Positions 1 through 33,609 of a stretch of 33,609 nucleotides of DNA are shown in pieces. The notes below the pieces were generated by a model. It searched no databases and had not been told where the DNA came from. It saw only the letters and a list, made by a program, of their open reading frames with translations. A program made the position numbers and the translations under genes. The stretch's first letter is position 1; each line of letters opens with the position of its first letter. The stretch is from Streptomyces tricolor (GTDB lineage: Bacteria; Actinomycetota; Actinomycetes; Streptomycetales; Streptomycetaceae): contig NZ_MUMF01000067.1 in assembly GCF_002155905.1 (NCBI RefSeq), positions 1-33,609 on the forward strand. The letters are read 5' to 3'.

Positions 1-1365
1 GCCGCCGGAAGGGCCGGCGGTGGCACGGTCACCATCCCGCCCGGCACCTACCGCGTCGACGACGTCCTCCGCATCGGCGACTCGAACGTCGTCCTGCGCG
101 GCGCCGGCAGCGGCCGCACGACCCTGTACGCGACGAAGAACCTCACCGAACTCATCGGCGTCTACGGCTCCCGCTACGGCGGCGACAAGTCCTCCTGGTC
201 CTGGGCGGGCGGCCTCATCTGGATGGCGCCGAGGGCCCGTTGGGACTCCCTGACCGCCGCCGTCCGGGCCCGGGCCTGGCCGTTCGAAGGCTGGACCGGC
301 AACCGGCGGGACGAGTGGGAGACCCTCACCCCCGTCGCCCCGGCACGGCAGGGCTCATGGACGGTCACGGTCGCCGACCCCTCCGCCCTGCACCCCGGCC
401 GCCTCGTCCTCCTGCGCCTGCGCGACGACGAGGACCACACCCTCCTGCAGCACATGGCGGGCGGCGGCCCCGGCCCGGCGGCGTACGCCTGGGACGACAA
501 GACGAAACTGACGTCGTACGTCCCCTACGAGTGGCCGGTGCGCGTCCACCGCGTCCACGGCACCCGCGTCACCCTGGGACGCCCCCTCCCCCTCGACCTC
601 CGCCCCGAGTGGGACCCGCGCCTGACCACGCACGTGCCGGAGCTGACCGGCTCCGGCGTCGAGGGGCTGACCCTGGAGGCGGTCGAGACCCCGCAGTCCC
701 CGCACCTCCTCGACAAGGGCTACAACGGTGTCGTCCTCCAGTGCGCCTACGACTGCTGGGTGGACGACGTCACGGTCCGCCACGTCGACAACGGCTTCGG
801 CCTGGTCGCCGCCTCCGCCTGCACCCTGCGCCGTACCCGGGTGGCCGGCCGGGGCGCGCACCACCCGTACTTCTGCCGCGAGGGCTCCCACGACAACCTG
901 ATCGAGGACTTCACGATCGAGCAGCGCACGGTACCCGCCCCCGCCGGCACCCAACTGCACGGCATCAACGTCGAGGGCCTGTCCTCCTACAACGTCTGGT
1001 CCCGCGGCGACATGTGGATGGGCACCTTCGACAGCCACCGCGGCCTGCCCTTCGCCAACGTCCGCACCGACATCACCGTGGACAACAACGGCCGGCACGG
1101 CGGCGACGCCGTCGCCGGCCCGCTCTTCGGCGCCCGGTTCACCCACTGGAACATCCGGGTCACCAACGGCCGGGCCGGACTGATGAAGATCGACGGCCTG
1201 GCACCGTACTCGGCGACCGTGGGCCTGAACGAGGTCCGCGAATTCGGCCAGACCGACGTGCCCGACTTCGCCGGCGACCTGCACTCCCGCCTGGAGCTGT
1301 ACGGCACCACGGACACCGTCCGCCCGCGCAACCTGTACGAGGCTCAGCGCGCCCTGCTCCGGTAG
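1..1365 (+). CDS. Right-handed beta-helix (pectate lyase superfamily-like) protein, 5' truncated
   Basis: The frame is open from base 1 to the TAG at 1363-1365, giving 454 visible residues; the start lies outside the window. The first residues contain GGGTVTIPPGTYRV, the phrase that opens many pectate-lyase/polygalacturonase-like beta-helix proteins, followed by VVLRGAGSGRTTLYA. Later coils carry recurring short strands with Asn/Gly turns (LIEDFTIEQ, ITVDNNGRHGG). Such proteins usually bind or cleave polysaccharide outside the cell, but I cannot name the substrate or catalytic residues, and any signal peptide is out of view. Its last 22 bases overlap convergently with the AraC-type gene. Family assignment is fairly secure; enzymatic activity is not. 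Confidence 0.8.
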   Translation, partial: AAGRAGGGTVTIPPGTYRVDDVLRIGDSNVVLRGAGSGRTTLYATKNLTELIGVYGSRYGGDKSSWSWAGGLIWMAPRARWDSLTAAVRARAWPFEGWTGNRRDEWETLTPVAPARQGSWTVTVADPSALHPGRLVLLRLRDDEDHTLLQHMAGGGPGPAAYAWDDKTKLTSYVPYEWPVRVHRVHGTRVTLGRPLPLDLRPEWDPRLTTHVPELTGSGVEGLTLEAVETPQSPHLLDKGYNGVVLQCAYDCWVDDVTVRHVDNGFGLVAASACTLRRTRVAGRGAHHPYFCREGSHDNLIEDFTIEQRTVPAPAGTQLHGINVEGLSSYNVWSRGDMWMGTFDSHRGLPFANVRTDITVDNNGRHGGDAVAGPLFGARFTHWNIRVTNGRAGLMKIDGLAPYSATVGLNEVREFGQTDVPDFAGDLHSRLELYGTTDTVRPRNLYEAQRALLR

Positions 1366-2147
1366 CGCCCCGGGGTCACCCCGACCAGCTTCTTGAAGTG
1401 CCGGGTGAGATGGGCCTGGTCGTAGAACCCGGCCGCCGGGGCCACCTCGCCCGGCGGCACCCCGTCGAGCAGCAGCCGCCGGGCCCGCCCCACCCGCCGG
1501 GACATCAGGTACTGGTGCGGGGCGATGCCGTACGCACCGCTGAACGCCCGCACCAGATGCGCGGGATGGGCGCCCAGCAGCCGCCCGGCCTCCTCCAGCG
1601 AGACTCCGTCGACGACCCGCGCGTCCAGCAACTCCCGCAGCTCGCGGGCGAGGACCGGATCCCGGAAGCGGCGCGGCGGGTCGGTACGGCGGTGCCGCAG
1701 ATGGTGGCGCAGCCGCTCGGTGACGAGCGTCAGCCTGCTCTCCGCCTCCAGCTCGTCGCCGGGGCGGGCGAGGGCGGAGTGCAACTGCCCGACGCGCCGC
1801 CGGAGCACGGGATCCCGCAGATCGGGACGGTCGACGGCCGGTCCGATGAACTCGTCCCCGAGCCGGCTGCTGTCCAGATAGACGACCCGCTTGCGGAATC
1901 CCCCCGGTGTGGCCGGGGATCCGTTGTGCGGCACGTGCGGCGGCAGCAGCGACACGGTGTCGTGCGGGGTGCCGTGCTCGTGCCGCTCCAGGTCGTACCG
2001 GACGGCCCCGTCGTCCACGATGAGCAGCGTCCAGGCGTCGTGGACGTGCATCGGATAGGCGTACTCGGTGAAGCGGGCGTGGAACACCTCGGTGACGCCC
2101 GGGATCCGGGGGCGCCACGCGCTGACGAGGTCCTGCCCGGCGGCCAT
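1344..2147 (-). CDS. AraC family transcriptional regulator
   Basis: A 267-aa protein with an N-terminal cupin-type sensor (FHARFTEYAYPMHVHDAWTL, then LLPPHVPHNG) and a C-terminal double helix-turn-helix (VSLEEAGRLLGAHPAHLVRAF, then PPGEVAPAAGFYDQAHLTRHFKK). The second half matches the AraC signature ending in FKKxxGxTPGxYR. I chose the ATG at 2147 (MAAGQD); an in-frame start at 2162 is possible. It is divergent from the DUF2000 gene, with a 49-bp gap, an arrangement in which AraC proteins commonly control the neighbour. The effector is unknown. Confidence 0.9.
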   Translation of the reverse strand: MAAGQDLVSAWRPRIPGVTEVFHARFTEYAYPMHVHDAWTLLIVDDGAVRYDLERHEHGTPHDTVSLLPPHVPHNGSPATPGGFRKRVVYLDSSRLGDEFIGPAVDRPDLRDPVLRRRVGQLHSALARPGDELEAESRLTLVTERLRHHLRHRRTDPPRRFRDPVLARELRELLDARVVDGVSLEEAGRLLGAHPAHLVRAFSGAYGIAPHQYLMSRRVGRARRLLLDGVPPGEVAPAAGFYDQAHLTRHFKKLVGVTPGRYRSRAR

Positions 2148-2196
2148 GCAAAGAACGTACAAGACGATCCCGCACCCCGGCGGCGAGTCTCATTCC

Positions 2197-2694
2197 ATGA
2201 GCACTGCACCGACCACGGACCCGAACGCTGCACCCACCACGGACCTGACCACGGACCCGACCGCCGGCCCGCACGCCGCCCCCGTCCGCTTCGACACGAA
2301 GATCGCCGTACTGCTGCGCGAGGACCTGGAGCCCTGGCAGCGGCTGAACGTCACCGCGTTCCTGGTCAGCGGCCTGGGCACCACGGTCCCCGAGGTGATC
2401 GGCGAGCCGTACCAGGACGCCGACGGCGTGTCCTACCTGCCGATGTTCCGCCAGCCGGTGCTGGTCTTCGAGGGCACGAAGGAGACCCTGCGGGCGGCCC
2501 ACGGCAGGGCACTGACCCGTGCCCTGCCCTGCGCGGTCTTCACCGCGGACCTGTTCGCCACCGGCAACGACCGCGACAACCGCGCGGCGGTCCGGGCCGT
2601 CCCGACGGCCGACCTGGACCTGGTCGGCCTGGCGGTGTACGGCCCCCGGAACGGCGTGGACAAGATCCTCAAGGGCGCCCGCATGCACCCGTGA
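2197..2694 (+). CDS. DUF2000 family protein
   Basis: A 165-aa protein. After a low-complexity Thr/Pro/Asp N-terminus (repeats of APTTDP), it reads FDTKIAVLLREDLEPWQRLNV, LPMFRQPVLVF and TRALPCAVFTADLF, which match the DUF2000 family, a fold related to peptidyl-tRNA hydrolase 2. The biochemical role of the family is not established. The ATG at 2197 is favoured because conserved sequence starts about 30 residues later and the longer frame would run into the divergent AraC promoter. It is probably controlled by that regulator (inference from position). Confidence 0.8.
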   Translation: MSTAPTTDPNAAPTTDLTTDPTAGPHAAPVRFDTKIAVLLREDLEPWQRLNVTAFLVSGLGTTVPEVIGEPYQDADGVSYLPMFRQPVLVFEGTKETLRAAHGRALTRALPCAVFTADLFATGNDRDNRAAVRAVPTADLDLVGLAVYGPRNGVDKILKGARMHP

Positions 2695-2710
2695 GCCCGG
2701 TGAGGCTCAC
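2691..2710. terminator. Short hairpin between convergent genes
   Basis: GTGAGCC and GGCTCAC form a 7-bp stem with a 6-nt loop. It overlaps the DUF2000 stop codon and lies just before the end of the convergent AhpD-like gene. No T-tract is visible, so it is a modest terminator candidate. Confidence 0.4.
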
Positions 2711-2717
2711 GCCTCCG

Positions 2718-3191
2718 TCAGCCGAACATGCCGGGCACGTAGCCGCCGGCGGGCTGCTGGACGATGACGTTCGCCCGGTTGTAGGCGTTGATCAGGGCGA
2801 TGAGGGCGACCAGGGCGGCGAGCTGCTCCTCGTCGTAGTGCTTGGCGGCGTTCGCCCACGCCTCGTCCGAGACCCCGCCGGCCGCGTCGGCGATCCGCGT
2901 CCCCTGCTCCGCCAGCTCCAGCGCGGCCCGCTCCGCGTCGCTGAACACGGTCGCCTCGCGCCAGGCCGCGATCAGGTTCAGCCGGGTCTGCGTCTCCCCG
3001 GCGTGCAGGGCGTCCTTGGTGTGCATGTCGGTGCAGAACCCGCAGCCGTTGATCTGGCTGGCCCGGATCTTCACCAGCTCCTGGGTGGCGGCGGGCAGCG
3101 AGGACTCCGAGATCACCTTCCCCGCGGCGTTGAAGTGCTTGAACAGCTTCCCGGCGAGCGGGTTGCCGAGGAGGTCGAGCCGAGCGTCCAT
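2718..3191 (-). CDS. AhpD-like / carboxymuconolactone decarboxylase family protein
   Basis: A 157-aa protein with the family core INGCGFCTDMHTKDALHAGE. C50 and C53 form the CxxC pair and H57 is the associated His, the arrangement used by AhpD-type alkylhydroperoxidases. The length is normal for the family. The ATG at 3191 has an AGGAG ribosome site about 6 nt upstream. The gene follows the aminotransferase on the same strand with a 113-bp gap holding its own inverted repeat, so it may be transcribed separately. A redox or peroxide-defence role is inferred from the family; the substrate is unknown. Confidence 0.85.
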   Translation of the reverse strand: MDARLDLLGNPLAGKLFKHFNAAGKVISESSLPAATQELVKIRASQINGCGFCTDMHTKDALHAGETQTRLNLIAAWREATVFSDAERAALELAEQGTRIADAAGGVSDEAWANAAKHYDEEQLAALVALIALINAYNRANVIVQQPAGGYVPGMFG

Positions 3192-3266
3192 GGTGTGCTC
3201 CTGGGTGGTTGCGGCTGCTTGCACCTCATTGACGGAGGGCGGCGCGGAGATGTGACATGGGCGGAC

Positions 3267-3280
3267 GTGACCTGGGTCAC
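3267..3280. promoter_or_regulatory. Inverted repeat upstream of AhpD-like gene
   Basis: GTGACCTGGGTCAC has 6-bp arms around TG and lies 76 bp before the AhpD-like start codon. A half-copy, GTGACATGGG, sits 15 bp to the left. It looks like a dimeric regulator operator; the protein that binds is not identifiable here. Confidence 0.4.
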
Positions 3281-3304
3281 TTCCCTCCGCGCGGCGCCGG
3301 GCCC

Positions 3305-4108
3305 TCACGGCGAGGTGAGCGCTTCGGCCTGGTAGGCCCGGTGGAGCAACTCCACGAAGGACGGCGCCTCGGGCACGGACACGGTGCCGATCCGGCGCAC
3401 CGCCACCCCCGGTGTCCAGGAGTTCATGACGACCGCACCGGCCAGCGCGGGCAGGTCGGCGGGTGTGACCTCCTTCGTGCGCTGGGGAACGCCGAGGCGG
3501 TCCAGCTGCCGCCGCACGATGCCCATGGTGGTCCCGGCCAGCATCGCGCCCTCCGGCCACACCACCGCGGTGCCGTCCCAGAAGGCCAGATTCCAGATCG
3601 TCCCCTCGGTGAGCCGGCCCCGACGGTCCACGAAGGCGGCGTCGTCGAAGCCCCGTGAGACGGCCTGCCGCAGGAAATACGTCTTGGCGACCTCGCCGAC
3701 GTGCTTCACGGCCGGAAGGACACGTTCGTACTCGACCGTCGCCAGGGCCAGCGGGCCGTCGGGGCCGGACGAGGGCGGCCCGGTACGGATCAGCACCTCG
3801 GGTTCCGCATCCGCCCCGGACGCGGTGAACTCCCCCGCCGGCGAGTAGACCGTGGCCGTCAGCGAGAGATCGGCCGGCCCGGCTTCCAGCGCCGCCCGCA
3901 GCCAGGACCGCACCCGCGCGTCGGGCACGGCCCGGCCGAACAACACCTCCGAAGCGGACCGCAACCGCTCCAGATGGAGGTCGAGCCCCCTGACCCGGCC
4001 CCCGCGCACTTGCAGGGCGGTGAAGTGGGCGTAGCCCGAGAAGGCGAGCGGCGCGAGTTCCTCGGCGGTCGCCGCCCGGCCATTGCGGTGCACGACGAAA
4101 GCGGTCAT
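3305..4108 (-). CDS. Aminotransferase class IV family protein
   Basis: A 267-aa PLP fold-type IV enzyme (the branched-chain aminotransferase / aminodeoxychorismate lyase superfamily). K135, in LPAVKHVGEVAKTY, aligns with the PLP lysine. E168, in RLTEGTIWNLAFWDG, is the conserved Glu that contacts the pyridine nitrogen. The segment GAMLAGTTMGIVRRQL matches the usual GxTR cofactor-phosphate loop, with TTMG in place of the classical sequence. Amino donor and product cannot be told from sequence. It is transcribed away from the MerR gene, behind a promoter with a MerR-type spacer, so MerR control is likely. Confidence 0.85.
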   Translation of the reverse strand: MTAFVVHRNGRAATAEELAPLAFSGYAHFTALQVRGGRVRGLDLHLERLRSASEVLFGRAVPDARVRSWLRAALEAGPADLSLTATVYSPAGEFTASGADAEPEVLIRTGPPSSGPDGPLALATVEYERVLPAVKHVGEVAKTYFLRQAVSRGFDDAAFVDRRGRLTEGTIWNLAFWDGTAVVWPEGAMLAGTTMGIVRRQLDRLGVPQRTKEVTPADLPALAGAVVMNSWTPGVAVRRIGTVSVPEAPSFVELLHRAYQAEALTSP

Positions 4109-4146
4109 ACGACACCCCGGTGAGAGAGAATCAGTGATCGATCGAC

Positions 4147-4185
4147 CGGTTGATCGGTTGATCGGTTGATCGGTAATCGGTTGAT
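4147..4185. repeat. CGGTTGAT short tandem repeat in the aminotransferase leader
   Basis: Three perfect head-to-tail CGGTTGAT units (4147-4170) are followed by a 7-bp variant, CGGTAAT, and another perfect unit (4178-4185). The array lies between the predicted transcription start near 4222 and the aminotransferase ATG at 4108. It could be slippage-prone or an operator array. Confidence 0.75.
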
Positions 4186-4228
4186 CGAGTGGTCGAGTGC
4201 GGGCACGGAATGCGTGCTCACGGCGCGA

Positions 4229-4259
4229 CGTTAAGGCTTCACATCGGTGGCAAGGTCAA
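4229..4259 (-). promoter_or_regulatory. MerR-type promoter with 19-bp spacer
   Basis: On the minus strand TTGACC (complement of 4254-4259) is followed after exactly 19 bp by TTAACG (complement of 4229-4234). The long spacer is the hallmark of promoters that MerR-family activators untwist. The spacer contains an imperfect dyad (CTTGCCAC / GTGAAG). It points at the aminotransferase and lies 20 bp before the MerR start codon, so one site could serve both genes. Confidence 0.65.
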
Positions 4260-4279
4260 CCTCAGGCGAGGCAGGTCGG

Positions 4280-4633
4280 ATGCTGATCGGGGAGTTGTCC
4301 CGACGGACCGGGGTCAGTCCGCGGTCGCTGCGGTACTACGAGGCGCAGGGCTTGCTGGAGGTCAGGCGCGGCCCGAACGGTTACCGCTACTACGACGAGG
4401 AATCCGTGATCACCGTGCGGCGGGTGCGCGCCCTGCTGGAGGCGGGCCTGTCCACGGACGTCATCCGCTCGGTACTGCCGTGCGTCCGGGGCGAGGCGGG
4501 CGAGGACCCGTCCTTCGACTGGTGCGCGGACCTGCGGAAGCTGCTGGAAGGGGAGCTGGCGGCCATGGACGAACGCATCGACGACCTGCGACGCACCCGC
4601 CACTCCCTCGCCGGTTACCTGGCGCAGCCCTGA
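4280..4633 (+). CDS. MerR family transcriptional regulator
   Basis: A 117-aa protein beginning MLIGELSRRTGVSPRSLRYYE, the canonical MerR winged HTH, then GYRYYDEESV and a C-terminal coiled coil (LRKLLEGELAAMDERIDDL). One Cys lies at the end of the DNA-binding domain (SVLPCVRGE) and another at DWCADL, but there is no clear metal-binding loop, so it is more likely an organic or redox sensor. The ATG at 4280 has an AGG-rich ribosome site and places the HTH at the N-terminus. It probably controls the divergent aminotransferase gene through the promoter at 4229-4259. Confidence 0.9.
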   Translation: MLIGELSRRTGVSPRSLRYYEAQGLLEVRRGPNGYRYYDEESVITVRRVRALLEAGLSTDVIRSVLPCVRGEAGEDPSFDWCADLRKLLEGELAAMDERIDDLRRTRHSLAGYLAQP

Positions 4634-4640
4634 CCAGGAG

Positions 4641-4664
4641 CGGGGGCCACCACGGTGGCCCCCG
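4641..4664. terminator. Bidirectional terminator between MerR and PAP2 genes
   Basis: CGGGGGCCACC and GGTGGCCCCCG form an 11-bp GC-rich hairpin 7 bp after the MerR stop and just before the convergent PAP2 stop. It suits both transcripts. Confidence 0.7.
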
Positions 4665-4670
4665 GCGGGC

Positions 4671-6026
4671 TCAGACCAACTCGGGTTGCGGTTCCGGCCG
4701 CCGCGCCGGTGCGGCCTCCGGGTCCCAGAGCCTGGTGAGGCGTAGGTAGCCGTGGATCACGGAAGCCGTCACCAGGAGGAGGAGCGGCCCGAACACCCAC
4801 GGACGTTCGCCCATCTCCACCGGCAGACAGCGGTAGGACACCAAGAGCGCGGCGAAGACCACCGTCCCGTAGGCGACGAACTGGATCCCCGCCCGGTCCC
4901 AGCCGCGGTCCAGCGAGCGCAGGGCTGCCTCGATCGTGAGCGCGAACACCACGCCGGCGATGAGATCGGTGCCGTAGTGATAGCCGAAGCCCAGCGTCGC
5001 CGCGAGCGTCGCGACGAGCCAGAACGTCCCTGCGAAGCGCATCGGCCGGGGGCTCTTGCGGGTGTGGATGAAGATCGCGACGGACCACGCCGTGTGCAGG
5101 CTGGGCATGCAGTTGCGCGGGGTGATCCCGTCGTAGGGCACCGGGTGCGGGGCACTGATCGACGGCAGCGCGTCCGGCCACAGGTCGGCCACCGCCCACT
5201 CCACGCCGCCGGTGCCGGAGGCACCCGGGCCGTAGGCGAAGACCGGACCGACCACCGGGAAGAGCATGTAGATGCCGGGCCCCAGGAGGCCGATCACCAG
5301 GAAGGTGCGCACCAGATGATGGCGCGGGAAACGGCGCTCGGCCGCCACGTTCCGCAGCTGGTACAGCGCGACGACGACCGCGGCCACCGCGAGCTGCGCG
5401 TAGACCCAGCCGAGCAGATGGGTGCTGATCGGATCGGTGGCCCGGACCAGCCGGCCCACCAGCCACGACGGGTCGCCCAGTGCGTGATCGGCGGCTGCCA
5501 GGTACGGGTCGAGCACCAGGGGGCGGGTCTTCGCCGTGATGAGCAGCCAGGTGTCGCCCGTCTTACGGCCGGCCACCAGCAGCAGGCCCAGTCCGACGCC
5601 CTTCAGCAGCAGGACACGTTCCGGGCCGGTGCGCCGCGTGACGGCGACGATCGCGTAGCCCAGCATCACCCACAACGCGCCGCTGCCGAAGAAACTGCCG
5701 TCGTCCACCTCGACGCCGACCGCCCATCGCACCGCCAGCAGGACGGCGTCGATGCCGACGGCGAGACCAGCGGCGAGGAACCGTTGGCGCCAGGTGAGCA
5801 CCACCATCATCAGCGCCAGACCGCCGTACAGCGGCCCCGGCTTGGGAGCGAACACCGCCTCCAGGATCTGCTGGCCCATCGGCTCCGGCGCGCCGAGGCG
5901 CCGACGCGCGACGACCTCCAGCGTGACGAGGAGGCCGAGCACCGCCACGCCCGCCGTGGCCCACAGGATCACCCGTGGTTGACGCCACGCGGGGAGCGCC
6001 GTTCTGCCGCTTGTTCGCGAAGACAC
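4671..6026 (-). CDS. PAP2 superfamily membrane phosphatase/phosphotransferase
   Basis: A polytopic membrane protein of about 451 aa with roughly ten hydrophobic segments. The C-terminal half carries PAP2 motifs: CMPSLHTAWS (catalytic His of motif 2) and GYHYGTDLIAGVV (motif 3 His and Asp). Motif order and the large membrane domain resemble the inositolphosphotransferase / Aur1-like branch, so lipid phosphate or phospho-head-group transfer at the membrane is likely. The start is uncertain: GTG at 6026 or GTG at 5972 (VILWATAG), or ATG at 6149. The frame stays open upstream into a decayed gene copy, so the native 5' end may have been altered by the island. Confidence 0.8.
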   Translation of the reverse strand: MSSRTSGRTALPAWRQPRVILWATAGVAVLGLLVTLEVVARRRLGAPEPMGQQILEAVFAPKPGPLYGGLALMMVVLTWRQRFLAAGLAVGIDAVLLAVRWAVGVEVDDGSFFGSGALWVMLGYAIVAVTRRTGPERVLLLKGVGLGLLLVAGRKTGDTWLLITAKTRPLVLDPYLAAADHALGDPSWLVGRLVRATDPISTHLLGWVYAQLAVAAVVVALYQLRNVAAERRFPRHHLVRTFLVIGLLGPGIYMLFPVVGPVFAYGPGASGTGGVEWAVADLWPDALPSISAPHPVPYDGITPRNCMPSLHTAWSVAIFIHTRKSPRPMRFAGTFWLVATLAATLGFGYHYGTDLIAGVVFALTIEAALRSLDRGWDRAGIQFVAYGTVVFAALLVSYRCLPVEMGERPWVFGPLLLLVTASVIHGYLRLTRLWDPEAAPARRPEPQPELV

Positions 6027-6234
6027 CCGCGATGCTCTGGATATCAACTGTCTGGCCGATGTGTGAGGTGGTCGACCAGGCCACTTTTCGCGCTGGATGG
6101 CATGGTCTGCGTGCGGGGCGGAATGGTGATCGTCGTTGGCGTCGAACATGCTATCGGAGGGGTGCGGGCATGCCGATGAGCAGTCCCACTCGGCGGTGAA
6201 GCCGTCGGTGGGCTCGGCAGTATGGAGCCCTTGG

Positions 6235-6376
6235 GGCGGGCGGCCGCCGGCCGGAAGCCGACGCCGAGGTGCCGGAAGACGCCGAGGGAGGCCCCGGGAT
6301 CCTCCTTGCGGGACAGCTCCGGGTACCTCTCGACTGTGATCACGATGCGTGCGCGCTGCCGCTTCCCCGACCCCAT
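6235..6376 (-). pseudogene. Truncated copy of the 272-aa protein gene at 21521-22339
   Basis: From an ATG at 6376 with a strong ribosome site (GGAGGGGGC), the frame reads MGSGKRQRARIVITVERYPEL, close to MGSGNRQRARIMITVKTYPEL of the intact gene. It then jumps at about 6313 to GASLGVFRHLGVGFRPAAARP, matching GTSLGVFRPTEVSFRLTAAEP much further along. The deletion removes roughly 115 codons, and the last 130 or so codons are absent. Promoter-proximal sequence (GATCCGATTGG) is also shared. It is clearly a relic, on the same strand as the intact copy. Confidence 0.8.
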
Positions 6377-6463
6377 GGCGGCCCCCTCCACTGATCTCCC
6401 GATCCGATTGGACAGAGAGGCATGCGCCTCCGGCAAGGGCGCGTGCGGGATCGAGGGGCGAAG

Positions 6464-6935
6464 TCAGGCCAGAGGGACCACGGGCACGGCGGCCCACTCG
6501 CACACCGTCTCCAGGGCGACCTGCCGGGGGCAGCGGCTGTCGTCCTTCTCGAATCCTTCTCGAAGCACAGCACGGCGACGCGGGACTGCCGGACGTCCGC
6601 GGCGAGGCGGTCGAGATCCGACTGAGCCGCCTCCGGACCGGGGCACGCTGCGCAAGCGCGCCCTGCCCACATCGAGGCGACCGCCCCGGAACGGCTCCCG
6701 GTTGTCCTTGGGATCGGCCAGACCGCGCAGGCGCGTGTACGCGGTGCCAGCCTCGGCGAGCGCCTGCCCGAGCCGGGTCTTGCTGAGCCCTTCTTGCGGC
6801 CGGTTGGCGTGAGCCGCACGTCCGCCCACGACGCCGATACGGCTGTCGAGGAGGGCCGCGCACCCTCTAAACGTGCAGGTCAGACGCTTGGTATGTGGTG
6901 CGGCTTGGGGTCTCGTGGTCTCCAGGAAAAGATCA
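6464..6935 (-). pseudogene. Decayed HTH-DUF488 gene, paralogue of 22427-23107
   Basis: Fragments align with the intact gene in shifted frames: GDDLFLET with LDDLFRET, LSKTRLGQALAEAGTAYTRLRGL with FSKTRLGQALTEAGIEYTHLRGL, GGRLDVGRARLR with DGRLDVGRARFR, and the end DDSRCPRQVALETVCEWAAVPV with DESRCHRQVVLETVRERATVPV. A tandem duplication near 6545-6565 (CTTCTCGAA repeated) and other indels break the frame. The N-terminal HTH is missing. It lies upstream of the truncated 272-aa relic, exactly as in the intact cassette. Confidence 0.8.
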
Positions 6936-7084
6936 TCTCCCAGAATTTTCCCAGCGCCTGCCGCTGTGACCGCCGTTCGCTCCTGCATCGCATCCGCGAG
7001 CGACACTGCAGAAGTAAGTTTGCGTGGCAGTCGGAGCGGCCGGACGCCCCCCGGGGTTGCCGCATTGCTGCCACTCCGAGTCGA

Positions 7085-8266
7085 CTACAGCAGTGACTCT
7101 CGTACCGCAGCGACCAGCGAAGCGGCACGCACATCGTCGCCGCCTCCGATGACGCGGTTCATCGCGTAGGCGAAAGCAACACCGTGTTCCGGGTCGGCGA
7201 AGGCGAGTGACCCCCCTCGGCCAGTGTGACCGAAAGAGCTCGGCCCGATCATCGGGTTGCTCTCGGTGGGCAGCATGTACCCGGCGCTGAAGCGGCTGGG
7301 GATCAGCATGACCTGGTCCTTGCCGCGGGCCTGCTCCTCGGTCGCTGACGCCAGGGCGTCCGGGGAGAGCAGGCGCACGCCGTCCACGTCGCCGATCAGC
7401 GCGGCGTACATGCGGGCAAGAGCGCGTGCGGTGCCGATGCCGTTGGAGGCCGGGAGCTCCGCGGCCTGTACCTCCGGTGAGTCGAAGTCGATCTCGGGCG
7501 GGTCGGTGACGGCGTACGCCCGGTTGCTGAATGAGTTCGGGTCCCGCCAGGCGGCGACCTGTTCGCGGAGTTCCTCGGGGACCGACTCGGTGGGCAGGGT
7601 GGTGAGGTCGACGTCCGGCCGTTGGTACACCATGCGGCTGACGCGGTCGCGTTCGCCGGCGGGCAGGCCGATGAAGAAGTCCAATCCCAGTGGGGCCGCG
7701 ATCTCGTCGGCGAAGAAGCGGCCGGGTGAGCGGCCGGACACCCGGCGGATCACCTCGCCGACCAGCCAGCCCCAGGTCCGCCCGTGGTAGCCGTGTGCTG
7801 TGCCCGGAGTCCAGAGGGGGCGTTGAGCGGCCAGTGCCGCCGCCATCGGGTGCCAGGCCAGCGCCTCCTTCAACGGCACTGGCTGATCCAGCGCGACCAG
7901 GCCGGCCTGGTGGGACAGGAGCCAGCGCACAGGGATGTCCGCCTTGCCATTCGTGGCGAACTCCGGCCAGTACTTCGAGACGGGCGCGTCCAGGTCGAGC
8001 GCTCCGCGCTCGACCAGCATGTGCGCCATGGTTGCCGTCGCGCCTTTGGTTGCCGAGTAGACCAGCTGCAGCGTGTCCCGCGTCCAAGGACGACCGGTTT
8101 CGGCGTCGGCCACGCCACCCCACAGGTCCACCACCGGCCGGCCGTTCCGGTACACGCACACCGCCGCGCCGAGGTCCCCGTGCCGGGTGAAGTTCTCCAT
8201 GAACGCCGTCCGCACCGGCTCGAACCCGGATGCCGCCTCACCGTAGATCGTCGTCATGTCGGCCAT
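7085..8266 (-). CDS. Serine beta-lactamase-like hydrolase/esterase
   Basis: A 393-aa protein with S71-A-T-K74 in QLVYSATKGATATMA, the SxxK nucleophile of class C beta-lactamases and related esterases, and HGYHGRTWGWLVGEV where the catalytic Tyr motif is expected. A C-terminal FGHTGRGGSLAFADP fits the HTG triad in place of KTG. There is no obvious signal peptide, so a cytoplasmic esterase (EstB/LACTB-like) is more likely than a secreted resistance enzyme. The ATG at 8257 has the better ribosome-site spacing and is an alternative start. It lies beside the XRE regulator in the same direction. Confidence 0.88.
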   Translation of the reverse strand: MADMTTIYGEAASGFEPVRTAFMENFTRHGDLGAAVCVYRNGRPVVDLWGGVADAETGRPWTRDTLQLVYSATKGATATMAHMLVERGALDLDAPVSKYWPEFATNGKADIPVRWLLSHQAGLVALDQPVPLKEALAWHPMAAALAAQRPLWTPGTAHGYHGRTWGWLVGEVIRRVSGRSPGRFFADEIAAPLGLDFFIGLPAGERDRVSRMVYQRPDVDLTTLPTESVPEELREQVAAWRDPNSFSNRAYAVTDPPEIDFDSPEVQAAELPASNGIGTARALARMYAALIGDVDGVRLLSPDALASATEEQARGKDQVMLIPSRFSAGYMLPTESNPMIGPSSFGHTGRGGSLAFADPEHGVAFAYAMNRVIGGGDDVRAASLVAAVRESLL

Positions 8267-8329
8267 CCTGGCAGTCTTACAGCCCTGTTCACCGAGACGG
8301 GCTCGTCTCCGGTGGTCAGGCGGTCGACG

Positions 8330-9673
8330 TCAAACGGCGACAGACAGTTCCTGCAGGCGCTCCCGGAACTCGCGGACGGAGGGAACGGACTTGTGCGGCT
8401 CCAGCCGTGTGGAGAACTCCTTGAGGCGGTTCAGGGCCCTAATGGAGCTGACGCTGTCCTCCAGGAGTCCGGCGCCGTAGTTCGCGGCGTCCAACGCGCC
8501 CTCCAGGTCGCCGCCGGCGAGCCGCGCCTCGGCCAGACGGCTCGACCGTACCGCCTTGTCCCGGGGGGCGGCTCTCGTCACAGAGGTCTCCAGGGAACTG
8601 GTCGCGCGTTCCACCTGCCCCGAGCGCAACAGCACCTTTCCCTCGGTCGACCGCAGTTGTGCCTCGCCGAACCAGTTGAGCCAGTCAGGGTTGTCGTCCG
8701 TCGCCTGGCGCTCCCACAGGGAGGTGGCACGGTTGAGGGCCGTGCCGGCTTCGCGGTGGTCGCCGTCGCGTGAGAGGGCCTCTGCCTTGTGCAGGTAGAG
8801 GAACGACTGGGTGCAGGGCGACAGAGAGCGTGGCGCGTTGTCGATGGCGGTCGAGATGAGGTCGACACGCTCGGCCGTGCGCCCTGCCTCGGAGACATGC
8901 ACCCCCATCTCCGCGAGGATGAACGCGCCGAAGGCGTCGTCGCCGGCGGTGCGGGCGCTGCGCAGGGCACCGACGTAATAGCGCTGACCTGCGGACCGTA
9001 GGCCGGCGTCGTAGGCCATCCATCCGGTCAAGTGCGACACGCGGGCCGCCAGCGCGTACAGCCGGAGCCTGACTTTGTCGGTGTAGCGGCCACCGCCGAG
9101 GAGACCGGTGACCAGAGCCAGGTCGCCTCGGGCCTGTTCCAGTAGTCGAGCACCGCCAAGCTGGTCGTCGAGCGTGCGGAGGGTGCCGATGCGCTGCTCG
9201 ATCGTCGAGACCATCGTGTCCGTGACCCGGTCGCCGTTGAGCGCCGCGGCCATGGCGGAGGGCGCGTCCACCCAGCTCGCCGCGAGGCCGGTCAGGGCGG
9301 CTCCTGTGATGGTGAGGAAGCCTCTGCGGTCCATCCGTCCACTCCCCACCAGATCGGACAATGCCTCGACGGTACCGGCCTCTGTCCACGGAGCGGTGAG
9401 CCCGGTCACCTCCCAGACGGGAAGCCAGCGTGGCCATCCCTCCGCACGCGCCTGCTCGTACGGGACGCCCAGCAGGTCGGCGATGACGCGTTGGGCGTCC
9501 GCGTCCGGCTCCTGGCCCTGTGCCCACTTCCATACAGTCGTCCGGTTGGTCGCGAGCGGGACCCCGAGCTTCCTCCCGTGATCCTGCATGAGCCGGGCGA
9601 ATTCGGCCTTGCCCCATCCACGCGTCTGGAGGAGGAAGGTCAGCGGGTGGACTGCTAACGGCTCGGTAGGCAC
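8330..9673 (-). CDS. XRE-type regulator with long C-terminal helical domain
   Basis: A 447-aa protein. Residues about 20-75 form an HTH (LMQDHGRKLGVPLATNRTTV, then WKWAQGQEPDADAQRVIADLL). In the middle is MDRRGFLTITGAALTGLAASW, which mimics a Tat motif but is internal, as often seen in this actinobacterial regulator type. The rest is TPR-like helices (LYLHKAEALSRDGDHREAG). The GTG start at 9673 has GGGAG 7 nt upstream. It is divergent from the HATPase/peptide/oxygenase genes and is probably their regulator. Confidence 0.85.
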   Translation of the reverse strand: MPTEPLAVHPLTFLLQTRGWGKAEFARLMQDHGRKLGVPLATNRTTVWKWAQGQEPDADAQRVIADLLGVPYEQARAEGWPRWLPVWEVTGLTAPWTEAGTVEALSDLVGSGRMDRRGFLTITGAALTGLAASWVDAPSAMAAALNGDRVTDTMVSTIEQRIGTLRTLDDQLGGARLLEQARGDLALVTGLLGGGRYTDKVRLRLYALAARVSHLTGWMAYDAGLRSAGQRYYVGALRSARTAGDDAFGAFILAEMGVHVSEAGRTAERVDLISTAIDNAPRSLSPCTQSFLYLHKAEALSRDGDHREAGTALNRATSLWERQATDDNPDWLNWFGEAQLRSTEGKVLLRSGQVERATSSLETSVTRAAPRDKAVRSSRLAEARLAGGDLEGALDAANYGAGLLEDSVSSIRALNRLKEFSTRLEPHKSVPSVREFRERLQELSVAV

Positions 9674-9925
9674 GTCATCACTCCCGTCGTCCGCTCAAGG
9701 CGTAGTTGGAAGGCTACTCGGCGTGTCCGAGTACAGGGAGGTGCCCCCAGGAGAAACCCCCTAGAAACGTTCCGGTGGGCAGGGGTAGCGCCGTTGACTG
9801 AGTATCAGCCGCCGGCGAGCGAGTTCAGTTGAACGCTCGCGGAGCGGTTCCTCAGATCGGCGGCTCCATTCCTGTGCCCCCCGTCGGGGATGGAGCCGCT
9901 CTCCAGTTCTTCGGAGGCGTCCGCC
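9674..9925. promoter_or_regulatory. Divergent promoter region with a CCCCCTAGA element
   Basis: This 252-bp gap separates the XRE regulator from the HATPase gene. At 9757-9765 it carries CCCCCTAGA, the same core seen repeatedly in front of the conjugative-element genes at 29-31 kb. No clear -10/-35 pair or further gene was recognised. Confidence 0.35.
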
Positions 9926-10419
9926 ATGCCCACGCCCGTCCATCGGTTTGTCCCCGCGGGTATCGAATCCGAGGTGCCCCCGGCTCGGCGCCAGATCATC
10001 GACAAGGTACGCGCATGGGGTGTGCCGCTGGACGAGGAGACTGCCGACGCCATCCGACTCGTCGCCTCGGGGCTCATCACCAACGCCGTGGTCGACGGGG
10101 CAGGGCCGATCACCGTCACCCTGTTCAACCGGCCCGGTCGCTTGGTGTCGATGTCCTGGACGACGATCCGTCGGTTCCGCGGACAGGGGATGCCCAATCG
10201 GACGACGAGAACGGGCGCGGCCTGGCGTTGGTCAGACTGCTCTCGGCGTGCTGTGCCTGGGAGCCCGCCGACGCCGGTAAGCGTGTATGGGCCGCGATGG
10301 CGCTGCCCATGGCGGTGGAGACGAGCACGGCTGTCGCTGGACCACGTGGCTCATTCGCGATGTTGGCCAAGAACCGTGATGGGGCCGAGCCCAGGTCGCT
10401 GACGGTGACGGTCGCCTGA
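9926..10419 (+). pseudogene. HATPase (RsbW-like) ATP-binding protein, frameshifted
   Basis: ATG at 9926 with GGAGG 9 nt upstream. Frame A encodes the N-terminus and the N-box-like segment (AIRLVASGLITNAVVDGAGP) up to NRPGRLV. The remaining motifs continue in another frame: DVLDDDP (G1 box), ENGRGLALVRLL (G2 box). One missing base near 10141-10150 explains the shift. The corrected product is about 164 aa, normal for small actinobacterial anti-sigma-like ATPases. The second frame ends at TGA 10417-10419, overlapping the next ATG by 1 base, which supports it as the original frame. It could be a sequencing error or real inactivation. Confidence 0.75.
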
Positions 10420-10751
10420 TGGGGAGGCACGCAGTACGAGCGGCTCTGTCTCCCGACCCCGATGTGGTTTTCCGTCCCACCCGCCGCGACATCGACCCCG
10501 TCACCGGCGAGCCGACGGCCTATGCGCTGTGGGATCGGCGTGAGTGGCAGGCGCATGGCGAGTGCCGGCTGTGGTGTGGCCGTGACGACGACGAGGTGAC
10601 GTGGATCGGGCCCGTCCGGTCGAGCGGCATGCACGCGGCTCTCTTCGCGTGCCGCGCGTGCCTGTACGAACTGGACCAGCGCGTCCTGGAGGCCACCATG
10701 CGCCAGGACGCGGTCGATCTGCCGATGAGTAGCCGGTCCATGCGGCCGTAG
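10419..10751 (+). CDS. Small conserved-type protein with four cysteines
   Basis: A 110-aa protein that I do not recognise. Its start overlaps the preceding stop (TGATG), implying translational coupling to the HATPase. It contains ECRLWCGRDDDEVTWIGP and FACRACLYELD, with Cys pairs spaced C-x3-C and C-x2-C about 40 residues apart, so a small zinc-binding fold is possible. The N-terminus includes DIDPVTGEPTAYALWDRREW. A hairpin lies 35 bp after its stop. Confidence 0.6.
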   Translation: MGRHAVRAALSPDPDVVFRPTRRDIDPVTGEPTAYALWDRREWQAHGECRLWCGRDDDEVTWIGPVRSSGMHAALFACRACLYELDQRVLEATMRQDAVDLPMSSRSMRP

Positions 10752-10785
10752 GTGCAGAGCTGCGGCTCACTGGGCCCCAATGACC

Positions 10786-10827
10786 GCCGCCTCACGGATT
10801 CCATATCTCCCACTGCCGTGAGGCGGC
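10786..10827. terminator. Hairpin upstream of the 55-aa peptide gene
   Basis: GCCGCCTCACGG and CCGTGAGGCGGC form a perfect 12-bp stem with an 18-nt loop. It is either the terminator of the preceding pair or a structured leader of the peptide gene that starts at 10881. Confidence 0.5.
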
Positions 10828-10880
10828 CATGACTTCCCGCCGGAGCCCCGGCGGGAGACCCGAAGAGGAAGGAGCACGAG

Positions 10881-11048
10881 GTGGAAGAGCGCACGGCACC
10901 GCCTCCGGCCCGTAGCGGCCTGCTGATGGCGGTCGAGGAGCTGACCGCCGTCCACGACCGGTACGACAGCCTCCGGTCCGACAACGCCGGAAGCTCCGGC
11001 GACGCGCCGTGGCCGGGCGGCGACGGCAACCTGCACGACAGCGAGTAG
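10881..11048 (+). CDS. 55-aa peptide, candidate RiPP precursor
   Basis: A GTG start with an excellent ribosome site (AGGAAGGAG, 6-nt spacing) opens a 55-codon frame ending at TAG 11046-11048. The first half (residues about 11-32, RSGLLMAVEELTAVHDRYDS) is helical and leader-like. The second half is Gly/Ser/Asp/Asn-rich and ends APWPGGDGNLHDSE. It is followed at once by a 16-bp hairpin and then a JmjC-type oxygenase and an aldo/keto reductase, the layout of a ribosomal peptide cluster in which a partial terminator keeps precursor expression high. I do not recognise the peptide. Function is inferred from size, ribosome site and neighbours. Confidence 0.6.
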   Translation: MEERTAPPPARSGLLMAVEELTAVHDRYDSLRSDNAGSSGDAPWPGGDGNLHDSE

Positions 11049-11064
11049 GCACGCGCGCACCAAG

Positions 11065-11104
11065 CGGCTGGGGCCGGCACGACTGGCCGTGCCGGCCCCA
11101 GCCG
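11065..11104. terminator. Strong hairpin between peptide and oxygenase genes
   Basis: CGGCTGGGGCCGGCAC (11065-11080) pairs perfectly with GTGCCGGCCCCAGCCG (11089-11104), with an 8-nt loop. It starts 17 bp after the peptide stop and ends 38 bp before the oxygenase start. No long T-tract follows, so read-through attenuation is plausible. Confidence 0.75.
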
Positions 11105-11142
11105 TGTCCACATCAGGCGACCACACCCTTGGAAGGACAGCG

Positions 11143-12339
11143 ATGGAACATCGGTTGATCAACGCGATCGAGACAGCACTCGGGTGGAGCGGGGCCGAGG
11201 AGCTGGGCAAGGGTTTCGCGCGGGGCGGTCTGGACGACCCCGCGCTCCTCTCCCGCCTCCTGACCCCCAACCGGCTGCTCGACATCGCCATGCGCAGGAG
11301 CCTGAACCGCCCGCAGTTCCGGTGCTTCCAGAAGGGGGTGGAGGTGCACCCGGCTGTCTACTACACAGACAGCGTCAGCCCCCGGGGCCAGAGCATCCCC
11401 GTGGTCAACATGCGAAGCCTCGGAAACCTCCTGGGAGAAGGCGCGACGCTCATCCTCGACCAGGCCAACGTCTTCGACCCGACGATGGAGGTCGCGTGCC
11501 GGGCGTTGCAGTGGTGGTCCCATGAGCGCGTACAGGTCAATGCGTACCTGACGACGAACGACGCCGCCGGTTTCCCCCTGCACTGGGACGACCACGACGT
11601 CGTGATCGTGCAGCTCGCCGGCGAGAAGGAGTGGGAGGTGCGCGGGGCGTCCCGCAAGGTCCCCATGTACCGGGACTCCGACCCCAACACCATTCCGAGC
11701 GACGAGATCATCTGGTCCGGCGTGATGCGGACCGGTGACGTCATGCACATCCCCCGAGGCCACTGGCACCAGGCGACCAGGACCGGCAGCGGCTCGGGGA
11801 AGAGCCTCCAGGTCACGTTCGGCATCACCAAACGCACCGGCGCAAGCTGGCTCGCCTGGCTAGCCGACTGGAGCCGCGAGCACGAGATCTTCAGGCACGA
11901 TCTGGACCGCTGGCACGTTCCCGACAGTGCGGCTCTGACCGAGGCCGCCACGGCACTGCTCGGCGCGCGCTCCCCGGCCGACTACCTGGCCGCGTACGAG
12001 CAGGAAGTGACCCTGCCCAGGCATGTGCCGTTCCTCGACATCCTCGGGCCGCTCGACGCCGTCGTGTGCACCACCCACTTCCCTCCCCGGATACGGGAGA
12101 GCGGGGAGACCGTCGATGTCCTGGCCTCGGGGAAGAGGCTGACCCTCGCGGCCAAGGCCCTGCCGGCGCTGCGTCTGCTGTTGAGCGGCAGGCCGGTCGT
12201 GCTGGAACAGGCCGCGGCCGTCGTAGGGGCCGAAGTGGTGGAGGTCGCCGACATCCTGGTGAAGGAGGAGCTGTGCGCGGTCCTGACCCCCGAGTTGTCC
12301 TCGGGCTACACCGGTCTCGTCACGAACGCCGGCTCCTGA
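11143..12339 (+). CDS. JmjC/cupin-like Fe(II)/2-oxoglutarate oxygenase
   Basis: A 398-aa protein. The ATG at 11143 has GGAAGGA 5 nt upstream. The metal triad is visible as H147-x-D149 (PLHWDDHDVVIVQL) and a distal His in MHIPRGHWHQATRT (about residue 207), the order found in JmjC-type and YcfD/ROX-like protein hydroxylases. The pairing GEKEWEV after the HxD motif is typical of that group. A C-terminal winged-helix-like part (LTLAAKALPALRLLLSG) also fits ROX architecture. ROX enzymes hydroxylate protein side chains; here the 55-aa peptide immediately upstream is the obvious candidate substrate (inference). It overlaps the next gene. Confidence 0.82.
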   Translation: MEHRLINAIETALGWSGAEELGKGFARGGLDDPALLSRLLTPNRLLDIAMRRSLNRPQFRCFQKGVEVHPAVYYTDSVSPRGQSIPVVNMRSLGNLLGEGATLILDQANVFDPTMEVACRALQWWSHERVQVNAYLTTNDAAGFPLHWDDHDVVIVQLAGEKEWEVRGASRKVPMYRDSDPNTIPSDEIIWSGVMRTGDVMHIPRGHWHQATRTGSGSGKSLQVTFGITKRTGASWLAWLADWSREHEIFRHDLDRWHVPDSAALTEAATALLGARSPADYLAAYEQEVTLPRHVPFLDILGPLDAVVCTTHFPPRIRESGETVDVLASGKRLTLAAKALPALRLLLSGRPVVLEQAAAVVGAEVVEVADILVKEELCAVLTPELSSGYTGLVTNAGS

Positions 12340-13129
12340 CCGGGGCGCTGGACCTGGGCGTCACCGCGCTCGACACCAGCACCAACTACCTCGGCTTCCG
12401 CTCGCACCAGGTCCTGGCTCGGACAGCCGGTGACCTGCTGCCGAAGTTCACGGTCTCCACGAAGGTCGGTTACTTCCCGGGGCCCGACGGGACGGAACAC
12501 TCCCTGGATCCCACGCGGCTGAACTCGGCCGTGGCAGAGGCGGCCAAGGACCTCGGACGTGAGCCGGACCTGGTGTTGCTGCACAACCCGGAACACTCGC
12601 TCCGGAAAGCTGTCCCGCACCACAAGGATGTGCTTGCAGCGGCGTGCGCCGCCTTGGATGACGCCAAAGAAAAGGGACTGTGCGGCGCCTGGGGGGTCGC
12701 GTCGTGGGATCCGTCACGGTACTGAGCCTGGTCGACCTGACCGTGCCGAGGCCATCGGTTCTCATGGTGCGCGCCGGCTTGCTGGTCGGCGCCAGAACGC
12801 TGGACGCAGCGGAGACCCTCATCAATGCGTGGAAGCTGGGTTATGGCGAGGTCTGGGGGATGAGCCCCTTTGGGGGCAGCACCAGTGCCTCGGTGTGGGA
12901 CCGGCTGGACCCGCGCCTTTTCCTTCAGGACGGCGGTCGGCTCTCCCGCGTCCAGGCAGCATTCAGAGTCGCCTACCATCTCCCGCGGGTCGGCTCCATC
13001 GCCGTGGGCACCGACGAGCCGACCCACCTTGGGGAACTCGTCGGAGCCCTGGCAGGCCGGGTGGAGGAGCGGACCGTCCAGGAGTACCGGAAGCTCCTCC
13101 GCGACCGCTCGCGTGATCACTCCGCTTGA
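12273..13129 (+). pseudogene. Aldo/keto reductase, single frameshift
   Basis: The first frame reads VVLGLHRSRHERRLLTGALD then LDTSTNY (catalytic Asp and Tyr), VSTKVGYF (Lys) and LVLLHNPEHS (His): all four AKR catalytic residues are present. It ends WDPSRY-stop at about 12724. The C-terminal barrel continues in another frame (VLSLVDLTVPRPSVLMVRAG through VGTDEPTHLGELVGALAGR). One missing base near 12712-12720 restores SR-VLSL. GTG at 12273 is the likely start, behind GGAGG at short spacing, overlapping the oxygenase by 67 bp. The gene end overlaps the convergent kinase by 13 bp. Either a recent frameshift or a sequence error. Confidence 0.75.
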
Positions 13130-13974
13130 AGCTCCTCGATGACCTGCTCGGCCATGCGCTGTGCAGGCTCCAACCGAGGATCCTCGGGGTGCGCGTACGG
13201 CCCAAGGATCTTCGAGCAGACGAACAGCGTCATCAGCTTGCCGTCCCGGCTCTCGAAGTCCCGCCGACGCTCCTGCCGTACACGATCGGCCAGAGACCGG
13301 ACGGCAAGCGAGCTCGCCCACAGCGAGGCCGAGTCCAGTCCCTGTGGGGCGTTCCCCCAGTCCTCCCAGTCGAAGAGGCTGAACACCGGCGCCGCGACGT
13401 TGGCCCAGTTCAGGTCGGCGTGAGCGGGCACCCAACGCTGGACGGTCGTATCGAAATCGCCGGGAAAGACAGCCCGAATGGCCTCGGTGACCGACGTCTG
13501 GGTGATGGTCTCGGTGTCGGGTGTGGCGATCCGCCTTGTCTGGTGCGCTGCCAGCGCGTCCAGAGAGGCGTTCAACCCGTCCCACCACTCGTCAGAAAGT
13601 TCAGGGGCCTCACTCAGAACGGCGTTTCCGACCGGAGCGGCCGGCAGGAGGTCAGTTTCGTCGGCCCGCCACATCACCTGTTCGTTCGTGTCCCGCCAGA
13701 CCAGGCACCCCCGCCAGGGCGGCTGGGCGACGCCGTCCAAGCGGGCGGCGCACTCCGCGCCGTTCCATCCTTGATCGGTGATCTTGTCGAGCAAGCGTCG
13801 CTCGATGCGGACCCAGGTCTCGCGGTCGGTCCGTGCTCCCACGGACCGACGCTTGCGCACCACCGTTTCCGGTAGGAAACGCACCTGCAGGGACTGGGCC
13901 ACGCGATCCAGAACCTCGTCAACTGGCTGCACGCGTAGGTCAACAGCCTGACTCGTGGAGACCGAGAGCGTCAT
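13117..13974 (-). CDS. APH-fold phosphotransferase
   Basis: A 285-aa protein with the kinase loop HADLNWANV (H185, D187) followed by FSLFDWEDWG, matching the HxDxxxxN plus D pattern of aminoglycoside/choline-type phosphotransferases. The N-terminal ATP lobe is divergent (ETWVRIERRLL). Substrate cannot be inferred. It is convergent with, and slightly overlaps, the aldo/keto reductase. APH-fold kinases occur in some lanthipeptide-type clusters as Ser/Thr kinases, but also as resistance or metabolite kinases, so involvement in the peptide locus is only suggestive. Start ATG at 13974. Confidence 0.75.
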   Translation of the reverse strand: MTLSVSTSQAVDLRVQPVDEVLDRVAQSLQVRFLPETVVRKRRSVGARTDRETWVRIERRLLDKITDQGWNGAECAARLDGVAQPPWRGCLVWRDTNEQVMWRADETDLLPAAPVGNAVLSEAPELSDEWWDGLNASLDALAAHQTRRIATPDTETITQTSVTEAIRAVFPGDFDTTVQRWVPAHADLNWANVAAPVFSLFDWEDWGNAPQGLDSASLWASSLAVRSLADRVRQERRRDFESRDGKLMTLFVCSKILGPYAHPEDPRLEPAQRMAEQVIEELQAE

Positions 13975-14139
13975 ACAGGCGACCGTAGCAGTGGGGCAGC
14001 GAGAGGGCCCCGCTTCGGCAACGCGCGGGGCGCCGAGGCCCCCTGGCGCCGACTGCCTCGCGCGGGTGTGTCGTGGGAGCGCTCGGACAGGGCGGGCAGG
14101 TGGGCGCTGCGCCGCAAGCGCCATACCAGGACGTCGCTG

Positions 14140-14712
14140 ATGGAGGTGGCGGTGTCGAGCTCGCGCCGTCCGGCGGCCTCGCTCAGCAGGGCGCCCGGGT
14201 CATGGCCGGCCTCCCCGCGAGGTGTGCTGCTCAGCGGCGAGGCGAACGTCGCGGTGCGCATCAAGTTGGAGCGCGAGGCGCGTGCATGGAGCACCAATGC
14301 TCTGTCCGACCGCCTGAACGAGGCCGGCTTCGAGATGAACCCGTCCGCGGTATGGCGCATCGAGAACGGCAAGCGCCGCATCAACCTCGACGAGGCCATC
14401 GGCTTCGCGGAGGTCTTCGGCCTCGACCTGCGCAACCTCGTCGGGCCCCCACAGCTCGCCGCCCAGGCCCGCGCCATGGAGCTAATCGACACGGTCGTGG
14501 ACGCGTTCCGCGAGACCCAGCGCGCCAACGCCGCCTACACCAAGGCGCGCGACGACCTCGATGCCTACCTCGCCGAGCACCCCGACCTCCGTGAGGAGGC
14601 CGACGTGATGGTCTCCAACGCCATTGCCGAGGCGTCCACCAAGCACCTGCTGGAGACGTACGGCCTGCCACCTGGCAAGGGCCGCGACGCCGGCCCCACC
14701 AACGAGACGTAG
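14140..14712 (+). CDS. Helix-turn-helix (XRE-like) regulator
   Basis: A protein of about 190 aa. The HTH lies at LEREARAWSTNALSDRLNEA through NPSAVWRIENGKRRINLDEA, a Cro/C1-type fold, followed by a long helical tail (IDTVVDAFRETQRANAAYTK) that may dimerise. ATG 14140 has AGGA 9 nt upstream; a GTG at 14224 is possible. It precedes an excisionase-like gene and an integrase on the same strand, so it is probably the regulator of that integration module. Confidence 0.7.
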   Translation: MEVAVSSSRRPAASLSRAPGSWPASPRGVLLSGEANVAVRIKLEREARAWSTNALSDRLNEAGFEMNPSAVWRIENGKRRINLDEAIGFAEVFGLDLRNLVGPPQLAAQARAMELIDTVVDAFRETQRANAAYTKARDDLDAYLAEHPDLREEADVMVSNAIAEASTKHLLETYGLPPGKGRDAGPTNET

Positions 14713-14838
14713 CTCGGCTCCCGCTCCCGTCCTGGGCCCGCACACCCCCGGCACGGGACACCCCCTCACGCCATCCCTAGCGATCGACCGGCAGGCCGGT
14801 GTTGCCGCACCCACGCCCGCCAGAAGAGGACTCACCCC

Positions 14839-15216
14839 TTGAACCGACCCGCAATACCCCCTGCCTCCACGCCGACTCCGCATCCCGACGCCGCTCTGCC
14901 GCGCCTCTACCTCCCCGAGGAAGTCGCCGCCGTCCTCGGCTGCTCCGCCTGGTGGGTCAAGGGCCGCGCCCGCCGACGACTCATCCCGTTCACCCGCGTC
15001 GGCCGCGCCTACCGCTTCTCGTCCGATCACCTCGCCGAGATCGTGCGCATGCACGAAGAGCGCCCGGCCCGAAACCGGCAGCATCCCGGTGGCATTGCTG
15101 TGCCGGCGCGGCAGCCTGCCGTGCGAGAGCGTACCGAGGCAGCCGCGCCCACGGTTCGTCTCAAAGCCCGGCCGCCTCGCCGCATGACCAAGTCCCAGTT
15201 CGGAGTTGCCGCTTAA
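14839..15216 (+). CDS. xis: Excisionase-like winged HTH protein
   Basis: A 125-aa protein with a MerR/excisionase-type HTH ([20 protein letters not shown], then [20 protein letters not shown]). The C-terminus is basic and disordered ([17 protein letters not shown]). It begins with TTG at 14839 behind AGAGGA and ends 32 bp before the integrase, the usual Xis-Int order of actinomycete integrative elements. The xis name is by context and fold, not proven activity. Confidence 0.75.
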
Positions 15217-15248
15217 CGCACCCCACAGGACAGAAGGGAGGGAACCCG

Positions 15249-16757
15249 TTGGGGTACGCAGAGAAGCGCGGCGGCTACTGGCGCGGCCGGTACAAGATCG
15301 GGGACGGCAAGTACGGCACGGTCGCCGGTTCCACGGGTGCCGTGATCAAGTTCGCCACCAAGCGCGAGGCCAAGCAGGCCGCAGACGCGGAAGAGGTGAC
15401 CGTTCGGCGCGGTCAGTGGCGTGACCCGGGGCTTGGGCAGGAGACCTTCGGCGAGTACGCCAGCCGCTGGTACGAGGCCCAGGACCTGGCCGCCTCGACT
15501 ATGCAGAACTACAAGCGCCACATCGAGGAGCACCTGCTACCCGAGTTCGAGGACAAGGCGCTCGCCGGGATCCTGCGCATGGACGTTGACGCCTGGGAGA
15601 AGAAGGAGAAGGCCGTGTACGCGGCCTCCAGCGTCAAGACCTGGCGCTCGACGCTCCACCTGATCTTCGAGGACGCGATCGACGAGGGCCTGATCACGTC
15701 CAACCCGGCCGCCCGGCGGCGCGGGCGCGGTAAACGTGCCGGCCGTTCCCGCAACCGCGGCCCGGAGAAGGTCGTCACCGACGCGCTCGGCATCCTGCTG
15801 ACCGCAGAGCGAGCTGCCCTGCTCTCCGGCCGCGACGACGAGTTCGTCGCCGTCGTTCTCAAGGGCTACACGGGCAAGCGCTGGGGCGAGATCGTCGGCC
15901 TGGAGACCGAGTTCGTCCGGCCAGGTGCATTCCGCGTCGAGTGGCAGCTGTACGAGCTGGACACCGGCGAGCTGGTGCGCTGCCCGCCCAAGGACGATAG
16001 CTACCGCACCATCGACGCGATGGACTGGCTGTCGGCCCTGGTCTTCGACCACATCGCCCGCACGAAGCCGACACCCTGCCCATGCCACGGGCGGACGTAC
16101 GTCTTCCGAGGCCAGGGGACAGCGCGGACCGGCGGCCACCACGGCGCCAAGCTCGCCGACGTAGCCAGGCTGGCCGGGGTCTCCACGGGGACGGTGTCCA
16201 ATGTCCTCAACCATCCCCACCGCGTCGCCGAAGCCACGCGGGTGCGGGTCGAGAGGGCCGTCACCGACCTCGGATTCGTGCGAGGCGGCGCTGTGTCGGG
16301 GCATGCAGCCCACTGGCGTAGGAACGGGTTCGCGACCTGGTTGTTCACGCCGGCGGTCTCTGGCTGGTACCCCAAGAAGGCGCCGCAGGAGGCCCGCCCC
16401 GTGCCCATCCTCGGCGAGCCGTGGCCTGGCATTCCGGCACGAGGACGGGGCGCCACTGATCGCGCCGACGCCTGCTGGCTCCCGATCGCCAGGGGGCTCA
16501 CGCCCCATGGTCTCCGTCACACCCACCGGACGATGATGGAGGACCTGGGCACGGAAAAGGTGCTCATGGACGAGCGAATGGGCCACCTCGACGGTTCGAT
16601 CTCCGCCCGCTACGCCCACGTCACCCCTGGCATGCGCCGGCGCCTCATGCTCGGTCTCACGGCACAGTGGGAGGCATCCCTCGACGCCCGTCGGGCGATG
16701 AATTGGAGGTCGCCAGTCGCCGTGCTCGATCGGTTGCTCTTGGCCCGGGCCGTCTGA
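15249..16757 (+). CDS. int: Tyrosine recombinase/integrase with internal LacI-type HTH
   Basis: A 502-aa protein from TTG 15249, with AGGGAGGG 8 nt upstream. The N-terminal part has AP2-like and core-binding domains ([31 protein letters not shown]). The catalytic residues are all visible: R211 ([13 protein letters not shown]), H420 and R423 (HGLRHTH), H446 (MGHLDG) and Y455 (SARYAHV). Between the first Arg and the HxxR box, residues about 300-347 read like a LacI-family HTH headpiece ([20 protein letters not shown], then [15 protein letters not shown]). The frame stays open through it. The enzyme looks intact. A strong terminator follows, but no recognisable att site lies beside it. Confidence 0.88.
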
Positions 16758-16810
16758 CGCGAGCCATTAGCCCGGTCTTCCTATCAGTGGAGGACGGCGA
16801 TCAGCGCCAC

Positions 16811-16844
16811 GTGGCACGGCAACCGACATAGGTTGCCGTGCCAC
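16811..16844. terminator. Strong terminator after the integrase
   Basis: GTGGCACGGCAACC and GGTTGCCGTGCCAC form a perfect 14-bp stem with a 6-nt loop, 53 bp after the integrase stop. CAC/GTG on either side extend the pairing past one bulge. Confidence 0.8.
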
Positions 16845-17653
16845 CGTGCGTTCGTCAGTCGACGAGGTCGTGGGATGCGACTCTATTTTAGGGGCGAGTC
16901 GGGCATGTACACGTCGGGTAAACGCGTGTGGGCATCACAATCCGTGCGGGGGCTCGCCAACGATGTCCCTCTTCAGGATCACGAAGTGCAGCAAATGGCC
17001 CACAGAGCGGCGCGCCAGCGGCGGTCGTTGCCCCTGCATGTCGATCTTCATCTTGCTTCAGCAGTCTGAGCACCTGAGCTGCTCCCGCCCTTCAGGTAGA
17101 CGTGCGCATGGTGGACACCCATCCCGGGACAGTTGCTGCCGGCCCTCTATCAACCGCACGGTGGCCTACCGCCTCCTGGCCCCTGCGGCCCCTGTCAACA
17201 TGGCTCTTTTGCGAAGGTGCACGCAATGATGCTGTGCGCGTGGGTTGAGACGCGCAGGCCGGGAAGGACCCGCGGGAAGCGACAGACCTTGCACAGGCTG
17301 TGAATATCGCCTAGTCGGGGGTGGGCGCTGTGCAGGATCCGTCGGCCGTACTGCCCAAGATGGCCGAGTTGCTGGAGCCGCTGGCGGCCGGAAAAGTGCT
17401 CGGTCTGATCACTGAGGAGATCACTGGCGAAATGGGAGCTGCGGCGTGACCGAATCCGATGGCTTCCTGTCGGTGCTCTCGCCGTCGTAGTCGGCGGTGC
17501 AGCTCTCCTGTAGGGAGCTGCACCCCGCGGGCAGCTAAAATTGCGGCTTCGCTCGGCAGGACTGTGCGACACGCACCTCCTGCACGACAATGGCCGCCGG
17601 GACCAGACGTCCCTCGCTGCCCTGTACGCCTTGATGCTCTTGGAGCCCTCGCC
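16845..17653. other. No confident gene; possible scar region
   Basis: About 800 bp between the integrase terminator and the restriction-modification gene. Only short frames are present. One of 39 codons (GTG 17330 to TGA 17447-17449) encodes MAELLEPLAAGKVLGLITEE and could be the tail of a lost gene. Base composition is mixed and no coherent protein was recognised on either strand, which fits an insertion or deletion scar. Confidence 0.4.
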
Positions 17654-20600
17654 TTGACGCTCTCCGTCCCTCCCTCGCCTACCGCGCTCGAAACCGTGCT
17701 CAAGCGGATCGTCGAGCGCAAGGCTGTGCGCGCCGAAGCGACGCTGCAGGCCGACATCCGCCAGTTCCTGCTGGATGCGGATCTCAACCTCGGCGAGCAG
17801 GACCTCCTGGATCCCGTGCTGGAAGCGCAGGTGGGCGACGGCACCGGTCACCGCATCGATATCGAGATGGGCGCGACCGTCATCGAGGTCAAGAAGGACA
17901 TCAGCCGCCCAAAGATCCGCAAGGAAGCGGTCGCACAACTGGCAAAATACGTGAGGGCCCGGACAGAGCAGCGCGAGCGCCGGCACGTCGGTATCCTCAC
18001 CGACGGCGCTGACTGGCGCGCCTACACGCTGGTCAACAACGAGCTGAAGGAGGTCAACCATTTCGATGCGCGGGAGCGCAACGTCAAGGCACTTGACCTG
18101 GTCCGGTGGCTCGAAGGTGTCCTTGCCACGTCCGAGGGCGCGGTACCCACGCCAGATGCCATCGCAACCCGCCTTGGGGCGGACAGCGTCGCTCACTCCA
18201 TCGACAAGGCGGTCCTTGCCGCGCTGTACGAGGAGAACAAGAGTCTGCCGACCGTACAGCTGAAGCGCGACCTGTGGTCGCGTTTGCTGCGCAGCGCCCT
18301 GGGTGCCCAGTTCGAGGACAGCGATGATCTGTTCATCGAGCACACGCTCCTGGTGAACACTGCCTCGATCATCGCCCACGCAGTGATGGGCATCGACGTG
18401 AAGGACACCCCACCCGCCTCCCTGGTCTACGGCCAGCTGTTCACACAGGCGCGGATCTCGGGTGTGGTCGAGTCGGACTTCTTCGGCTGGCCACTGGAGA
18501 CCGAGGGTGGCGAGGGCTTCGTCCAAGACCTGTCTCGTCGCCTCGCCGGCTTCGACTGGTCAAAGGTCGAGCACGACGTACTGAAGGTTCTGTACGAGTC
18601 GGTGATCGCCGCAGAGACCCGTAAGAAGCAGGGCGAGTACTACACGCCGGACTGGCTGGCGGAAGCGACAGTGGCCGAGGCTGTCCCCGATCCGCTGAAC
18701 CAGCGGATGATGGACCCGTCGTGTGGTTCTGGCACGTTCCTCTTCCACGGCGTCCGCCGCTACCTGGCTGCCGCACGGGACATGGGGCTGCCGCTGCGCG
18801 AAGCGCTGGAAGGCGTCCACGACCATGTTGCTGGCATTGATCTACACCCCGTCGCCGTGGCGTTGGCTCGCGTCACCTACCTCCTGGCTATCGGCCGCGA
18901 GACACTTACCTCTGAGGAGCGAGGCCCGATAAGCGTCCCCGTCTACCTTGGTGACAGCCTCCAGTGGGACCAGCGCACCGACCTCATCGACCACGGCCAC
19001 CTCGTCATCCAAACCGGCACAGGCAACCAGCTCTTCACCAACGAACTTCGCTTCTCGGAAGCCCTTTTGCAGGACGCCAGCCGCTTCGACGCTATTGTCA
19101 ACGAGCTAGCTGACAAGGCTGCCGACCCACACCGCAGTCAAGGCAAGTTGCCCTCCCTCAATGCCCTCTTCAACCGGCACGGGATCTCCGACGCGGATGA
19201 CCGAGACGAGCTCGCAGAGAACTTCCGCGTCCTATGCGACCTGGTCGACGAGGGCCGCAACCACATCTGGTCCTACTACGTGCGAAACCTGGCCCGCCCC
19301 ATGTGGCTGTCCCGTGCCGAGAACCGTGTTGACGTTCTCGTCGGCAATCCGCCCTGGCTGTCCTACCGGCACATGCCCGAGTACATGCAGAAGACCTTCA
19401 AAGCGATGATGCAAGCCCGGGGTCTGTGGAAGGGCTTCGAGGTCGCCACCCACCAGGACCTGTCGGGCCTATTCATTGCCCGCGCGGTCCAGCAGTACCT
19501 ACGCGTGGACGGTACGTTCGCTTTCGTCGTGCCCAACCCGGTGCTCGACCGCCCCTACTGGACCGGATTCCGCAGCGGAGATTGGGCTGACCCTGACCAC
19601 CCCGTCAAGGTCAACTTCACTGGATCCTGGGACCTTCGCCGACTGCGTCCGCACTTCTTTCCCCGCGCCGCCGCCGTCATCTTTGGACGCCGCCGCCCAC
19701 TCGGCATCGGAGAACAGGGCAACAACGCCGTCGCACTGCCCAGGCAGACCGAGATCTGGACCGGGAAGATCGCCAAGAGCGCCGCTGATTGGGAACGTGC
19801 CAAGGGCTGGATCACCCGGCAGAAGGGCGAGCTGCGCTACCCCAAGGAAGGGCTGATCAGTTCGCCATACAGGGACCGCTTCATGAACGGGGCAACCATC
19901 TTCCCGAAGGTGCTCTTCTTCGTTAAGGAGCAGACTGCCAGCCCCCTCGGTCTCGGCGGCGGTCGAGTGTCGGTCCGCTCCCAGCGCAGCACTCTGGAGA
20001 AGAAGCCCTGGAAGGACCTCCCTGACCGGGAAGGCTCGGTCGAGAAGCAGTTCGTCCGGCCCATCCTGCTCGGCGAGCACGTCGTCCCCTACCGGATCAT
20101 GGGTGCCGACAAGGTCATCCTGCCCATCGAGGGGACGAATACCCTCATGGACGGTGAGCATGACCACCTCGACCGTTACCCAGACCTGGCGAAATGGTGG
20201 CGCGATGCGGAACGGCTCTGGGATGACAACCGCGCCAGTGACCGGCTTTCTCTGATCGAACAGCTCAACTTCCGGCAGAAACTGACCGATCAACTCCCCG
20301 GCGCACCGCTGCGAGTGGTGTACGGAGCCTCTGGGATGTACGTCACGGCGGCACTGGTAGAAGATCCGAACGCCGTCATCGAGCACAAGTTGTACTGGGG
20401 AACCGTCGCGACCCGGCAGGAGGGCATGTATCTTCTCGCGGTGCTCAACTCGCCCTATACCACGGAAGCCGTGCGCCCGCTCATGTCCTACGGCAAGGAC
20501 GAACGAGACATCGACAAGGCCGTATGGGAGCTGCCCATCCCGGACTTCGACCTTGCCGATCCCAAGCACGTTCGAATCGCGGAGATCGGTGAGACCGAGT

Positions 20601-20734
20601 CTCAGCGGATCGCGGAGCTGAAGTTCGAGGAGGGCAAGAGCTACATCCAGATCCGCCGCACCCTGCGCGACTTCCTCCTCAGCTCCCCCGATGCCGAGGA
20701 ACTGGATCAACTGGTCACCGAACTACTCGGCTGA
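17654..20734 (+). CDS. Single-chain (type IIG-like) restriction endonuclease-DNA adenine methyltransferase
   Basis: A 1026-aa protein from TTG 17654, with GGAG 8 nt upstream. The N-terminal nuclease domain shows the PD-(D/E)xK pattern: D69 in RIDIEMG and E78-V-K80 in TVIEVKKD. The methylase domain has QGEYYTPDWLA (motif X region), DPSCGSGTFLF (SAM motif I, D354) and VLVGNPPWLSY (catalytic NPPW, N565), i.e. N6-adenine methylation. The roughly 210 residues between motif I and NPPW are more than usual. The C-terminal region should hold target recognition. Cleavage, methylation and specificity thus appear in one chain, so no separate subunits are needed; none are nearby. It is an anti-phage component of the island. 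Confidence 0.85.
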   Translation: MTLSVPPSPTALETVLKRIVERKAVRAEATLQADIRQFLLDADLNLGEQDLLDPVLEAQVGDGTGHRIDIEMGATVIEVKKDISRPKIRKEAVAQLAKYVRARTEQRERRHVGILTDGADWRAYTLVNNELKEVNHFDARERNVKALDLVRWLEGVLATSEGAVPTPDAIATRLGADSVAHSIDKAVLAALYEENKSLPTVQLKRDLWSRLLRSALGAQFEDSDDLFIEHTLLVNTASIIAHAVMGIDVKDTPPASLVYGQLFTQARISGVVESDFFGWPLETEGGEGFVQDLSRRLAGFDWSKVEHDVLKVLYESVIAAETRKKQGEYYTPDWLAEATVAEAVPDPLNQRMMDPSCGSGTFLFHGVRRYLAAARDMGLPLREALEGVHDHVAGIDLHPVAVALARVTYLLAIGRETLTSEERGPISVPVYLGDSLQWDQRTDLIDHGHLVIQTGTGNQLFTNELRFSEALLQDASRFDAIVNELADKAADPHRSQGKLPSLNALFNRHGISDADDRDELAENFRVLCDLVDEGRNHIWSYYVRNLARPMWLSRAENRVDVLVGNPPWLSYRHMPEYMQKTFKAMMQARGLWKGFEVATHQDLSGLFIARAVQQYLRVDGTFAFVVPNPVLDRPYWTGFRSGDWADPDHPVKVNFTGSWDLRRLRPHFFPRAAAVIFGRRRPLGIGEQGNNAVALPRQTEIWTGKIAKSAADWERAKGWITRQKGELRYPKEGLISSPYRDRFMNGATIFPKVLFFVKEQTASPLGLGGGRVSVRSQRSTLEKKPWKDLPDREGSVEKQFVRPILLGEHVVPYRIMGADKVILPIEGTNTLMDGEHDHLDRYPDLAKWWRDAERLWDDNRASDRLSLIEQLNFRQKLTDQLPGAPLRVVYGASGMYVTAALVEDPNAVIEHKLYWGTVATRQEGMYLLAVLNSPYTTEAVRPLMSYGKDERDIDKAVWELPIPDFDLADPKHVRIAEIGETESQRIAELKFEEGKSYIQIRRTLRDFLLSSPDAEELDQLVTELLG

Positions 20735-20762
20735 GAAGCGTCCCGCAGATCAACGCCGGCCT

Positions 20763-20786
20763 CCCTGGCCTCTTCACCGGCCAGGG
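20763..20786. terminator. Terminator after the restriction-modification gene
   Basis: CCCTGGCC and GGCCAGGG form an 8-bp stem with an 8-nt loop, 28 bp after the stop codon. Confidence 0.55.
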
Positions 20787-20893
20787 GGGTACGCACGTCG
20801 CTCACTGACCGACCTGGCCCGCAGCCGCGCCCCCAGGCCCAGCCCACCTGGGCGGTCGCCGTAGGAACCGCCGGCCGCCCCGCGATCGCCGCA

Positions 20894-21313
20894 TTGCACC
20901 TCGCTCACACGCGAGAGGGCGTAGAGGAGCACATCACCCTGGCTCTCGGCTACGCCGCCGACGAGCGAGCACTGATCGAGCTGCTGCCCCAGCTCGCCGC
21001 ATCCCTTGAGGCCAGGCACAACCTCGCCACCATGATCAGCGAACTGCGTGCGGCGCGCGCGGACCTGGTCACTCCGGCCCACTACGAACCGATCCCGGTC
21101 TCTTTCACTCTCGGCACGGATGCCGTGGCCCACCTCGGCATCAGCCATGCCCGTAACGCCATGCCGGACAACACCGACCCAACTCGGCCCTGCCGCTCGC
21201 CCCGCCCTGCACTACCCGCTCGGCGACGGCACCGACCCCGCCGTCTGGAAACGCCTGCGACGCATAGACGAACACCTGAAGGTGGAAGCGGGACAGCTCC
21301 CCGACCGTCCTGA
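20894..21313 (+). pseudogene. Fragment of an unrecognised protein gene
   Basis: The sequence encodes a plausible helical segment (HTREGVEEHITLALGYAADE, then ALIELLPQLAASLEARHN and ELRAARADLVTPAHYEPIPV). The frame is open upstream to about 20780 without a credible start codon (PTWAVAVGTAGRPAIAALHL precedes). After about 21180 the text becomes Arg/Pro-rich and non-protein-like, while a neighbouring frame resumes with ARPALHYPLGDGTDPAVWKR. This suggests a truncated and frameshifted gene. I do not recognise the family. Confidence 0.4.
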
Positions 21314-21338
21314 CGGCCACCGCCCCACCGGCTCCAGC

Positions 21339-21489
21339 AGCGGCTCAGACGCCTGCCCCGTCTTCCGGGCCAACCGGTACCTGGACTGACAGCTCGACGG
21401 CCCTGCTGGTCACGGTATTGAAGCCGTCCGACCGATCCGGGACACCATCGAGCGACGTGTACGCGGCCTGCTCGCCGACCTCGGCATCC
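21339..21489 (+). pseudogene. Arsenate reductase (LMW-phosphatase type) C-terminal remnant with in-frame stop
   Basis: The frame reads SGSDACPVFRANRYLD, stop, QLDGPAGHGIEAVRPIRDTI then ERRVRGLLADLG. This matches the C-terminal third of thioredoxin/mycothiol-type arsenate reductases (typically ACPVFPGKRYxDW, then DDPAGxGxExVRxIRD). The TGA at 21387-21389 sits exactly where Trp (TGG) is expected, a single-base nonsense change. The N-terminal catalytic CxxxxxR loop is missing, so this is a dead fragment. Confidence 0.65.
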
Positions 21490-21520
21490 TACGACGACAG
21501 GACGGCGTTAGCCTCGCCAG

Positions 21521-22339
21521 TCAGCCACCGAACAGGCTCTCCTGGACGTACTCGATGATATTCGCCTTCGGGCGGAACAGGCCCAGCAACATGAAAGTCT
21601 TGGGGTGGGCCGCGATGTTGCCGACGAAGAAGTGGACGGCGCGGTCGGGAGTGAACATCGACTCGTACCAGCGCTCCCGCAGCTTGTCCTGCACGGCGTG
21701 CTCGCCGTACTTGCGCAGGAACTTGCGGTACGACGCGCCGGCTTCCCAGTCCTTCAGCGCCATGTCGTGCGTGGGGCAGTCGGCGTCCGCGCAGCGGAAC
21801 TTGTAGCGGAATTCCAGAGGCACCCACTCAAGCCGGGCCAGGTCCTGTTCGAAGAGGTCGAGTTGGTCGGCAAGCGCAGCCTTGGACTCAGGCCAGGGCT
21901 CTGCCGCCGTCAGCCGGAAGCTGACCTCCGTGGGGCGGAACACGCCGAGTGAGGTCCCGTGCTCCTCCTGGTCCCTCTTGATCGCGCACAAGGACGGCGA
22001 GACGAGCGGCTCGACGTACTTGTGCCGGTGCTTCCAGTCGCCGTCCGCCGGCACCTCGCCCACGATCTTGAGGGTGTCGAGGTCCGGCCGCAGGCTCTCG
22101 GGCCGCGAGTCACGCTTGCCGTGCGGCTCGACGTCGACCTCGATGATCGAGTACTTGGAGAACTGAGCTTCCTCCGCGAGGAGCCGAAACGGCACTGGGA
22201 AGAGCCGTACGTGCTGTGGTGCGCCCTGATCCAGTCGTATGCCTGCCACGCAGCTGGTCTCGCGGTACTTGTTGGACAGCTCCGGATACGTCTTGACCGT
22301 GATCATGATCCGAGCGCGCTGACGATTCCCTGATCCCAT
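21521..22339 (-). CDS. Unrecognised 272-aa protein of the DUF488 cassette
   Basis: ATG at 22339 with a very strong ribosome site (GGAGGGGGC, 4-nt spacing). I do not recognise the family. It starts with a basic strand (RQRARIMITVKTYPELSNKY). The middle is a beta-rich part (KYSIIEVDVEPHGKRDSRP, then SLGVFRPTEVSFRLTAAEP). The C-terminal part has C183-x4-C188-x2-H191 (FRCADADCPTHDMALKDWE), a possible zinc site, and ends with GNIAAHPKTFMLLGLFRPKA. The LG(V/L)FRP phrase occurs twice, hinting at a duplicated strand. It lies 87 bp downstream of the HTH-DUF488 gene on the same strand, and a decayed copy of the pair lies at 6235-6935, so the two travel together. Confidence 0.7.
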   Translation of the reverse strand: MGSGNRQRARIMITVKTYPELSNKYRETSCVAGIRLDQGAPQHVRLFPVPFRLLAEEAQFSKYSIIEVDVEPHGKRDSRPESLRPDLDTLKIVGEVPADGDWKHRHKYVEPLVSPSLCAIKRDQEEHGTSLGVFRPTEVSFRLTAAEPWPESKAALADQLDLFEQDLARLEWVPLEFRYKFRCADADCPTHDMALKDWEAGASYRKFLRKYGEHAVQDKLRERWYESMFTPDRAVHFFVGNIAAHPKTFMLLGLFRPKANIIEYVQESLFGG

Positions 22340-22426
22340 GGTTGCCCCCTCCACAGATCTCCCCGATCCGATTGGAGGAGAGGCATGCGCCACTGGCAAG
22401 GGCGCGTGCAGGGCCGAGGGGTGAAG

Positions 22427-23107
22427 TCAGGCCAGGGGGATGACGGGTACCGTGGCCCGCTCGCGGACCGTCTCCAGGACGACCTGCCGGTGACAGCGGC
22501 TCTCGTCCTTCTCGAAGCACAGCACCGCGACCCGCGACTGCTGGGCGTGCTCAGCCAGGCGGTCGAGATCGGCCTGCGCCTCCTCGGACCGCAGCACATC
22601 ACGGAAGCGGGCCCGGCCCACGTCCAGGCGGCCATCCCAGAAGGGCGCCCGGTTCTCCTTGGGATTCCCCAGGCCGCGCAGGTGGGTGTACTCGATGCCG
22701 GCCTCGGTGAGTGCCTGCCCGAGGCGGGTCTTGCTGAAGCCCTTCTTGCGGCTGATCGGCGTCAGCCTGACGTCCGCCACTACATCGATACGGCTGTCGA
22801 GGAGCGAGGCGACGAACGAGTCGATGTCCCGCCCTTCGTATCCGGCGGACCACAGGCCGGGGGTGCCGTGGGTCTCCCGGAACAGATCATCCAGAGAGAC
22901 CTCAAGAGCCTCTGCGATCGCGCCGACGGTGAAGAAACCTGGCTGGATCGCTCCCTCGCTCTCCAGGCGAGCCAGCGTTCTGTTGCTGATGCAGGCTTCC
23001 TTGGCGAGCTGCTCCCGTGACCACCCGCGGGCTTCCCGTAGCGCCCGCACTCGCTGGGCGAGCGCGCGAGCGTGGTCGTGAGGACGCGCTGAGTGATGGC
23101 CTGCCAT
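22427..23107 (-). CDS. HTH-DUF488 fusion protein
   Basis: A 226-aa protein. Residues about 12-75 are an XRE HTH (LAQRVRALREARGWSREQLA, then CISNRTLARLESEG). The rest is DUF488: GLWSAGYEGRDIDSFVASLL, VVADVRLTPISRKKGFSKTR, EAGIEYTHLRGLGNPKENR, and VAVLCFEKDESRCHRQVVLE. The DVRxxPxSRxxGFSK and CFExDxxRCHR motifs are hallmarks of DUF488, whose activity is not established but which is common in mobile and defence regions. Start ATG 23107 with AGGA upstream. The HTH suggests self-regulation or DNA targeting. It is first in a two-gene unit with the 272-aa protein. Confidence 0.85.
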   Translation of the reverse strand: MAGHHSARPHDHARALAQRVRALREARGWSREQLAKEACISNRTLARLESEGAIQPGFFTVGAIAEALEVSLDDLFRETHGTPGLWSAGYEGRDIDSFVASLLDSRIDVVADVRLTPISRKKGFSKTRLGQALTEAGIEYTHLRGLGNPKENRAPFWDGRLDVGRARFRDVLRSEEAQADLDRLAEHAQQSRVAVLCFEKDESRCHRQVVLETVRERATVPVIPLA

Positions 23108-23298
23108 GTGTCGTGATCCTAATGGCGGTTGAGGCGGGCGGGCATGGTGTTCCCGGTCAGTCACGGGGCCGGATTCGCGAACGCGCAGGTCCGAGTGCCC
23201 TCAGCTGCCGCACCCCATGCAGCCTCACCGGGCGCCCTCTGGGAGAAGCCGACCAAGATCTTCTCCCGGATTTCTCCCAAACGATCTCCAGGAACCAC

Positions 23299-23335
23299 TC
23301 AGGGGCCTGATCCACTCGGTGGATCAGGCCCCTGA
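23299..23335 (-). terminator. Terminator of the displaced tRNA-Pro
   Basis: TCAGGGGCCTGATCCAC and GTGGATCAGGCCCCTGA form a perfect 17-bp stem with a 3-nt loop, starting 15 bp beyond the 3' end of the tRNA-Pro fragment in its direction of transcription. This is the position of a native tRNA terminator. Confidence 0.8.
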
Positions 23336-23350
23336 CCTGGTACTACGGCG

Positions 23351-23392
23351 TCGGGGTGGCGGGATTTGAACCCACGACCTCTTCGTCCCGAA
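23351..23392 (-). other. tRNA-Pro(CGG) 3' fragment, integration attachment site
   Basis: On the minus strand the sequence runs from the anticodon loop (TTCGGGA, anticodon CGG with G37) through CGAAG, variable loop, T arm (GTGGG-TTCAAAT-CCCGC) to the acceptor strand CACCCCG plus discriminator A at 23351. The D arm, acceptor 5' strand and the 5' anticodon stem are absent; upstream sequence does not pair. Beginning at the anticodon loop is typical of tyrosine-integrase cores in tRNA genes, and pSAM2 of Streptomyces uses a tRNA-Pro gene. Because the native terminator lies to the left, the inserted element must lie to the right. Confidence 0.85.
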
Positions 23393-23454
23393 GCAACTCG
23401 GGTAAGGGTGCTGCCTTGAGCTGCTACGGCGCTCACCTGGACTGATGGTCCGCA

Positions 23455-23497
23455 GGCGTTCGCGGTTGTTCGCCGACGTTTGCTGGCGTTGTCACGC
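23455..23497. promoter_or_regulatory. Possible integrase arm-site repeats
   Basis: Close direct repeats of a GTTYGC-like word occur (GCGTTCGCGG, TGTTCGCCG, CGTTTGCTGG, CGTTGTCACG) some 65 bp from the tRNA fragment, on the element side. Arm-type integrase sites would be expected here. The repeats are degenerate. The remainder of 23393-23748 shows no gene. Confidence 0.3.
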
Positions 23498-23748
23498 AGT
23501 TAGACACTCACCCTGGTCGGTGTGAGCTGTGCCATGACATCCCTCGTCAGCTCCGAACGTCGTTGGGGGGTTCGTAGCGCATGGACTACCGCCAGGCACG
23601 CATGCGGGGCCGTGGTCGAACCACGCATAGTTGTGGCACACGAGGCTCCAACTTGCACTGCGGATCACCTGAAGCGCGAAACGGCCCCACGCAGACCAGA
23701 CTTGAGGGATCATGATGCTCAGAGTCATCACCATGAGTGGGGGGATCT

Positions 23749-24087
23749 ATGTACAAAGAGGTTGAGTCTGCCCAGGGAGACTCCTTCTTCCTGGTCGAAG
23801 TCGTGCCTCTGGCAGTTGAGAACTTTGATCAGTCGAAGCTGCTTAGAGGTGCTGGGCGGTCCGCCCAGCAGGCGCTCAGTGGGCTTCGGGAGGTAGGCGA
23901 CGCAATCGCGCAGACCTGCGAAGACGTATCTGCAGCAATCCGCGGTCGATTCGGCGACTCGCCACCAAGCGAGTTGGAAGTGCGATTTGGGGTATCCCTC
24001 TCCGGGGAGGCCGGGGTGCCGCTCGTTGGAAAGGTCAAGGCCGACTCCACCTTCGAGGTACGTGCTAGGTGGACGCCGAGAACCTGA
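23749..24087 (+). CDS. Trypco1-like (CU044_2847 family type) small protein
   Basis: A 112-aa protein from ATG 23749, with GGGGGGAT just upstream. Pattern: an N-terminal strand (DSFFLVEVVP), a central helix with AGRSAQQALSGLREVGDAI, then SELEVRFGVSLSGEAGVPLV and FEVRARWTPRT. This layout, with ExxFGxxLSGEAG and a final beta strand, is that of the trypsin-co-occurring domain 1 proteins (CU044_2847 family), known as companions of peptidases in actinobacterial conflict systems. Here the partner is not trypsin-like but the AAA-subtilase pair 121 bp downstream on the same strand. It probably acts as an adaptor or regulator of that system (inference). Confidence 0.7.
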   Translation: MYKEVESAQGDSFFLVEVVPLAVENFDQSKLLRGAGRSAQQALSGLREVGDAIAQTCEDVSAAIRGRFGDSPPSELEVRFGVSLSGEAGVPLVGKVKADSTFEVRARWTPRT

Positions 24088-24159
24088 GCTGATGCGTCAA
24101 CACACGCCGGACCAGGAGTGGTAAATCTCGCCTCATAGGGTGACGTGCGTGAACCACTA

Positions 24160-24171
24160 GGGGGATCCCCC
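24160..24171. promoter_or_regulatory. GGGGGATCCCCC palindrome before the AAA ATPase gene
   Basis: This perfect 12-bp palindrome is embedded in a longer imperfect one (AACCACTA...CCTGGTT, 24152-24177) and ends 37 bp before the ATPase start. TTGACA follows at 24176, and a TAACCT -10-like box (24196-24201) ends 7 bp before the ATG, which suggests a leaderless transcript; the 14-bp spacing to TTGACA is short. An operator for the ATPase's own HTH is possible. Confidence 0.45.
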
Positions 24172-24208
24172 CTGGTTGACAGTAGGCCCTCTTGGTAACC
24201 TTCCCCGC

Positions 24209-25411
24209 ATGGGTGCGTCGTCGTGGCAGGGTAAGGCAGGCCTCAGTCCGACTGAGAGGGCACTGCTTGAAGTGATGGATGCTGGCCTCAGGGCGGACAC
24301 GCAGGCGGTTCGTGAGCACTGCCGGCGTCTTATGCGGCGTCCACCTGAGGATGCGCATCACGCCGTGACTCTGCGCGCGGAGCTGAGGGCTTTGCTCACA
24401 GCTTCGCAGGGGCACAACCCGCTTCGTGGAGTTGACGTAGCACAAGGTGCCGATCCTGTTGCTCCAGAGGCAATGAACCTCCCACGGGATCCTGAGACCA
24501 ACCAAGTTCTACTACGCGTAGCGGAGACTGCTGCGAGTCATGGCCCCATCTTGGATGAGGCCACGCGACGCCGTGTAGACGCTCTCATTGCTGAACGCCC
24601 CGTGCGTGAGGCGTTGGTAGATGCCGGCCTTCAGCCTTCACGTAGCGTGCTTCTCAGCGGACCGCCTGGCGTCGGTAAGACTCTCACTGCGTCCCATATC
24701 GCAAGCCAGATGAAGCAGACGCTTCTAGTTGTCGACTTGGCTTCATTGATGTCCAGTTACCTGGGGCGTACCGGGCGCAATCTTCGATCTATCCTTGATT
24801 ATGCTGCGCAGAATGAATGCGTCTTGTTCATTGATGAATTTGATGCCTTGGCTAAGCGGCGCGAGGATGACTCGGATGTTGGTGAACTGAAGAGGTTGGT
24901 CAACGTCCTCCTGTTGGAGCTTGACCGGTGGCCAGCCGGGAGTTTTCTGATTGCCGCCACGAATCATAAAGAACTACTGGATTCGGCGATTTCTCGACGG
25001 TTCGATGTCTTGATAGAGCTTCCCCTTCCGGCGACCGAAGAAAGGAAGCTCCTAATTTCGTCTCTTCCTGTGATTGTTTCCAGTGCAGTATCTGATGATA
25101 CCTGTGCGCTAATGGCGCTAGCGACGGACGGCCTTTCGCATTCAGATATCGTGCGTTTGTGCAACGGTATCGCCAGGGAAACGATTGTACGGGATGGCGG
25201 TCTATCCTCCCTTGAGGAAGGCCTTGTCAGCCTAGCTGTACCAAAACTACGCGAGCTGGCCGGCGAGGATGCGAAGGTCCGAGAGCAGGTCGCAGTGGCA
25301 GCGAGCGTGCACCTAGGGCTTTCGAACCGGAGAATCGCCAACATCCTCGGCGTTAGCCATCCGACCATTAGTAGGGCAATCGCAGCGTTCCAGGAGCGCG
25401 AGCAGCGGTAA
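24209..25411 (+). CDS. AAA+ ATPase with C-terminal HTH, IetA-like
   Basis: A 400-aa protein. Walker A GPPGVGKT at 151-158, Walker B LFIDEFDAL (D209, E210), sensor 1 AATNHKELLD and arginine-finger SRRFDVLIELPLP make it a classic, probably ring-forming, AAA+ ATPase of the FtsH/SpoVK-like group. The last 30 residues (GLSNRRIANILGVSHPTISR) look like a resolvase/LuxR-type HTH, so it may bind DNA. There is no ribosome site before ATG 24209; a leaderless start is likely, with TTG 24176 as alternative. It lies directly before a subtilisin-like protease, the composition of the IetAS anti-phage system. Base usage is visibly more AT-rich than that of its neighbours. Confidence 0.85.
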   Translation: MGASSWQGKAGLSPTERALLEVMDAGLRADTQAVREHCRRLMRRPPEDAHHAVTLRAELRALLTASQGHNPLRGVDVAQGADPVAPEAMNLPRDPETNQVLLRVAETAASHGPILDEATRRRVDALIAERPVREALVDAGLQPSRSVLLSGPPGVGKTLTASHIASQMKQTLLVVDLASLMSSYLGRTGRNLRSILDYAAQNECVLFIDEFDALAKRREDDSDVGELKRLVNVLLLELDRWPAGSFLIAATNHKELLDSAISRRFDVLIELPLPATEERKLLISSLPVIVSSAVSDDTCALMALATDGLSHSDIVRLCNGIARETIVRDGGLSSLEEGLVSLAVPKLRELAGEDAKVREQVAVAASVHLGLSNRRIANILGVSHPTISRAIAAFQEREQR

Positions 25412-25478
25412 ATGAGTCTTTGGGGGCGGGGAAATGAGTAAGGGGTCTGGCGGCCGCATCCTCGTAGGAGGAGAGCAC

Positions 25479-27767
25479 ATGTCGGAGATGATTGACAGGG
25501 TAGGTGGAGGGGGAAACAAGTTCCATCCGCACACGCTGGCGGATTCGCAAAGAATCCTTGGGCCACAGGCGTTGGTGCTTCGTGACGCTGCGCGCACATT
25601 GGATGAGGAGTTGCGTGCGGGGCATGTGGTTTTTGAGGTGAAGCTACTCCCGAACTATTTGGCGAATAGCTACTTCCCTGAAAGACTAGTTAAGTTGCTT
25701 GGGCTCACCGCCCTAGGCTCTCGCCCTGCGACTGGAGATTTAGTACAGCGCAGTAAGACAGAATTCGATGTGCCGACTAAGTCCTTAATTGTCGCTGGCG
25801 ACAATGACAGCCTTGAGCAACTGACTCATATCCTCTCGGGAGGTGTGCTGAACCGCCGAGAAAAAGGGGCGGCGGAGGATCTCCGGCGATTTTCTGACAT
25901 TCACCTACCGCGAGTGACTGAAGTTGTAAAAGGCTTGGCAGGCGACGTCACGGAACTCGCTGCGGAACGGGAGGCATTCGAGGCGGTCCTGCACCCTGAT
26001 CCGGATACTCCTGGAATGTCGCGACGACCTCTGCCGGACGAGATTTTTGGGAAATTTGAGCGGTACATTCGAACGCTCGGGGGCGAAGTCGTCAGTGACA
26101 GGCGTGACGCCGTAGGCGGACTGACGTTTGTGCCAGTTCTTCTTCCTCCAGGAAAATTGAAGGAAGCTGCAGCGTTCAACCCGTTGCGCTCCATACGCAA
26201 GATGCCGCGCATTCGTCCCGTGCCGGCCACTCCCCTTCGATCGGCCCCCGGCGTTTCTAAGCCCCCGCCCCCGCCTGCTGCGGCTGACGCGCCAGAGGTA
26301 CTCATCTTTGATGCTGGTGTTGACGCTAATGGCGACTTCTTCGCAGGCTCTGTTAGCCAAATAGATCTTACCGACAAACCACCCTTCCCTGGGTGCATAG
26401 AACACGGTAGCGCTGTAACGGGCGCCATTCTGTACGGAAATGTCGAAGCAGGGAGCCGCCTGCAGTCCCCGCAGGTGCGTGCCACTCACTACCGCTGCAT
26501 TCCTGGGCAGGACACTGACGGGGTCGAGCTTTACTGGCTCCTGGATCAAGTCCAGAAGCAAGTTGCAGACAGCGATGCAATGATCGTTAATCTCAGTCTC
26601 GGGCCTGAGGTTCCAGTTGACGATGGTGAGCCGCACCGGTGGACGGCCGTGCTGGATGCGCTGGCGTACGAAAGGGACATCCTTTTCGTTGTTGCTGCTG
26701 GGAATAACGGTGAGGAAGTTGGAGAGGGGGCAAACCGAGTTCAGGTGCCCGCCGATATGGCTAACGGCCTTAGCGTCGGCGCTTGTGACCGACCGCACCC
26801 GGAAATGATGTGGTCGCGGTCGTCATATAGCGCGATCGGTCCTGGTCGCCCAGGTGCGACGGTCCAGCCGGCAGTACTGGCCTACGGGGGGGATACTGAC
26901 CGGCCCTTTGCGCGCCTGATGGGCGACGGGCGGCTTTCCTACGAGTGGGGTACCAGTTATGCCGCGCCGCTTGCAGCACACGGTCTGGCTAAGCTCAGTA
27001 CCCAGCTAGGCGACCGGTCTAGTGCCTCCGCGCTGCGAGCCTTCGCGATTCATTTTGCGGAGCCGCATGCCGATGCAGACCATACATTGGAATCGGGATA
27101 CGGGAGACTTCCGGCGGACTTCTCGGACGCGCTTCTTTGTTCTGACCGACAGGTGACTGTTCTGTATCAGGCTTCAATTGAGCGTGAGCAGATACTTGGG
27201 TTCACACTGCCGGTTCCTGCTGGGGTTGACAGGGGAAAGGTAAAGGTGAAATGGACTCTTGCCTATTCCTCGCCTACCGACCCAACAGAGGCTGTTGAGT
27301 ACACGGAGTCGGGCTTGGAGTTCACCCTCCGCCCTCACTCGGAGGTGTACAGCTTTCGTGACCCCGAAAATCCTCGTCGTGTAGTCAAGGTCAACATTCA
27401 GGAGGAGGCGGAACGCGTGGCAGCCCTTCTTGAGGAGGGCTGGAAAATGAGTCAGCAGCCAAGTACCCGTTCTCAGAAGGTTGGCCCAAAGGCCTCAGAA
27501 TCCAGTCGTCGTCGAGGAGGGAAGTGGGAGACTGTGATGCAAGGGCAGGATTGCCTGATGGCAAGGAGTCTCCACCTGCCGAGACTTGATATCGAGTTCC
27601 TTACCCGCGAAGGCGGAGTGCTGACAAGGGACTCTCCCCCGGTGGATTTTTCGTTGGTTGTAACCGTTGAGTCGCTTTCCGGGCTCCCGGTATATGATTT
27701 GGCGAAAGTTGACTTCCCAGTGCTTTCCGAGTTGCCAGTTCCCGTTCCGGTGCGGCTTCGGACGTAG
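25479..27767 (+). CDS. Subtilisin-like (S8) serine protease, IetS-like
   Basis: A 762-aa protein. I chose ATG 25479 because of the GGAGGAGAG ribosome site 5 nt upstream; ATG 25434 is possible. Catalytic triad of the S8 family: D278 (LIFDAGVDANG), H309 (CIEHGSAVTGAI) and S493 (WGTSYAAPLAAHG), with the oxyanion Asn in VVAAGNNGEE. There is no signal peptide, and about 250 residues precede the protease domain (FEVKLLPNYLANSYFPERLV), so it acts inside the cell. A beta-rich C-terminal domain follows (WTLAYSSPTDPTEAVEY). Family knowledge: paired AAA ATPase plus subtilase is the IetAS defence pair. Its stop codon overlaps a long inverted repeat. Confidence 0.87.
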   Translation: MSEMIDRVGGGGNKFHPHTLADSQRILGPQALVLRDAARTLDEELRAGHVVFEVKLLPNYLANSYFPERLVKLLGLTALGSRPATGDLVQRSKTEFDVPTKSLIVAGDNDSLEQLTHILSGGVLNRREKGAAEDLRRFSDIHLPRVTEVVKGLAGDVTELAAEREAFEAVLHPDPDTPGMSRRPLPDEIFGKFERYIRTLGGEVVSDRRDAVGGLTFVPVLLPPGKLKEAAAFNPLRSIRKMPRIRPVPATPLRSAPGVSKPPPPPAAADAPEVLIFDAGVDANGDFFAGSVSQIDLTDKPPFPGCIEHGSAVTGAILYGNVEAGSRLQSPQVRATHYRCIPGQDTDGVELYWLLDQVQKQVADSDAMIVNLSLGPEVPVDDGEPHRWTAVLDALAYERDILFVVAAGNNGEEVGEGANRVQVPADMANGLSVGACDRPHPEMMWSRSSYSAIGPGRPGATVQPAVLAYGGDTDRPFARLMGDGRLSYEWGTSYAAPLAAHGLAKLSTQLGDRSSASALRAFAIHFAEPHADADHTLESGYGRLPADFSDALLCSDRQVTVLYQASIEREQILGFTLPVPAGVDRGKVKVKWTLAYSSPTDPTEAVEYTESGLEFTLRPHSEVYSFRDPENPRRVVKVNIQEEAERVAALLEEGWKMSQQPSTRSQKVGPKASESSRRRGGKWETVMQGQDCLMARSLHLPRLDIEFLTREGGVLTRDSPPVDFSLVVTVESLSGLPVYDLAKVDFPVLSELPVPVPVRLRT

Positions 27768-27934
27768 GTCGGTGGAGCGGCTTTGGGCGGGAGCTGCTTT
27801 GGCGCGAGTGATCATGGCCCCGTAAGCTTCCGGCGCGTCGGGCAGTCTGTGGACCTGCCCGGTAAAGCACGACGTTGGGGCCATGATCTTCGAGGCTCGC
27901 GCCAAAGTGGCTGCCTAAAGCCGTGGAGCCGACC
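27767..27934. repeat. 168-bp long inverted repeat after the protease gene
   Basis: The arms are 27767-27821 and 27877-27934. Perfect blocks: CTTTGGCGCGAG (27797-27808) with CTCGCGCCAAAG (27896-27907), and ATCATGGCCCC (27811-27821) with GGGGCCATGAT (27877-27887). Outer imperfect pairing includes GGTCGG with CCGACC and CGGCTTTGGGC with GCCTAAAGCCG. The loop holds another hairpin, GGGCAG...CTGCCC (27840-27860). No coding potential was recognised. It may be a very strong terminator, a structured RNA, or a cruciform used in transfer or replication. Confidence 0.8.
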
Positions 27935-28037
27935 GCCCCAGCCACGACGTACCCCTTCTCTAAGCTCAGGCGGCTGATAGCTGTAGAGCGCGGCACGGGC
28001 GCCGGCCGGGCTGGAGCGGGGCGGAGACAGGAGCGCA

Positions 28038-28058
28038 GGCCCGGCCGGGGGCCGGGCC
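28038..28058. terminator. GC-rich hairpin upstream of the DUF5753 regulator
   Basis: GGCCCGGCC and GGCCGGGCC form a 9-bp stem with a 3-nt loop. The rest of 27935-28179 shows no gene; it should contain the regulator's promoter, with TAGAAC (28167-28172) a possible -10 box 7 bp before the start codon, implying a leaderless message. Confidence 0.45.
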
Positions 28059-28179
28059 GCGCGCGGTGAGCGGAGCGAGCCGCCTTGAACCAGTAGAGAA
28101 AGTTTGAATCACGCTCGGTTGGTGGTCGCGGCGTCCGGTCGTGCCGGTGCCTGCTGGCTCGTGGTGTAGAACCCTGGAC

Positions 28180-29028
28180 ATGGGGAGTGAGCGGCGGGAG
28201 CGGATGAAGGCGCTGGGTGCGCGTCTTCGTGTGCTTCGTGGAGAGTCGGGTCTGACGGGTGCCGTGCTGGCGCAGCGGGCCGGCGTAGGTCAGCCGACCG
28301 TGTCGAAGGTCGAGACCGGGCGCATGGTTCCGAGCCGGGATGTGCTCGACCGGCTCCTGGGCGCCCTCGGCGTGGATGAGTCGGTCTCTCGTGAGGTGCG
28401 GGAGCTGCTGGCGGGCGTCGTTGCCGCTGAGGACGACGAGCCGACCGCTGTTGACGTCGCCGAGGGCATGACCGTTGACGAAGAGGTGCGGTCCGCTCAG
28501 TCGGTCCGCTCGTTCCAGTGCGTCGTTCTGCCGGCCATGTTGCAGAGCGCGGAGTACGCCCGGCACGTCTTCGAGAGTGCCCCTCGTACGACGCCCGAGG
28601 CTGTCGGTCGGGCCGTCGCTGCCCGTGTGGACCGGCAGAGTGTGTTGTACGAGCCGGGACGGGAGTCAGTGTTCGTGGTCACCGAGGCCGTGTTGCGGAC
28701 CTGGCCGGGGAGTCCGGCGCTGATGCTGGCGCAGTTCGACCGGTTGCTGGCGGTGGAGAGTCTGAGCACGGTGCGGCTGGGGGTGATTCCCTGGCGCCGG
28801 CCGGTGCCGGTGCTGCCGCGGCACGGCTTCACCCTTTGCGACCAGCGGGCGGTCGTGATCGAGACCTTCGACAACGAACGGGTGTCCACTGACGCCGCTG
28901 AAGTGGCCGCCTACGAGGAGACCTTCGAGCGCTTCGAGCGCGCTGCCGTCTTCGGTGACGAGGTGCGCGAGCTGCTGTTGCGGGTGATGAAGGAGTTCCG
29001 CGACTTGGGGGACACCCTCATCCCTTAG
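28180..29028 (+). CDS. XRE regulator with DUF5753 domain
   Basis: A 282-aa protein. N-terminal Cro/C1-type HTH: ALGARLRVLRGESGLTGAVL, then AGVGQPTVSKVETGRMVPSR. The C-terminal part matches DUF5753: FQCVVLPAMLQSAEYARHVF, then VSVRLGVIPWR-like text (STVRLGVIPWRRPVPVLPRH) and HGFTLCDQRAVVIETFDNER. Such proteins are abundant in Streptomyces developmental and mobile-element clusters and usually pair with small DUF397 or ATPase proteins; a HATPase follows here. It is the likely reader of the CTAG-type operators in front of the following genes. Confidence 0.88.
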   Translation: MGSERRERMKALGARLRVLRGESGLTGAVLAQRAGVGQPTVSKVETGRMVPSRDVLDRLLGALGVDESVSREVRELLAGVVAAEDDEPTAVDVAEGMTVDEEVRSAQSVRSFQCVVLPAMLQSAEYARHVFESAPRTTPEAVGRAVAARVDRQSVLYEPGRESVFVVTEAVLRTWPGSPALMLAQFDRLLAVESLSTVRLGVIPWRRPVPVLPRHGFTLCDQRAVVIETFDNERVSTDAAEVAAYEETFERFERAAVFGDEVRELLLRVMKEFRDLGDTLIP

Positions 29029-29108
29029 AGGAATAATTCCTCAGCATGCCTAGAATGCTGCTTGCTGCTAGGAATACTCTGCCGTCACGCTGTCTAGCCC
29101 CCTAGACG
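29028..29108. promoter_or_regulatory. Operator-rich intergenic region with CTAG elements
   Basis: GAGGAAT-A-ATTCCTC (29028-29042) is a near-perfect palindrome starting at the regulator's stop codon. AGCAT...ATGCT and CCTAG...CTAGG follow. CTGTCTAGCCCCCTAGACG (29090-29108) joins two half-sites found again at 29.6 and 31.4 kb, 16 bp before the HATPase ATG. The arrangement looks like autoregulation by a dimer. Confidence 0.6.
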
Positions 29109-29123
29109 AACGGAGAGGTTCCC

Positions 29124-29513
29124 ATGCCCACCAAGTGGTGCCGTGTCTTCCCCGGCCTGCCGGACGAGGTGTCCAATGCCCGCCACTTCGTCGCCTCCCT
29201 GCTCGCCGAGCGTGGCCCGGCCGAGGACGCCATCCTGGTCGTGAGCGAGCTGGCGACCAACGCCCTGCTGCATACGCGGAGCGGCGCGGTTGGTGGCTAC
29301 TTCCTTGTAGTGGTTCGTCTTGGCGACGATCTCGTGCGGATCCAAGTGGTCGACCAAGGCGGCGATCGCGTGCCTCACCTGTGCCCCGTCACCAGCCACG
29401 AGGAGGGGGGTCGCGGGCTGCGGCTGATTGAGGCCTTGGCGAAGAACTGGGGCTACACGATCTTTCCCGATGGACGTTCCGTCTGGGCCGACCTGGTGCG
29501 GGCGAGGGTATGA
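29124..29513 (+). CDS. Small ATP-binding protein (RsbW-like HATPase)
   Basis: A 129-aa protein from ATG 29124 (GGAGAGG ribosome site). GHKL motifs: N box VVSELATNALLHT, G1 VVDQGGDRVP and G2 GGRGLRLIEAL. This is the stand-alone anti-sigma/serine-kinase-like ATPase type, very frequent next to DUF5753 regulators in Streptomyces. Partner unknown. With the PP2C-like protein downstream it could form a kinase-phosphatase switch controlling the element (inference). Confidence 0.85.
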   Translation: MPTKWCRVFPGLPDEVSNARHFVASLLAERGPAEDAILVVSELATNALLHTRSGAVGGYFLVVVRLGDDLVRIQVVDQGGDRVPHLCPVTSHEEGGRGLRLIEALAKNWGYTIFPDGRSVWADLVRARV

Positions 29514-29645
29514 GCGTGCTGCATGCAGTGCGTTCGAGGGGTCGCCTCGCCGGTGGTGAGGTGTGAGTCCGAGAGGTGTGCCCCGGAGGAGATCACGCTT
29601 CTATGTGATCGGCGTGCGTACCGGGCGGCGGCTGCCTCCCATTCC

Positions 29646-29661
29646 GTCTAGGGCCCTAGAC
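29646..29661. promoter_or_regulatory. Perfect 16-bp palindrome GTCTAGGGCCCTAGAC
   Basis: It lies 27 bp before the start codon of the next gene and shares the CTAG-GGG half-site of the other element operators. Its position overlaps where the promoter should be, so repression is likely. Confidence 0.65.
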
Positions 29662-29688
29662 TCCTGGGTACTGCTAGGAGGTGAGGTC

Positions 29689-30540
29689 ATGTCGGACGAG
29701 CTGCAACGGATCATGACGATCGATGATCCGTACCTGCTGCTGCGCGAGGTGACGACTCGCTTGGCGGACGCGCAGCAAGAGGTGACCGAGCTGGCCCGCC
29801 TTCGTCGCCGAGTGGTTCAGGACCTGCACGCCCAAGGGTTGTCGTACGCGCAGATCGCCGCGAAGGCCGGCCTGAGCCGCGGGCGGATCCACCAGATCCG
29901 GCACACCGGCCCGGCGCCGGAAGGGGCCTTCCTCGGTCGGGGCGCCGTCACCGTCGCCACACCGCTGCGGCGGGACGACGAACGCGGCCGGACCGTCGTC
30001 GCCGTGGACGACGTCAGTTCCGGCAAGCGGCTGGAAGATCTGGCGCGGTCGTACGGGCTCGACGTCGCCTCGGAGCATGTGCCGGTGACCGGCGAGATCG
30101 ACCTCAACCGGGACGGCCTGATCGTGGTCTGCGGCCCTCGCATGTCCCAGGCCATGTGGGACACCTACGCCCAGGACCCGGTTCTCCACTGGGAGCGTGC
30201 GGAAGACGGGCCCTGGACCGTGGTGGACCGGCAGACCGGCACCGTCTACCGCTCGGGGCAGGACAGCGATCCGGCCCGGCCGTACGACGTCGGCTACCTC
30301 GGCCGGCTGCCGCGACCGGACGGCAACGGCTCGCTGCTCGCGATCGCCGGTATCCACACGCAAGGCTCCCTCGGTGTCGTGCAGCTCCTCGCCAACGACC
30401 TGAACGTGATGTGGGGCCAGGTCGGCGACCGCCGGTTCTCCACCCTGGTGGGCGTCGAGTACGACCCCGAGACCAGCGAACCGCAGTCCGTCGAGCTGCT
30501 CTGCCCCCTGTACCGGCACGACGAGGAGACGGCGGCGTGA
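29689..30540 (+). CDS. HTH protein with unknown C-terminal domain
   Basis: A 283-aa protein from ATG 29689 behind AGGAGGTGAGG. Residues about 20-70 contain a coiled segment and a sigma-like HTH (DLHAQGLSYAQIAAKAGLSR, then GRIHQIRHT). The C-terminal part (residues about 105-280) has a Rossmann-like strand pattern: DGLIVVCGPRMSQAMWDTYA, GTVYRSGQDSDP, then GNGSLLAIAGIHTQGSLGVV. This resembles a substrate- or nucleotide-sensing domain seen in actinobacterial regulators that I cannot name. Its end overlaps the next start by 4 bases (GTGA). Confidence 0.7.
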   Translation: MSDELQRIMTIDDPYLLLREVTTRLADAQQEVTELARLRRRVVQDLHAQGLSYAQIAAKAGLSRGRIHQIRHTGPAPEGAFLGRGAVTVATPLRRDDERGRTVVAVDDVSSGKRLEDLARSYGLDVASEHVPVTGEIDLNRDGLIVVCGPRMSQAMWDTYAQDPVLHWERAEDGPWTVVDRQTGTVYRSGQDSDPARPYDVGYLGRLPRPDGNGSLLAIAGIHTQGSLGVVQLLANDLNVMWGQVGDRRFSTLVGVEYDPETSEPQSVELLCPLYRHDEETAA

Positions 30541-31358
30541 GGGTCGACCTCGCCACGCTCCCCGCCGACCCGGAACGAGAGAACGAGGACTTCGCCGCCG
30601 CCACTCCCGGCGCGGCCGTGCTCCTCGACGGCGCCGGCGTCGGCGGTGCCGAGACCGGGTGCACACACGGTGTCGCCTGGTTCTCCGGGACGCTGGGCGG
30701 CCTGCTGCTCCAAGCCATCACCGCGTCACCCGCCCGGCCGCTCACCGAGTGTCTGGCCGACTCGATCGACCGCGTCCGCTCGCTGCACGGCGACAGCTGT
30801 GACCTGACGTACCGGGCCAGTCCCACCAGTACGGTCGTCGCCGCACGGATCAGCGGGGAAAGGCTGGAGTACCTGGTCCTGGGTGATTCCTCGTTGCTCC
30901 TGGAGGAGAAGGACGGCAGTACGACCGTCGTCACCGACCGGCGCCTGGACGAAGTCGGCAAGCGACTGCGTGGGCCGGTCGACGCGCTGCCCACCGGCTC
31001 GCCCGAGCACGCCGCCGCGCTCGCCGACTACCGGGAGACTCTGACCGGTCTGCGTAACCGGCCGGGGGGCTTCTGGATCGCCGGCCCCGATCCGCGGGCG
31101 GCCGAGCACGCGCTGACCGGCACGGTGGCGCTTGACTCGCTGTCCACCGTGACGCTTCTGAGCGACGGTGCAACTCGGCTCGTCGATCGCTTCCAACTCG
31201 CCGACTGGGTGCAGTACTTGGACGTGCTCGCTTGCTCCGGTCCGGACGAACTGATCCGCCGTGTCCGAGAGGCCGAGAAGAGTGACCCCGACGGCCGGCG
31301 CTGGCCGCGTGGGAAGGCTTACGACGACGCGACCGTCCTCCACTGGGCCGTTCGGTAG
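30537..31358 (+). CDS. PP2C-like phosphatase domain protein
   Basis: A 273-aa protein from GTG 30537, translationally coupled to the preceding gene. Metal-site motifs of the PP2C/SpoIIE fold appear in order: AVLLDGAGVGG, EYLVLGDSSLLL, VTLLSDGATRLVD and KAYDDATVLHW. The first motif has DGAG where true phosphatases have DGxG with an upstream Asp, and the Asp of ARLLDG-type spacing is not fully clear, so activity is uncertain. With the small HATPase it may form a partner-switching pair. Confidence 0.75.
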   Translation: MRVDLATLPADPERENEDFAAATPGAAVLLDGAGVGGAETGCTHGVAWFSGTLGGLLLQAITASPARPLTECLADSIDRVRSLHGDSCDLTYRASPTSTVVAARISGERLEYLVLGDSSLLLEEKDGSTTVVTDRRLDEVGKRLRGPVDALPTGSPEHAAALADYRETLTGLRNRPGGFWIAGPDPRAAEHALTGTVALDSLSTVTLLSDGATRLVDRFQLADWVQYLDVLACSGPDELIRRVREAEKSDPDGRRWPRGKAYDDATVLHWAVR

Positions 31359-31391
31359 TACTTTCGCGCGCTTGCGCGGCCACACCGTATA

Positions 31392-31481
31392 CCCCCCTAG
31401 ACAGTTGATGGGCTGTCGGCTACCTTCACTGTCAACCCCCCTAGACAGTTGGGGTGGTCGCCCCCGTTGCTGTCTAGGGGG
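31392..31481. promoter_or_regulatory. Three CCCCCTAGACAG operator copies
   Basis: CCCCCCTAGACAGTTG occurs identically at 31392-31407 and 31436-31451, and the core is inverted (CTGTCTAGGGGG) at 31470-31481, all between the PP2C-like gene and the SCO3933-like gene. The core is the same as at 29090-29108. Spacing of 44 bp between the direct copies is about four helical turns. This should be the control point of the transfer operon. Confidence 0.75.
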
Positions 31482-31540
31482 CTATTCAACCTGCTCGGCG
31501 CCGATCTCAGGGCGCCCGAAGACTCCGTGAGGTACTGACA

Positions 31541-31888
31541 GTGCGTGTGATCCCCGTAGACACCTCCGCCGCGACGCTGCTCGTCACCAAGCTCCCTGAG
31601 GTCAAGGTCAGGGACCGTCAGACCGGCGAGGTCGCCGTGGACCCGGTGACCAACCAGCGGCTCATGACGCTGGAGCTGGTGTTCATCGCGGCCGGCGGCT
31701 CGGACATGATCAAGGTGACCATTCCCGAAGAGGGGATCGGAGACGGCCTGGTCATGGGCGCGCCGGTCATCCTGTCGGGTCTGGTCGCCCGGCCGTGGGA
31801 AAGCGAGTTCGGCGGGCGTAGCCGCCACGGCATCGCCTACCGGGCCGACGCGGTCATGGTCAACGCCCCGGTCACGGCACAGGGTTGA
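31541..31888 (+). CDS. SCO3933-like regulatory protein of integrative elements
   Basis: A 115-aa protein from GTG 31541. It is a small beta-rich protein: LVTKLPEVKVRDRQTGEVAV, LELVFIAAGGSDMIKVTIPE, then GAPVILSGLVARPWESEFGG. The family is regularly found right before the FtsK-like transfer gene in Streptomyces AICEs, as here (5-bp gap). The role is unproven; a single-strand or nucleic-acid-binding OB-like fold is possible (inference). Confidence 0.75.
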   Translation: MRVIPVDTSAATLLVTKLPEVKVRDRQTGEVAVDPVTNQRLMTLELVFIAAGGSDMIKVTIPEEGIGDGLVMGAPVILSGLVARPWESEFGGRSRHGIAYRADAVMVNAPVTAQG

Positions 31889-31893
31889 TCGCC

Positions 31894-33258
31894 ATGACTG
31901 ACGTCGCCTGGGTCCTGCTGCTGGTCCTGCTCCTCGTGGTCGCGCTGCTGGTGGTCCGTCGGCGGATGCCGGTGGTGTTCTGGTGGCTGGTCGGGTATCC
32001 GGCCGTCGCGTTGCGGGTGCTGCTGTCGTACCGGGCGACGATGGACGCGTGCGGCCTGACGGTCCCGGCTTCCGCCGTCCGGGTCGCCACGGCCCGGGTG
32101 ATCGGGCGGCAGGCGGCACCCGTCCCGCCCCGGCGGTCCTTCCCCCGGCCCAACGCATCCGGACTCGTCATGCGGCTTCGCATGGCGACCGGGCAGGCGC
32201 CCGAGGACTTCACCGCCTCGGCCGACCGACTGCGTCATGCCTGGGGCGCCCACGCCGTCCACGTACGCCCCACGAAACCCGGCTGGCTCGAACTGCGGCT
32301 CGTTGGGTGGGACGTGCTCGCCGATGTGCGGCCCGCCCGGCGTCAGGCTGCGACCGAGCCGCTCCGCCTGCCGCTGGCGCTGCGAGAGGACGGCGACTGG
32401 CACGTACGCGACTTTCGCACCGTGCCGCACGAACTGATCCTCGGCGCCACGCAGTCCGGAAAGTCCGTCTACCTGCGCAACCTGCTGTGCGGCCTGGCCC
32501 GGCAACGGGTCGTCCTCGTCGGGATCGACTGCAAATGGGGTGTCGAACTCGCGCCCTTCGCACCTCGGTTGTCAGCGCTGGCCGACGACCCGGACCGGGC
32601 GAACGACCTCCTCGACGCGCTGCTGGAAGAGATGGAGGACCGGTTTCGACTGATCGGGCTCAGTGGTGCCGATCCGGACGCTGTTCTCACCTCGGACGTC
32701 TGGGGGCTGCCGGACGCCGTACGGCCAGTCCCGGTAGTGCTGGTCGTTGACGAGGTGGCGGAACTCTTCCTCGCCGCGAACCGGGACGACGAGAAGCGGC
32801 GGGACGCGATGGTCACCAAGCTCATCCGCCTCGCCCAGCTCGGCCGCGCGGCCGGCATCTACCTCGAAGTCTGCGGGCAGCGCTTCGGCTCGGAACTCGG
32901 CAAGGGCGCCACCATGCTGCGGGCCCAACTGACCGGCCGCGTCTGCCACCGCGTCAACGACGAAGCGTCGGCGAACATGGCCCTGGCCGACATCTCTCCC
33001 GAGGCAGCGTTGGCCGCCACGTCCATCCCAGCCGACCGGCCCGGCGTCGCGGTCGTCGGCGACTCGTCCGGCGGCTGGTCCCGCATCCGCTCCCCTCTTC
33101 TCTCGCTCGAAGATGCGGCGGCCGTCTGCCGCGACACCTCAACCCTGGTCCCGGAACTGCCCCGGCTCGACCGCTTCCGGCCCGCCGTCGCCGTCGCATC
33201 GGCCGGGCCGTCCCCCTCGACCGGCACCACGCCCACCGCGCGCCCGGTAACCGAGTAG
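31894..33258 (+). CDS. FtsK/SpoIIIE-type DNA translocase, TraB/TraSA-like transfer protein
   Basis: A 454-aa protein. Two N-terminal membrane segments (VLLLVLLLVVALLVV; VVFWWLVGYPAVALRVLL) are followed by an FtsK-type motor: Walker A GATQSGKS at 184-191 and Walker B VVLVVDEVAEL with D286. GRAAGIYLEVCGQRFGSELG is the conserved segment after Walker B. The length fits the single-protein TraB-like translocases that move double-stranded DNA between mycelia in Streptomyces. It identifies the region as an AICE/conjugative plasmid backbone. ATG 31894 is preferred over a TTG three codons earlier. Confidence 0.88.
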   Translation: MTDVAWVLLLVLLLVVALLVVRRRMPVVFWWLVGYPAVALRVLLSYRATMDACGLTVPASAVRVATARVIGRQAAPVPPRRSFPRPNASGLVMRLRMATGQAPEDFTASADRLRHAWGAHAVHVRPTKPGWLELRLVGWDVLADVRPARRQAATEPLRLPLALREDGDWHVRDFRTVPHELILGATQSGKSVYLRNLLCGLARQRVVLVGIDCKWGVELAPFAPRLSALADDPDRANDLLDALLEEMEDRFRLIGLSGADPDAVLTSDVWGLPDAVRPVPVVLVVDEVAELFLAANRDDEKRRDAMVTKLIRLAQLGRAAGIYLEVCGQRFGSELGKGATMLRAQLTGRVCHRVNDEASANMALADISPEAALAATSIPADRPGVAVVGDSSGGWSRIRSPLLSLEDAAAVCRDTSTLVPELPRLDRFRPAVAVASAGPSPSTGTTPTARPVTE

Positions 33259-33346
33259 CACGTTCCCTTCCCCCTACGGCCGGCGTGACCGCCTCGCGCC
33301 ATGTCCCTACCCCTCCCATGCCCGAAACAGGAAGGAACCGGAGCCG

Positions 33347-33609
33347 ATGCGTGCCCACCTGGCCCGTGTGGACGCCGTCGTTGTCCAAGCCGTCATCGCG
33401 GGCGCCCTGTCCTTCTCGCACCTGCACGACCTCGCCGCTGCGGCCGGACAAGGCGGATGGAAGGCGTGGGCCTACCCCGTCAGCGTTGACCTGCTGCTGG
33501 TCGCCGCCTGGCGCCGGATGCGCCAGTTGCAGCGAACGGGGCAGGCGGCGGGTAGCCCCCGGCTGTGGTTCCTGGTGGCCCTTGCCGCCTCCCTCGGCGC
33601 CAACGTCGC
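33347..33609 (+). CDS. DUF2637 family membrane protein, 3' truncated by window
   Basis: 87 codons are visible from ATG 33347 (GGAAGGA and GGAG upstream). Membrane segments VVQAVIAGALSFSHLHDLAA and WAYPVSVDLLLVAAWRRMRQ with SHLHDLA and YPVSVDLLLVAA match DUF2637, a SpdB-like protein family always linked to Streptomyces conjugative elements, where such proteins aid intramycelial spread. The next segment (LWFLVALAASLGANV) is cut off. It follows the translocase with an 88-bp gap. Confidence 0.85.
   Translation, partial: MRAHLARVDAVVVQAVIAGALSFSHLHDLAAAAGQGGWKAWAYPVSVDLLLVAAWRRMRQLQRTGQAAGSPRLWFLVALAASLGANV

Follow-up and report, generated by a model that had tools for sequence, protein, structure and literature searches.

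The window, a stretch of 33,609 nucleotides of Streptomyces tricolor DNA, encodes a new and rare three-gene variant of IetAS in which a Trypco1 gene stands ahead of the genes for the IetA ATPase and the IetS subtilase. Profile searches place the three genes in this order on the + strand (Table 1), just inside attR of a conjugative element of pSAM2 type that is integrated in tRNA-Pro(CGG). Two named species, S. atriruber and S. niveus, a further Streptomyces and a phage-like contig (locus L152) have the trio in the same order, which disfavours a chance arrangement. Trypco1, IetA and IetS are inherited jointly under purifying selection.

Table 1. Positions in the window of the trio, its functional residues and the surrounding element.
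Feature	Position	Strand	Basis
attR: 3' part of tRNA-Pro(CGG), 43/43 bases as in intact gene	23350..23392	-	Repeat match
137-base conserved block including part of att core	23376..23512	.	Sequence comparison
Trypco1 protein, 112 aa	23749..24087	+	Pfam PF19493, NCBIfam CU044_2847
Conserved TTGGTAACCT and GCATG just 5' of IetA start	24192..24211	+	Kept in 4/4 aligned loci
IetA-type AAA+ ATPase with C-terminal HTH, 400 aa	24209..25411	+	PADLOC, Pfam
IetA Walker A, GPPGVGKT	24659-24682		
IetA Walker B region	24824-24847		
IetA HTH	25316-25381		
IetS-type subtilase (S8), 777 aa	25434..27767	+	PADLOC IetS, Pfam Peptidase_S8
IetS catalytic Asp293 codon GAT	26310..26312	+	Invariant in 44/44 IetS
IetS catalytic His324 codon CAC	26403..26405	+	Invariant in 44/44 IetS
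IetS catalytic Ser508 codon AGT	26955..26957	+	Invariant in 44/44 IetS
SCO3933 family protein of element	31541..31888	+	NCBIfam NF051478, 117.6 bits, cut-off 80
FtsK/SpoIIIE-type transfer protein (TraB-like)	31885..33258	+	Pfam, 117 bits

The three proteins and the element that carries them

A sequence-only reading of this DNA had taken the small first gene for a Trypco1-type protein, and the profile check agrees, with 52.1 bits for Pfam PF19493 (cut-off 24.6) and 49.1 bits for the NCBIfam CU044_2847 family (cut-off 23). The Pfam cut-off is also passed by the relatives that were run (L057, L047 and L152). The start chosen in that reading, ATG 23749, stands as well, as it is preceded by a run resembling a ribosome-binding site, GGGGGGA, and three relatives show GTG at the same codon; GTG 23737 is a less likely alternative start. 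Trypco1 is not known to us to have a demonstrated activity. The structure model, derived from five sequences only, has a mean pLDDT of 56 and is thus too weak to favour either an adaptor or an inhibitor, and a search of solved structures with the Trypco1 sequence returned nothing convincing (best E 0.23).

The likeness of the following ATPase and S8 protease to IetAS, also proposed earlier, is supported by both PADLOC profiles. IetA reaches 273 bits with PADLOC IetA and 109 bits with Pfam AAA and has its Walker motifs, and it lies below the NCBIfam equivalog cut-off for IteA (231 of 510 bits). Its open frame extends from TTG 24176, and ATG 24209 is the likely start. The conserved TTGGTAACCT and GCATG ahead of this start are kept even though much of the gap differs in G606, the most distant of the four aligned loci, and could mark a -10 box from which IetA and IetS are transcribed without a leader. 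The predicted C-terminal HTH was recovered by Pfam HTH_23 (27.5 bits, cut-off 24.6), but its place in a variant architecture has to be given up. At E 0.01, HTH_23 matches 10 of 22 IetA proteins from several phyla, and the C-terminal HTH region is also covered by the PADLOC IetA profile, which rules the HTH out as a special trait of the trio. Other HTH models each match two to five IetA proteins, perhaps the same members (among the matches listed, 25 of 46 families).

IetS scores 141 bits with PADLOC IetS and 92.8 bits with Pfam Peptidase_S8, and is likewise below the NCBIfam equivalog cut-off for IteS (120 of 900 bits). Its catalytic residues D293, H324, N424 and S508, numbered from the conserved start at 25434, are invariant in all 44 aligned IetS proteins; the residue given before as Ser493, counted from an internal Met, is this catalytic S508. 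The AlphaFold2 model (mean pLDDT 86.7) aligns with pro-subtilisin E (3whi) from residue 178 onward at Z 23.7 and predicts a prodomain-like region at residues ~178-257, a catalytic domain at ~272-568 and a beta-rich C-terminal domain. The VIA-align rows for IetS mostly cover residues 272-705, and the first 175 residues are barely covered. Among the PADLOC models, IetA and IetS were matched and nothing for Trypco1.

Of the earlier placement of the module at the "entry end" of a conjugative element, what holds is a position at one end, attR, of an element of pSAM2 type. As in other elements of this type, there are a tRNA-Pro attachment site, a tyrosine integrase, RepSA and an FtsK-type transfer protein, the last in the window; its best NCBIfam match is plasmid TraB at 42 bits, far below the cut-off of 800. 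The integrase and RepSA genes adjoin the intact tRNA-Pro (cgg) on a separate contig, C668, which we infer to belong to the same element as the window; a single S. niveus contig has RepSA, Int, att and the trio together. What sets the window's element apart from known ones is its cargo, the trio, placed at the other end from the integrase. The 137-base block also lies upstream of the trio in three Streptomyces relatives and is matched in 63 of 150 Streptomyces genomes, and the spacer between this att block and the trio ranges from ~155 to ~1030 bases among loci while the trio stays intact. The window also encodes other defence-like proteins, a type IIG enzyme and a DUF488-HTH protein, no more than a few kilobases from the trio.

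Distribution and joint inheritance of the trio

The census of IetA loci upholds the view of the trio as a variant IetAS architecture, with Trypco1 conserved beside the pair in other genomes but within one clade. An HMM from 30 other Trypco1 proteins detected the gene directly upstream in five of 115 IetA loci, and 106 of the 111 loci with an S8 partner are without it; in 108 of these 111 the upstream sequence extended for 1 kb or more. An S8 partner was not found in the remaining four loci. In remote AAA loci the S8 matches can be weak (E limit 0.001), and L098 was left out as the same stretch as L050. Among 108 pairs with at least 700 bases upstream, Trypco1 is the only upstream-adjacent family present in more than two representatives at 90% identity. 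A further upstream cluster, in three loci, was rejected as an out-of-frame reading overlapping Trypco1. Locus L049 was also set aside, its 13-bit match to the window's Trypco1 (E 0.0035) lying on the strand opposite to IetS, unsupported by a second profile and attributable to chance.

The five loci form one branch in each of the three trees: that of IetA (support 81/83; 77 rows, the representatives at 90% identity of 110 sequences), that of IetS (SH-aLRT 99 by a quick method; 63 of the 77 representatives, with IetS of more than 600 residues and E <1e-60) and that of Trypco1 (support 100/99; 35 rows). The proteins of L152 are 40% (IetA), 44% (IetS) and 36% (Trypco1) identical to those of the window. 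This shared branching, together with the 40% identity of the L152 IetA, indicates that the three genes travelled together. Support for the branch uniting the trios is only 81/83 in the IetA tree, where L152 has a long branch. Among AAA/S8 pairs from plasmids, phages and genomes, the window's IetA falls within a group of 68 tree rows, apart from nine remote AAA rows; the PADLOC assignment as IetA and IetS concerns the window proteins, and the remaining rows are placed by the tree. Against the two nearest relatives, dN/dS is 0.06-0.07 for IetA, 0.055-0.065 for IetS and 0.08 and 0.12 for Trypco1; dS against G606 was saturated and gave no ratio.

The window's type of Trypco1 was present in 3 of 392 Streptomyces genomes and, among 217 genomes across the phylum, in the window's own genome only. 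IetA relatives occur on plasmids (35 records) and in viral contigs, and Trypco1 accompanies one of 80 IetA loci from viral contigs, the 80 being the best of 142 matches to an alignment query. A scan of viral contigs with the IetA sequence alone found none, and no Trypco1 relatives were found in plasmids searched with the window's Trypco1 or in phages searched with that of L152. In viral contigs, a trypsin-type Trypco1 query gave one match and a trio-type query the L152 contig only.

Elsewhere, Trypco1 typically accompanies another kind of protease. In 23 of 30 sampled loci it lies upstream of a trypsin-like protease, large and multidomain in the cases examined; in the other seven no adjoining trypsin was found. 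nSTAND1 or VMAP-C accompanies the Trypco1-trypsin pair in the three loci examined by Pfam, and Trypco1 precedes a CHAT gene in one locus. Four of the 30 loci (L002, L128, L129 and L132) have an S8-like frame upstream on the opposite strand and were rejected as trios, as all four also have a trypsin downstream; a wider view of L002 (L053) shows a 1256-residue Peptidase_S8 protein facing away. Two Trypco1 genes on Streptomyces plasmids, each followed by an unannotated gap whose size would suit a trio, were likewise dismissed. The protein encoded in the gap has a TCAHVV motif, which we take to be trypsin-type, and IetA or IetS matches were not found.

Relation to known systems

IetAS, reportedly an anti-phage system of Gao et al. 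2020, has the same two genes in the same order, that of the AAA+ ATPase preceding that of an S8 protease whose triad is intact (IetA/IetS in PADLOC, IteA/IteS in NCBIfam). The window adds the upstream Trypco1 gene, and its sequences are far from the NCBIfam equivalogs.

The available portions of PMC5006074 and PMC8562856 describe SgiAT of the Salmonella island SGI1 and A132/T133 of Mycoplasma mycoides as toxin-antitoxin pairs. These resemble the window in their upstream ATPase gene (there the antitoxin), downstream subtilase gene (there the toxin) and location on mobile or transferred DNA, but they are described as two-gene modules, whereas the window has three genes, and toxicity of its IetA-IetS pair would follow by analogy. 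In the same portion of PMC8562856, the mycoplasma authors judge the tests they ran in E. coli and B. subtilis to be rather inconclusive overall. By such analogy, the defence role suggested in the sequence-only reading would be one of two fitting purposes, the other being a toxin-antitoxin and stability module.

Trypco1 was described with trypsin-like peptidases in VMAP ternary systems by Kaur et al. 2020 (PMC7159879), from the available part of which it appears that its name derives from its neighbours; the sole mention of subtilisin in that part relates to a NucA system. Within the accessible literature that mentions Trypco1, we found no link to IetAS. As in VMAP ternary and nSTAND1 systems, Trypco1 is here directly ahead of a serine protease working with an NTPase, but the protease is a subtilase instead of a trypsin and the ATPase is IetA instead of MoxR or nSTAND1; Pfam matches to MoxR, vWA, VMAP-C and trypsin were absent from the 26 window ORFs scanned.

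Possible roles of Trypco1 and implications

We lean towards a three-gene subtype of IetAS in which a subtilase toxin is held by IetA and Trypco1 is a dedicated adaptor. The toxin and antitoxin roles would follow those of the relatives, and the adaptor or activator role of Trypco1, its trigger and the growth arrest are what we infer for this arrangement. IetS would be an intracellular subtilase toxin made with its own prodomain and kept inactive by IetA, which may regulate its own promoter through the C-terminal HTH. For the ATPase-protease pair, Trypco1 would be the adaptor or sensor. The trigger that it receives would be an infecting phage or an element that is lost or disturbed; Trypco1 would then let IetS cut cell proteins, and the infected or element-free cell would stop growing. 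A broader version, which we put forward tentatively, would make Trypco1 a general sensor-adaptor for NTPase-gated proteases, interchangeable among them and no mere accessory of trypsins. The one small protein would plug into trypsin-STAND systems, trypsin-VMAP/MoxR systems and, here, the AAA+ subtilase pair, and one lineage of IetAS would thereby have become a three-part, trigger-specific proteolytic immune switch.

It is a possibility to be taken seriously, although we would not bet on it, that the main job is stabilisation of the element through addiction after loss, with any phage effect a by-product. The module is carried by an integrative element and has relatives on plasmids and viral contigs; an IetAS relative promotes SGI1 maintenance according to the available part of PMC5006074, and one stabilises pTiC58, judging from a cited reference's title. 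This has to be set against the defence-like neighbours in the window, against the PADLOC entry of the pair among anti-phage systems and its NCBIfam name as anti-phage, and against the same part of PMC5006074, where SgiAT, when under its own promoter, showed no post-segregational killing in E. coli.

Trypco1 could instead be a second antitoxin, an inhibitor or a folding aid, keeping the protease off by direct binding instead of passing on a trigger, which we consider unlikely. The protein is small, is first in the operon, the usual antitoxin position, and accompanies proteases as a rule, and the upstream gene is the antitoxin in the mycoplasma and SGI1 relatives (PMC8562856, PMC5006074, in the portions available). 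An active-site inhibitor is nevertheless disfavoured by the pairing of Trypco1 with differing protease folds (trypsin-type and, once, CHAT), and IetS already has a prodomain-like region and, by homology, an antitoxin in IetA.

More doubtful still is a role as a substrate or effector, cut by IetS into a product that stops growth or signals. Adjacency to the protease and a segment common to trio-type Trypco1 proteins, FGVSL.G..G.P, would suit it, but the great majority of IetA-S8 pairs do without Trypco1, and the available parts of PMC5006074 and PMC8562856 report toxicity for relatives that they describe as two-gene modules. Least probable, and disfavoured, is a mere passenger beside IetAS: although four of the five trio loci are from Streptomyces, all four with the att-side block, and the window, S. 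atriruber and S. niveus also carry recognised transfer, replication or integration genes of such an element, so that part of the linkage is the element's common descent, the trio is intact across variable spacers, Trypco1 is under purifying selection and the linkage holds at 40% identity on the phage-like contig, where int, RepSA and TraB matches were not found within 13 kb.

In the adaptor reading that we prefer, as in the others, a protein otherwise mostly found beside trypsin proteins, big and multidomain where examined, is here joined to a compact two-protein module. The relatives of IetAS have simple toxicity assays, which makes the effect of Trypco1 on a protease directly testable. A PADLOC-type scan would report this system minus its third gene, Trypco1, and IetAS is shown to include a distinct three-gene lineage.

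Trypco1 as a third gene of IetAS

The window is a complete contig (33,609 bases, from a genome of 8.8 Mb), and profile matches bore out all three forward-strand genes that the sequence-only reading had placed at 23749-27767. The small protein passes the Pfam cut-off for Trypco1, as proposed, and PADLOC models assign the ATPase and subtilase to IetAS, a two-gene AAA+ ATPase and S8 protease system (see table). The top NCBIfam matches for the pair are IteA (231 of 510 bits) and IteS (120 of 900), both under the equivalog cut-offs. The IetS catalytic residues D293, H324, N424 and S508 do not vary among 44 of 44 aligned IetS proteins. The terminal HTH, earlier counted as a trait of the variant, is dropped from its special features; the other traits of the trio stand.

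Features of the window and of loci compared with it
Feature	Position	Strand	Remarks
Tyrosine-recombinase-like frame	window 14799-16757		LacI-type HTH inside recombinase part (residues ~450-494)
Type IIG restriction-modification-like protein	window 17459-20734	-	just left of attR
XRE-HTH and DUF488 protein	window 22427-23164	-	just left of attR
attR, 43 bases	window 23350-23392	-	3' part of tRNA-Pro(CGG); just left of trio
Conserved block, 137 bases	window 23376-23512		starts inside tRNA-Pro att core
Trypco1 protein, 112 residues	window	+	first gene; Trypco1 52.1 bits (cut-off 24.6)
IetA, AAA+ ATPase with terminal HTH	window	+	second gene; AAA 109, HTH_23 27.5, PADLOC IetA 273 bits
IetS, subtilase, 777 residues	window	+	third gene; Peptidase_S8 92.8, PADLOC IetS 141 bits
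FtsK-type transfer protein	window 31885-33258		
286-residue protein	L152:4594-5454		directly ahead of Trypco1; matches phrog_3634
Trypco1	L152:5577-5894		trio order as in window
IetA	L152:5989-7125		
IetS	L152:7115-9463		
Trypco1, then CHAT (caspase-like) peptidase	L137:1748-3292		CHAT in place of trypsin
S8 protease, 1256 residues	L053:506-4276	-	divergent from Trypco1 and trypsin/VMAP-C pair

The window IetA has relatives (limit E 1e-40) in five of 392 Streptomyces genomes, the window's own included. Trypco1 lies directly upstream in three of these (the window, S. atriruber and a third genome, G606; IetA identity at least 62%), while the other two, at about 40% identity, are without it; a 13-bit Trypco1 match in one of them is antisense to its IetS and was rejected as chance. 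S. niveus, from a separate collection, likewise carries Trypco1 upstream of the pair. A profile of the window-type Trypco1 matched only the same three of the 392 genomes, and a wider Trypco1 profile, run on 217 genomes across the phylum, matched only the window's own genome, in which a second, weaker match is one of its trypsin-type Trypco1s. For the broader census we gathered 115 IetA loci out of whole genomes, plasmids, phages and IMG/VR contigs (the best 80 of 142 viral matches); in 111, a profile match identified an S8 partner downstream. Using a profile built from 30 other Trypco1s, we found Trypco1 beside IetA in five: the window, S. atriruber, G606, S. niveus and the IMG/VR locus L152. 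In the 108 pairs whose upstream DNA reached 700 bases or more, no family but Trypco1 was common to more than two representatives within 350 bases ahead of IetA, except for an out-of-frame reading of the Trypco1 stretch (three representatives). The trio is a rare three-gene variant of IetAS, in line with the variant architecture proposed by the sequence-only reading; no paper linking Trypco1 with IetAS was found in those parts of the literature covered by our search.

Joint inheritance and selection

A single branch separates the five trio loci from all other sequences in the IetA tree (77 rows, support 81/83; 0 of 500 shuffles as low), in the IetS tree (63 rows, quick method, SH-aLRT 99) and in the Trypco1 tree (the five and 30 others, 35 rows, 100/99). 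L152 is outermost in all three, its placement in the IetA tree being less certain because it is a long branch there. In the IetA and IetS trees G606 follows, then the window with S. atriruber and S. niveus; in the Trypco1 tree G606 pairs with S. niveus on weak branches (SH-aLRT 44-45) that leave the order of the four Streptomyces proteins unsettled. Trypco1 is under purifying selection, as are its partners: dN/dS against S. atriruber and S. niveus is 0.082 and 0.117 for Trypco1, 0.061 and 0.068 for IetA, and 0.055 and 0.065 for IetS (silent sites are saturated against G606). The spacer from att block to trio ranges from ~155 to ~1030 bases across loci, and the trio itself is uninterrupted. These shared branches, the selection on Trypco1 and the unbroken trio would not be expected if Trypco1 were a passenger beside IetAS.

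The L152 segment belongs to a 60.6 kb contig that is plausibly phage-like, since three of four neighbouring ORFs tested match phage families of unknown function. Its Trypco1 is above the Pfam cut-off (61.4 bits), and identity to the window is 36% for Trypco1, ~40% for IetA and 44% for IetS. The 286-residue protein, which had no Pfam match, could be a further component there.

The integrative element and its surroundings

The proposed location at the end of a conjugative element was upheld by the att repeat and pSAM2-type genes. An intact copy of tRNA-Pro(CGG) lies on another contig of the same genome, C668, where RepSA (the replication initiator of pSAM2, 501 bits) and a tyrosine integrase adjoin it, and a single S. 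niveus contig carries, in order, RepSA, integrase, att site, conserved block and trio, as expected for a circular form or tandem copy. Together with the FtsK-type protein, these features make the trio a cargo of a pSAM2-type element, carried at its attR end and so at the far side from the integrase, and we infer that C668 and the window are its two ends. The 137-base block, probably the attP arm region of the element family, has matches at E 1e-5 in 63 of 150 Streptomyces genomes (up to five per genome, a few of them covering the tRNA part alone) and is therefore far commoner than the trio. The trio has other defence-like genes nearby, the type IIG and XRE-HTH/DUF488 genes, at a distance of a few kilobases at most. 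Elsewhere, a multiubiquitin, ThiF and ImmA/IrrE cassette adjoins the pair in 4 of 12 plasmid IetAS regions (L098, L118, L121 and L122).

Trypco1 partners and a possible mechanism

Trypco1, termed an adapter domain (PMC10907252), is named for the trypsin-like peptidases of VMAP ternary systems (PMC7159879), whose NTPase is, as published, a MoxR partner. Among 30 other Trypco1 loci (four from the window's genome, 26 from its class), a trypsin-like frame follows Trypco1 on its own strand in 23 and is missing in the other seven. By Pfam, partners of three in the window's genome carry trypsin with nSTAND1 (two) or VMAP-C (one); no trypsin was seen at the fourth. One locus, L137, has a CHAT peptidase instead, and at one further locus the adjoining frame is without a match. 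Wherever visible, the shared context of Trypco1 is a protease coupled to an NTPase; in the trio, unlike the trypsin-type systems, these roles fall to a subtilase and to IetA. An S8-like frame also occurs upstream on the opposite strand in 4 of the 30 loci, and locus L053 carries a large S8 protease.

To the proposed variant architecture we add a toxin-antitoxin reading. Toxin-antitoxin tests have been published for two AAA-ATPase/subtilase pairs, SgiAT of Salmonella Genomic Island 1 (PMC5006074) and A132/T133 of Mycoplasma mycoides (PMC8562856), with the protease as toxin and the ATPase as antitoxin; the authors give 50% and 36% identity of SgiAT to IetA and IetS of pTiC58 (PMC5006074). The same account describes no post-segregational killing with SgiAT under its own promoter, which counts against a pure addiction role. 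The predicted IetS model (mean pLDDT 86.7) aligns with unprocessed pro-subtilisin E (3whi) from residue 178 on (319 residues, Z 23.7, rmsd 4.1), and a subtilisin-like prodomain therefore probably precedes the catalytic domain. Trypco1 might be an active-site inhibitor of the protease, but that it accompanies proteases of different folds argues against this. In all four of the four loci compared, the motif TTGGTAACCT is conserved directly ahead of the ATG of IetA; as a guess, it may serve as the -10 box for a leaderless transcript, in which case IetA-IetS expression separate from Trypco1 would be possible. By analogy with the tested pairs, IetA would restrain IetS; Trypco1, judging from its partners, may be an adaptor or sensor coupling a trigger to the IetA-IetS pair, and release of IetS would stop growth.
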